DNA of 45,762 nucleotides, taken from positions 1-45,762 of the forward strand of contig CALWGM010000137.1 of NCBI GenBank assembly GCA_944380065.1, in the 5' to 3' direction. The DNA comes from an uncultured Lachnospiraceae bacterium (lineage in GTDB: Bacteria > Bacillota > Clostridia > Lachnospirales > Lachnospiraceae). Shown piece by piece: positions 1 through 45,762 of the stretch; position 1 is the stretch's first letter, and each line of letters opens with the position of its first letter. The notes beneath the pieces were generated by a model, which saw only the letters and a program-made list of their open reading frames with translations, was not told where the DNA came from and made no database searches. The position numbers and the translations under genes were made by a program.

Positions 1-326
1 ATTTCCCGTCCACCCTGGGAGGAAACTGGGAGTGGCGTCTGACGAAGGAGCAGATTTCCGACGGGCTGGCAGAGTTTATCGGCAATATCACCCGGGTTTC
101 CGGGCGCTGGATGGCGGAGCCGGAGAAACCGGAGGAAGCAGCAACAGATGAGCAGGTGGATGGCGCTGAGACGGACGACAGGGCAGTGTCTGATAAAGAG
201 CAGCAGGAAGCGTGTACCTGTAGTTGTACGGATGCAGCAGAGAAAGAACAGGATTCGGAGGAAGGCGTAATGGCCACTGGATGGGCACCACGCCGGGAGT
301 GTGAATTTCAGACAGAAAATGAGTAG
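1..326 (+). CDS. malQ: 4-alpha-glucanotransferase, C-terminal end (partial)
   Basis: This is the 3' end of a gene that enters from the left; the reading frame starts at base 3. The first residues, FPSTLGGNWEWRL, match the conserved end of the GH77 amylomaltase catalytic domain, where a short NxPxTxxGNWxWR stretch closes the barrel. The enzyme transfers alpha-1,4-glucan segments between maltodextrins in the cytoplasm and normally works with glycogen/maltodextrin phosphorylase; a glgP gene lies 24 kb downstream. Family members usually end soon after this motif. Here about 70 more residues follow the family's normal end. They are acidic and low in complexity (many Glu, Asp, Gln, Ala) with a small CTCSC cluster, so the tail is unusual. 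A hairpin terminator follows the stop codon directly. The identification rests on a short stretch but the motif is distinctive. Confidence 0.8.
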   Translation, partial: FPSTLGGNWEWRLTKEQISDGLAEFIGNITRVSGRWMAEPEKPEEAATDEQVDGAETDDRAVSDKEQQEACTCSCTDAAEKEQDSEEGVMATGWAPRRECEFQTENE

Positions 327-333
327 ATGATAA

Positions 334-369
334 GAGGGCATCGTCCATGCGGCGATGCCCTCCTTTCTT
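334..369 (+). terminator. Rho-independent terminator of malQ
   Basis: A perfect 10-base-pair stem (gagggcatcg with cgatgccctc) begins 8 bases after the malQ stop and is followed by a pyrimidine/T-rich run. It also lies just past the end of the convergent TetR gene and may serve both. Confidence 0.85.
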
Positions 370-372
370 CCC

Positions 373-957
373 CTACAGGATCTTCGTATCCTTCCGGGGA
401 AATGCCTCCGGATCCTCGGGGGCCTTCATATAATTCAGTCCCTGCATGGTCAGTCCCATGAGGATTTTTCCCACCTCGTCAATGCCCAGCTTGTATCCGC
501 TGCAGACCCAGTTTTCCAGAATGCCGATGACACCGTTGGAGACAAAGGCGTAGGCATAATCCCGCGTCTCCGGGGAGGCGTTGGGATACATCTTTTTCCA
601 GAATTTCATACTGTTGTCATAGCCCAGATAGATCAGCTGGCGGATAAAGGAAGAATCCCCGTGGGGGCCGATGAGAGCCTGGCAGAGATCCCTGTTCTGA
701 TCCACCAGCTGCAGCACCTCCTCAAACCAGTTCTCTGTGGTCAGGGTCAGCACTACATTTTCAAACAGTTCATTCTGGATGGAGGCCAGCAGGGCGTAGA
801 CATCCTCATAATGGGAGTAGAAGGTACTGCGGTTGATGTCTGCCAGCTTGCAGACGTCTGTGACGGTGATTTTATTGATGGGTTTCTCCTGCAGCAGGTC
901 AAAGAGTGCCTGGCGGATCACGGTTTTCGTATATTTGGTGCGGCGGTCAGTTGCCAT
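373..957 (-). CDS. TetR/AcrR-family transcriptional regulator
   Basis: A 194-residue protein. The N-terminal ~55 residues are a TetR helix-turn-helix: 'TDRRTKYTKTVIRQAL' leads into the helix-turn-helix 'KITVTDVCKLADINRSTFYSHYED', the typical recognition-helix pattern. The C-terminal part is helical and resembles the DhaS-type C-terminal domain common in Bacillota; its ligand is unknown. The start at 957 is chosen because AGGAGA lies five bases upstream; a 14-residue longer reading has no ribosome binding site. The gene is divergent from two radical SAM genes, and an 11-bp inverted repeat pair brackets the shared promoter region, so it probably represses them and itself (inference). Family assignment is secure, the target is inferred from position. 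Confidence 0.88.
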   Translation of the reverse strand: MATDRRTKYTKTVIRQALFDLLQEKPINKITVTDVCKLADINRSTFYSHYEDVYALLASIQNELFENVVLTLTTENWFEEVLQLVDQNRDLCQALIGPHGDSSFIRQLIYLGYDNSMKFWKKMYPNASPETRDYAYAFVSNGVIGILENWVCSGYKLGIDEVGKILMGLTMQGLNYMKAPEDPEAFPRKDTKIL

Positions 958-1018
958 AAAAATCTCCTTCCTGGACAGTCCGTGGGCGGTAACGCCCAAT
1001 CTTACACATTTTTGTCAC

Positions 1019-1141
1019 TTTTCCAACACAAAAACTTCACACTGTAGGAAAATTGACACAAAAAATGAAATTGTCGGTTGATATTTTCCATCTCCGAATT
1101 ATAATATACAAGAGTAGAAAATGCAACAAAGTGTTGGAAAA
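1019..1141. promoter_or_regulatory. Inverted repeat pair, candidate TetR operator half-sites
   Basis: The 11-mer ttttccaacac (1019-1029) recurs as its exact reverse complement gtgttggaaaa at 1131-1141. The left copy overlaps a possible -35 of the minus-strand TetR gene; the right copy lies about 20 bases into the predicted radical SAM transcript. Such a placement fits autorepression plus repression of the neighbour, but binding is inferred. Confidence 0.5.
1078..1105 (+). promoter_or_regulatory. Sigma-A-type promoter for the radical SAM pair
   Basis: TTGATA at 1078-1083 and TATAAT at 1100-1105 are separated by 16 bases in an AT-rich region. The predicted start near 1112 leaves a leader of about 100 bases before the first radical SAM gene. 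Confidence 0.7.
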
Positions 1142-1215
1142 AAGACAAAAGTAAAAAAGACGACAGCGTTGTAAGAAACAACAGAGGGTTGGATATAAAG
1201 AAAGGAGAAATTACC

Positions 1216-2616
1216 GTGGCAAGTTTATCACATACGATGCAGAGAAAAGCGTTCAGTGCAGCGATTGATATTGCGTTAAAGAGACTGAACAAAGACAGAC
1301 AGAAGGGTCTGCTTCAGATCACAGATCTGGCGCAGAAGTTTATGGGAGATAATTTTAAACCGGAAGCGTATGAGACCGTCAGGAAGATGATCCAGGATCC
1401 GGATAATAAATGGATGAAGTTCGTAAACAGAATGCTGGATGAGCTGGATCCCCATGTGGCTAAAATGACAGCATTGAACCTGGGGTTTGAGGCCGCTTTC
1501 TATGGCACCAAAACCATCCGTGCCAAGAGAAAAGAGCATCAGTGCAACATTCCCTGGCTGATCCTGATGGATCCCACCAGCGCGTGCAATTTGAGATGTA
1601 CCGGCTGCTGGGCCGCAGAATATGGCCATAAGCTGAACCTTACATATGACGAGATGGACAGCATTGTGACACAGGGCAAGGAGCTGGGCGTATACTTCTA
1701 TATGTTTACCGGCGGAGAGCCGCTGGTGCGCAAGGCTGACCTCTTAAAGCTGGCGAAGAAGCACAACGACTGTGAGTTCCACAGCTTCACCAACGGAACA
1801 CTGATCGACGAGGAGTTCTGTAAAGAAGTACAGAAATTAGGAAACTTCTCCTTCTCCTTATCCTTAGAGGGATTTGAAGAGGCAAATGACGGACGCCGCG
1901 GCCAGGGTATCTTCCAGAAGGTACTGGCAGCCATGGATCTGATGAAAAAATACGGCCTGTTCTTCGGTACTTCCGTATGTTATACCAGAAAGAATATGGA
2001 TGCGGTTACCTCCGATGAGTTTTATGATCTGATGATCGAGCACGGATGCCGTTACGCATGGTACTTCCACTATATGCCCGTTGGAAATGAGGCGGATGTG
2101 GAGCTGATGCCCACCATGGAGCAGAGAGAGTACATTTACAGGAGGATCCGTGAGGTCCGCGGATGGGAGGGCGGCAAAGAGATTATGCTGCTTGACTTCC
2201 AGAACGACGGAGAGTTTGTAGGCGGATGTATCGCCGGCGGACGGAACTACTTCCATATCAACGCCAACGGCGACGCGGAGCCCTGCGTATTCATCCACTA
2301 CTCCGGAGCCAACATCCGTGAGAATACTCTGCTGGAATGCCTGCAGCAGCCGCTGTTCATGGCATACAGAGATGGCCAGCCGTTCAATGACAACCATCTC
2401 CGTCCCTGCCCGATGCTGGAGAACCCGGAGAAGCTGCAGCAGATGGTACATGAGACCGGCGCCAAGTCCACAGATTTACAGTCCCCGGAGACCGTAGAGC
2501 ATCTGTGCGGCAAATGCGAGGATTACGCAAAAGAGTGGGCGCCCCATGCAGACGCTCTCTGGAACGCGCATCATTTCGAGAAGAAGGGCTATACGAACTA
2601 CAAGGATACCATTTAA
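1216..2616 (+). CDS. Radical SAM protein with SPASM-like C-terminus (first of tandem pair)
   Basis: A 466-residue cytoplasmic enzyme. The radical SAM cluster motif CNLRCTGC is at residues 124-131, followed by the TGGEP motif of the AdoMet-binding site. The first ~120 residues are helical with no recognised domain. The C-terminal half has Cys-rich stretches (GGCIAGG, EPCVF, LLECL, RPCPML and a final LCGKCED) that could hold auxiliary iron-sulfur clusters, as in SPASM proteins. The GTG start at 1216 is preferred because AAAGGAG lies just upstream; an ATG 27 bases earlier has none. A close paralogue follows 51 bases downstream, and the pair is divergent from a TetR gene. The substrate is unknown. 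A role in joining lipid tails (as for Mss/Tes-type radical SAM enzymes) is one possibility but is only a guess. Confidence 0.85.
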   Translation: MASLSHTMQRKAFSAAIDIALKRLNKDRQKGLLQITDLAQKFMGDNFKPEAYETVRKMIQDPDNKWMKFVNRMLDELDPHVAKMTALNLGFEAAFYGTKTIRAKRKEHQCNIPWLILMDPTSACNLRCTGCWAAEYGHKLNLTYDEMDSIVTQGKELGVYFYMFTGGEPLVRKADLLKLAKKHNDCEFHSFTNGTLIDEEFCKEVQKLGNFSFSLSLEGFEEANDGRRGQGIFQKVLAAMDLMKKYGLFFGTSVCYTRKNMDAVTSDEFYDLMIEHGCRYAWYFHYMPVGNEADVELMPTMEQREYIYRRIREVRGWEGGKEIMLLDFQNDGEFVGGCIAGGRNYFHINANGDAEPCVFIHYSGANIRENTLLECLQQPLFMAYRDGQPFNDNHLRPCPMLENPEKLQQMVHETGAKSTDLQSPETVEHLCGKCEDYAKEWAPHADALWNAHHFEKKGYTNYKDTI

Positions 2617-2667
2617 GCAGTCCGGACAGATCGGTATTATAAGGTTTACAGACAGGAGGAAAGAAAC

Positions 2668-4077
2668 ATGGCAGATTTCAAACATGCCGCTGCAAGAAAA
2701 TCATTTGAACTGGCGTTTAACGGTGTTTACAAATATATCAATAAAAATAAAGAAGAGAATCTTGTCAAATTAATGCATATGGCGCGCAAGATCGCCGGCA
2801 AGAACTTCCCGGATTATTTCTGGGAGAATGCAGACGAGGTTCTGGGGGATCCCAACTGCAAGTGGACCCAGCAGATCTACGATGCATTTGACAACCTGCA
2901 TCCCAATCTGGTAAAGACCCATGTGCTGAACCTGGGCTTTGAGGCAGGTCTGACCGGATTCAAGAAGGTAAAAGAGAACCGGGAGAAATATGGCTGCAAT
3001 GTGCCGTGGGTCATCCTGATGGATCCTACCAGCGCCTGCAACCTGAAATGTACCGGATGCTGGGCGGCAGAGTACGGCCACAAGCTGAATCTGACCAATG
3101 AGGAGCTGGACCGTGTGATCACAGAGGCAAAAGAGCTGGGAATCCATTTCTTCATTATGACCGGCGGCGAGCCGATGGTTCGTAAAAAAGATATTATGAT
3201 GCTGGCAGAGAAGCACAACGACTGCGCGTTCCACATCTTCACCAACGGTACCCTGATCGACGAGGAAGTCTGCAAGACGGTTCAGAGACTGGGCAATATC
3301 TCCTTCGCTCTTTCTGTAGAGGGATATGAGGAGACCAACGATGACCGCCGCGGAAAAGGTGTGTTTGAGCAGGTCATGCATGCCATGGATCTGATGAAGC
3401 AGTACGGTCTGATCTACGGTACCTCCATCTGCTACACCAGCAAGAACTACAAGGTGGTTACCTCCGATGAGTTCCTGCAGATGCTGGTTGACAAGGGAGC
3501 GATCCTTTCCTGGTATTTCCACTATATGCCGGTTGGAAAAGACGCCAGCACAGATCTTCTCCTGACACCGGAGCAGCGTGAATACATGGTAGAGCGTGTG
3601 CGCTTTATCCGCAGCAGACACTGCCCCATCAAGCTGTTTACCCTGGATTTCCAGAATGACGCGGAGTTCGTAGGCGGATGTATCGCCGGCGGCAAGAACT
3701 ATCTGCATATCAACCCTAACGGTGATGTGGAGCCCTGCGTGTTCATCCATTACTCCGGAGCCAATATCCGTGAGAAATCCTTCTTAGAGTGTCTGCAGCA
3801 GCCGCTGTTTATGCAGTATCATGACAACATGCCGTTCAATGAGAACATGCTGCAGCCCTGCCCGATGCTGGAGAACCCGGAGCGCATCGAGGAGATGGTA
3901 AAGGCTTCCGGCGCACACTCCACAGATATGCAGGCGGAGGAACCGGTAGAAGAGCTGACCGCAAAGACCAAACCCTATGCCGCAGCATGGGCGCCTACCG
4001 CAGAGAGACTCTGGAATGAGCGCAAAGAGGAAAAAGCGCGTCTTCAGGCAGAGCGTGAGGCAAAGTCAAACAAATAA
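2668..4077 (+). CDS. Radical SAM protein with SPASM-like C-terminus (second of tandem pair)
   Basis: A 469-residue paralogue of the preceding gene; the two share long identical stretches over the whole length. The radical SAM motif CNLKCTGC is again at residues 124-131 and is followed by TGGEP. The C-terminal cysteines in GGCIAGG, EPCVF, LECL and QPCPML are kept. The last CxxC of the first protein (CGKC) is replaced by TAKT here, and the end is a charged Lys/Glu/Arg-rich helix. The two enzymes may therefore differ in auxiliary cluster content or work as a heteromer (inference). ATG at 2668 follows a good AGGAGGAAAG site. A strong terminator closes the operon 16 bases after the stop. Substrate unknown. 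Confidence 0.85.
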   Translation: MADFKHAAARKSFELAFNGVYKYINKNKEENLVKLMHMARKIAGKNFPDYFWENADEVLGDPNCKWTQQIYDAFDNLHPNLVKTHVLNLGFEAGLTGFKKVKENREKYGCNVPWVILMDPTSACNLKCTGCWAAEYGHKLNLTNEELDRVITEAKELGIHFFIMTGGEPMVRKKDIMMLAEKHNDCAFHIFTNGTLIDEEVCKTVQRLGNISFALSVEGYEETNDDRRGKGVFEQVMHAMDLMKQYGLIYGTSICYTSKNYKVVTSDEFLQMLVDKGAILSWYFHYMPVGKDASTDLLLTPEQREYMVERVRFIRSRHCPIKLFTLDFQNDAEFVGGCIAGGKNYLHINPNGDVEPCVFIHYSGANIREKSFLECLQQPLFMQYHDNMPFNENMLQPCPMLENPERIEEMVKASGAHSTDMQAEEPVEELTAKTKPYAAAWAPTAERLWNERKEEKARLQAEREAKSNK

Positions 4078-4092
4078 GAGTGATCGGAATGT

Positions 4093-4120
4093 TCCCCGGC
4101 GGTTTTCCGCCGGGGATTTT
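4093..4120 (+). terminator. Rho-independent terminator of the radical SAM operon
   Basis: A perfect 10-bp stem (tccccggcgg with ccgccgggga) closes a TTTT loop and is followed by TTTT. Confidence 0.9.
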
Positions 4121-4203
4121 GGTATGCTGCAGTCCGGTCGCGGATGCGGCGATTTCCCGGCAGGAGCCGGGGAAAAAACGACTGCAGGGACAGGGAGGTA
4201 TCT

Positions 4204-4959
4204 ATGCAGGAAGATGAGATTCTGAAACGGCGGATCCTGGATCTGGCAAACCGCTGTTATCAGACCAATGTATATACGTTTACAGGGTTTTTGAGCCCGG
4301 CGGACCAGGCGCTCGTTTTTGAGATGGAGCAGGAGCTGTCCTTTGTGGACTGGACGCTGTACGGCGGCGGGGAGGAGTGCGAACGGCGGATGCTGCGGTT
4401 CGGGTCAGAGGAGATGCTGGGCTACGAAGAACCTTTTCCCATCAGCTGCCTGACGGTAAAACCGCTGGCGAAAAAGTTCGCCGATGAGCTGACTCACCGG
4501 GATTTTTTAGGTGCGTTTATGCATCTGGGCATTGAACGGGATGTGTTGGGGGATATTATTGTCCGGGACAATACAGGCTATGTGTTCTGCGAGGACGCCA
4601 TGGCGGGGTATCTCAGCCAGCATCTGGACCGGGTGAAGCACACAGGGGTTTCCTGTGAGATCACGAAACAATGCCCGGAGGCGGCCAGGCCGCAGTTTTC
4701 GGAGGAGGAGCTGGTGGTCAGCTCCAGCCGCTGCGACGCTGTGGTGGCGAAGGTTTTTCAGCTGTCCCGCAGCCAGAGCATCGAGCTGTTCCGGGCGAAG
4801 CGGATCTTTGTAGGCGGCAGGCAGTATGAAAACAACAGCGGCGTTCTGAAAGCAGGGGATGTGGTTTCGGTGCGCGGCTTCGGAAAATTTATTTTCTCGG
4901 GATTCCTCAATGAGACGAAAAAGGGAAGGATCCGGGTGGGAATCCGGCGGTATCTGTGA
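4204..4959 (+). CDS. ylmH: YlmH-family S4-domain RNA-binding protein
   Basis: A 251-residue protein. The N-terminal two thirds match the YlmH fold, with 'YTFTGFLSPADQAL' near the start, a central region with 'FLGAFMHLGIERDVLGDI', and 'YVFCEDAMAGYL'. Residues ~178-240 form an S4 RNA-binding domain ('SSSRCDAVVAKVFQLSRSQ' through 'VGGR' to 'LKAGDVVSVRGFGKF'). In Bacillus the homologue sits near the division genes and has been linked to ribosome-associated quality control, where it binds the large ribosomal subunit (family knowledge). The ATG at 4204 has GGGAGG six bases upstream; the longer reading from 4144 has no such site. Here it is alone rather than in the usual dcw-linked ylm cluster. Confidence 0.87.
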   Translation: MQEDEILKRRILDLANRCYQTNVYTFTGFLSPADQALVFEMEQELSFVDWTLYGGGEECERRMLRFGSEEMLGYEEPFPISCLTVKPLAKKFADELTHRDFLGAFMHLGIERDVLGDIIVRDNTGYVFCEDAMAGYLSQHLDRVKHTGVSCEITKQCPEAARPQFSEEELVVSSSRCDAVVAKVFQLSRSQSIELFRAKRIFVGGRQYENNSGVLKAGDVVSVRGFGKFIFSGFLNETKKGRIRVGIRRYL

Positions 4960-5013
4960 ACGGAGTGAACAGCAACATGCGTTTACCGTGACGGCCGCAA
5001 TAAAAATTTCGCA

Positions 5014-5042
5014 TTGTAAGAATCCGTTTTATGGGCTATACT
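5014..5042 (+). promoter_or_regulatory. Promoter for the acyltransferase operon
   Basis: TTGTAA (5014-5019) and TATACT (5037-5042) are 17 bases apart. The expected transcription start is at about 5049, which is the A of the best ATG of the next gene; no Shine-Dalgarno sequence lies between. The mRNA may be leaderless, or translation may start further in. Confidence 0.55.
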
Positions 5043-5048
5043 GGAAAT

Positions 5049-6404
5049 ATGGGAAATCGAAGAAAGAAAAAAGGAAAATTACAGCAACTATATGTGAATA
5101 CCACCGGAGAGCCGGAGCAGTCTTATGACGGCTCACACGAAGTGAAATGGGGGAAGCTGGACAATACGGCGCATCTGTTCCCTGTGATTGCCGGAGAGGG
5201 CATGAGCAACGTATACCGTGTGAGCATTACGCTGAAGGAAGAGATTGAGCAGGAAAAGTTGCAGGAGGCGCTGGATATTGTCCTGCCGAAGTTCTCGATC
5301 TTCAACTGCCGTCTGCGCCAGGGGATGTTCTGGTATTATTTTGAGGAGAACGGCAAACGTTCGCCGCGGGTGGTGGAGGAGAATACGTATCCCTGCCAGT
5401 ATATCCAGGAAAACAGGAACCGCAGTTATCTGTTCCGGGTAACCTATTATAAGCGGCGGATCAATTTGGAAGTGTTCCATGTGCTGACGGACGGTACGGG
5501 GGCCCTGTATTTTCTGAAGGAGCTGGCGTATCAGTACCTGCGCCTGGTGCATCCGGAGCTGCGGGAAAAATATGCGGACAGGCTCAGCAGCCATACCTCC
5601 CTGAACACGGAGGACAGCTTCCTGGCCAATTACAAAAAAACAAAGCTGACCAAGGGATATAAATCCGGGAAGGCCTATATACTGAAGGGAGTGCAGTTCC
5701 CCACCGGAAAGATGGGCATTATCTCCGGGTATATGCCTGTGGATGAGCTGAAGCGGGCAGCCAAGGCCTGCGGCGCGACGATCAACGAATATCTGGTCTC
5801 TGTGTTTGTCTGGTCGGTCTATCAGACCTACCTGAAGGGGATGCCGTCGAAGCGGCCGATCTCCATCAGTGTGCCGGTGAACCTGCGCCCCTATTTCCAT
5901 TCTGTGACGACGAAAAACTTTTTCGTGATGGTGACGGCTTCCTTCCTGCCCAGGCAGGAAAACCAGCCGTTTGAGGAGGTGCTGTCAGAGGTGCGGGATT
6001 CGCTCCGGGAGCAGATCAACAAAAAGCGTCTGGAGGAGATTTTTTCCTATAACGTGACCGGAGAGCAGATCATGATCCTGCGGACGATCCCGCTGGTGTT
6101 TAAAAAGCCGGGGCTGAAGGGGATCTATAACATGCACGCCAAGGCGAATACAGCCACAGTCACCAATCTGGGAAAGATCGAGGTGGCTCCGGAATATCAG
6201 GAGTATGTGGAGACATTCGGCGTGCTTCTGTCCCGTTCCAAGGGGCAGAATGTGAAGATGTCGCTGAGCTCCTATAACAATATGCTGACAGCTACGATTA
6301 CCTCTACTTTCCGTGATACGAAGCTGCAGCGGGCGTTTTTCCGCTATCTGGCGGCGCAGGGGATTTCAGTGACGATAGAAAGCAATGGTGTGTATTATGA
6401 GTAA
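5049..6404 (+). CDS. Condensation-fold acyltransferase (alcohol acetyltransferase-like)
   Basis: About 451 residues. A basic N-terminal tail (NRRKKKGK) precedes a chloramphenicol-acetyltransferase/condensation-type fold. The catalytic HxxxDG motif is HVLTDG with the His near residue 144. A later segment 'ISVPVNLRPYF' resembles the bridge region seen in alcohol acetyltransferase and polyketide-associated acyltransferases. No carrier-protein or adenylation domain is fused, so it probably uses acyl-CoA to acylate a small molecule, lipid or glycan (inference). The start is uncertain: ATG at 5049 or 5031 and a GTG at 5094 all lack a well-spaced ribosome binding site. The stop overlaps the next gene by 8 bases, so it is translationally linked to a membrane protein and, further on, to an esterase. 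Confidence 0.78.
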   Translation: MGNRRKKKGKLQQLYVNTTGEPEQSYDGSHEVKWGKLDNTAHLFPVIAGEGMSNVYRVSITLKEEIEQEKLQEALDIVLPKFSIFNCRLRQGMFWYYFEENGKRSPRVVEENTYPCQYIQENRNRSYLFRVTYYKRRINLEVFHVLTDGTGALYFLKELAYQYLRLVHPELREKYADRLSSHTSLNTEDSFLANYKKTKLTKGYKSGKAYILKGVQFPTGKMGIISGYMPVDELKRAAKACGATINEYLVSVFVWSVYQTYLKGMPSKRPISISVPVNLRPYFHSVTTKNFFVMVTASFLPRQENQPFEEVLSEVRDSLREQINKKRLEEIFSYNVTGEQIMILRTIPLVFKKPGLKGIYNMHAKANTATVTNLGKIEVAPEYQEYVETFGVLLSRSKGQNVKMSLSSYNNMLTATITSTFRDTKLQRAFFRYLAAQGISVTIESNGVYYE

Positions 6405-7071
6405 ATGTTGGAACTGCGGGGTGCAGCTGCTGGATCCGGTATCGGTCTGTCCTCTGTGCAAGTGCATTGTAGAGCCCACAGAAGGAATGGAATGCCGGCA
6501 GATTTACCCCTATGGATTTGCGGAACGAGGAATTAAGAAAATGCAGCGGGCGCTGAGTATATACCTGTTCGCAGCTATCGTGGCAGAGGCGATCCTGATC
6601 GGAATCAATGCTGCCGTAGGAGGGAAACCGGGCTGGGTCATTATCATGGCCGGTCTGTTTGCCTATGGGTATGTGACCCTCAAAGTGTCGATCCAGATGC
6701 ATATCGGCTATCGGCTGAAGATGATCCTGCAGACACTGCTGGGGGTGGCGGTGCTGCTTCTGATCGACCTGGAGACCGGATTTCATGGCTGGTCGCTGGA
6801 TTATGTGCTGCCGGGGTCGCTGATTTTGATGGATGCGGCCATTGTGATCCTGATGATCGCCAACCGGAGGAACTGGCAGAGCTATATTCCGCTGGAGATT
6901 CTGATGATCGCGCTGGCGGCAGGACCGTTTGTGCTGTATTATTTTGGCTTTTCCGCCAGTCTGATCCTGCCGTGCGTCACCATGGCTCTGGCCATCCTGG
7001 TATTTGCAGGGACGATGATCATCGGCGGACAGCGGGCCAGGGATGAGCTGTACCGGCGTTTCCATGTATAG
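6397..7071 (+). CDS. Zinc-ribbon membrane protein (DUF6320-like)
   Basis: A 224-residue protein. It opens with a short zinc ribbon (C4-x2-C7 and C18-x2-C21: 'CWNCG' and 'CPLC'), followed by about six hydrophobic segments (roughly residues 50-70, 78-98, 108-126, 134-154, 163-184 and 187-209). Proteins of this layout are found beside condensation-fold acyltransferases in Clostridia and are annotated as DUF6320 (recalled, not searched). The ATG at 6397 sits in ATGAGTAA, overlapping the end of the acyltransferase gene; a start four codons earlier is possible. It could anchor or feed substrate to the acyltransferase at the membrane (inference). Function unknown. Confidence 0.75.
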   Translation: MSKCWNCGVQLLDPVSVCPLCKCIVEPTEGMECRQIYPYGFAERGIKKMQRALSIYLFAAIVAEAILIGINAAVGGKPGWVIIMAGLFAYGYVTLKVSIQMHIGYRLKMILQTLLGVAVLLLIDLETGFHGWSLDYVLPGSLILMDAAIVILMIANRRNWQSYIPLEILMIALAAGPFVLYYFGFSASLILPCVTMALAILVFAGTMIIGGQRARDELYRRFHV

Positions 7072-7124
7072 GAGGCCGGAATGGTGTTTTTTGTAAAAGA
7101 TAGAAAAAATGAGGAGTGAACGGT

Positions 7125-8069
7125 ATGCCTCAGTTTGAGAATACACCCCGCGGGAGAGTGGTGCGGGAAATCATCGCCAGGGTTCATGCGGATAACCTGA
7201 TCGGGCGGAAGCTGAAAAACGGCGAACTGCGCAAGAAGCTGAACGAGCCGGAGTGGAAGGTCCCGGACGGCTATTCTCTGAGCGTGATTGAGCAGAAACA
7301 TTACCGGATGGAGCTTTTGGAACCGGAACAGAAGAACAGCAGCATGGTGATTTTCCAGATCCATGGCGGCGGTTATGTGGGAAGGTTCCGCAATATCTAT
7401 CGGAGTTTTGCCGGATTTTACAGCGAATTGGGACATGGGATTCCTGTCCTGTCGCCGGACTACCGGGTGGCTCCGGAGGATCCCTACCCGGCGGCGCTGG
7501 AGGATGTGGCGGAGGCGTTTGACTGGCTGCTGGAAAATGGATGGAGCGAGGAGAAGATCGTCGTGGCGGGAGATTCCGCCGGAGGCGGGCTGGCCATGGC
7601 GCTCTGCATGTATCTGAAAGACCGGGGGCGGAAGCTGCCGGCGGGGATCGTGGCCATGTCCCCCTGGACGGACCTGACACAGTCGGGAGCTTCCTACCGC
7701 TTCAATTTCCGCAAGGATCCGGTGTTCGGGAAAACCCTGGACAGTCTGATTTTTAACCGGGATTACATCGGGACCAATGATCCCACAGATCCGTATATTT
7801 CACCGTTATACGGGAATTTTGAGGGCTTTCCGCCCATGCTGATCCAGGTGGGGAGCTATGAGATGCTTCTGAGTGATTCAGAGCTGGTGGCGGAAAAGGC
7901 AAAGAAAGCTGGATGTAAGGTGCGGCTCAGTATTTACGAGGGAATGTTTCATGTATTCCAGATGGCGCTTTTGGTGATGCCGGAGTCCCGGCGGGCCTGG
8001 CGGGAAGTGGGAAAGTTCCTGGAGATTATTCAGCAGGGACTGCCGGACAGCCATTATGAAACGGCATAA
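7125..8069 (+). CDS. HSL-family alpha/beta hydrolase (esterase/deacetylase)
   Basis: A 314-residue protein of the hormone-sensitive lipase family. HGGG (oxyanion hole) lies around residue 80, the nucleophile motif GDSAGG around residue 150, the acid residue in the 'LLSDSE' region, and the catalytic His in 'GMFHVF' near the C-terminus. These enzymes hydrolyse short-chain esters or acetylated small molecules in the cytoplasm. No signal peptide is seen. The ATG at 7125 has GAGGAG at 7111-7116; a GTG nine bases upstream is inside that site. It follows the membrane protein by 53 bases, so an acylating and a de-acylating enzyme are encoded together. Family assignment is firm; the substrate is not known. 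Confidence 0.88.
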   Translation: MPQFENTPRGRVVREIIARVHADNLIGRKLKNGELRKKLNEPEWKVPDGYSLSVIEQKHYRMELLEPEQKNSSMVIFQIHGGGYVGRFRNIYRSFAGFYSELGHGIPVLSPDYRVAPEDPYPAALEDVAEAFDWLLENGWSEEKIVVAGDSAGGGLAMALCMYLKDRGRKLPAGIVAMSPWTDLTQSGASYRFNFRKDPVFGKTLDSLIFNRDYIGTNDPTDPYISPLYGNFEGFPPMLIQVGSYEMLLSDSELVAEKAKKAGCKVRLSIYEGMFHVFQMALLVMPESRRAWREVGKFLEIIQQGLPDSHYETA

Positions 8070-8079
8070 GGAGGATGGA

Positions 8080-9081
8080 ATGCAGATGGCAGATCTGAAA
8101 TCATGGAGGAAAGACTGCACGCTCTGTCCCAGGAACTGCCATGCGGACCGCAGCGCGGGACAGCTGGGGTTCTGCAGGAGCAGCGACCGGATCCGGGCGG
8201 CCCGGGCGGCGCTGCATTACTGGGAGGAGCCCTGCATCAGTGGGGAGGACGGCTCGGGAGCCGTCTTTTTTTCGGGGTGCAGCCTGGGATGCGTGTACTG
8301 TCAGAACCGTCCCATTGCGGAGGGCAGTGTGGGAAAAGAGATTTCGGCAGAGCGGCTGGCGGAGATTTTTCTGGAACTGCAGGGGCAGGGGGCGTGGAAT
8401 ATCAATCTGATTACCGCTGCCCATTTTGTGCCGCAGGTGGCAGAATCTCTGAGAACGGCGAAAAGCCAGGGATTGAAGATTCCGGTGGTTTATAACAGCA
8501 GCGGTTATGAAAAAGTGGAGACGCTGAAACTGCTGGAAGGGCTGGTGGATATTTATCTCCCGGATCTGAAATATCTGGATCCGGCGCTGGCAAAGAGATA
8601 TTCTTCTGCCCCGGATTATCCGCAGGCGGCGAAGGCTGCGCTGGCGGAGATGGTGAGGCAGGCGGGACGGCCGGTGTTTGCTGTCCGGGGAAAGGAAGAA
8701 AACGCGCCGGGATCCGGCGGCTGCGGCATGCAGGAGACCGATGCCCCAAAAGGAGCAGGCGGGGAGGAGAATCTCAGGCTGCTGCGCGGTGTGATCGTGC
8801 GCCATCTGGTGCTTCCCGGACAGACAGAGGCCTCGAAAGAGGTGATCCGTTATCTCTATGAGACCTACGGGGATCAGATCTATATCAGCATTTTGAACCA
8901 GTATACGCCCATGCCGGGAGTGGGGGAGGCATATCCGGAGCTTGGCCGGAAACTGACACAGGAGGAATACGATTCCGTGGTGGATTATGCCATTGAAACC
9001 GGCGTGGAAAACGGGTTTATCCAGGAGGGGGAGACTGCGTCGGAAAGTTTCATCCCGGCGTTTGATATTACAGGGATCTGA
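8080..9081 (+). CDS. PflA/COG1313-like radical SAM protein
   Basis: About 333 residues. An N-terminal Cys set (CTLCPRNC... then GFC, near residues 13, 16, 20 and 32) precedes the radical SAM motif CSLGCVYC at residues 67-74. This order is typical of the PflX/COG1313 group related to pyruvate formate-lyase activating enzymes. The core contains 'YLPDLKYLD' and ends with 'IPAFD'. A Gly/Glu-rich insert of about 25 residues (near residues 205-230, DNA 8694-8768) interrupts the core and looks like a surface loop. ATG at 8080 has AAGGAGG five bases upstream; ATG at 8086 would also work. It is 10 bases after the esterase gene and so the last gene of that operon. The partner protein it activates or modifies is not evident. 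Confidence 0.82.
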   Translation: MQMADLKSWRKDCTLCPRNCHADRSAGQLGFCRSSDRIRAARAALHYWEEPCISGEDGSGAVFFSGCSLGCVYCQNRPIAEGSVGKEISAERLAEIFLELQGQGAWNINLITAAHFVPQVAESLRTAKSQGLKIPVVYNSSGYEKVETLKLLEGLVDIYLPDLKYLDPALAKRYSSAPDYPQAAKAALAEMVRQAGRPVFAVRGKEENAPGSGGCGMQETDAPKGAGGEENLRLLRGVIVRHLVLPGQTEASKEVIRYLYETYGDQIYISILNQYTPMPGVGEAYPELGRKLTQEEYDSVVDYAIETGVENGFIQEGETASESFIPAFDITGI

Positions 9082-9164
9082 AAAAGACGGGAGAGCCAGA
9101 GAGAGAAGAGTTTTCTGAATTTTTTGACAATAGAAAAAGATATAAAAAAATTTCCAGAAAAGTA

Positions 9165-9193
9165 TTGACAAATCCCGGGCGGTGCAGTATTAT
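9165..9193 (+). promoter_or_regulatory. Strong sigma-A promoter of the noncoding transcript
   Basis: A consensus TTGACA (9165-9170) is followed after 17 bases by TATTAT (9188-9193); TATAAT overlaps at 9191-9196. Transcription should start near 9200. It is among the best promoters in the window, yet no protein gene follows for 450 bases. Confidence 0.75.
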
Positions 9194-9229
9194 AATACCA
9201 ACAAGAGAAACGAACTACTAACACAAATA

Positions 9230-9427
9230 CAGGAAGTTTATTCCAGAGAGACAAGAGAGAACGTTAAGTTAATTCGATTCGATTGCACGGTAATTTTATA
9301 TGGAGGGTAGTCCAATGGGAAGATAAGTTGCCACCTAAAATTTTATAACAGGAGGTACAGTCCAACGTACACGTAAGTAAACTACTCAAAACCAAATCTA
9401 CAACAGGAGGTACGGTCCAAAGAAAAC
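9230..9427 (+). repeat. Four imperfect ~50-70 base repeats inside the noncoding RNA
   Basis: The GGA cores are at 9232, 9302, 9351 and 9406, spaced 70, 49 and 55 bases. Between the conserved cores the sequence is AT-rich and not conserved, unlike CRISPR, where repeats are near identical and spacers uniform. The first module lacks the GGAGG extension but has TTAAG at 9264-9268. Confidence 0.7.
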
Positions 9428-9491
9428 TTAAGATTAACTTCATAATCTGAGAAAGCGAAGGTGTAGAGCATGAAATTACTGGAAATTCATT

Positions 9492-9537
9492 GATAGCTCG
9501 TCCGAGAGAAAAAAGAATCGGGCGAGCTATTCATTTT
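9492..9537 (+). terminator. Rho-independent terminator of the noncoding transcript
   Basis: A stem of about 13 pairs (atagctcg at 9493-9500 with cgagctat at 9523-9530, extended inward by a G-T pair and ccga/tcgg) is followed by TTCATTTTGT. Confidence 0.85.
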
Positions 9538-9558
9538 GTCTGAAAATGTAAAAAAATC

Positions 9559-9587
9559 TTGACTGTTGCCAGAGGAACGTTTACATT
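9559..9587 (+). promoter_or_regulatory. Promoter of the NahK-like kinase gene
   Basis: TTGACT (9559-9564), a 17-base spacer and TACATT (9582-9587) lie after the noncoding RNA terminator, so the kinase probably has its own promoter. Confidence 0.55.
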
Positions 9588-9651
9588 ACATAGAAGAGAG
9601 TAATGACGGGCTGCTGTGGATGGAACAGACAGCGGCAGTGGGAGGGAATGT

Positions 9652-10740
9652 ATGGCAGCAGACTGCAGAGAGATCATCGGCCATTTTCAGGTGGATGGAG
9701 AGATCCGCTCGGTAAATCCTTATGGGAACGGGCATATCAATGACACGTATCTGGCAGAACTGGAGGACGGACAGAAGGTGATCCTTCAGCGGATGAACCG
9801 GAATGTATTTCAAAAGCCGGAAGAGCTGATGGAGAATATTCAGAATGTGACCGCATATCTGAAAGAGAAGATTGTGGAAAACGGCGGCGATCCCATGCGG
9901 GAGACGCTGAATGTGGTTCCGGCGAAGGACGGGAAGGCCTATTACCGGGATGAGGACGGGGAATACTGGAGGATTTATTATTTTATTCCGGATACCTTCT
10001 GCTATGAACAGGCAGACACGCCGGAACTGTTTGCTGCCAGCGGGTTTGCCTTCGGCAACTTTCAGCGGCTGCTGGCGGATTATCCGGCAGAGACGCTGCA
10101 CGAGACGATTGAGAGGTTTCATGATACACGGGCGCGCTTTGCCAGGTTCCTGGAGGTTGTAAAGGAAGATCCCCTGGGGCGCGCGGCAGCAGTTCAGAAG
10201 GAGATTCAGTTTGTGCTGGATCATGAAGATGTGGCCAACTGCTTTTCTGAGCTTCAGGACGCGGGGAAGCTTCCGCTGCGGGTGACGCACAATGATACCA
10301 AGCTGAACAATATTATGATGGATAAAAAGACGGGAAAGGGCATCTGCGTGATCGACCTGGATACGGTGATGCCGGGGCTGGCCATGAATGATTTCGGCGA
10401 TTCCATCCGTTTCGGGGCCAGCACAGCCCTGGAGGACGAGAGGGATCTCTCCAAAGTTTCCTGTGATCTGAGATTTTTTGAGGCCTATACGGAGGCGTTC
10501 CTCAGGGGATGCGGGGGAAAACTGACCGATTTTGAGATCAGCCTGCTGCCCATGGGGGCAAAGGTTATGACCTTCGAGTGCGGGATGCGGTTCCTGACAG
10601 ATTATCTGGAGGGAGACGTCTATTTCAAGATCCACAGGGACGGCCATAATCTGGACCGCTGCCGGACACAGCTGAAACTGGTAGAGGACATGGAACAGAA
10701 GTGGGATCAGATGGAAGCCATTGTGAGAAAATATAGGTAA
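9652..10740 (+). CDS. N-acetylhexosamine 1-kinase-like phosphotransferase
   Basis: A 362-residue protein of the aminoglycoside-phosphotransferase fold. 'NPYGNGHINDTYL' forms the nucleotide loop, 'VILQRMNRNVF' holds the ATP-contacting Lys/Gln region, 'THNDTKLNNIM' is the catalytic loop and 'VIDLDTVMPG' the metal-binding segment. These features and the length (NahK of Bifidobacterium is about 360 residues) fit N-acetylhexosamine 1-kinases, which phosphorylate GlcNAc/GalNAc at C1 for salvage of mucin and milk sugars. Here it is not next to a lacto-N-biose phosphorylase gene, so the sugar specificity is uncertain. ATG at 9652 follows GGGAGGG; a GTG 36 bases upstream lacks a site. A hairpin terminator follows. 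Confidence 0.82.
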   Translation: MAADCREIIGHFQVDGEIRSVNPYGNGHINDTYLAELEDGQKVILQRMNRNVFQKPEELMENIQNVTAYLKEKIVENGGDPMRETLNVVPAKDGKAYYRDEDGEYWRIYYFIPDTFCYEQADTPELFAASGFAFGNFQRLLADYPAETLHETIERFHDTRARFARFLEVVKEDPLGRAAAVQKEIQFVLDHEDVANCFSELQDAGKLPLRVTHNDTKLNNIMMDKKTGKGICVIDLDTVMPGLAMNDFGDSIRFGASTALEDERDLSKVSCDLRFFEAYTEAFLRGCGGKLTDFEISLLPMGAKVMTFECGMRFLTDYLEGDVYFKIHRDGHNLDRCRTQLKLVEDMEQKWDQMEAIVRKYR

Positions 10741-10747
10741 GATGCGG

Positions 10748-10796
10748 CAGGGGCTGCGGGGCACAAAAAAGATGTGTCCTGCAGCCCCTGTTTTAT
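10748..10796 (+). terminator. Rho-independent terminator between kinase and mscL
   Basis: caggggctgc (10748-10757) pairs with gcagcccctg (10781-10790), followed by TTTTAT. It ends the kinase transcript and separates it from convergent mscL. On the minus strand a GC-rich stretch followed by six T's (about 10800-10826) may end mscL. Confidence 0.85.
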
Positions 10797-10833
10797 GCCA
10801 AAAAACCGCTGCGGCCGGGCGGCTGGAAACAGC

Positions 10834-11301
10834 CTACCGGGCGTCATCCAGATGGGAGGTGCAGTGAGGACACCGGGTGGCCTTGATGCTGATTTCTGTC
10901 TGGCAGTAGGGACATACTTTTGTGGTCGGCTCGGCAGCCGCCGGTTCCGGGGTATGTACAAAACCGCTGCGCACTTTGTTGATGAATTTTACGATCAGGA
11001 ATACCACCAGCGCCATGATGATAAAGTTGATCACGTTGGACAGGAAGGAACCGTATTTGATGACGGCGGCGCCTGCGGCCTCCGCAGCTTCAAGCGTAGC
11101 GTATTCCGTTCCGTCCAGTGACAGAAACAGGTTGGAAAAGTCGATCTGCCCGGTAAACAGCCCGAGGAACGGGTTGATCATATCGTTCACCAGGGAGTTG
11201 ACGATGGAAGTAAAAGCGGCGCCGATGATCATACCGATGGCAAGATCCATCATGTTGCCTTTCAGGGCGAACTCTTTGAATTCTCTGACAAATTTTTTCA
11301 T
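10834..11301 (-). CDS. mscL: Large-conductance mechanosensitive channel MscL
   Basis: A 155-residue membrane channel that opens on membrane tension to release solutes during hypo-osmotic shock. The N-terminal amphipathic helix ('FVREFKEFALKGNMMDLAIGMIIGAAFTSIV') runs into TM1, a periplasmic loop of about 45 residues follows, and TM2 is 'VINFIIMALVVFLIVKFINKV'. The C-terminal tail carries a zinc-ribbon-like CPYC...CPHC pair in place of a simple helical bundle, a variant I recall from other Bacillota. AAGGAGG lies upstream of the ATG at 11301. It is a single-gene unit. Confidence 0.95.
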   Translation of the reverse strand: MKKFVREFKEFALKGNMMDLAIGMIIGAAFTSIVNSLVNDMINPFLGLFTGQIDFSNLFLSLDGTEYATLEAAEAAGAAVIKYGSFLSNVINFIIMALVVFLIVKFINKVRSGFVHTPEPAAAEPTTKVCPYCQTEISIKATRCPHCTSHLDDAR

Positions 11302-11435
11302 GGAAAATCCTCCTTTGCGTTTGATGAGGCCGGATATCCACAGTATATCACAGCTTTGGAAACGGGGACAGAATATTTATACAGATTTACCGGAAAGGAA
11401 AGATTTTCTGTGAAAAAACTGTGAAGAAATCAGGG

Positions 11436-11464
11436 GTGACATTTGCGCCGGCCTGTGCTATGAT
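11436..11464 (+). promoter_or_regulatory. Promoter of the AEC carrier gene
   Basis: GTGACA (11436-11441) and TATGAT (11459-11464) are 17 bases apart. A small hairpin (ctggt-aag-accag) occurs just downstream in the leader. Confidence 0.6.
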
Positions 11465-11542
11465 AGGGTACGGCTGGTAAGACCAGTTATATAAGTTGTG
11501 GTTTTGAAAGCCAAAAGATCAGAATCTGCGGGAGATGAGAAA

Positions 11543-12478
11543 ATGATTATCGTAACTACCATGTGCAAGCTGCTGCTTGCGATGCTGCTTGGATTTTATC
11601 TGTTTAAAAAAGGGATCCTGAACAGGGAGGTCAACGCGAAAATTTCCGCGATGATCGTGCAGATCACCTGTCCGTGCATTATCCTGAACAGTATTTCTAC
11701 TGTGCCCCGGGATGATCCCCAGATGGTTTTAAAGCTTTTTCTGGCCGGGATCGTTATGTACTGCATTTTCCCGGTGCTGGCGCGGATCATTACGAAAATC
11801 ATGAGGGTACCGGCGCACCTGCGGGGAACCTATATGTGTATGTTTATCTTTTCCAACAACACCTTTATGGGTTATCCGGTGGTACAGGCCCTGTTCGGGG
11901 ACAGCGCCATCTTTTATATCACGATTTTTAATATGCCGTTTAATATCCTGTTTTTTACGCTGGCGTTATACTATTTCCAGAAGGATGCGGCCATTGAAGC
12001 TCATAATCTGGAGAAGATGAAGGTCAGTGTGCGGAGCCTGATCAACAACGGCATTATCGCGTCGGTGGCTGCGCTGGTGATTTATTTTACCAATCTGCAG
12101 ATGCCGGATATTTTCTATTCCTGTGTGGGCTTTATCGGCGATATTACCACGCCCCTGTCCATGATCATCATTGGCTCTTCCATGGCGGCGGCTTCCCTGA
12201 AGGAGATCAGGACAGAAAAGGGGATCTGGCCGATGCTTCCCATCCGTCTGGGGCTGCTGCCGCTGATTGTCTGGGCGTTCATGCATCTGTGGACAGACGA
12301 TCCTGCGATCATCAGTATCTGCACCATTGGCGCAGGCATGCCGGTGGCATCCCTGGTTGCCATGGGGAGCGCGCCTTATCCGAGGCAGAATAAGGCGGCG
12401 TCCATTGGGGTGGTCATCTCCACGCTGGTATCCCTGATTACGATACCGATTATGGCGGTGCTGCTGGGGGCGTCCTGA
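11543..12478 (+). CDS. AEC-family transporter (auxin efflux carrier/malate permease type)
   Basis: A 311-residue integral membrane protein with about ten hydrophobic segments in two five-helix halves. Typical AEC features include 'LGFYLFKKGILN' after the first helix, 'NTFMGYPVVQALFGD' in the middle, and a final region with 'GAGMPVASLVAMGSAPY'. Members move organic anions such as malate or malonate; the substrate here cannot be told. ATG at 11543 has GGGAGA seven bases upstream; the longer GTG-initiated reading has no ribosome binding site. It is flanked by mscL (divergent) and a strong terminator, so it is monocistronic. Confidence 0.88.
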   Translation: MIIVTTMCKLLLAMLLGFYLFKKGILNREVNAKISAMIVQITCPCIILNSISTVPRDDPQMVLKLFLAGIVMYCIFPVLARIITKIMRVPAHLRGTYMCMFIFSNNTFMGYPVVQALFGDSAIFYITIFNMPFNILFFTLALYYFQKDAAIEAHNLEKMKVSVRSLINNGIIASVAALVIYFTNLQMPDIFYSCVGFIGDITTPLSMIIIGSSMAAASLKEIRTEKGIWPMLPIRLGLLPLIVWAFMHLWTDDPAIISICTIGAGMPVASLVAMGSAPYPRQNKAASIGVVISTLVSLITIPIMAVLLGAS

Positions 12479-12480
12479 GA

Positions 12481-12527
12481 AAACAGCCGTGTATGTTTGC
12501 TGTCTGCAAACATGCACGGCTGTTTTC
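12481..12527. terminator. Bidirectional terminator between AEC carrier and GT2 gene
   Basis: A near-perfect 20-bp stem (12481-12500 with 12506-12525) has an A-rich left edge and a T-rich right edge, so it can act for the carrier on the plus strand and the glycosyltransferase on the minus strand. Confidence 0.88.
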
Positions 12528-12566
12528 GGATGTGTTTTAAGGAAACTTCACCTTCTGTGATCCGCT

Positions 12567-13583
12567 CTAATTAAACCCAATGACCTTCTGGGAGATCTTA
12601 TACAGGGTCAGGGAAATCCCGCGCCCCCCCTTGCCCGGCAGATGGAGCGTCTGCCCCATCATGCGGTTGCGCAGATAATGGAAGAGACGGATATCCTTTT
12701 CCTTTATGTAAGTCCAGAGTTCACGTTTCTTAGCCAGATTTTCCTCTGTCCCGGACTTGATCAGCATGACGGTGGAGATGACGGTAATGATCTCCAGATA
12801 GTTCAGCATATAATGGCGCAGATGGCGGTTGCTGATCTTCCAGAGGTCGTAGGCATCGATCATCAGCTTGTTGACGGCGATCTGCTGGTCAATGCGCTGG
12901 ATCATGATATGTTCATTGACGGACTGGTCTTCCCTGCCGATATAATAGTGGTAAAAGTCCACGTCCAGATAATACATGGTTTTCACATAGGGAAGCGGGA
13001 CATAGACAAACAGGTTATCCACATAAAACGTGTGCTTCGGCAGAACCAGCCGGCAGTCGCGCAGCAGCTGCGTCCTGTAGATGACAGAGTGCATGAGGAT
13101 ATACTTCCCGATTTTGAAATTCTTTGTCTCCGTCCAGTCAAACAGCTGATTCCTGGGGAGGATGCGGTTGTACCGCATGACCTTTTTGTGTTTGGAGCCG
13201 TCCTTCTCGTAGACAAAGTTGCTGATCATCAGATCCAGCATACAGCCTCCGCTGCACAGGCTGCGCAGGGTGTGCAGGATCTCGCGGTAGCTCTCCGGGT
13301 CTACCCAGTCGTCGCTGTCCACCACTTTGAAATACAGGCCGGTGGCGTGGAGGATGCCGGTGTTTAAGCCCTCTCCATGGCCGCCGTTTTTCTGGTGGAT
13401 CACGCGCACGGTGGCAGGATATGCCGCGGCATACTCATCTGCGATTTTTCCGGTGCTGTCGGTGGAGCCATCGTCCACAATAATGATTTCGACGTCATCG
13501 CCGCCGGGAAGCAGAGAATCGATGCAGCGGCGCATATAATCCTGTGAATTGTAGCAGGGAACCGTTATCGTCAGTAATTTCAT
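12567..13583 (-). CDS. Family 2 glycosyltransferase
   Basis: A 338-residue protein with the GT2 (GT-A) fold: 'TITVPCYNSQDYMRRCIDSLL' at the N-terminus, 'IIIVDDGSTDST' for nucleotide binding, and 'VVDSDDWVDPE' as the metal-binding DxD region near residue 95. The C-terminal ~150 residues are helical and without a clear membrane segment. Such enzymes add sugars to cell-surface polysaccharides or teichoic-acid-like polymers; donor and acceptor are unknown. GAGGGA lies four bases before the ATG at 13583, which is preferred over an ATG 12 bases upstream. It stands alone on the minus strand; no other glycan genes are adjacent. Confidence 0.88.
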   Translation of the reverse strand: MKLLTITVPCYNSQDYMRRCIDSLLPGGDDVEIIIVDDGSTDSTGKIADEYAAAYPATVRVIHQKNGGHGEGLNTGILHATGLYFKVVDSDDWVDPESYREILHTLRSLCSGGCMLDLMISNFVYEKDGSKHKKVMRYNRILPRNQLFDWTETKNFKIGKYILMHSVIYRTQLLRDCRLVLPKHTFYVDNLFVYVPLPYVKTMYYLDVDFYHYYIGREDQSVNEHIMIQRIDQQIAVNKLMIDAYDLWKISNRHLRHYMLNYLEIITVISTVMLIKSGTEENLAKKRELWTYIKEKDIRLFHYLRNRMMGQTLHLPGKGGRGISLTLYKISQKVIGFN

Positions 13584-13999
13584 AAAATCCCTCATTTTTA
13601 TGCAGGCTGTAAGAAGCAGCCTGCAGTATGGTCTCCATAATGATATTAAAAATATTATATACTATTTTCCGGGGAAAGAGTATCTTTTCTTTGAAAAATA
13701 TGTGTGATTTTTTGATGATGGTTTTCTGGCGGCAGACCTCGGCGGGGGGATTGGCTGCGGGGGCCGGTTGTTTACAGAATGTTCAAACTCTGTTCAAAAT
13801 TTGATCAAAAACATCACACAACAAAGACACAAGTGCCATTTATACTACAAACAGAAGCTGAAATAACGCAAGACAGATTCTTTTCATAAATCTTTTTCAT
13901 GTAAAGCCGGTGCCCCTGCATCGGCTTCCTCTTTGTGTCCGGGAGGGCTGTGTTGCCACTGCCCGGATGTATCTCCCGCTGCCGGCAGCCTCCTGCTTC
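13584..13999. other. 416-base gap: GT2 leader/promoter and mutY end
   Basis: No credible gene. A perfect 9-bp hairpin (tgcaggctg 13601-13609 with cagcctgca 13617-13625) lies in the GT2 leader just upstream of its ribosome binding site. A TATAAT reads on the minus strand at 13654-13659 and may be the GT2 -10 box, with a poor -35. The motif TGTTCAAA occurs twice near 13783-13800. A hairpin at about 13903-13928 followed by a weak T stretch on the minus strand may end mutY. Confidence 0.5.
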
Positions 14000-15076
14000 C
14001 TAATCCTCCGTTTGCTGTGCGGAAAACAGATAATCGGTGTAGGCCGCAAAGGCGGAGGGGATGGGATAATGTGCCCGGGCGTCCTGAAGCTCTACAAACA
14101 GCATGTCGGATGAATCCCGGGTCAGGGAATCCACGCGGATCATATATCCGCTCATATGCCATTCCACATGGGAAAAAATATGCCTGGCGTCGGCAAGCTT
14201 CCGGATATGGAGCGGGTGCAGGCGCAGATCGCGGACCGCCTGCAGGGCTTCCTTTTCTGTCAGCCGGCCACGGGGATGAGGAAACTCGTACATCCCGGCT
14301 AAGAGGCCGCGCGGGGGGCGCTTCTGGAGGACGATTTTTTCCCCGTCCCGGATCAGCAGGACCGTGTGATCCTCGATCCTGCGCTTTGCGGTTTTGGATT
14401 TCCGGGGAAGCCGGTCAGCGATCCCCTGCTTTTTTGTTTCACAGAAGGAAGCCCAGGGACATTCCGGGCATCTGGGTTCGCCGTTTGGGAGACAGACGGT
14501 GGCGCCCAGTTCCATCAGCGCCTGGGTAAACGCGGCGGCGCGGTCTGGCGGGATCACCGGCAGGAGCGTCTGCTCCACCCGGTTTTTTACCGACTGTTTC
14601 ATAATATCGGAATCGTCGGCGCAGACCCGCATGATCACGCGGAGGACGTTTCCGTCCACAGCGGGAGCGGGGATCCCATAGGCAATGGAGCAGATGGCGC
14701 CGGCGGTGTAACGGCCGATCCCTTTCAGGGAGAGGAGCTTTCCGTAATCCGCGGGCAGTTCCCCGTGATAAGTTTCCATGATCTCCCGGGCGGCAGCCTG
14801 CAGGTTGCGTACCCGGTTGTAATAGCCGAGACCCTCCCAGAGCTTCAGCAGGCGGTCTTCCGGGCAGCCGGCAAGATCCTTTATGGATGGAAGAGCAGCC
14901 ATAAACCGCTCAAAATAGGGCTTTACGGCTTCTACCCGGGTCTGCTGCAGCATGATTTCGGAAACCCAGACACGGTAAGGCGTGATCTGTTCCCGCCAGG
15001 GAAGGATCCGCGCGTGCCCGGCGTACCAGGCCAGCAGCGGTTCTGTAATTTTTGAAAAATCAAAATCCTGTAACAT
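14000..15076 (-). CDS. mutY: A/G-specific adenine glycosylase MutY
   Basis: A 358-residue DNA repair enzyme that removes adenine mispaired with 8-oxoguanine. The N-terminal catalytic domain has 'LPWREQITPYRVWVSEIML' with 'QQTRVEAV', the helix-hairpin-helix 'LLSLKGIGRYTAGAI' and the catalytic Asp in 'AVDGNVLRV'. Four cysteines for the [4Fe-4S] cluster follow, spaced C-x7-C-x2-C-x5-C. The C-terminal Nudix-like domain ('KIVLQKRPPRGLLAGMYEFP') recognises 8-oxoG. AAAAGGAG precedes the ATG at 15076. Single-gene unit; length is normal for the family. Confidence 0.95.
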   Translation of the reverse strand: MLQDFDFSKITEPLLAWYAGHARILPWREQITPYRVWVSEIMLQQTRVEAVKPYFERFMAALPSIKDLAGCPEDRLLKLWEGLGYYNRVRNLQAAAREIMETYHGELPADYGKLLSLKGIGRYTAGAICSIAYGIPAPAVDGNVLRVIMRVCADDSDIMKQSVKNRVEQTLLPVIPPDRAAAFTQALMELGATVCLPNGEPRCPECPWASFCETKKQGIADRLPRKSKTAKRRIEDHTVLLIRDGEKIVLQKRPPRGLLAGMYEFPHPRGRLTEKEALQAVRDLRLHPLHIRKLADARHIFSHVEWHMSGYMIRVDSLTRDSSDMLFVELQDARAHYPIPSAFAAYTDYLFSAQQTED

Positions 15077-15306
15077 AGAGAACTCCTTTTCGCAAAACCG
15101 GTAATATGCGAATCATGGATCCCGGGGCAGTCCGGCCGCAGAGGCGGACTGTCCGGGATGCCCGCCGCGCCGGCGGCAGGCATCCAAAGTATAGCACGGG
15201 CATGGAGATCCGTCCAGAGCGCGAAATTTATTGTTTCATTTTTAACATATCTGGTGTATAATGGGACTAACGTTTGGAACGCAGTTTTTTATCAGGAGGT
15301 AAGATC

Positions 15307-16086
15307 ATGAATAATTTATTACTGGAAGTAGACGGCTCCATCGCCGTCCTTACGATCAACAGACCCAAGGCCCTCAATGCCTTAAACAGCGAGACGCTGA
15401 CGGAGCTGAACCAGGTTCTGGGTGAGATCGAGGCAAATGATGAGATCAAGGTTCTGATCCTCACCGGCGCCGGCGAGAAGGCATTTGTTGCAGGCGCTGA
15501 TATTTCTGAGATGGTGAACTTTACAGGGGCAGAGGGACGTGCATTCGGAATGCGCGCGGCAGAGCCGTTCTTCAAGCTGCAGAATATGCGTCAGGTGACC
15601 ATCGCGGCAGTGAACGGATTCGCTTTGGGCGGCGGCTGCGAGATCTCCATGGCATGTGATATCCGGATTGCGTCCGACAATGCTTTATTCGGACAGCCGG
15701 AGACTGGCCTTGGCATTATCCCCGGATTTGGCGGCACACAGAGGCTTGCCCGCCTGGTAGGTATGGGCCGCGCCAAGGAGATGATTTTTGCCTGCACCAA
15801 TATTGACGCCCAGGAGGCATACCGGATCGGCCTGGTGAATAAGGTGGTTCCGCAGGAGGAGCTGATGGCCGCAGCGAAGAAGCTGGCAGGAAAGATTGCC
15901 CGCAACGCAAGCTACGCCGTATCTCTTGCCAAGGCAGCCATCAATAATGGCTATGATATGGATATCAAAAATGCGGTAGAGTATGAGGCGAACCTGTTCG
16001 GCCTGACCTGCTCCACCCATGACAAGACGGAGGGCATGACGGCTTTCCTTGAGAAACGCAAAGAGAAAAACTTTACAGACTTTTAA
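15307..16086 (+). CDS. crt: Enoyl-CoA hydratase/crotonase
   Basis: A 259-residue crotonase-fold enzyme. 'GAGEKAFVAGADISEM' forms the CoA/oxyanion region. The two catalytic acids are Glu in 'GGGCEISMACDI' and Glu in 'GQPETGLGIIPGFGGTQ'. It hydrates crotonyl-CoA to 3-hydroxybutyryl-CoA (read in reverse in butyrate formation). Clostridial crt is usually in an operon with bcd-etfBA-hbd; here it is alone, with a TATAAT box at about 15262 and a terminator-like hairpin after it, so it may be a second copy or serve another acyl-CoA. AGGAGG lies seven bases before ATG 15307. Confidence 0.88.
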   Translation: MNNLLLEVDGSIAVLTINRPKALNALNSETLTELNQVLGEIEANDEIKVLILTGAGEKAFVAGADISEMVNFTGAEGRAFGMRAAEPFFKLQNMRQVTIAAVNGFALGGGCEISMACDIRIASDNALFGQPETGLGIIPGFGGTQRLARLVGMGRAKEMIFACTNIDAQEAYRIGLVNKVVPQEELMAAAKKLAGKIARNASYAVSLAKAAINNGYDMDIKNAVEYEANLFGLTCSTHDKTEGMTAFLEKRKEKNFTDF

Positions 16087-16109
16087 GGATGAATGATGTT
16101 TGCCAGAAT

Positions 16110-16146
16110 AGCTTCAGGGAAGAAGTGGCTTTCCTGAGGCTGTTTT
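16110..16146 (+). terminator. Terminator-like hairpin between crt and proC
   Basis: agcttcaggga (16110-16120) pairs with tcctgaggct (16132-16141), with one G-T pair, followed by GTTTT. It probably ends most crt transcripts; proC is 38 bases further on and may be partly read through. Confidence 0.6.
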
Positions 16147-16184
16147 GCGTTTCGGGAAACTGCCCGGGAAAGGAGCGACGATTT

Positions 16185-16994
16185 ATGTCAGAGAAAGTAA
16201 TTGGTTTTATCGGCGGCGGCAACATGGCCTCCGCGATCATCGGAGGTCTTTTATCCTCCGGACTGTCAGACCGGGAGCATATCCTGGCTGCGGATAAAAG
16301 CGAGGCGTCCGTGGCGCGCCTGAAGGAGCGTTTCGGTATTCAGGCGTCTGTTTCCAATACGGAAGTCAGCGCGAAAGCGGATATTTTGTTTTTAGCGGTG
16401 AAGCCGGACGTATTTTCGGTGGTGATTCCGGAGATCCGCAATGCCATGAAGAAAGATGCGGTAGTGGTTTCCATTGCGGCCGGCCAGTCGATCGCGAAGA
16501 TCCAGGCGGTGTTCGCAAAACCGGTGAAGCTGATCCGTGTGATGCCGAATACGCCGGCGCTGGTGGGGGCTTCCATGAGCGCCCTCTGCCGGAATGAGCT
16601 GATATCCGAGGAGGAGCTTCAGGAGGTGTACCGGCTGTTCTGCAGCTTCGGCGAGGCGGAGATCATCCCGGAGAAACTGATGGACGCAGTGGTGGGGATC
16701 AGCGGTTCCTCTCCCGCCTATGTGTATATGATGATCGAAGCCATGGCGGACGCGGCGGTTGCCGACGGCATGCCCAGGGCGCAGGCCTATAAGTTTGCGG
16801 CCCAGGCGGTGCTGGGATCTGCCAAGATGGTACTGGAGACGGGTAAACATCCGGGTGAACTGAAGGATATGGTCTGCTCCCCGGCCGGGACGACGATTGA
16901 GGCGGTAGCTGTCCTGGAGAAGATGGGATTCCGGAGCGCAGTCATTGAGGGACAGAGAGCCTGTGTACAGAAATCCAGGGAAATGAGCAGGTAA
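16185..16994 (+). CDS. proC: Pyrroline-5-carboxylate reductase
   Basis: A 269-residue enzyme for the last step of proline synthesis, reducing pyrroline-5-carboxylate with NAD(P)H. The N-terminal Rossmann motif is 'IGFIGGGNMASAIIGGLL'. The middle has 'LFLAVKPDVFS' and 'IRVMPNTPALVGASM'. The C-terminal dimer domain holds 'GISGSSPAYVYMMIEAMADAAV' and the family signature 'HPGELKDMVCSPAGTTIEAV'. The start at 16185 follows AAAGGAG; a reading starting 96 bases earlier runs through the hairpin and is rejected. No other proline genes are nearby. Confidence 0.96.
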   Translation: MSEKVIGFIGGGNMASAIIGGLLSSGLSDREHILAADKSEASVARLKERFGIQASVSNTEVSAKADILFLAVKPDVFSVVIPEIRNAMKKDAVVVSIAAGQSIAKIQAVFAKPVKLIRVMPNTPALVGASMSALCRNELISEEELQEVYRLFCSFGEAEIIPEKLMDAVVGISGSSPAYVYMMIEAMADAAVADGMPRAQAYKFAAQAVLGSAKMVLETGKHPGELKDMVCSPAGTTIEAVAVLEKMGFRSAVIEGQRACVQKSREMSR

Positions 16995-17043
16995 AACTTT
17001 ATAAAAATTTTAGAATAAATCAACATTCTCTAAACATTTGCGT

Positions 17044-17057
17044 GTTAATATATTAAC
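17044..17057. promoter_or_regulatory. Perfect 14-bp palindrome upstream of the MarR gene
   Basis: gttaatatattaac is a perfect inverted repeat, a form common for MarR-family operators. It is about 185 bases before the MarR start, in an otherwise unassigned 246-base gap. Assignment as an operator is inferred. Confidence 0.45.
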
Positions 17058-17240
17058 AGATGAAACATCGGGAGCGTTCAAAACACTCCACATTTCATGC
17101 ATGAGTCAGGCTGGTCGGGAGCTTCATCCCACATTTTCGCAGGATTCGCGTGATGCACGCAGGATATGCATATAGAATGGACAGGAGCAGAATCTGTTTT
17201 TGCCCCCGGTGAAATACAAAATGTTCAGGAGGTATGATTT

Positions 17241-17744
17241 ATGACAGACCAGTTACAGCAGGACGATTTGATGGCTCTGGGAAACCGGCTGATGCATCTG
17301 CGTTATTCGATTGATTCCGACCATCTGGGGCTTGTTTTTTCGGAGATCACGCTGCCCGACTATATGATATTGCTGAGGTTTGCCCGGAGGATGGGGATCT
17401 ACAAATTGGAGACAAAGATTTATCTGAAAGAGATCTGTGCGGAGCTGAATCTTCCGATGACACGGGTGTCCAAGATGGTGCAGAACCTGCAGAATAAAGG
17501 GTATGTATACTGGCAGCATGATGAGGACGGCAGTGAGGGAACCTATATTTATCTGTCTGAAAACGGGGCGGAGAAAATGCGCCTGCAGCAGAAGATTTTA
17601 GAGGAGTATTTCTCCAGGATCGTGGACCGGATCGGCTATGAAAAGGTGTCCCAGGTGCTGGATATGATGGAGCGTCTGGAGAACGTGATGGAAGAGGAGG
17701 CGGAAAATCTTCGCGGCGCGGCGGAGGCAGAGGAAGCGTCCTGA
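17241..17744 (+). CDS. MarR-family transcriptional regulator
   Basis: A 167-residue protein with a winged helix-turn-helix: 'KIYLKEICAELNLPMTRVSKMVQNLQNKGYVYWQHDE' (about residues 58-95) followed by the wing 'GTYIYLSENGAEKM'. Flanking helices for dimerisation are present, and the end is Glu/Ala-rich. AGGAGG lies eight bases before the ATG. The stop is 54 bases upstream of a membrane-anchored hydrolase gene with no terminator between, so the two probably form an operon. The ligand is unknown. Confidence 0.87.
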   Translation: MTDQLQQDDLMALGNRLMHLRYSIDSDHLGLVFSEITLPDYMILLRFARRMGIYKLETKIYLKEICAELNLPMTRVSKMVQNLQNKGYVYWQHDEDGSEGTYIYLSENGAEKMRLQQKILEEYFSRIVDRIGYEKVSQVLDMMERLENVMEEEAENLRGAAEAEEAS

Positions 17745-17798
17745 CTTTCTGAAGGATAACCGGACAAATGAGAACTCAGTTACAGACAGGAGGCGGCG

Positions 17799-18764
17799 AT
17801 GGAGATTGTGATCATCCTTGCGGCCGTGATTGTGGCAGCCTGGATCGGCATGGGATATGTGGGATTCCGGGCTGCTATTTTGCGCGGTCACGAACTGAAT
17901 ATCAGGGACAGGGACTCCTACCGGGGAACGTCCTGGGACAAATATCATGACGAGATTATGGAAGGGATCCGATGGATCGAGAGCCGGGAACGGGAACGGG
18001 TGGAGATCGTATCAGACGACGGCCTGAAGTTAGTGGGAAGACTGACTCTGCATCCGGGGGCAAAGGGGATCGTGCTGATGTTCCACGGCTACCGGACGCA
18101 CCCGGAGATTGATTTCTCAGCATCTTCCCATGTGTATTATGAGGCGGGGAACCATATCCTGCACATTGACCAGCGGGCGGCCGGAGAGAGCGAAGGGAAG
18201 TATATCGGTTTCGGCGTGCTGGAAAGCCGGGACTGCAGGCGCTGGTGCGAATACGCCCTGCAGCGGTTCGGGCCAGAGATCAGGATTTATCTGGGCGGGC
18301 TTTCCATGGGGGCGTCCACGGTGCTGATGGCCGTGGGGCGCGGGCTGCCGGAGAATGTCTGCGGGATCGTGGCGGACAGCGCCTTTTCTTCCCCGGCGGA
18401 GATCATTCAGAAGAAAATACACCAGACCTATAAGATCAGGGGAGGGGCGCTGACGCTGGCCATCGGCCTCTGGGCAAAGCTTTTGGCCCGCTATTCCCTG
18501 TGGGAGATGTCTATCCCGGAGATCATGGAGACAAATACAATTCCGGTCTTTTTTATCCACGGAAAAGCGGACAGCCTGGTGCCGGTGGAGATGACCGAAA
18601 AGGCGGCCGCAGCCTGCCGGGCGCCGAAGCAGGTGCTCTTCGTGGACGGGGCGGAGCATGGTACCGGGTATCTGATGGAAAATGAGATTTACCGGAATAT
18701 GCTGGCGGAGTTTGTGGATCCGGAAGCCGGCAGATCACCGGGGAATCCGGATGAAGCAATTTAA
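17799..18764 (+). CDS. Membrane-anchored alpha/beta hydrolase (YqkD-like)
   Basis: A 321-residue protein. The first ~25 residues form a single hydrophobic anchor ('IVIILAAVIVAAWIGMGYVGF'). The hydrolase domain carries 'VLMFHGYRTHPE' (oxyanion region), the nucleophile elbow GLSMGAS near residue 168, 'FFIHGKADSLVP' with the likely acid, and 'GAEHGTGY' with the likely His. Bacillus YqkD and related serine hydrolases share this layout; their substrates are not established. GGAGGCGG precedes the ATG at 17799. It follows the MarR gene and is closed by a strong terminator. Confidence 0.83.
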   Translation: MEIVIILAAVIVAAWIGMGYVGFRAAILRGHELNIRDRDSYRGTSWDKYHDEIMEGIRWIESRERERVEIVSDDGLKLVGRLTLHPGAKGIVLMFHGYRTHPEIDFSASSHVYYEAGNHILHIDQRAAGESEGKYIGFGVLESRDCRRWCEYALQRFGPEIRIYLGGLSMGASTVLMAVGRGLPENVCGIVADSAFSSPAEIIQKKIHQTYKIRGGALTLAIGLWAKLLARYSLWEMSIPEIMETNTIPVFFIHGKADSLVPVEMTEKAAAACRAPKQVLFVDGAEHGTGYLMENEIYRNMLAEFVDPEAGRSPGNPDEAI

Positions 18765-18819
18765 GAAGCCGGCGGTTTCCGCCTGCAGGTACTGCAGAGG
18801 GAAGCCGCCGGCTTCTTTT
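18765..18819. terminator. Terminator between hydrolase and pncB
   Basis: gaagccggcggtttc (18765-18779) pairs almost perfectly with gaagccgccggcttc (18801-18815), then TTTT. An upstream AAG on the other side means it may also act for convergent pncB. Confidence 0.9.
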
Positions 18820-18848
18820 GGGCCGGGAGAGAGTATCTCCTGCCTGGT

Positions 18849-20321
18849 TTATACATTGTGATATTTGGCGGAACTCAGTTCGTTGAACACCTTCTGCTTC
18901 ATGTCATAGAGCCTGTCCGACAGATCCACGTATACTTTGGCCGGGTTGACGAACCGCATGTTTTCATCCCAGAGGGTCTGCTTTTCTTTTGCGCAGATGG
19001 CCTGGATCTCCATGACGGAGGGGGAGGTATACACACATTTGCCATCGTCGAAGATCTGCTCCAACAGCCTGCGCATGGTGTAGGTGCCGCCCTTGATGCG
19101 CGTGCGCTTCCAGGTCTCGTGCGGGTCAAAGAGCACCATGTCCTCCCGGGGATCGAAAGTCTCGTCCGCCAGGCAGATCAGGTCGGCGCGGATCTTGCCG
19201 GTCTCTTTATCGTAGATCCGGTAGATCTCTTTGTTGCCGGGGTTGGTTACCTTTTCTGTATTTTCAGACAGTTTGATCTTGGGGATGAAGCTGCCGTCCT
19301 CCGCCTGGATGGCGGCCAGTTTGTAAACGCCGCCGAAAGCAGGCCAGTCCCTGGAGGTGATCAGGCTGGTGCCCACGCCCCAGGAGGTGATGGTGGCGCC
19401 CTGGATCTTCAGGCTCTCGATCAGGTATTCGTCCAGATCGTTGGAGGCGGAAATGATCGCCTCCGGGAAACCGGCTTCATCCAGTGCCCGGCGCACCTTT
19501 TTCGACAGATACGCCAGATCGCCGCTGTCCATGCGGATGCCGAAATTGCGGAATTCCCTGCCGGATTCTTTCATCTCACGGAAGACACGGATCGCGTTGG
19601 GAAGCCCGGATTTCAGTGTGTCATATGTATCGATCAGCAGGATGCAGGCGTTGGGATAGAGCTCCGCGTAGGTCTTAAAGGCGGTGTATTCATCCGGGAA
19701 GCTCATGATCCAGCTGTGGGCGTGGGTCCCCTTCACCGGGATGTTGAATACCTGTCCGGCCAGTACGTTGGAAGTGGCGACGCAGCCGCCGATGACTGCC
19801 GCGCGGGCGCCGAGGATGCCGGAATCCGGCCCCTGGGCCCGGCGCAGACCGAACTCCATCACGCAGTCCCCTTTTGCCGCGTAACAGACACGGGCTGCCT
19901 TGGTGGCGATCAGGCTCTGGTGATTCATAATATTTAAAATGGCAGTCTCCACTAACTGCGCCTCCATGATGGGGGCGACAACCTTGATAAAGGGTTCCCT
20001 GGGGAAAATCACCGTTCCCTCGGGAATGGCGTAGATGCTGCCGGAAAAGCGAAAGGTGCTTAAATATTTCAGGAAATCGTCGTCAAACATATGCAGGCTC
20101 TCCAGATAACGGATGTCATCGGTGGAAAACTGCAGATTCTTGATGTATTCGATGACCTGTTCCAGGCCGCAGGCGATGGCATAGCCGCTGCCGGAGGGAT
20201 TTTCCCGGTAAAAAGCGTCAAAAATGACGATATCCCGGTTCCCGGTCTTGAAGTATCCCTGCATCATGGTGATCTCATACAGGTCCGTTAACAGTGTCAG
20301 ATTTTGTGATCTCATGCTCAT
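18849..20321 (-). CDS. pncB: Nicotinate phosphoribosyltransferase
   Basis: About 490 residues. It makes nicotinate mononucleotide from nicotinate and PRPP with ATP use, in NAD salvage. Family features are 'LLTDLYEITMMQGYF' at the N-terminus, 'FGLRRAQGPDSG' around the substrate site, 'GTHAHSWIMSF' with the catalytic His, 'LLIDTYDT', 'IRMDSGDLAYLS' and 'WGVGTSLITS'. The start is not clear: ATG at 20321 or 20315 gives the normal N-terminus but lacks an adjacent Shine-Dalgarno sequence. A GAGGAG lies 26 bases upstream and is separated from the ATG by a perfect 7-bp hairpin. A longer reading from 20402 or 20360 adds residues without family support. Confidence 0.94.
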   Translation of the reverse strand: MSMRSQNLTLLTDLYEITMMQGYFKTGNRDIVIFDAFYRENPSGSGYAIACGLEQVIEYIKNLQFSTDDIRYLESLHMFDDDFLKYLSTFRFSGSIYAIPEGTVIFPREPFIKVVAPIMEAQLVETAILNIMNHQSLIATKAARVCYAAKGDCVMEFGLRRAQGPDSGILGARAAVIGGCVATSNVLAGQVFNIPVKGTHAHSWIMSFPDEYTAFKTYAELYPNACILLIDTYDTLKSGLPNAIRVFREMKESGREFRNFGIRMDSGDLAYLSKKVRRALDEAGFPEAIISASNDLDEYLIESLKIQGATITSWGVGTSLITSRDWPAFGGVYKLAAIQAEDGSFIPKIKLSENTEKVTNPGNKEIYRIYDKETGKIRADLICLADETFDPREDMVLFDPHETWKRTRIKGGTYTMRRLLEQIFDDGKCVYTSPSVMEIQAICAKEKQTLWDENMRFVNPAKVYVDLSDRLYDMKQKVFNELSSAKYHNV

Positions 20322-20362
20322 TTTCCGGCCGGAATGCCGGCCGACTCCTCTCTTCACACACA
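20322..20362 (-). promoter_or_regulatory. Hairpin between ribosome binding site and start of pncB
   Basis: On the minus strand, GAGGAG is followed by cggccgg-catt-ccggccg and then GAAAATG. Folding of the stem would bring the site to normal distance from the ATG, so the hairpin may set or control translation. Confidence 0.45.
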
Positions 20363-20416
20363 TGCCGGGGGCGGTTTTTTCAGAAAAAACACATGCCGGC
20401 ACACGTTTTTCTTAAA

Positions 20417-20444
20417 ATTATACTCTATTTTTACGGCTGTGCAA
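20417..20444 (-). promoter_or_regulatory. Promoter of pncB
   Basis: On the minus strand, TTGCAC (20444-20439) and TATAAT (20422-20417) are 16 bases apart. It is back to back with the ileS promoter. Confidence 0.7.
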
Positions 20445-20483
20445 CACAAAAACTGCAGAAAATGTATTTTTCCGGGTACGGGG

Positions 20484-20512
20484 TTGACATTTACTGCTAA
20501 AATATTTATAAT
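20484..20512 (+). promoter_or_regulatory. Promoter of the T-box-ileS-glgP transcript
   Basis: Full-consensus TTGACA (20484-20489) and TATAAT (20507-20512) with a 17-base spacer. Transcription should start near 20519, giving a leader of about 390 bases. Confidence 0.85.
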
Positions 20513-20529
20513 TTGCATGTTCTGTAATC

Positions 20530-20803
20530 AGAAAACAGGAAAAGACTTTGACGAAGACAGTAAACTGGAAAGGAACGTCGCAGCGAGCCGGGTTGGTGTG
20601 AGCCGGTATCAGTAGTTTCCAGTGGAAGATCCCTTCCGAGTTGCAGTTTCGAAACGGGGCGGCATTTCCTGCCGGGCCGGTGTAGAGGCTGACGGGTTTC
20701 CGCCGTTACAGGAAACGGTATCCGGCCTGTGTGCCGCGTACTTCGAACAGGTGGTTTTGTGAAAGCGTGCGCTCTCATCCTTTTCGGGTGAGGGCTTTTT
20801 TAT
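20530..20803 (+). promoter_or_regulatory. T-box riboswitch, isoleucine specific
   Basis: The leader of ileS. Stem I holds the candidate specifier ATC (20608-20610) within GGTATCAGTAG, matching the aminoacyl-tRNA synthetase downstream. The antiterminator T-box core AACAGGTGGTTTTGTG is at about 20746-20761; its TGGT can pair with the ACCA end of uncharged tRNA-Ile. A terminator stem (gctctcatcc 20771-20780 with gggtgagggc 20786-20795, then six T's) follows. Uncharged tRNA-Ile binding should block termination and raise expression of ileS and the coupled glgP. The T-box core differs slightly from the common AGGGTGGNACCGCG. Confidence 0.9.
20771..20803 (+). terminator. T-box terminator stem
   Basis: A 10-bp stem with a TTTTC loop followed by TTTTTTATTTT; it is the conditional terminator of the T-box. 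Confidence 0.9.
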
Positions 20804-20911
20804 TTTACTGGGAAACGAAGTTTCCTGTAAGATAAAAAATGCCATGGGATGCGCAGTCTGCCTGGATGGATGAATGTGTAAGTGATAAAAAATGTGAGTA
20901 AGGAGAACAGG

Positions 20912-23900
20912 ATGTACGAAAAAGTATCAACAAATATGAATTTCGTTGAGCGGGAAAAGAAGGTGGAGCAGTTCTGGCGTGAGAACGACATCTTCCGCAA
21001 GAGTATGGAGAACCGGAAGGAGGGCGAGACCTATACGTTTTATGACGGCCCGCCCACAGCCAACGGAAAGCCCCATATCGGCCATGTCCTGACCCGTGTT
21101 ATCAAGGATATGATCCCCCGTTACCAGACGATGAAGGGAAAGTATGTTCCGCGTAAGGCAGGATGGGATACCCACGGTCTCCCGGTGGAATTGGAAGTGG
21201 AGAAGCTGCTGGGCTTAAACGGCAAGGAGCAGATCGAGGAATACGGGATGGAGCCTTTCATTAAAAAGTGTAAGGAGTCTGTCTGGAAATATAAGGGAAT
21301 GTGGGAGGATTTCTCCTCCACGGTAGGTTTCTGGGCGGATATGGAGCACCCGTATGTGACCTATGACGATGATTTTATTGAGTCTGAGTGGTGGGCGTTG
21401 AACCAGATCTGGAAGAAGGGGCTTTTGTACAAGGGCTTCAAGATCGTTCCCTACTGCCCCCGCTGCGGTACCCCGCTGTCCACTGCCGAGGTGTCCCAGG
21501 GCTACAAGACCGTGAAGGAGCGTTCTGCCATCGTCCGCTTCAAAGTGGCGGACGAGGACGCGTATTTCCTGGCCTGGACCACCACCCCCTGGACACTTCC
21601 CAGCAACGTGGCGCTCTGTGTGAATCCGGAAGACAGCTATGTAAAGGTAAAATGTGCCGACGGCTACACATATTATATGGCAGAGGAACTGCTGGATCAG
21701 GTGCTGGGAAAATTGGCAGATGAGGAACATGGCGTAAAGGCCTATGAGATCCTGGAGACCATGAAGGGCAAGGATCTGGAGTACAAAGAGTATGAGCCGC
21801 TGTTTCCCTGGGCAAAGGATGTGGCGGATAAACAGAAGAAAAAGGGCTTCTTTGTGACCTGCGACGATTATGTTACCATGTCGGACGGTACCGGTATCGT
21901 TCATATCGCGCCGGCCTTTGGTGAGGACGACGCGAATGTGGGCCGCCATTACGACCTGCCGTTCGTGCAGTTTGTGGACGGCAAGGGCGAGATGACAGAG
22001 GAGACCGCTTACGCCGGCGTTTTTGTAAAGAAAGCCGATCCGCTGATCCTTACAGACCTGGAAAAAGAAGGAAAATTATTTGACGCCCCGAAGTTTGAGC
22101 ATGAGTATCCCCACTGCTGGAGGTGTGATACTCCCCTGATTTACTATGCCAGGGAGTCCTGGTATATTAAGGAGACGGCAGTCCGCGACGACCTGATCCG
22201 CAATAATAACACGGTGAACTGGATCCCGGAATCCATCGGCAAGGGACGTTTTGGCAACTGGCTGGAGAATATCCAGGACTGGGCCATCTCCCGGAACCGT
22301 TACTGGGGTACTCCCCTGAATATCTGGGAGTGTGAGTGCGGCCATCAGGAGTCCATCGGCAGCCGCGCCGAACTGGCAGAAAAGAGCGGCAATCCCGATG
22401 CGCTGACGGTAGAGCTTCACCGTCCTTATATCGATGCAATTACTGTCAAATGTCCGCACTGCGGCAAAGACATGCACCGGGTACCGGAGGTGCTGGACTG
22501 CTGGTTTGACTCCGGCGCCATGCCCTTCGCGCAGCATCATTATCCGTTTGAGAACAAGGAGCTGTTTGAGAAGCAGTTCCCGGCACAGTTCATCTCCGAG
22601 GCGGTAGACCAGACCAGAGGCTGGTTCCACTCCCTGATGGCGGAGTCCACGCTGCTGTTTAACAAGGCTCCTTACGAGAACGTGATCGTACTGGGGCATG
22701 TGCAGGATGAGAACGGACAGAAGATGAGCAAATCCAAGGGAAATGCGGTAGACCCGTTTGAGGCGCTGGCCACCTACGGCGCAGACGCGATCCGCTGGTA
22801 TTTCTACATCAACTCCGCCCCCTGGCTGCCGAACCGTTTCCACGGCAAGGCGGTGCAGGAAGGCCAGAGAAAGTTCATGGGAACCCTGTGGAATACCTAT
22901 GCGTTCTTTGTGCTGTACGCGAATATTGATGAGTTTGACGCCACAAAATATACTCTGGATTATGAGAAGCTTTCCGTGATGGATAAATGGCTTCTGTCAA
23001 AACTGAACTCTGTGGTCAAAGCTGTGGATTATGACCTGGGCAATTACCGGATCCCGGAGGCTGCCAGACAGCTGCAGGAGTTTGTGGATGACATGAGCAA
23101 CTGGTATGTGAGAAGAAACCGTGAGCGTTACTGGGCGAAAGGGATGGAGCAGGATAAGATCAACGCTTATATGACCCTTTATACTGCCCTGGTGACCATC
23201 TGCAAGGCGGCGGCTCCCATGGTTCCGTTTATGACGGAGGATATTTACCGCAATCTGGTCTGCAGTATCGATAAAAACGCGCCGGAAAGCATCCATCTGT
23301 GCGATTTCCCCACAGCGGATGAGAGCAGGATCGATCCGGAGCTGGAAAAGAATATGGATGAGGTGCTGAAGATCGTTGTGCTGGGACGCGCGGCGAGAAA
23401 CGCTTCCGGCATCAAAAACCGTCAGCCCATCCCGGAGATGATGGTACAGTCTGCGGTGCATGTGCCGGAGTACTTTACAGACATTATCGCGGATGAGCTG
23501 AACGTAAAGAAGGTCAGCTTCAAAGAGGATGTGAGTGAATATACCACCTATACCTTCAAGCCGCAGCTGCGTACCGTGGGTCCGAAATACGGAAAGTTCC
23601 TGGGACAGATCAGGACCGCGCTGGCAGAGATTGACGGTCATGCCGCGTGGGAGGAGCTGCAGAAAAACGGTTCCCTGACGCTTCCCGGCGTGGGAGAGGG
23701 CATTGTGCTGACAGAGGACGATCTGCTGATCTCCGTGGCACAGACCGAAGGCTTCGCCACCGAGAGCGGCAATGACATCACGGTCGTGCTGGACATCCGT
23801 CTGACGCCGGAGCTTTTGGAGGAAGGCCTTGTCCGTGAGATCATCAGCAAGGTGCAGACCATGCGGAAAGAGGCCGGCTTTGAAGTGATGGATCAGATCC

Positions 23901-24070
23901 GGATCACGTACCAGGCAGACCAGGAGGTTTGCAGTGTGTTTGCAGCCCATAAAGAGGATATGAAAAAAGATGTGCTGGCAGTGGATATCGCAGAGGAGTC
24001 GCCTGCCGGATATCAGAAGGAATGGAATATCAACGGACACAAAGTAGAATTAGGAGTGAAAAAAGTATGA
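20912..24070 (+). CDS. ileS: Isoleucine-tRNA ligase (type II, eukaryote-like)
   Basis: A 1052-residue enzyme that charges tRNA-Ile. The HIGH motif is in 'ANGKPHIGHVL' near residue 57, the editing domain spans about residues 190-390 ('AWTTTPWTLPSN'), KMSKS is at about 604-608, and the anticodon-binding domain follows. The length (about 1050 rather than 930) and the motif wording 'FYDGPPTANGKPHIGH' with 'RKAGWDTHGLPVE' fit the IleS2 type, which in known cases is less sensitive to mupirocin; that trait is inferred here. AAGGAG precedes the ATG at 20912. The stop (TGA 24068-24070) overlaps the start of glgP. Control by the isoleucine T-box is clear. Confidence 0.97.
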   Translation: MYEKVSTNMNFVEREKKVEQFWRENDIFRKSMENRKEGETYTFYDGPPTANGKPHIGHVLTRVIKDMIPRYQTMKGKYVPRKAGWDTHGLPVELEVEKLLGLNGKEQIEEYGMEPFIKKCKESVWKYKGMWEDFSSTVGFWADMEHPYVTYDDDFIESEWWALNQIWKKGLLYKGFKIVPYCPRCGTPLSTAEVSQGYKTVKERSAIVRFKVADEDAYFLAWTTTPWTLPSNVALCVNPEDSYVKVKCADGYTYYMAEELLDQVLGKLADEEHGVKAYEILETMKGKDLEYKEYEPLFPWAKDVADKQKKKGFFVTCDDYVTMSDGTGIVHIAPAFGEDDANVGRHYDLPFVQFVDGKGEMTEETAYAGVFVKKADPLILTDLEKEGKLFDAPKFEHEYPHCWRCDTPLIYYARESWYIKETAVRDDLIRNNNTVNWIPESIGKGRFGNWLENIQDWAISRNRYWGTPLNIWECECGHQESIGSRAELAEKSGNPDALTVELHRPYIDAITVKCPHCGKDMHRVPEVLDCWFDSGAMPFAQHHYPFENKELFEKQFPAQFISEAVDQTRGWFHSLMAESTLLFNKAPYENVIVLGHVQDENGQKMSKSKGNAVDPFEALATYGADAIRWYFYINSAPWLPNRFHGKAVQEGQRKFMGTLWNTYAFFVLYANIDEFDATKYTLDYEKLSVMDKWLLSKLNSVVKAVDYDLGNYRIPEAARQLQEFVDDMSNWYVRRNRERYWAKGMEQDKINAYMTLYTALVTICKAAAPMVPFMTEDIYRNLVCSIDKNAPESIHLCDFPTADESRIDPELEKNMDEVLKIVVLGRAARNASGIKNRQPIPEMMVQSAVHVPEYFTDIIADELNVKKVSFKEDVSEYTTYTFKPQLRTVGPKYGKFLGQIRTALAEIDGHAAWEELQKNGSLTLPGVGEGIVLTEDDLLISVAQTEGFATESGNDITVVLDIRLTPELLEEGLVREIISKVQTMRKEAGFEVMDQIRITYQADQEVCSVFAAHKEDMKKDVLAVDIAEESPAGYQKEWNINGHKVELGVKKV

Positions 24071-26538
24071 GCAACATTTTGTTTGACAAGGAAGCTTTCA
24101 AGAGCAGTGTGAAAAACAATGTGAGAACCCTGTACCGAAAAACATTATCCGAAGCAACCGAGCAGGAGATTTTCCAGGCGGTTTCCTACACCGTGAAAGA
24201 CGTGATCATCGACCAGTGGCTGGCTACCCAGCAGACCTTCGACAAAGAAGATCCGAAGATGGTTTACTATATGTCCATGGAGTTTCTGATGGGCCGTGCT
24301 CTGGGAAATAACCTGATCAACCTGTCCGCATATCAGCAGGTGAAAGAGGCGCTGGATGAGATGGGCTTTAACCTGAACGCCATCGAGGACCAGGAGCCGG
24401 ATCCGGCGCTTGGAAACGGCGGTCTCGGCCGTCTGGCTGCCTGCTTCATGGATTCCCTGGCAACCCTGGGATACGCGGCTTACGGCTGCGGGATCCGTTA
24501 CCGCTATGGTATGTTCAAGCAGAAAATCGAAAACGGCGCGCAGGTAGAGGTGCCGGATAACTGGTTAAAGAACGGTTATCCCTTTGAGCTGCGCCGGCCG
24601 GAGCACACCTTTACCGTAAAATTCGGCGGTTATGTCCGCTCTGAGATGCTGCCCAACGGCCGGATCCAGTTTATCCAGGAGGGCTGCCAGACTGTGAAGG
24701 CGGTTCCCTACGATATGCCCATCGTCGGCTATAAGAACAATGTGGTCAATTCCCTGATGATCTGGGATGCGGAGCCCATCAATGAGTTCCAGCTGGATTC
24801 CTTTGACCGGGGCGATTACCGCAAAGCGGTGGAGCAGGAGAACCTGGCCCGCAACCTGGTGGAGGTGCTTTACCCCAACGATAACCATATCCAGGGCAAG
24901 GAGCTGCGCTTAAAACAGCAGTACTTCTTTGTGTCTGCTTCCCTGCAGCGCGCGGTTGCCCGTTATAAGAAATATCATCCGGACATCCACAAACTCTATG
25001 AGAAGGTGACGATCCAGATGAATGATACCCATCCTACGGTGGCAGTGGCAGAGCTGATGCGTATCCTGATGGATGAGGAGGGCCTTGGCTGGGATGAGGC
25101 CTGGGCGGTTACCACCAAAACCTGCGCCTACACCAACCATACCATCATGGCAGAGGCGCTGGAAAAATGGCCGATTGAGATTTTCTCCCGCCTGCTTCCC
25201 CGTATTTACCAGATCGTGGAGGAGATCAACCGCAGATTCCTGATTGCCATCGACCAGAAGTTCCCCGGCGACCATGCGAGAAAAGACCGGATGGCCATCG
25301 TGCATGACGGCCAGGTGAAAATGGCGCATCTTGCCATTGCGGCAGGCTATTCTGTCAACGGCGTGGCAAGGCTGCATACAGAGATCCTGAAAAACCAGGA
25401 GCTGAAGGATTTCTACGAGATGTTCCCGGAGAAGTTCAATAACAAGACAAACGGTATTACACAGCGCCGTTTCCTGTATCATGGAAATCCGCTGCTGGCC
25501 GACTGGGTGACGGATAAGATCGGCGACGGCTGGGTGACGGATTTAAGCCAGATGAAAAAGCTGAAGGTTTATCTGGACGATCCCAAGGCACAGCAGGAGT
25601 TTATGAATATCAAATATAAGAACAAGCTGCGTCTGGCCAAATATATCTTGGAGCACAACGGTATCGAGGTAGATCCCAGATCCATCTTTGATATCCAGGT
25701 AAAACGTCTCCATGAGTACAAACGCCAGCTGATGAATATCCTCCATGTGATGTATCTGTACAACAAGATCAAGGAGCATCCGGAGATGGATTTCTATCCG
25801 AGAACCTTCATTTTCGGCGCCAAGGCGGCAGCCGGATATGAGATTGCCAAGATGACCATCAAGCTGATCAATTCTGTGGCGGATGTGATCAATAATGACC
25901 GCAGCATCAACGGCAGGCTGAAAGTGGTATTCATTGAGGATTACAAGGTATCCAACGCGGAGTGGATCTTTGCGGCGGCAGATGTTTCCGAGCAGATTTC
26001 CACAGCCAGCAAGGAGGCGTCCGGAACCGGAAATATGAAGTTTATGCTGAACGGCGCGGTGACCATCGGCACCATGGACGGCGCCAATGTGGAGATGGCT
26101 GAGGAGCTGGGAGCGGATAACATGTTTATCTTCGGCATGAGCTCCGACGAGGTGATCGCCCATGAGCACAACCGTGATTACAATCCCATGGAGATCTTCA
26201 ACAATGACCAGGAGATCCGCCAGGTGCTGATGCAGCTGATCAACGGATTCTACTCACCGGATGACACCGAGCGTTTCCGGAAGCTGTACAATTCCCTGCT
26301 GAACACGCAGAACACCCAGCGGGCGGATACGTATTTCTGCCTGAAGGATTTCCGTTCCTATGCAGAGGCCCAGGAGCGCGTGGAGCAGGCTTACCGGGAT
26401 GAGAAACGCTGGGCGAAGCTGGCCATGACCCAGGTGGCCTGTGTGGGCAAATTCTCCTCTGACCGTACCATCCAGGAGTATGTGGATGATATCTGGCACC
26501 TGGATAAGATCACGGTACAGATGCCGGAAGATCTGTAA
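24067..26538 (+). CDS. glgP: Glycogen/alpha-glucan phosphorylase
   Basis: An 823-residue GT35 enzyme that releases glucose-1-phosphate from alpha-1,4-glucans. The N-terminal part has 'YYMSMEFLMGRALGNNL' and 'PDPALGNGGLGRLAACF'. The C-terminal part has the pyridoxal-phosphate site 'EASGTGNMKFMLNGA' with Lys near residue 658, followed by 'TIGTMDGANVEM'. The length is typical. The start ATG overlaps the ileS stop (ATGA), with GGAG from the ileS end as the ribosome binding site, so translation is coupled to ileS and transcription depends on the T-box. This links glycogen use to isoleucine supply, which is unusual. A strong terminator ends the operon. Confidence 0.97.
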   Translation: MSNILFDKEAFKSSVKNNVRTLYRKTLSEATEQEIFQAVSYTVKDVIIDQWLATQQTFDKEDPKMVYYMSMEFLMGRALGNNLINLSAYQQVKEALDEMGFNLNAIEDQEPDPALGNGGLGRLAACFMDSLATLGYAAYGCGIRYRYGMFKQKIENGAQVEVPDNWLKNGYPFELRRPEHTFTVKFGGYVRSEMLPNGRIQFIQEGCQTVKAVPYDMPIVGYKNNVVNSLMIWDAEPINEFQLDSFDRGDYRKAVEQENLARNLVEVLYPNDNHIQGKELRLKQQYFFVSASLQRAVARYKKYHPDIHKLYEKVTIQMNDTHPTVAVAELMRILMDEEGLGWDEAWAVTTKTCAYTNHTIMAEALEKWPIEIFSRLLPRIYQIVEEINRRFLIAIDQKFPGDHARKDRMAIVHDGQVKMAHLAIAAGYSVNGVARLHTEILKNQELKDFYEMFPEKFNNKTNGITQRRFLYHGNPLLADWVTDKIGDGWVTDLSQMKKLKVYLDDPKAQQEFMNIKYKNKLRLAKYILEHNGIEVDPRSIFDIQVKRLHEYKRQLMNILHVMYLYNKIKEHPEMDFYPRTFIFGAKAAAGYEIAKMTIKLINSVADVINNDRSINGRLKVVFIEDYKVSNAEWIFAAADVSEQISTASKEASGTGNMKFMLNGAVTIGTMDGANVEMAEELGADNMFIFGMSSDEVIAHEHNRDYNPMEIFNNDQEIRQVLMQLINGFYSPDDTERFRKLYNSLLNTQNTQRADTYFCLKDFRSYAEAQERVEQAYRDEKRWAKLAMTQVACVGKFSSDRTIQEYVDDIWHLDKITVQMPEDL

Positions 26539-26594
26539 AGGTAAGAGGCCGGAATGCCGGGGAAAAATAAAAGGAAATAGAATGGAATAAAACA

Positions 26595-26642
26595 GGGCAG
26601 CCGAAGGAGGACAAAAATTCCTCCTTCGGCTGCCCTTGTTTT
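26595..26642 (+). terminator. Rho-independent terminator of ileS-glgP
   Basis: A perfect 16-bp stem (26595-26610 with 26620-26635) is followed by TTGTTTT. Confidence 0.95.
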
Positions 26643-26669
26643 CCGGCGTCTGCCTTCTGGAAAGACGTG

Positions 26670-27500
26670 TCAGAAATCGGTATAAAACAGCCACAGGGCA
26701 AATGCGGTCAGCGCCAGTCCAATGCCGATAAAGAGCGAATAGCTCAGGGCTGTGGTCAGTTCGATCAGACCGGAATAGAAGACCCCCACAAGGTTGAAAA
26801 GGATGTGGAGCAGGATGCCGTATTTTATGCCTCTCCCCCGGTGACAGATAAAGCCCAGCACCAGACCGACCGTAAAGGCGTAGACGCCCTGCAGTACATT
26901 CATGTGCAGAAGCCCGAACAGCAGGGCCTGCCAGATGTTGGCCAGCCAGAAGGGCAGGGCGCAGCGGGCGTAGCGGAAGATCAGCCCCCGGAACAGGGTT
27001 TCCTCCACAACCGGGGCAAGAAATACAGAGTAGACGACGGGGATCAGCGCCGTGCCGGCATATCCGGCGTTGCCCATAAGGCTGTGGTAGTTCTCCAGCC
27101 ATACGGGGTTCAGCCGGGAAACGGCGTCCACTACAAAGGTTGTGACATACTGCAGGCCGATGGCCAGGAAGAAGAGCGCCAGGACATTGTGGAAGGAAAA
27201 TCCCAGGGGACGGCCTCCCTCTGTGCCGCTTTCCTTCCGCCTGCGCCGGGCGGGAAGCACGAAGACCCTCCGGTACCAGGTGACAAATACAAGGAGCGCC
27301 AGGATGCCGTAGATCAGGTTGACGGTCTGGGTCAGGAAGGGATCCGAAGAGGCGGCATCCAGGATATCCAGGATACCGCTCTCTTTGTCGGCATGAAGGG
27401 CTGCGTATATGAAATCAGCCGGAACTGACACCACCAGCTGCAGTAAAACGGCGATCAGGAATGGGACAAAACTTCTGAAAAAATATCCGATATGTTTCAA
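26670..27500 (-). CDS. CPBP-family intramembrane metalloprotease
   Basis: About 276 residues with roughly seven to eight hydrophobic segments. The CPBP (Abi) signature is 'VVEETLFRGLIFRY' with the EExxxR glutamates, followed by 'LLFGLLHMNVLQGVYAFTVG' (second motif, His) and 'LLHILFNLVG' (third motif, His/Asn). Members cleave prenylated or other membrane proteins, and some are linked to bacteriocin self-immunity. The best start is TTG at 27500, with CAGGAGG eight bases upstream; the ATG reading from 27587 would run through that site. Monocistronic, convergent with glgP. Confidence 0.85.
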   Translation of the reverse strand: MKHIGYFFRSFVPFLIAVLLQLVVSVPADFIYAALHADKESGILDILDAASSDPFLTQTVNLIYGILALLVFVTWYRRVFVLPARRRRKESGTEGGRPLGFSFHNVLALFFLAIGLQYVTTFVVDAVSRLNPVWLENYHSLMGNAGYAGTALIPVVYSVFLAPVVEETLFRGLIFRYARCALPFWLANIWQALLFGLLHMNVLQGVYAFTVGLVLGFICHRGRGIKYGILLHILFNLVGVFYSGLIELTTALSYSLFIGIGLALTAFALWLFYTDF

Positions 27501-27703
27501 TTTTATAACCTCCTGCGTGCACCGGTGTCCGGTGCAGTGCTTTCTATTGTAGTGAATGAGGAGGGATTTGTCTATGATTTTCGGCAATAATTAAGATATA
27601 TACAATAATTTTTGTGGGGACTTTCCCCATCCGGGGATTTGTGCTATCATAAAAAACGAGTGAGTTAACTGTAAATTATGCAAAAGCAGAAAAGGAGATC
27701 ACC

Positions 27704-29116
27704 ATGGGTGGAATTTTTGGTGTAGCGTCACAGGAAAGCTGTGTATTTGATTTGTTTTTCGGGATTGATTATCATTCTCATCTGGGAACCCGCCGGGGCG
27801 GCATGGCCGTCCATGGGGAGAGCGGGTTCAACCGGGCGATTCATAATATAGAGAACTCCCCGTTCCGGACGAAATTTGAGAGAGATCTCCATGAATTGGA
27901 GGGAAATCTGGGGATCGGCTGTATTTCTGATAACGAACCGCAGCCGCTTCTGGTACAGTCCCACCTGGGAAGCTTTGCGATCACCACAGTCGGGAAGATC
28001 TGCAACGAGGAGCAGCTGGTGCGGGAGGCTTTTGAAAAGGGGAAGACCCATTTCCTGGAGATGAGCGGCGGCAGTATCAATGCGACAGAACTGGTGGCGA
28101 CCCTGATCAATGCCAGGGAAAGTATCAGCGAGGGTATCCGGTTTGCCCAGGAGAAGATCGAGGGTTCCATGTCCATGCTGGTGATGACAAAGTACGGGAT
28201 CTTTGCCGCCAGGGACCGGCTGGGCAGGACGCCCCTGTTTGTGGGCAGGAAGGAAGGCGCGTACTGCATTTCCTTTGAGGATTTTGCCTACGCGAACTTA
28301 GGGTATAAGACCTGCCGGGAACTGGGCCCCGGGGAAGTGGTTTTTGTGACGCCGGATCAGGTGCGCACAGTTTACGGGCCGGGAAATGAGATGAAGATGT
28401 GTTCCTTCCTCTGGGTGTATTACGGGTATCCCACAGCCACCTACGAGGGTGTGAATGTGGAGCAGATGCGCTATAAATGCGGGGAGCTTCTGGCAAAGCG
28501 GGATGACGTGGAGGCCGATTATGTGGCCGGCGTCCCGGATTCCGGCATCGCCCACGCAGTGGGGTATGCCAATGCCTCCGGGATTCCGTTCGCCAGGCCG
28601 TTTATCAAATATACGCCTACCTGGCCCCGGTCCTTTATGCCGCAGAACCAGGCGAAACGCAATGAGATCGCCCGGATGAAGCTGATCCCGGTGGACGCGC
28701 TGATCCGCGGAAAGAAGATGCTTCTGATCGATGACTCCATCGTGCGGGGGACCCAGCTGCGGGAGACTACGGAGTACCTGTATGAAAACGGCGCGTCCGA
28801 GGTGCATATCCGGCCGGCCTGCCCGCCGATCTTATATGGATGTAAATATCTGAACTTTTCCAGATCCAAATCCGAACTGGATCTGATCGGCAGACGGGTG
28901 ATCTTAAAACGTGAGGGCGAGGAGCGGGCCAATGATCCGGAGGTACTGGCCCGTTACGCGGATCCGGATACGGAGGAGTACCAGAATATGCTGGATGATA
29001 TCTGCAAAGAACTGAATTTTACGTCCCTGCGTTTTCACCGTCTGGACGACATGATCGAGTCCATCGGCATTGATCCGGACAGGCTCTGCACCTACTGCTG
29101 GAGCGGCAGGGAGTAG
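27704..29116 (+). CDS. PurF-like protein with degenerate glutaminase domain
   Basis: A 470-residue homologue of amidophosphoribosyltransferase. The C-terminal phosphoribosyltransferase half looks intact: 'AGVPDSGIAHAVGYA', the PRPP loop 'LLIDDSIVRGTQLRETT', and four cysteines placed like the Fe-S ligands of Bacillus PurF (C233, C380, C462, C465). The N-terminal glutaminase half has lost its key residues. The protein begins MGGIFGV where PurF has MCGIFG, so the Cys nucleophile is Gly. The usual RYSTTG and HNGNL motifs read 'CISDNEPQP' and 'TTVGKI'. It therefore cannot use glutamine in the normal way; it may use ammonia, have another substrate, or be regulatory (inference). No purine genes adjoin. 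AAAGGAG precedes ATG 27704, and dnaE follows 50 bases later. Confidence 0.88.
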   Translation: MGGIFGVASQESCVFDLFFGIDYHSHLGTRRGGMAVHGESGFNRAIHNIENSPFRTKFERDLHELEGNLGIGCISDNEPQPLLVQSHLGSFAITTVGKICNEEQLVREAFEKGKTHFLEMSGGSINATELVATLINARESISEGIRFAQEKIEGSMSMLVMTKYGIFAARDRLGRTPLFVGRKEGAYCISFEDFAYANLGYKTCRELGPGEVVFVTPDQVRTVYGPGNEMKMCSFLWVYYGYPTATYEGVNVEQMRYKCGELLAKRDDVEADYVAGVPDSGIAHAVGYANASGIPFARPFIKYTPTWPRSFMPQNQAKRNEIARMKLIPVDALIRGKKMLLIDDSIVRGTQLRETTEYLYENGASEVHIRPACPPILYGCKYLNFSRSKSELDLIGRRVILKREGEERANDPEVLARYADPDTEEYQNMLDDICKELNFTSLRFHRLDDMIESIGIDPDRLCTYCWSGRE

Positions 29117-29166
29117 CCGGAAAGAAAAGGACAGGGATAAAACGGACAGGAGACAGGGGGAAAAAC

Positions 29167-32100
29167 GTGGCATTTGCACATTTACACGTCCATACGGAGT
29201 ACAGCCTGCTGGACGGTTCCAATAAAATAACTGAATATGTGAACCGGGTGAAAGAACTGGGGATGACGGCCGCGGCCATCACCGACCATGGCGTGATGTA
29301 CGGCGTGATCGATTTTTACCGGGCGGCAAAACAGGCGGGGATCAATCCCATCTTGGGCTGCGAGGTGTATGTGGCGCCCGGCTCCCGGTTTGACCGGGAG
29401 CAGAGCCGGGGGGACGACCGGTATTACCATCTGGTGCTGCTGGCGGAAAATGACCAGGGCTATGCCAATCTGATGAAGCTGGTCAGCTGCGGGTTTGTGG
29501 AAGGCTATTATTATAAGCCCCGTGTGGATATGGAGATCCTGAACCAGTACCATGAGGGGATCATTGCCCTCTCTGCCTGCCTGGCGGGCGAGGTGCAGCG
29601 TTACCTGGTGCGGGGGATGTATGAGGAAGCAAAGCAGGTGGCTTACCGTTATCAGGAATGCTTCGGGGAAGGGAATTTTTTCCTGGAGCTGCAGGATCAC
29701 GGCATCCCGGAGCAGGGGATCGTCAACCAGCAGCTGCTGCGGATGCATGAGGAGACCGGCATCGGCCTGGTGGCCACCAACGACGTGCATTATACGTACG
29801 CGGAGGACGCCGAACCCCACGATATCCTGCTGTGTCTGCAGACCGGGAAGAAACTCAGCGATGAGGACCGTCTGCGCTATGAGGGCGGACAGTATTATGT
29901 GAAGTCTGAGGAGGAGATGCGCTCCCTGTTTTCCTATATTCCGGAGGCGCTGGACAATACGCAGAAAATCGCGGACCGCTGTCATGTGGAGATCGAGTTC
30001 GGGGTGACGAAGCTGCCGAAGTTTGATGTGCCGGAGGGGTATACTTCCTGGGAATATCTGAACAAACTCTGCTATGAGGGACTGGAAGCCCGCTATTCGG
30101 CCAAACGCCTGCCGGAACTGAAAGAAAAGCTCAGTTATGAGCTGGACGTGATCCGGACCATGGGATATGTGGATTATTTCCTGATCGTATGGGATTTCAT
30201 TCACTTTGCCAGGGAACATGATATCATGGTGGGTCCCGGGCGGGGGAGCGCGGCCGGCAGCTTAGTGGCCTATACCCTGGGGATCACCCAGCTGGATCCG
30301 ATCCGCTACAATCTGCTGTTTGAGCGCTTCCTGAATCCGGAGCGGGTATCCATGCCGGATATCGACGTGGATTTCTGTTACGAGAGACGGCAGGAAGTGA
30401 TTGACTATGTGGTGCGCAAGTACGGCAAAGACCGGGTGGTGCAGATCGTGACCTTCGGTACGCTGGCAGCCCGCGGTGTGGTGCGGGATGTGGGGCGGGT
30501 GATGGACCTTCCCTACGCCACCTGCGACAATATCGCCAAGATGATCCCCAATGAGCTGGGGATCACCATCGACAAGGCGCTGCAGATGAACCGGGAACTG
30601 CGGGAACTTTACGAATCCGACCCGGAGATCACGAAGCTGATCGATATGGCGAAGCGCCTGGAGGGGCTGCCGCGCCACACCTCCATGCACGCGGCGGGCG
30701 TGGTGATCAGCCAGAAGCCGGTGGATGAATATGTGCCGCTGTCCAGAGGCTCCGACGGATCCATCACCACCCAGTTTACCATGACCACCTTGGAAGAGCT
30801 GGGGCTTTTAAAAATGGATTTCTTAGGTCTGCGGACCCTGACGGTGATCCAGGACGCGGTGAAAAACGTGAAAAAAAGCTGCGGAATCGATATCGACCTG
30901 GGGCATATCGACTACAATGACCGGGCGGGGCTGGATTCTCTGTGCACCGGGAAATGTGACGGTGTGTTCCAGCTGGAAAGCGCCGGCATGAAAAGCTTTA
31001 TGAAAGAGCTGAAACCCCAGAGCTTAGAGGATGTGATTGCCGGGATCTCCCTGTACCGGCCGGGCCCGATGGATTTTATCCCGGCCTATATCCGGGGGAA
31101 AAACCATCCGGAGTCCATTACCTACGACTGCCCGCAGTTAGAGCCGATCCTGTCCCCTACCTACGGCTGTATCGTGTACCAGGAGCAGGTGATGCAGATC
31201 GTCCGTGACCTGGCGGGCTATACCCTGGGGCGCAGCGACTTGGTGCGCCGCGCCATGTCGAAGAAAAAAGGCGACGTGATGGCCAGGGAGCGCCAGAATT
31301 TTGTCTATGGCAACCAGGAAGAAGGTGTGCCGGGATGTCTGGCGAACGGGATCTCCGAGGCGACGGCCAACAGGATCTTCGATGAGATGACGGATTTTGC
31401 CAAATATGCATTCAATAAGTCCCATGCGGCGGCCTATGCGGTGGTTTCCTACCAGACCGTTTACCTGAAATATTATTACCCGGTGGAGTTTATGGCGGCG
31501 CTGATGACCTCAGTGATCGACAACTCCGGCAAAGTTTCCGAGTATATCCAGGTCTGCCGCCAGATGGGGATCCGGGTGCTGCCGCCGGATATCAATGAGG
31601 GCGTGTCCGGTTTCTCCGTATCCGGGGACTCCATCCGTTACGGGTTATCCGCCATCAAGAGCATCGGGAAACCGGTGATCGAGGCCATCATCCGGCAGCG
31701 GGAGGATGGCGGGCCGTTTTCTTCCCTGAAGGACTTTATCAGCCGGATGGCAGGGAAAGAGATCAACCGCCGTGTGGTGGAGAACTTTATCAAGGCGGGA
31801 GCTTTTGACGGGCTGGGAGGCAGCCGCCGTCAGTTTATGATGGTCTACGCTGCGATTCTGGATCAGGTGCTGCAGGAAAAGAAGCATTCCCTCGAAGGAC
31901 AGATGTCGCTGTTTGATCTTGTTTCCGAGGAGGAGAAAAAAAGCTACGAGATCCGGCTGCCCAATGTGGAGGAGTATCCGAAGGAAGAGCTTCTGGCCAT
32001 GGAAAAGGAAGTGCTGGGCATTTATGTCAGCGGCCATCCGCTGGAGGAGTATGAGGAAAAGTGGCGGAGAAATATTTCGCATGTGACCGGGGATTTCGTC

Positions 32101-32640
32101 CGGGATGAGGAGACCGGCGAGGCGCGGGTGCGGGACGGCGAGCGCACCATGGTGGGCGGAATGATCACGGCCAGGACGGTGAAGTATACAAAGAATAACA
32201 AGACCATGGCTTTTCTGACGCTGGAGGATCTGTACGGCACTGTGGAAGTGGTTGTTTTCCCGCGGGATTATGAAACATATCACAGTATGATGACAGACGA
32301 GGCCAAGATATTTGTCCGGGGACGGGTGTCCTTAGAGGATGAGAAAAACGGCAAGGTGATCTGCGAGCGGATCTACTCTTTTGACGAGGCAAAGCGGGAA
32401 CTGTGGGTTCAGTTCGCGGACATGGAAGAATATCAGCGCAGGGAAGGAGAACTGCTGGAGCTTCTGCGGGATTCCGACGGACAGGATCCGGTGGTGATTT
32501 ACCTGGCAAAGGAACGGGCCGTGAAACGCCTGGGGGCGAACCGGAGCGTTTTGGCGGATGAGGCGCTGATTTCACGCCTGAAGGCAAAACTTGGTGAAAA
32601 AAATATCAAACTTTGGGAAAAGTCCATTGAAAAATTGTGA
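29167..32640 (+). CDS. dnaE: DNA polymerase III alpha subunit DnaE
   Basis: An 1157-residue replicative polymerase. The N-terminal PHP domain has 'FAHLHVHTEYSLLDG', 'ITDHGVMYG', 'GCEVYV' and 'TNDVHY', with metal-binding residues apparently intact. The catalytic acids are in 'PDIDVDF' (about residues 396-402) and 'MDFLGL' (Asp about 551). A sliding-clamp binding motif QMSLFDL is at about 912-918. The OB-fold region follows ('VGGMITARTVKYTKNNKTMAFLTLED'). No exonuclease domain is inserted, so it is not PolC. The start is GTG at 29167 with AGGGGG six bases upstream. It is followed by pfkA without a terminator, a gene order near that of other Bacillota. Confidence 0.96.
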   Translation: MAFAHLHVHTEYSLLDGSNKITEYVNRVKELGMTAAAITDHGVMYGVIDFYRAAKQAGINPILGCEVYVAPGSRFDREQSRGDDRYYHLVLLAENDQGYANLMKLVSCGFVEGYYYKPRVDMEILNQYHEGIIALSACLAGEVQRYLVRGMYEEAKQVAYRYQECFGEGNFFLELQDHGIPEQGIVNQQLLRMHEETGIGLVATNDVHYTYAEDAEPHDILLCLQTGKKLSDEDRLRYEGGQYYVKSEEEMRSLFSYIPEALDNTQKIADRCHVEIEFGVTKLPKFDVPEGYTSWEYLNKLCYEGLEARYSAKRLPELKEKLSYELDVIRTMGYVDYFLIVWDFIHFAREHDIMVGPGRGSAAGSLVAYTLGITQLDPIRYNLLFERFLNPERVSMPDIDVDFCYERRQEVIDYVVRKYGKDRVVQIVTFGTLAARGVVRDVGRVMDLPYATCDNIAKMIPNELGITIDKALQMNRELRELYESDPEITKLIDMAKRLEGLPRHTSMHAAGVVISQKPVDEYVPLSRGSDGSITTQFTMTTLEELGLLKMDFLGLRTLTVIQDAVKNVKKSCGIDIDLGHIDYNDRAGLDSLCTGKCDGVFQLESAGMKSFMKELKPQSLEDVIAGISLYRPGPMDFIPAYIRGKNHPESITYDCPQLEPILSPTYGCIVYQEQVMQIVRDLAGYTLGRSDLVRRAMSKKKGDVMARERQNFVYGNQEEGVPGCLANGISEATANRIFDEMTDFAKYAFNKSHAAAYAVVSYQTVYLKYYYPVEFMAALMTSVIDNSGKVSEYIQVCRQMGIRVLPPDINEGVSGFSVSGDSIRYGLSAIKSIGKPVIEAIIRQREDGGPFSSLKDFISRMAGKEINRRVVENFIKAGAFDGLGGSRRQFMMVYAAILDQVLQEKKHSLEGQMSLFDLVSEEEKKSYEIRLPNVEEYPKEELLAMEKEVLGIYVSGHPLEEYEEKWRRNISHVTGDFVRDEETGEARVRDGERTMVGGMITARTVKYTKNNKTMAFLTLEDLYGTVEVVVFPRDYETYHSMMTDEAKIFVRGRVSLEDEKNGKVICERIYSFDEAKRELWVQFADMEEYQRREGELLELLRDSDGQDPVVIYLAKERAVKRLGANRSVLADEALISRLKAKLGEKNIKLWEKSIEKL

Positions 32641-32693
32641 GAAACAGATTAGAATATAGAAGATATATGAGGTTTGGTCAGGAGGGATTGATC

Positions 32694-33668
32694 ATGGCAA
32701 AAGAAGTACAGACGATTGGTGTTTTAACCAGCGGCGGCGACGCACCGGGCATGAACGCAGCGATCCGGGCGGTGGTTCGCCAGGCGATTTCAAAAGGAAA
32801 GAAAGTAAAAGGGATTAAGAGAGGGTATGCAGGGCTGATCACGGAGGATATTGTGGACATGGAGGCAAAGGATGTTTCCGATATCATCCAGAAGGGCGGT
32901 ACCATCCTGCAGACAGCCCGCTGTCCGGAGTTCCGCACGGAGGAAGGCCAGAAACGGGGCGCTGAGGTCTGCCGGAAATATGGGATCGACGGCATCGTGG
33001 TGATCGGCGGTGATGGTTCTTTCCGCGGCGCCCAGAAGTTAGCGGCGCAGGGGATCAATACCATCGGGCTTCCGGGAACCATCGATCTGGATATTTCCTG
33101 TACTGATTATACCATCGGTTTTGATACGGCGGTGAACACCGCCATGCAGGCGATTGATAAGATCCGTGATACGGCGTCTTCCCATGAGCGCTGCAGTATC
33201 ATCGAGGTTATGGGACGTGACGCCGGCTATATCGCACTGTGGTGCGGCCTGGCAAACGGCGCGGAGCAGGTGCTGATCCCGGAGAAATATGATTATGATG
33301 AGCAGAAGATTGTAGACAATATCATTGCCAACCGCAAGCGCGGCAAGAAGCACTATATTATCATCAACGCGGAGGGCATCGGCCATTCCACATCCATGGC
33401 AAGACGGATCGAGGCGGCTACTGGTATGGAGACCCGGGCCACGATCCTGGGCCATATGCAGCGGGGCGGCAGCCCGACCTGTAAAGACCGTGTGTACGCG
33501 TCCACCATGGGAGCGATCGCAGTGGATCTTCTCTGTGAGGGAAAGAGCAACCGTCTGGTGGCCTACAAAGGCGGCAAGTTTGTAGACTTTGATATTGACG
33601 AGGCGCTGGCGATGACGAAGGATATTTCTGATTACCAGTTCAATATCGGCAGGAACCTGTCCATTTAG
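32694..33668 (+). CDS. pfkA: ATP-dependent 6-phosphofructokinase
   Basis: A 324-residue glycolytic enzyme. 'GVLTSGGDAPGMNAAIRAVV' is the N-terminal ATP site, and 'GGDGSFRGA' and 'LPGTID' carry the glycines that mark ATP rather than pyrophosphate use. The fructose-6-phosphate site includes 'MGRDAGYIALW' and 'LGHMQRGGSPT'. The active-site motif reads TIDLDI where most PfkA proteins have TIDNDI; both aspartates are kept. AGGAGGG precedes ATG 32694, and the stop of dnaE lies 53 bases upstream, so it is probably the last gene of a purF-like/dnaE/pfkA operon. A terminator follows. Confidence 0.96.
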   Translation: MAKEVQTIGVLTSGGDAPGMNAAIRAVVRQAISKGKKVKGIKRGYAGLITEDIVDMEAKDVSDIIQKGGTILQTARCPEFRTEEGQKRGAEVCRKYGIDGIVVIGGDGSFRGAQKLAAQGINTIGLPGTIDLDISCTDYTIGFDTAVNTAMQAIDKIRDTASSHERCSIIEVMGRDAGYIALWCGLANGAEQVLIPEKYDYDEQKIVDNIIANRKRGKKHYIIINAEGIGHSTSMARRIEAATGMETRATILGHMQRGGSPTCKDRVYASTMGAIAVDLLCEGKSNRLVAYKGGKFVDFDIDEALAMTKDISDYQFNIGRNLSI

Positions 33669-33703
33669 GGGACAGCCATCTGAAAACAGAACAGGATTTT
33701 GTG

Positions 33704-33755
33704 AAGCTGATGCATCAAGGGGGGTAATTTCCCACGGAGGTGCATCAGCTTTTTG
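33704..33755 (+). terminator. Terminator of pfkA
   Basis: aagctgatgca (33704-33714) pairs with tgcatcagctt (33741-33751), followed by TTT and a further T run. Confidence 0.85.
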
Positions 33756-33805
33756 TCTGTTTTTTACAGGAAAGCTGCGTCTGGAAAGCTGCAGTTTACC
33801 CGGTT

Positions 33806-33834
33806 TTGACACATCTTAATTTTTTATGTAGAAA
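33806..33834 (+). promoter_or_regulatory. Possible promoter of the ABC transporter operon
   Basis: A consensus TTGACA (33806-33811) is followed after 17 bases by a poor -10 (TAGAAA); TATGTA overlaps. The spacing to the first gene leaves a leader of about 105 bases. Confidence 0.4.
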
Positions 33835-33944
33835 GCAGGATTTTGTTGTGTTTTGCACCGGGATACCTCATAATGAGAGCGTCAGGAACAGGGGATTTTC
33901 TGGAACTGTTCCTGACCGGAAAGGAAAAAGGAGAGACAGATCAT

Positions 33945-34940
33945 ATGGGACTGAAAGTTTCGGATTTATCAAAAACCTACGGAAACCGTACGGTAGTAAA
34001 CCACATCAGTTTTGAGATGGAAAAGCCGGGCGTATATGCCCTGCTGGGGACGAATGGCGCCGGGAAGACAACCACCCTGCGCATGATGCTGAATATGCTG
34101 TCCAGGGACAGCGGAGAAGTTCTCTGGGAGGGGAAACCGCTGGATACGGATACCTGCAATGTGGGTTATCTGGCGGAGGAGCGGGGGCTCTATCCCAAAT
34201 ATCCGCTGATGGATCAGCTGATCTACTTTGCAGGTCTGAAGGGCGTCGGCAAAAATGACGCAAAGGAGCGGATCCGGTACTGGGCGAAGCGGCTGCGGGT
34301 CGAGGAATATTTGTACCCTCAGTATGTCAATCCCCTGGCCGGGACGCCTGCGGGAAAGAAAGGATGGCTCCAGGCAGGATCAGGGACGAAAAAGATCAGG
34401 CCGAAGCTGGCCGACCAGCTGTCCAAGGGCAACCAGCAGAAGATCCAGTTTATGATCGCCCTGCTGGCGGATCCGCAGCTGCTGATCTTAGACGAACCCA
34501 TGTCGGGACTGGATCCGGTGAATACGGATCTGTTCCGGGATATTATCCGGGAGCAGATTGAGGCGGGAAAGTATCTGATCATGTCCAGCCATCAGATGGC
34601 TACGGTGGAGGAGTTCTGTACCGATATCATGATCCTGGATCATGCCAACGCTGTGCTCCAGGGCAACTTAAATGAGATTAAAAAGCAGCGGGGGCGGGAG
34701 AATCTGTATCTGAAAACAGAACAGGATATCAGCCGGTATATCCGGGATGCCGGCGTGCGCCTGGTCAGCGAAAAAGAATTTGAGTATAACCTGAAGGTGG
34801 AAAGTGAGGAGCAGGCCAACCGTCTGCTGGGCGCGCTGATCGAAAACGGAATCACTGTGATCCGTTTTGATTTAAAGGAGCCGTCGCTTCATGAGATTTT
34901 TGTGGAAGCAGTGGAGGGAGAGGAACATGAGAACCGGTAA
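33945..34940 (+). CDS. ABC transporter ATP-binding protein (NatA-like)
   Basis: A 331-residue ATPase. Walker A is GTNGAGKTT (near residues 36-44), the signature is LSKGNQQK, and Walker B is LLILDEPMSG, with the switch His in 'MSSHQMATVEE'. A short insert before the signature ('GTPAGKKGWLQAGSGTKKI') is not usual. The C-terminal ~80 residues resemble the NatA/DUF4162-type tail with 'EPSLHEIFVEAV'. Together with the next two genes it forms an exporter; NatAB pumps sodium in Bacillus, but other family members export peptides or drugs, so the substrate is open. ATG at 33945 has AAGGAG upstream. It overlaps the first permease by 14 bases. Confidence 0.88.
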   Translation: MGLKVSDLSKTYGNRTVVNHISFEMEKPGVYALLGTNGAGKTTTLRMMLNMLSRDSGEVLWEGKPLDTDTCNVGYLAEERGLYPKYPLMDQLIYFAGLKGVGKNDAKERIRYWAKRLRVEEYLYPQYVNPLAGTPAGKKGWLQAGSGTKKIRPKLADQLSKGNQQKIQFMIALLADPQLLILDEPMSGLDPVNTDLFRDIIREQIEAGKYLIMSSHQMATVEEFCTDIMILDHANAVLQGNLNEIKKQRGRENLYLKTEQDISRYIRDAGVRLVSEKEFEYNLKVESEEQANRLLGALIENGITVIRFDLKEPSLHEIFVEAVEGEEHENR

Positions 34941-36258
34941 AAGTGAATGGAAAGGAACCAGGAAGGTGCTGGCCTTTACCTTCAGCAGCCTGTTTAAGGG
35001 GAAAGCGAATCTGGCGACACTGATCGTATTCCTGATCTGCGGTCTGCTGGCGCCGCCGCTGTTTTTCCTGTTTGGAGGGAGCGGCACATCAGCCCCGGCG
35101 GAGCATGAGCTGTCCCGGGTGGCGGTTTACAATGAGACGGAGCTTCCTGTGGGAGAAATACTGTCAGACAGGGAGGATCCGCAGTTTGCGGATGTCCTGT
35201 TTGAAGAGGGGGCGTCTGAATATGCGGCGGATCCCGCCGGGGCACTTGGTCCGAAAGAGGCTGCAGTGAGGATTACCCGGGAGGCATCCGGCGCTTATCA
35301 GGCAGATCTGTACGCGGCAGAAGAGACAGAACTGTCCGATACAGAATTGGAGCAGCTTTCCGGATGGTTTCAGTCAGCCGTCAAACGTGCGGAATACCGG
35401 CAGGCAGGGATGACGGAAGAACAGATGGAGCTTTTGACTGCGGAATTTTATACGGAGACAGGAACGGTGTCAGACTACCGGGACGGAGAAACAGAGGATG
35501 GCGGCGGGGGATACGGAGTGCAGCTTGTCTACGCCATCGTGGTATTGATGGTCAGTATTTTAGCTGTCAGTTATATTATCCGGTCGGTGGTGGAGGAAAA
35601 ATCATCCAGGCTGGTGGAGATGCTTCTGCTGCATGTACGCCCGATGGCTCTGATCGCCGGAAAAATCCTGGCGATTCTGGCATACATTTTCTGTGTGCTG
35701 GGGCTGTTTGTGGCCTGCCTGCTGATTTCCGGCGGGGTGTGCAGCAGATTCGCAGGTCTGCCCGGACCGGGGCAATGGCTGCAGGCCGCGGTACAGATGG
35801 GGGCTGTGAACTTGGGGGCAGGCATGATCGTGATTATGGCGGTCTCGCTGTTTCTGGGATGCCTGACACTGGCGGTGATCGCCGGCATTTCCGGCGCCGG
35901 CTGTTCCAGCATGGATGATATTTCCGGCGCTTCCACGGCCGCTACCCTGTTGATTATGGCAGGATATTTTGTGTCGATCATGGTGATCAATCTGCCGTCG
36001 GCAGGCGCGCAGCTGTTTGTCTCCCTCTGTCCGGTACTGTCCGTGTTCTGCGCCCCGGTACAATATGCGATGGGCAATATTTCTTTCCCGGTGCTGGTGA
36101 TCTCCTGGCTGGTTCAGGCGGCAGTTCTTCTCTGGCTGGTGAGGTTCTGCGCGAAAATATACCGCAGTCTGATCATGTACAGGGGAAACCGGCTGACATG
36201 GAAGGACATGATCGGTATGGCGGAGCAGAAACCGAAGAAAGGCAGGGTGAGATCATGA
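34927..36258 (+). CDS. ABC transporter permease (NatB/ABC-2 type), first
   Basis: A 443-residue membrane protein of the ABC-2 export type. One N-terminal membrane helix ('LATLIVFLICGLLAPPLFFLF') is followed by an extracytoplasmic, acidic domain of about 140 residues. Five or so helices then start at 'LVYAIVVLMVSILAVSYIIRSVVEEKSSRLVEML'; the EEKSSR..E stretch is typical of NatB. GGAGGG lies before the ATG at 34927, inside the end of the ATPase gene. It overlaps the next permease gene by 4 bases (ATGA). Confidence 0.85.
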   Translation: MRTGKSEWKGTRKVLAFTFSSLFKGKANLATLIVFLICGLLAPPLFFLFGGSGTSAPAEHELSRVAVYNETELPVGEILSDREDPQFADVLFEEGASEYAADPAGALGPKEAAVRITREASGAYQADLYAAEETELSDTELEQLSGWFQSAVKRAEYRQAGMTEEQMELLTAEFYTETGTVSDYRDGETEDGGGGYGVQLVYAIVVLMVSILAVSYIIRSVVEEKSSRLVEMLLLHVRPMALIAGKILAILAYIFCVLGLFVACLLISGGVCSRFAGLPGPGQWLQAAVQMGAVNLGAGMIVIMAVSLFLGCLTLAVIAGISGAGCSSMDDISGASTAATLLIMAGYFVSIMVINLPSAGAQLFVSLCPVLSVFCAPVQYAMGNISFPVLVISWLVQAAVLLWLVRFCAKIYRSLIMYRGNRLTWKDMIGMAEQKPKKGRVRS

Positions 36259-37604
36259 AGAGAAAAGAATGGCGGGATATGAAGAAAATTTTCACATTCA
36301 CATTTCGCAGCCAGATGAGGTCGAAAAAATACAGGACAGCCCTGATCCTGGTCTGCATCCTGCTGTTTGCCGTGCCGCTGCTGGTGATGGCCGCGGCGGG
36401 GCGAACCGGGGACAGTCCGGATCCGGCAGCGCAGCCGGAAGCCGTAAACCCGGTGGCGCAGGTCTATGTGGTGGATGAAACCGGACTGGGGATCCGGGGC
36501 TTCGACGCGATTCACTGGGAAGAGGAAGGAATGGAAGCTGTTTCCTGGCTGCAGACGGAGGATCTGCAGGCGGCGTCGGCAGCGGCGGAGAATACCGATG
36601 ACAGCCTGATCCTGCTGATGGAGGAGGAGACCGGGGCGATCCGGCTGCATTTGCTGATCCCGGAGGGATCTTCCCTGAAGGAAGAGGACTTCAGTAATCT
36701 GCAGGCCGGACTGGACCGTTCTTTTCCGGAAGTCCTGGCGGCAAGCGCGGGCCTGACTGAGGAGCAGACCCAAATGGTGCAGAACCCGGTGCAGGCACAG
36801 GTGGTGACCGGACAGGAGGACGCATTGTCCGGCGAAGAGCTGGCGAGGGAGATTTTGTCTGCTGCGCTTCCGTATGCATTTATTATGGTTCTGTATTTTA
36901 TGGTGCTGATTTACGGGCAGAATGTGGCGAACAGCGTGATCATGGAAAAAAGCTCGAAGCTGATGGATACCTTTCTCACATCGGTACGGCCGGTCAGCAT
37001 GATCTTTGGCAAGGTATTTGCCATTGTGTGTTCCAGTATTCTGCAGTTTGCGGCCTGGATCGCGGCTCTTTTGCTGGGGCTGGCAGCCGGAAGCGCTGTG
37101 GTAAAAGCTTCCGGGGGAGGCAGCGGCATCTGGCAGTTCCTGGCGGGGGAGAACTGGTTTGGAGAACTGTTTTCCCTTCCGGGAATGATTCTGTCGGTGC
37201 TGCTTTTGCTCTCCGGTTTTCTGCTGTACTGTGCCATTGCCTCGATCGGCGGGTCGGCAGCCGGGAAGCAGGAGGATCTGTCGTCCACGAATGTGTTGTT
37301 TACGATGATCTTAGTCGTCAGTTTTCTGGTTTCCCTGGCGGTGGGCGGCGTGGGGATCGGAAGTTCCGGGGCGGCCTCCGCATGGGTGTACTGGGTTCCG
37401 TTTACCTCGGTGCTGACGCTGCCGGGCAGGCTGCTGCTGGGCGAGGTTTCCCTGACCGTCGGGGCCGGGGCGCTGGCGGTATCCGTGGCGGCCGCCGTTT
37501 TGTTCCTTGCGCTGGCGGCAAAGATCTACCGGATGATGGCCCTGTATAAAGGAAACCCGCCCACACCGGCAAAGCTGTTTGCCATGCTGCGGGAAAAGCC
37601 ATAA
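36255..37604 (+). CDS. ABC transporter permease (NatB/ABC-2 type), second
   Basis: A 449-residue protein with the same plan as the preceding one: an N-terminal helix ('TALILVCILLFAVPLLVMAAA'), an acidic outer domain of about 160 residues, and then a membrane half beginning at 'LPYAFIMVLYFMVLIYGQNVANSVIMEKSSKLMDTFL', with the MEKSSK..D motif. Overall similarity between the two permeases looks modest outside that region, so the transporter is likely a heterodimer. Start by ATGA overlap with the upstream stop. Confidence 0.85.
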   Translation: MKRKEWRDMKKIFTFTFRSQMRSKKYRTALILVCILLFAVPLLVMAAAGRTGDSPDPAAQPEAVNPVAQVYVVDETGLGIRGFDAIHWEEEGMEAVSWLQTEDLQAASAAAENTDDSLILLMEEETGAIRLHLLIPEGSSLKEEDFSNLQAGLDRSFPEVLAASAGLTEEQTQMVQNPVQAQVVTGQEDALSGEELAREILSAALPYAFIMVLYFMVLIYGQNVANSVIMEKSSKLMDTFLTSVRPVSMIFGKVFAIVCSSILQFAAWIAALLLGLAAGSAVVKASGGGSGIWQFLAGENWFGELFSLPGMILSVLLLLSGFLLYCAIASIGGSAAGKQEDLSSTNVLFTMILVVSFLVSLAVGGVGIGSSGAASAWVYWVPFTSVLTLPGRLLLGEVSLTVGAGALAVSVAAAVLFLALAAKIYRMMALYKGNPPTPAKLFAMLREKP

Positions 37605-37712
37605 TTTTTGTGTATACCGCTATGTAAAAGATGAATCGCTGATCGCCAATCCTGCATTGAAAAGGGGGATCAAATATGTTATACAGGAATGGTATGGAAG
37701 GGAAGCGATACG

Positions 37713-38534
37713 ATGTTTGAAGAATATGCAGCTGTAAAGCCGCTGGATCCGTGGGAAATCGGACAGTATCTGAAGAGAATCGGCTATACCGGTTCCCGGG
37801 AGCCTGTGAAGGAGACCCTGGATGCGCTGATCTATGCGCATCAGTGCAGCGTCCCCTTTGAGACCCTGGATCCCCATGATTTTGGAATCACAGTCGACCT
37901 CCATCCGGATGCGGTGTTTGACAAGATTGTACGGAAAGGGAGAGGCGGTTATTGTCTGGAACTGAACGGTTCCTTTTACCGGCTCCTGATCAGTCTGGGG
38001 TTCGAGGTGCGGCCCTGCCTGTGCCGGGTGCTTTTGGGGACAGAGGAGTGGACGCATCCCATTGACCACCGGACGAATCTGGTAACCGTCGGGGGAAGGA
38101 CCTATTTCTGTGATGTGGGAGTGGGCGGGCCCATGCCGCCGGCCGGTCTGGATATTGCCCGGGAGGACTGGCAGGATCTGCGGGGGGAACTGTTTCGCGT
38201 GGCGCCCGATTTGCCCGGGTGGCGGGCCATCCGCCGCAGGACCCGCGCCGGCGGAGACCTTTACAATGAAAACTGCGTGGCGGAACGGACGGAGATGCTG
38301 TTTACGACGATCCACTGTTACGAGACGGACGTCCAGTTCCTGAACCAGTATATGTCCGGCAATCCCCAGGCGCTCCATGTACAGCACCGGATCCTGAATC
38401 TGCGGACGGCAGACGGATACCGGGCGATCTGGGACGATGAATATAAGGAGCTGCGGGACGGGCAGATTTTAAAAACAGGAATCGGGGATAACCTGCATCA
38501 GATTCTGGAAGAAAAATTCGGGATTGTGGTTTAG
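37713..38534 (+). CDS. nat: Arylamine N-acetyltransferase
   Basis: A 273-residue enzyme of the NAT family, which acetylates arylamines and hydrazines from acetyl-CoA in the cytoplasm. The catalytic triad is visible: Cys in 'RGGYCLELN' (about residue 81), His in 'HPIDHRTNLV' and Asp in 'YFCDVGVGG'. The N-terminal 'YLKRIGYTG' and 'SVPFETLDPH' are also typical. GGAAGGGA precedes ATG 37713; a longer GTG-started reading is less likely. It follows the exporter operon by 108 bases and could belong to it, which would fit a drug/xenobiotic role, but this is inference. Confidence 0.92.
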   Translation: MFEEYAAVKPLDPWEIGQYLKRIGYTGSREPVKETLDALIYAHQCSVPFETLDPHDFGITVDLHPDAVFDKIVRKGRGGYCLELNGSFYRLLISLGFEVRPCLCRVLLGTEEWTHPIDHRTNLVTVGGRTYFCDVGVGGPMPPAGLDIAREDWQDLRGELFRVAPDLPGWRAIRRRTRAGGDLYNENCVAERTEMLFTTIHCYETDVQFLNQYMSGNPQALHVQHRILNLRTADGYRAIWDDEYKELRDGQILKTGIGDNLHQILEEKFGIVV

Positions 38535-38553
38535 GCCACAATCCCGAATTTTA
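38516..38553. terminator. Bidirectional terminator between nat and the AraC gene
   Basis: ttcgggattgtgg (38517-38529) pairs with ccacaatcccgaa (38536-38548), then TTTTA; flanking A/T on both sides. The hairpin begins inside the nat coding end and reaches the stop of the minus-strand regulator gene. Confidence 0.9.
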
Positions 38554-39804
38554 TTTCCGGTATTGGCCGGGCGTCAGACCGGTCAGTTTTTTAAATACGC
38601 TGGTAAAATAGCTCTGGTTGTCAAATCCTACGCCGATGGCGATATCCAGCAGGGAATCATCCGTGTTGTTCAGCAGCCGTTTGGCCTCCTCCACCCGCAC
38701 CATGGTCAGGTACTCCTTGAAGGTAGAGCCGCTGGAGCGTTTGAAAATCCGTGAGAAATAGGATTGGTTTAAGTGCAGGTGTTCCGCCACATCCTGCAGT
38801 GTGATATTCTCCGCAAAATGGGTGGAAATATAGTTCATGGCTTCCCGCACAATGCGGCTGTTTTCCATGGTGGGCGGGAACATGCAGTCCATGAAGGAGG
38901 TCAGGATCTCGATCATGGCGTAGCACAGCTCCGTGGTGGAGCGGTAGGTGTCCACATGCTCCATGAACTGGTTGTTGATGCTGAAAATATGGCTGGAGGC
39001 GGCGCCGTTTTCTATGGCAGCCCTGGAAAGCAGGGAGCACAGCTCCACCGAGCGGTATTTGACAGTGGCCAGGTTGTTGCCGGCCGATAAAAACACGTAT
39101 CCCAGCAGGTCGTTTAAGAGGGCGCTGGACTCTTTCAGGTTCCCCTCCTTTACCTTGGTCAGCAGCTCCTGTTCCTTTTCCAGGGGATAGCGGTCGGTCT
39201 GGACCGGCTCCATGGTCTTGTACATCTGGATGGACTCGCTGATCCGGGCCTGCTGGTGGAGCTTTTTCTGGTTGATGATAAACTGCTCCCTCGAATCTGA
39301 GATCAGGCTGGACATGAGGAAGTACAGGAGACGGCTGATCTGGGTGACCTTGGAAGGATCCACCTGGGGGACGTCCGCGGCGTCGTCGTAGAGCTCCATC
39401 AGATCCTCCATGGAGAAAATGGGGAATTTGTGTCCCACATCCAGTACCAGGGTGGAGTCCGCCCGTTCCATCAGGAATGGCCCGATCAGGATAGAGCCGA
39501 AGAGGCTTTCGTGGTTGATCAGCGGGAATACAATGTGGCTTAAATTGGACTGACAGGAAAAAATGTAGGAAGAGCCCAGGTTCATGGCCCGTTTCCCCGC
39601 ATTGGAATGGATATGCATGCAGGTCTTCTCAGAAGAAAAATGAGAAGAAAAATGCTGGCAGTAGGTATTTTTCTTCCCGAAATATTTCAGGATCCTGCCG
39701 TTCTCATCCAAAAGCTGCACCGGAAGGTCGATGCAGACATGAAGCGCGCCCAGCAGCTCGTTCAGCGTACTTTCATCGATCATGGTATATACATAAGCTT
39801 CCAT
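38551..39804 (-). CDS. PocR-domain AraC-family regulator
   Basis: A 417-residue protein. Residues ~10-170 resemble the PocR ligand-binding domain ('IDLPVQLLDENGRILKYFG', a Cys-rich turn with CQHF, CMHIH and 'IFSCQSNLSHIVFPL'). A helical linker follows. The last ~100 residues are an AraC DNA-binding domain with two helix-turn-helix units ('ITLQDVAEHLHLNQSYFSRIFKR' and 'LLDIAIGVGFDNQSYFTSVFKK'). PocR-type regulators govern cobamide-dependent pathways such as propanediol use (family knowledge). Here it is divergent from a MtaA-like methyltransferase, which it probably activates. GGGGGG-A precedes the ATG at 39804. Confidence 0.88.
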   Translation of the reverse strand: MEAYVYTMIDESTLNELLGALHVCIDLPVQLLDENGRILKYFGKKNTYCQHFSSHFSSEKTCMHIHSNAGKRAMNLGSSYIFSCQSNLSHIVFPLINHESLFGSILIGPFLMERADSTLVLDVGHKFPIFSMEDLMELYDDAADVPQVDPSKVTQISRLLYFLMSSLISDSREQFIINQKKLHQQARISESIQMYKTMEPVQTDRYPLEKEQELLTKVKEGNLKESSALLNDLLGYVFLSAGNNLATVKYRSVELCSLLSRAAIENGAASSHIFSINNQFMEHVDTYRSTTELCYAMIEILTSFMDCMFPPTMENSRIVREAMNYISTHFAENITLQDVAEHLHLNQSYFSRIFKRSSGSTFKEYLTMVRVEEAKRLLNNTDDSLLDIAIGVGFDNQSYFTSVFKKLTGLTPGQYRK

Positions 39805-39844
39805 GGTAAATCCCCCCCCTTTTTCTATTTATCATATCTATTTT

Positions 39845-39873
39845 TTGACTTTGCCGCAACTATTTTATAAAAT
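39845..39873 (+). promoter_or_regulatory. Promoter of the MtaA-like gene
   Basis: TTGACT (39845-39850) and TAAAAT (39868-39873) are 17 bases apart. The leader would be about 100 bases and includes the inverted repeat agtat-attg-atact (39940-39953), which might be a regulator site. Confidence 0.5.
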
Positions 39874-39983
39874 AATTTTTCACTGGTAAAATTTATTGAA
39901 AAATTATAAAGAAAAATAAAAAAACAGGGAAAGAGATATAGTATATTGATACTACCAAGAAACAGAAAGAGAGGAAACGTGTG

Positions 39984-41003
39984 ATGAAACGAAACATGAT
40001 GGAGTGGGTTGACAACGTGCTGGCTGCAAAGCAGAAACAGGGATTTTTAGTGCTTTCCTTCCCGGCGATTCAGAAAATGGGGATCACGGTAAAGGATCTG
40101 ATCGCTTCCAGCGACCTGCAGGCGCAGGCGATGAAGATTGTGGCGGACGCCACGCCGGAGGCGGCAGCTTCCGTCAGCATGATGGATCTTTCCCTGGAGG
40201 CGGAGGCCTTCGGTTCTACCGTACATTTTTCTGATGACGAGGTACCTACGGTAACCGGAAGCATTGTTCATTCTGAGGAAGAGGCGGACGCCTTAAAGGT
40301 ACCGGAAATCGGAGCCGGACGTACCCAGATCTATATTGACGCCATCGGCAAGGCTGTGGAGCTGGTTCAGGACCGTCCGGTGTTTGCAGGCGTGATCGGA
40401 CCCTTCTCCCTGGCCGGCCGTCTGATGGATGTGACAGAGGCTATGATTTACTGTTACGATGAGCCGGACATGGTGCATACCGTGCTGGAGAAGGCAACAG
40501 AGTTCCTGATCAAGTACATCAACGCATACAAAGCAGTGGGCGCCAACGGCGTTTTGGTGGCAGAGCCGCTGGCAGGCCTTCTTTCCCCGTCCCTGGAGGA
40601 GGAGTTCTCCTGTGATTATATGAAGAAGATCGTGGAAGCGACCCAGACCGATGATTTCCTGGTATGCTACCACAACTGCGGCAACTGTACGGTTCAGCAG
40701 ATCGAGTCCATCACCCAGAACGGATGCCGTGTGCTTCATTTCGGAAACGCCATCGATATGGCGGATATGATGCCGAAGGTTCCGGAGAACATCATTGCCA
40801 TGGGCAATCTGGATCCGGCAGGATTATTCCGCAACGGCACGCCGGAAACCGTAAAGGCAGCCACTGTGGAGCTGATGGAGAAATGCGCATCCTACCCGAA
40901 CTTCGTACCGTCTTCCGGATGCGATATCCCGCCTCTTTCCGGATGGGACAACATTATGGCGTTCTTTGACGGTGTGAATGAGTTCTACGCAAAGAACAAC
41001 TGA
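39984..41003 (+). CDS. MtaA/CmuA-like methylcobamide methyltransferase (UroD fold)
   Basis: A 339-residue protein of the uroporphyrinogen-decarboxylase fold, methyltransferase branch. Zinc ligands expected for MtaA-type enzymes are visible: H230 and C232 in 'CYHNCGNC', and C313 in 'SSGCDIPP'. 'GVIGPFSLAGRLMDVTEAM' and 'AMGNLDPAGLF' are also typical. In methanogens MtaA moves a methyl group from a corrinoid protein to coenzyme M; bacteria have many homologues whose methyl acceptor may be tetrahydrofolate or another thiol. No corrinoid protein is encoded in the window. GAGGAAAC lies before ATG 39984, which is preferred over the GTG three bases upstream. It has its own promoter and terminator. 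Confidence 0.87.
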   Translation: MKRNMMEWVDNVLAAKQKQGFLVLSFPAIQKMGITVKDLIASSDLQAQAMKIVADATPEAAASVSMMDLSLEAEAFGSTVHFSDDEVPTVTGSIVHSEEEADALKVPEIGAGRTQIYIDAIGKAVELVQDRPVFAGVIGPFSLAGRLMDVTEAMIYCYDEPDMVHTVLEKATEFLIKYINAYKAVGANGVLVAEPLAGLLSPSLEEEFSCDYMKKIVEATQTDDFLVCYHNCGNCTVQQIESITQNGCRVLHFGNAIDMADMMPKVPENIIAMGNLDPAGLFRNGTPETVKAATVELMEKCASYPNFVPSSGCDIPPLSGWDNIMAFFDGVNEFYAKNN

Positions 41004-41047
41004 TTTTGTGTGATTTTTACATAAAATCACAAATCAGAAATTTTTTC
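41000..41047 (+). terminator. Terminator of the MtaA-like gene
   Basis: ctgattt and gtgatttt (41000-41017) pair with aaaatcac-aaatcag (41023-41037), with a small bulge, followed by AAATTTTTT. It overlaps the stop codon. Confidence 0.82.
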
Positions 41048-41049
41048 CG

Positions 41050-41078
41050 TTGATTCTCCTTTCCCAAAATGGTATAAT
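41050..41078 (+). promoter_or_regulatory. Promoter of the NSS transporter
   Basis: TTGATT (41050-41055) and TATAAT (41073-41078) are separated by 17 bases. The leader is about 25 bases. Confidence 0.75.
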
Positions 41079-41110
41079 TCATCTAATTATGCATATGGAG
41101 GAGATTCATT

Positions 41111-42475
41111 ATGGAACACGAAAAGAAAGAGCGCAGCAGCTTTACCGGCGGCATCGGTTTCGTGCTGGCGGCGGCAGGCAGCGCGGTAGGATTGGGAAAT
41201 CTCTGGCGTTTTCCTTATCTGGCGGCTCAGTATGGAGGCGGCATTTTTATCCTGGTATATATTATTCTGGCGCTGACGTTTGGTTTTACCCTGATGGCGA
41301 CCGAGATCGCCATTGGACGGAAAACCAAACAGAGCCCGGGACTTGCCTATAAGACTCTGCATAAAAAGTTTGGATTCTTAGGGACACTGTCCACGCTGGT
41401 GCCGATCATCATCCTGCCTTATTACTGCGTAATCGGCGGCTGGGTGATCAAATATATGGTAACCTTTGCGACCGGCGACGGACTGGCAGCGGCGGCCGAT
41501 AATTATTTCAGCGGTTTTACCGGGGATTTCTTATCTCCCATGGTTTATTTCGCCATTTACCTGGCGCTGACGGCGGCGGTAATCCTTTTAGGCGTGAACA
41601 AGGGAATTGAGAAGGTCAGCAAGATCATGATGCCTCTGCTGCTTCTTATTTCTTTCGGGATCTGTATTTATATTTTTACCCTGCCGGGGATCGCGGAGGG
41701 TGTGAAGTACTATCTGCTTCCGGACTTTTCCAAGTTCTCCTTTATGACCGTGTGCGCGGCTATGGGACAGATGTTCTTTTCCATGAGCCTGGCCATGGGA
41801 ATCATGATCACCTATGGTTCCTACACGAAAAAGGAGACGAACCTGATCAAATCCGTAAACCAGATCGAGATCTGCGATACGGTGGTGGCACTGCTGGCCG
41901 GATTTATGGTAGTCCCGGCAGTCTATATGTTCAGCGGCGAAGCGGGGACCAAAGCCAGCGGCGCGGGCCTGATGTTCGTTACCCTTCCCAAGGTATTCGG
42001 GGAAATGAGGGGCGGTCAGTTTATCGGCCTGCTGTTCTTCGTCCTGGTATTCTTCGCGGCGCTGACCAGTTCCATCTCAGTTATGGAGGCGATCGTATCC
42101 TCCCTGATGGACCGGTTTAAGATCAGCCGTGTGAAAGGCGTGATCTTCTGTATCGTGATCAGCATTATCATGGGCGTGCCGTCTTCCCTGGGAAATGGGA
42201 TCTGGTCAGATATCAAAATCCTTGGAATGGACTTCCTGACCTTCTTTGACTATGTCAGCAACAGTGTGCTGATGCCGATTGTGGCGCTGTTCACCTGTAT
42301 CATGGTGGGATGGCTGGTAGGCCCGAAAAAGCTGGTGGCTGAGATCACGAGAAACGGGGAGAAGATGCGGAGAGAGAAACTGTTCTATGTAATGGTTCGT
42401 TTTGTGGCTCCGATTCTGCTGGTGATTATCCTGGCGTCCTATTCGCTGGCACAGTTTGGTATTATTACGATGTAA
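41111..42475 (+). CDS. Sodium-dependent transporter, NSS family
   Basis: A 454-residue membrane protein with about 11-12 hydrophobic segments. The sodium/substrate site in TM1 is 'LAAAGSAVGLGNLWRFPYLA'; TM6 has 'FFSMSLAMGIMITYGSY', and TM8 has 'FFAALTSSISVMEA'. Bacterial NSS members (such as LeuT or MhsT) co-transport amino acids or related amines with sodium. Given its neighbours, a methylated amine or amino acid is a reasonable guess for the substrate, but this is not shown by the sequence. GGAGGAG precedes ATG 41111. Confidence 0.92.
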   Translation: MEHEKKERSSFTGGIGFVLAAAGSAVGLGNLWRFPYLAAQYGGGIFILVYIILALTFGFTLMATEIAIGRKTKQSPGLAYKTLHKKFGFLGTLSTLVPIIILPYYCVIGGWVIKYMVTFATGDGLAAAADNYFSGFTGDFLSPMVYFAIYLALTAAVILLGVNKGIEKVSKIMMPLLLLISFGICIYIFTLPGIAEGVKYYLLPDFSKFSFMTVCAAMGQMFFSMSLAMGIMITYGSYTKKETNLIKSVNQIEICDTVVALLAGFMVVPAVYMFSGEAGTKASGAGLMFVTLPKVFGEMRGGQFIGLLFFVLVFFAALTSSISVMEAIVSSLMDRFKISRVKGVIFCIVISIIMGVPSSLGNGIWSDIKILGMDFLTFFDYVSNSVLMPIVALFTCIMVGWLVGPKKLVAEITRNGEKMRREKLFYVMVRFVAPILLVIILASYSLAQFGIITM

Positions 42476-42522
42476 GAAATAAAAATGGCTGCAGGCAGGA
42501 GCTTTCTGCGGCAGCCGCACCG

Positions 42523-42564
42523 GATCCCGGTTCTGGATTCCGCCTCGGAAGCCGGAACCGGGAT
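42523..42564 (+). terminator. Stem-loop between NSS transporter and hydantoinase-like gene
   Basis: atcccggttctgg (42524-42536) pairs with ccggaaccgggat (42552-42564) with one mismatch or G-T pair. It is followed by TCTTATCTTA rather than a clean T run. It may partly end the transporter transcript. Confidence 0.5.
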
Positions 42565-42595
42565 TCTTATCTTATAGGATCTATGGAGGGGAGTT

Positions 42596-44653
42596 ATGAC
42601 TGGAATTGGAATTGATACTGGCGGTACCTGCACCGACGCGGTGATCTATGACCTGGATACGAAGCAGGTTCTGGCCAGCGCCAAGTCGGCCACGACCCAT
42701 GAGCGGCTGGAGATCGGGATCGGGGAATCCCTGGGGAAGCTGCCCGCCGGTCTGGTGCGGCAGGCTTCGTACATTTCCCTGTCCACCACCCTGGCGACAA
42801 ACGCCTGTGTGGAAAATAAAGGCGGGCGGGTCTGCCTGATTTTTATCGGCGTGGACCGGAAAACGGTGGAGGAAAGTTATCAGGATTACGGCTTCGACGG
42901 GACGGATTACATGCGGTTCCTGGACGCGGATCCGGCGAAGGGGATCGCGCCGGACTGGGATCTTTTAGAGGAAATGATTCCGGGGATCTTAGCTGCCTAT
43001 GACAGCGTCGCCGTCTCCCAGGTTCTGCCCCGGGAGAACAACGGCGCCTATGAAAAGGAGACCAGACGGCGGATCCTGGAGAAAAAGAACATGACCGTGG
43101 TCTGCGCCTATGAGATTTTCAAGGATCTGAACGTGATCCGCCGGGGCGCCGGGGCGCTTTTGAACGCCCGCCTGATCCCGGTGGTGGAGGAATTTTTCGC
43201 GGCCGTTCATCATGTGCTGGAGGAGCGGCAGATCCCGCTTCCTTTTCTGATCATGCGCAGCGACGGCAGTCTGGTGTCGGAACAATATTCCGCCCGGTAT
43301 CCGGTGGAGACCCTGCTGTGCGGCCCCACGGCCAGTGTGAAGGGGGCGGCGGAGCTGATGCCCTCGAAGCAGGCTGTGGTGGTGGATATGGGCGGAACCA
43401 CCAGCGATATCGCCCTGGTAAAGGACGGGGTACCCAAGGAGGATCCGAACGGCGTAAAGGTGGGACAATGGAAAACCTTTGTCCGGGGAATTGATATCGA
43501 CACCTTTGCCCTGGGCGGCGACAGCCGGGTGGGCTATGGGGACGGAGAGTTGTTTTTGTGCCCGGAGCGGGTACTGCCGGTTTCGCAGTTAGCGGGGAGG
43601 TACCCGCAGGTGCTGGCGGAGCTGAAACGGCAGTGGAAGCGGTACGGCGGGAATACCCGGCCGCTGTACGAGCATCTCGTGCTGATGAAGCGGATCCACG
43701 GCCGCGAAACGCATTATACAGAACAGGAGCGGCAGATCTGTCAGACTTTGGAGGGAGCGCCGCTGGGAATGGAGCAGCTGGCGCTGCGCCTGGGAACGGA
43801 CGTTTACCATCTGGACACATCCCGGCTGGAGCGGGAAGGGATTCTGCTGCGGAGCGGTTTTACGCCCACCGACGCCATGGTGCTGTCCGGCGACCACTGG
43901 ACTTCGGATCATCCCCGGGCGGCGTTTGAAGCGGCCGAATATGCGGCGGGATTCCTGGCCAAATCCACCGGGAGGAACCGGAAAGAAATCCCAGGGGAGG
44001 TTTACCGTCTGGTGAAAGAAAAGCTGTACTGCAACTTAGTGCGGATCCTCTGGGAGGACGCTCATGAAAACGGAAAGGAAGGCTCATCTCCTGACCTGGA
44101 ACGGTTTGCGAAAGAAGCGTTCGCCGCGGAGATGGAGCGGATCCGGGCAGGGGCAGACGGAGGAGAAGGCAGTTTTTTCCGAAACCAGTTCGGGACGGAC
44201 GCCCTGCTGCTGGGTGTCGGCGCGCCCACACATGTTTTTCTGCAGGATGTGGCAAAGGCGCTGCACACAGAGAGCGTGCTGTCCGAGTATTCCGGGGTCT
44301 GCAATGCCCTGGGTGCCCTGTTAGGGGATGTCTGCGTGTATGAGACGGTGGAAGTCCGGGTGGATTACATGATCAGCAGCTGGGATGTGGAAAATGAGAA
44401 TTATATTGTTTACGGTGATAAGAAAGAGACATATTCATCGATGGAGGCCGCGGTGGAGCGGGCGGCTGTGCTTGCCCGGCAGCGGGCAGTGCAGAAGGCC
44501 AGGGACTGCGGGGCTGGGGAAATCGATTCCCTGACCCACCGGGTCAGAAAGAAAGAGGCCAGTACCAACCTGGGCAATGTACCGATGGGGGCGCAGGTCA
44601 CGGCCTGCGCCAGAGGAAAATACCGTCTGCAGGCCGGGAGTCTGCAGATATAA
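42596..44653 (+). CDS. Hydantoinase/oxoprolinase-family protein (HyuA-like)
   Basis: A 685-residue protein of the ASKHA ATPase-like fold. The phosphate-1 motif 'GIDTGGTCTDAVIYD' is at the N-terminus and 'VVDMGGTTSDIALV' is near residue 265, with 'STTLATNAC' between, as in hydantoinase A/oxoprolinase proteins. These use ATP to open cyclic amides such as hydantoins or 5-oxoproline, or carboxylate ketones. No HyuB partner is in the window. In this setting it may prepare or remodel a methylated substrate (inference). GGAGGGGAG precedes ATG 42596. cobT follows after 21 bases, so the two are co-transcribed. Confidence 0.85.
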   Translation: MTGIGIDTGGTCTDAVIYDLDTKQVLASAKSATTHERLEIGIGESLGKLPAGLVRQASYISLSTTLATNACVENKGGRVCLIFIGVDRKTVEESYQDYGFDGTDYMRFLDADPAKGIAPDWDLLEEMIPGILAAYDSVAVSQVLPRENNGAYEKETRRRILEKKNMTVVCAYEIFKDLNVIRRGAGALLNARLIPVVEEFFAAVHHVLEERQIPLPFLIMRSDGSLVSEQYSARYPVETLLCGPTASVKGAAELMPSKQAVVVDMGGTTSDIALVKDGVPKEDPNGVKVGQWKTFVRGIDIDTFALGGDSRVGYGDGELFLCPERVLPVSQLAGRYPQVLAELKRQWKRYGGNTRPLYEHLVLMKRIHGRETHYTEQERQICQTLEGAPLGMEQLALRLGTDVYHLDTSRLEREGILLRSGFTPTDAMVLSGDHWTSDHPRAAFEAAEYAAGFLAKSTGRNRKEIPGEVYRLVKEKLYCNLVRILWEDAHENGKEGSSPDLERFAKEAFAAEMERIRAGADGGEGSFFRNQFGTDALLLGVGAPTHVFLQDVAKALHTESVLSEYSGVCNALGALLGDVCVYETVEVRVDYMISSWDVENENYIVYGDKKETYSSMEAAVERAAVLARQRAVQKARDCGAGEIDSLTHRVRKKEASTNLGNVPMGAQVTACARGKYRLQAGSLQI

Positions 44654-44674
44654 AACAGGAAGTGGGGGAACGTT

Positions 44675-45739
44675 TTGGATTTGGAAAAAGAATTGCAGAA
44701 GGCTGTCAGCCGGATCCGTCCGCTGGATCCGGAGGCCATGGAGGAGAGCTGCCGGCACTGGGATGGGATCGCCAAGCCGCTGGGCAGCCTGGGCAAACTG
44801 GAAACGGCTGTGACGCAGATCGCCGGGATCCAGCGCCGGGCGGATATCTGTATTGAAAAAAAGGCGCTGATTATTATGTGCGCGGATAATGGCGTGGTGG
44901 CGGAGGGGATTTCCCAGAGCGGCCCGGAGGTGACGGCGGCTGTGGCGGAAAATTTTTACGATGAAAAATCCTGTGTGGCGATCATGTGCCGGAAATGCGG
45001 GACAGACCTGTTCCCCATTGACATCGGCATGGCCATGGATACGCCGCGGACAGAAAAACATAAAATCGCCCATGGGACAAAAAATATGGCGGAAGAGCCG
45101 GCCATGACCCGGGAGGAAGCTCTGACCGCAATCCGGGTAGGCATGGCAAAGGTGCGGGAACTGAAGGAGCAGGGCTATCAGCTGATCGCCACCGGGGAGA
45201 TGGGAATCGGCAATACCACCACCAGCAGCGCCGTCGCGGCCGCATTCCTGGATCTTCCGGCAGAAACCGTTACCGGACGCGGCGCGGGTCTGAGTTCAGA
45301 GGGACTGTCCCGCAAGATCCGGGTGATCCGGGAGGCGCTTAAGCTCCATCAGCCGGATCCGTCGGATCCGCTGGATGTGCTGGCGAAGGTGGGCGGATTT
45401 GATATCGCCGGGCTGGCGGGCGTCTTTTTAGGGGGCGCCGTTCTGGGAATTCCCGTGGTGATCGACGGGGTGATCTCCGCCGTGGCGGCGCTGACTGCCC
45501 TGCGGATCGCCCCGGCCTGCGGGGACTATATGATCGCTTCCCATGTGTCCGGGGAGCCTGCCTCCCGTCTGCTTTTGCAGGCGCTGGGCAAAGAGCCGTT
45601 TCTCACCTGCGGGATGCGTCTGGGAGAGGGCAGCGGCGCTGTGGCGCTGTTCCCGCTGCTGGATTTCGCGTCGGAGATCTATCATAAAATGGCCTGCTTC
45701 CCGGATGCGGGATTCGGGCAGTATGAGCATCTGGAATAA
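44675..45739 (+). CDS. cobT: Nicotinate-nucleotide-dimethylbenzimidazole phosphoribosyltransferase
   Basis: A 354-residue enzyme that makes the alpha-ribazole phosphate of the lower ligand of cobamides. Recognised parts are 'PLGSLGKLE' at the N-terminus, 'MCADNGVVAEGISQS', 'ATGEMGIGNTTTSSAVA', 'TGRGAGLSSEG', and the catalytic Glu in 'RLGEGSGAVALFPLLD'. The start is probably TTG at 44675, with GGGGGAA upstream; another TTG lies two codons on. It follows the hydantoinase-like gene and points to cobamide assembly or lower-ligand exchange serving the nearby methyltransferase. The stop is 23 bases before the window edge, so further genes of the unit may be missing. Confidence 0.95.
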   Translation: MDLEKELQKAVSRIRPLDPEAMEESCRHWDGIAKPLGSLGKLETAVTQIAGIQRRADICIEKKALIIMCADNGVVAEGISQSGPEVTAAVAENFYDEKSCVAIMCRKCGTDLFPIDIGMAMDTPRTEKHKIAHGTKNMAEEPAMTREEALTAIRVGMAKVRELKEQGYQLIATGEMGIGNTTTSSAVAAAFLDLPAETVTGRGAGLSSEGLSRKIRVIREALKLHQPDPSDPLDVLAKVGGFDIAGLAGVFLGGAVLGIPVVIDGVISAVAALTALRIAPACGDYMIASHVSGEPASRLLLQALGKEPFLTCGMRLGEGSGAVALFPLLDFASEIYHKMACFPDAGFGQYEHLE

Positions 45740-45762
45740 AAGCTGTATCAAAAATCCCCGGG

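Follow-up and report, generated by a model that had tools for sequence, protein, structure and literature searches.

The window, by which we mean the whole stretch of 45,762 nucleotides from an uncultured Lachnospiraceae bacterium that was analysed, carries between a radical-SAM gene and an APH-family gene a short unit with repeated GGA-bearing elements. The question raised by this locus is what kind of gene the unit is and what its repeats are made for. An earlier inspection of the letters (the sequence-only reading) had described a near-consensus promoter, a ~335-base transcript with no credible ORF, four GGA-N6/7-TCCA modules and a strong terminal hairpin, and had proposed either a CsrA sponge or a ribosome decoy.

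The unit in the window and its repeated elements

The features in and upstream of the unit are the following.

9109..9123, unstranded: CodY-like box AGTTTTCTGAATTTT, 12/15 matches, 56 bp 5' of the -35 hexamer; weak alone
9149..9163, unstranded: CodY-like box AATTTCCAGAAAAGT, 13/15 matches, directly 5' of the -35 hexamer
9165..9193, + strand: promoter TTGACA-17-TATTAT, read from the sequence, in a layout that recurs at many related loci
9232..9244, + strand: 5' hairpin GGAA-GUUUA-UUCC, z -1.9, previously counted as the first module
9302..9327, + strand: start-codon module GGAGG-GUAGUCCA-AUG(9315) GGA AGA UAA, mini-ORF MGR-stop, read from the sequence
9350..9377, + strand: start-less module AGGAGGUACAGUCCA-ACG-UAC-ACG-UAAG; profile match 9343-9380, E 7e-9, the module being a row in the profile's own training set
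9405..9432, + strand: start-less module AGGAGGUACGGUCCA-AAG-AAA-ACU-UAAG; profile match 9399-9435, E 4e-9, likewise a training row
9457..9493, + strand: final Shine-Dalgarno GAAGGUG (9457-9463) and 7-codon ORF MKLLEIH-stop (9470-9493)
9492..9538, + strand: intrinsic terminator from folding, stem-loop 9492-9531 with a moderately U-rich tail

The promoter is present as described, with a -35 TTGACA at 9165-9170, a -10 TATTAT at 9188-9193, a 17-nt spacer and 11 of 12 consensus matches. Transcription is predicted to start near 9200, giving a predicted transcript of 335 nt that agrees with the length proposed earlier. The terminator hairpin, folded over 9485-9540, has -22.7 kcal/mol and a z of -5.5 (0/200 shuffles equal), and its moderately U-rich tail reads UCAUUUUG. 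A simple terminator scan that allows loops of up to 8 nt left this hairpin out, we suppose because its loop is 12 nt. A second promoter-like sequence, TTGACA-16-AAAAAT, lies at 9124-9151, 41 bp 5' of the main promoter.

GGA-N6/7-TCCA elements start at 9232, 9302, 9351 and 9406, and the last three are followed by N9-TAAG. In 3000 dinucleotide shuffles of 9200-9537 there were never more than two elements and never more than one with TAAG; on the + strand of the whole window, TAAG follows only these 3 of 15 elements. All four elements are thus where they had been reported, but the one at 9232 differs in kind from the last three modules, being a separate small hairpin. It is weak alone, since 12/200 shuffles fold equally well; a hairpin RRAA-RUUUA-UUYC is found in 7 loci, 36-38 nt 3' of the -10, with GGAA/UUCC or GAAA/UUUC pairing. 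The 9302 module is matched by the profile only in part (9309-9329, E 0.004). The statement that there is no credible ORF did not hold, as it had overlooked short frames, namely AUG GGA AGA UAA at 9315-9326 and the 7-codon ORF at 9470-9493. A hairpin AAUGAA...UUCAUU in place of the final ORF was considered and rejected (9440-9500, z +1.0, 175/200 shuffles equal).

The module class, its reading frames and its distribution

By DNA search, 14 of 98 genomes matched, among them the window's own: there is one full-length relative (L009, 90% identity), several partial relatives within the genus and the family, and a few apparently chance matches. Placing the relatives side by side demonstrated that the last three window elements are one conserved module, GAGGUAYRGUCC, conserved far above its surroundings. 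The module carries a Shine-Dalgarno sequence, the last G of GAGG lying nine nt 5' of the start position, and modules resemble ribosome-binding sites that lead into reading frames. The N9-TAAG of the sequence-only reading is the in-frame stop of the module. The terminator-bounded unit with repeats that this reading proposed is supported by the relatives; it had overlooked this meaning of N9-TAAG, as well as the AUG present in most related modules and the final mini-ORF abutting the terminator.

To describe the frames, we used 170 distinct modules from 50 array loci. At the start position there is AUG in 103, UUG in 6 and GUG in 2, while 59 are start-less; the AUG share is biased, as the search seed itself contained ATG, and among the 110 modules that do not match this seed 43 have AUG, 6 UUG and 2 GUG. 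A stop within four codons occurs in frame in 68 of the 103 AUG modules (shuffle mean 27.7, max 42) versus 24 and 19 in the two alternative frames, and in 32 of the 43 AUG modules outside the seed versus 10 and 11. All 103 AUG frames close within 11 codons, whereas 35 and 27 of the other frames stay open over the 60 nt examined. The start-less modules tend to keep a stop in the same frame (42 of 59, versus 20 and 20), and 56 of them lack ATG, GTG and TTG within 18 nt after GAGG. A later set of 44 further modules from 18 loci, partly found by a profile trained on the first set, gave a modest contrast for stops in start-codon modules (12 of 24 in frame versus 6 and 7), together with 0 frames open beyond 60 nt versus 6 and 5; its start-less modules have the stop in frame in 18 of 20 versus 4 and 4.

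Both module types occur together in 32 of the 50 arrays. The spacing between modules is 50-59 nt in 66 of 147 cases, a distance that would leave neighbouring ribosomes enough room, and 108 of 202 sites open ORFs of 2 or 3 codons only. Second codons are mixed among the 111 start-codon modules (AAA 20, TAC 14, GAT 9, AGA 7 and others). The base 5' of GAGG is G in 38% of these and in 78% of the 59 start-less modules.

We asked what else the conserved AYRGUCC spacer might do. The pairing tests used a 16S tail from outside the window's assembly, in which no 16S gene was found. Spacer-16S pairing beats the module's own shuffles in 154 of 170 modules; permuted consensus sequences pair equally well in 123/1680 and 119/1120 cases, and 56% of start-codon modules have A where G would pair with the 16S tail. 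Extended pairing with 16S is not claimed, and by the permutation test it fails to explain the conserved spacer. Predicted accessibility of GAGGU is not higher than that of other GG sites (0.41 versus 0.39), with 35% of 120 modules predicted to be more than half unpaired. A conserved global structure found no support in folding: the mean fold z without the terminator is -0.5 in 30 RNAs, with five below -2 and the lowest at -5.4.

The exact pattern GAGGTAYRGTCCAA has 30 matches in 13 of the 98 genomes, many of them clustered, against 4 for the pattern read backwards. In the window's own genome it occurs on either strand at the window locus only. The same genome holds two more divergent units, L298 (G000:C138 near 4509) and L299 (G000:C108 near 2040), both with a promoter-like sequence and then GGAGGAACRGUCCAUUGGGAAAAURA; L299 seems to close with MRIKRK-stop 5' of a hairpin. 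In larger samples, 299 genomes were drawn from the family, which is taken as Lachnospiraceae; the exact pattern occurs in 47 of them versus 9 for the backward control, and in 2 of 299 genomes of the phylum sample, including the window's own, versus 2 for the control. The module profile matches 160 of the 299 family genomes at E of 0.01 or better and 75 (hand count) at 1e-4 or better, some of the searched genomes having also given training rows. In the phylum sample the profile matches 7 of 299 genomes, two of them among the four that belong to the family; outside the family it matches 5 of 295, all with E between 0.003 and 0.01, and among the 98 relatives it matches 1 of 38 from other families of the order at E of 0.01 or better. 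These E-values are rough, and single weak matches may be ordinary ribosome-binding sites, as at L301. Module-like ribosome-binding sites, possibly by chance, were seen before an aminotransferase class-V gene (L134:1616-1631) and before a ferredoxin-type gene (L301 near 484).

Among the matches listed, which include single chance ones in unrelated bacteria, named records with units include Eubacterium ramulus (L109), Roseburia faecis (L128), Anaerostipes sp. (L067) and Mediterraneibacter MAGs. A phage element was considered and rejected: a viral scan, with the exact 16-base pattern only, gave 60 stretches, one of which holds two matches, 1.4 kb apart. An Rfam search of the window and 14 related loci gave no match above the gathering threshold and three weak matches far below it, so the absence of a known RNA family stands, and among the papers listed by literature searches nothing resembled a module-array RNA. 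In C. phytofermentans, a Lachnospiraceae species, the start site reported as strongest on both cellulose and corn stover lies downstream of cphy2658 and belongs to a unit without an explanation that is probably non-coding (PMC5171806). This unit could be a member of the module class.

Unit ends, neighbouring genes and CodY-like boxes

Units were defined as clusters, or single exact modules, with a script-called promoter, and they carry promoters resembling TTGACA-17-TANNNT. In 63 of 77 units with a detected terminator (recount with another de-duplication; 62 of 76 in the first count), a last Shine-Dalgarno and short ORF end at most 12 nt from the start of the terminator stem, versus a mean of 6.9 and a maximum of 12 when the upstream sequence is shuffled. 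The end of the stop codon falls at -2 to +6 of the stem start in 49 of the 77 (shuffle mean 3.0, max 6); in the window, the stop codon of MKLLEIH extends into the stem. The remaining 14 have a terminator without a final ORF, and for another 35 units no terminator was detected by the script. The final peptides form subgroups (MKLxxIH, MDxxx, MLDIKxEQK and MGxExxDExS), and residue 3 is always leucine in 11 distinct MKLxxIH-like ORFs, encoded by TTA, CTT or CTC. Selection on the peptides is not proven, because third codon positions hold no excess of variation (7, 5 and 7 extra letters at the three positions for MKLxxIH and 5, 5 and 5 for MDxxx). A mini-ORF MK(K)[GS]RxP-stop was seen behind the modules in 6 loci (L012, L013, L015, L192, L195 and L303); the proline before its stop might slow termination.

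From the -35 to the terminator stem, 62 units span 121-703 nt. By a mechanical ORF count, corrected for the window, the next gene is on the same strand in 35, convergent in 26 and absent in 1. In the window, the APH-family phosphotransferase gene follows the unit on the + strand; an antisense ORF there has no family. Pfam domains over the cut-off were found in 15 of the 26 convergent ORFs, all of different families, and in 9 of 10 same-strand genes scanned, of mixed families with only a YhgA-like transposase seen twice (L029, L195). An attenuator or leader of a downstream gene was rejected, as no co-oriented common gene is found in the 62 units; the downstream genes vary and are often convergent, hence the unit is no leader and is predicted to be a free-standing RNA gene. 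L303 (G040:C6) holds a tandem pair of complete units; a promoter, modules, a final ORF and a terminator are present in both.

Upstream of the promoters we scored the 15-position CodY box consensus AATTTTCWGAAAATT. Boxes with at least 12 of 15 matches were found at 54 of 94 unit promoters versus 8 of 48 other promoters (shuffle mean 6.6, max 13), the controls being less AT-rich (0.66 versus 0.77) and including only 17 AT-rich promoters, 3 of which reach 12 matches. With a threshold of 13 matches and positions limited to -95 to -35, the counts are 23 of 94 versus 0 of 48. Measured from the -35 hexamer, boxes lie most often at -46/-47, -55/-56 and -77 to -79; those near -28 and at -16 to -18 might be A-tracts. 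The boxes also tend to follow one another roughly by a helical turn, about 10 bp, when counted from the -35. In the window, a further 12/15 match at 9118-9132 overlaps the distal box, and the box at 9149..9163 may alternatively belong to an A-rich UP element. The window's own genome encodes CodY (CodY equivalog), and transcription of the unit is probably set by this nutrient regulator.

Readings of the unit and known systems

The modules, their frames, the final ORF at the terminator, the distribution and the lack of a conserved neighbour are direct observations on the genomes. Given the module design, ribosomes are the likely partner, and the reading we prefer, though we put it at somewhat less than an even chance, is a CodY-linked RNA whose docking sites and mini-ORFs engage ribosomes. 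The unremarkable predicted accessibility of GAGGU and the AYRGUCC spacer, for which 16S pairing does not account, count against it. Such an RNA would present a row of strong ribosome-binding sites. Those with AUG (or GUG, UUG) would start mini-ORFs only a few codons long and release ribosomes at once, and the start-less ones could only dock a 30S subunit; at the 3' end a further site would open a short ORF, its stop codon merged with the terminator stem. Several 30S or 70S particles on one short transcript could act as a sink or buffer for initiation, which would require high abundance, and the loaded transcript would also be shielded from RNases. It is possible, though we doubt it more than the engagement itself, that the CodY-linked transcript sets translation capacity, with several ribosomes loaded on the array of AUG-less docking and start-stop sites tying ribosome availability to the nutrient state. 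Titration of ribosomes as the purpose, rather than sensing, is the least certain part. The ribosome decoy suggested at the outset comes close to this reading, as the modules resemble ribosome-binding sites, and may hold. Transcription, ribosome binding and CodY binding are what we infer here from sequence.

Sensing would mean that the passage of ribosomes across modules and final ORF determines terminator formation or RNA lifetime, the RNA reporting initiation capacity or a charged tRNA. We consider this unlikely: the final ORF does end at the stem in most units, and some final peptides are alike within subgroups, as with the constant leucine of the MKLxxIH type, but read-through would reach no common gene, the downstream genes differing and many being convergent, and the peptides differ between subgroups. 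Equally unlikely in our estimate is a sponge for an RNA-binding protein or trans-acting RNA that reads GAGGUAYRGUCC at ribosome-binding sites, with ribosomes as competitors. Conservation covers AYRGUCC, which is more than a Shine-Dalgarno needs, and Y and R both vary as wobble pairing would permit; against this, the in-frame stops point to translation, and an exact complementary RNA is not encoded elsewhere in the assembly, because exact GAGGTAYRGTCCAA is confined to the window locus. As for the protein proposed earlier, a search for CsrA found none in the window's own genome (95.7% complete) and none in the 20 genus genomes G000-G019 (73-99% complete), whereas 51 of the 98 genomes have it. 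A repeated ANGGA motif is not conserved either, and GGA is not the conserved core, because G precedes GAGG in so few of the start-codon modules; the CsrA sponge was therefore set aside.

Two further readings seem improbable to us. A growth-slowing RNA of the CreT kind would use its mini-ORFs to sequester initiator or elongator tRNA in the form of peptidyl-tRNA; a strong Shine-Dalgarno, a mini-ORF and a stem-loop behind it are found in both, according to the CreT reports (PMC8501985, PMC10097628), but second codons here are mixed, so that no single tRNA would be targeted. The unit might also be a small-peptide mRNA whose product is the final peptide of 5-11 codons, the modules only stabilising the transcript. 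The likeness of peptides within subgroups and the recurrence of MK(K)[GS]RxP-stop would fit; the peptides are nevertheless unrelated between subgroups while the modules stay constant, their variation lacks a third-position bias, and more than half of the sites give ORFs of only 2 or 3 codons.

The reading of a CodY-linked, ribosome-engaging RNA matters because the module profile matches about half of the sampled family genomes, yet the class is without an Rfam family, and the parts of the unit imply ribosomes themselves as the partner. If true, a regulatory RNA of a new kind would be present across a large gut-bacterial family, and ribosome titration, start-codon-free docking and a CodY link to translation would become testable. 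To our knowledge, no known sRNA class uses ribosomes as its partner in array form. CsrB/RsmZ sponge RNAs are free-standing and carry repeated GGA-bearing modules, as this RNA does, but here the core is GAGGU...UCC with reading frames, in a genus in which CsrA was not found. Leader-peptide attenuators have a short ORF adjoining a terminator, a trait shared by the present units, which differ in having no common downstream gene and an array of further mini-ORFs. In STAB-SD elements of cryIIIA-type leaders, a strong Shine-Dalgarno, even a start-less one, stabilises the mRNA, according to a review (PMC3997798); in sequence, 56 of our 59 start-less modules are such Shine-Dalgarno sites without a start codon, which may bind 30S, but STAB-SD belongs to the 5' leader of an mRNA that encodes a protein, whereas here several sites stand in one free-standing unit, interspersed with AUG sites. 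The CreT RNAs of CRISPR-linked CreTA act as RNA and combine a Shine-Dalgarno, a mini-ORF and a stem-loop in the same order as here (PMC10097628, PMC8501985), but with a single mini-ORF beside cas genes and, in archaeal cases, rare codons, in contrast to the mixed-codon arrays of the present units. An array of start-less and mini-ORF sites within one free-standing unit, as the sequences suggest, would match neither STAB-SD nor CreT.
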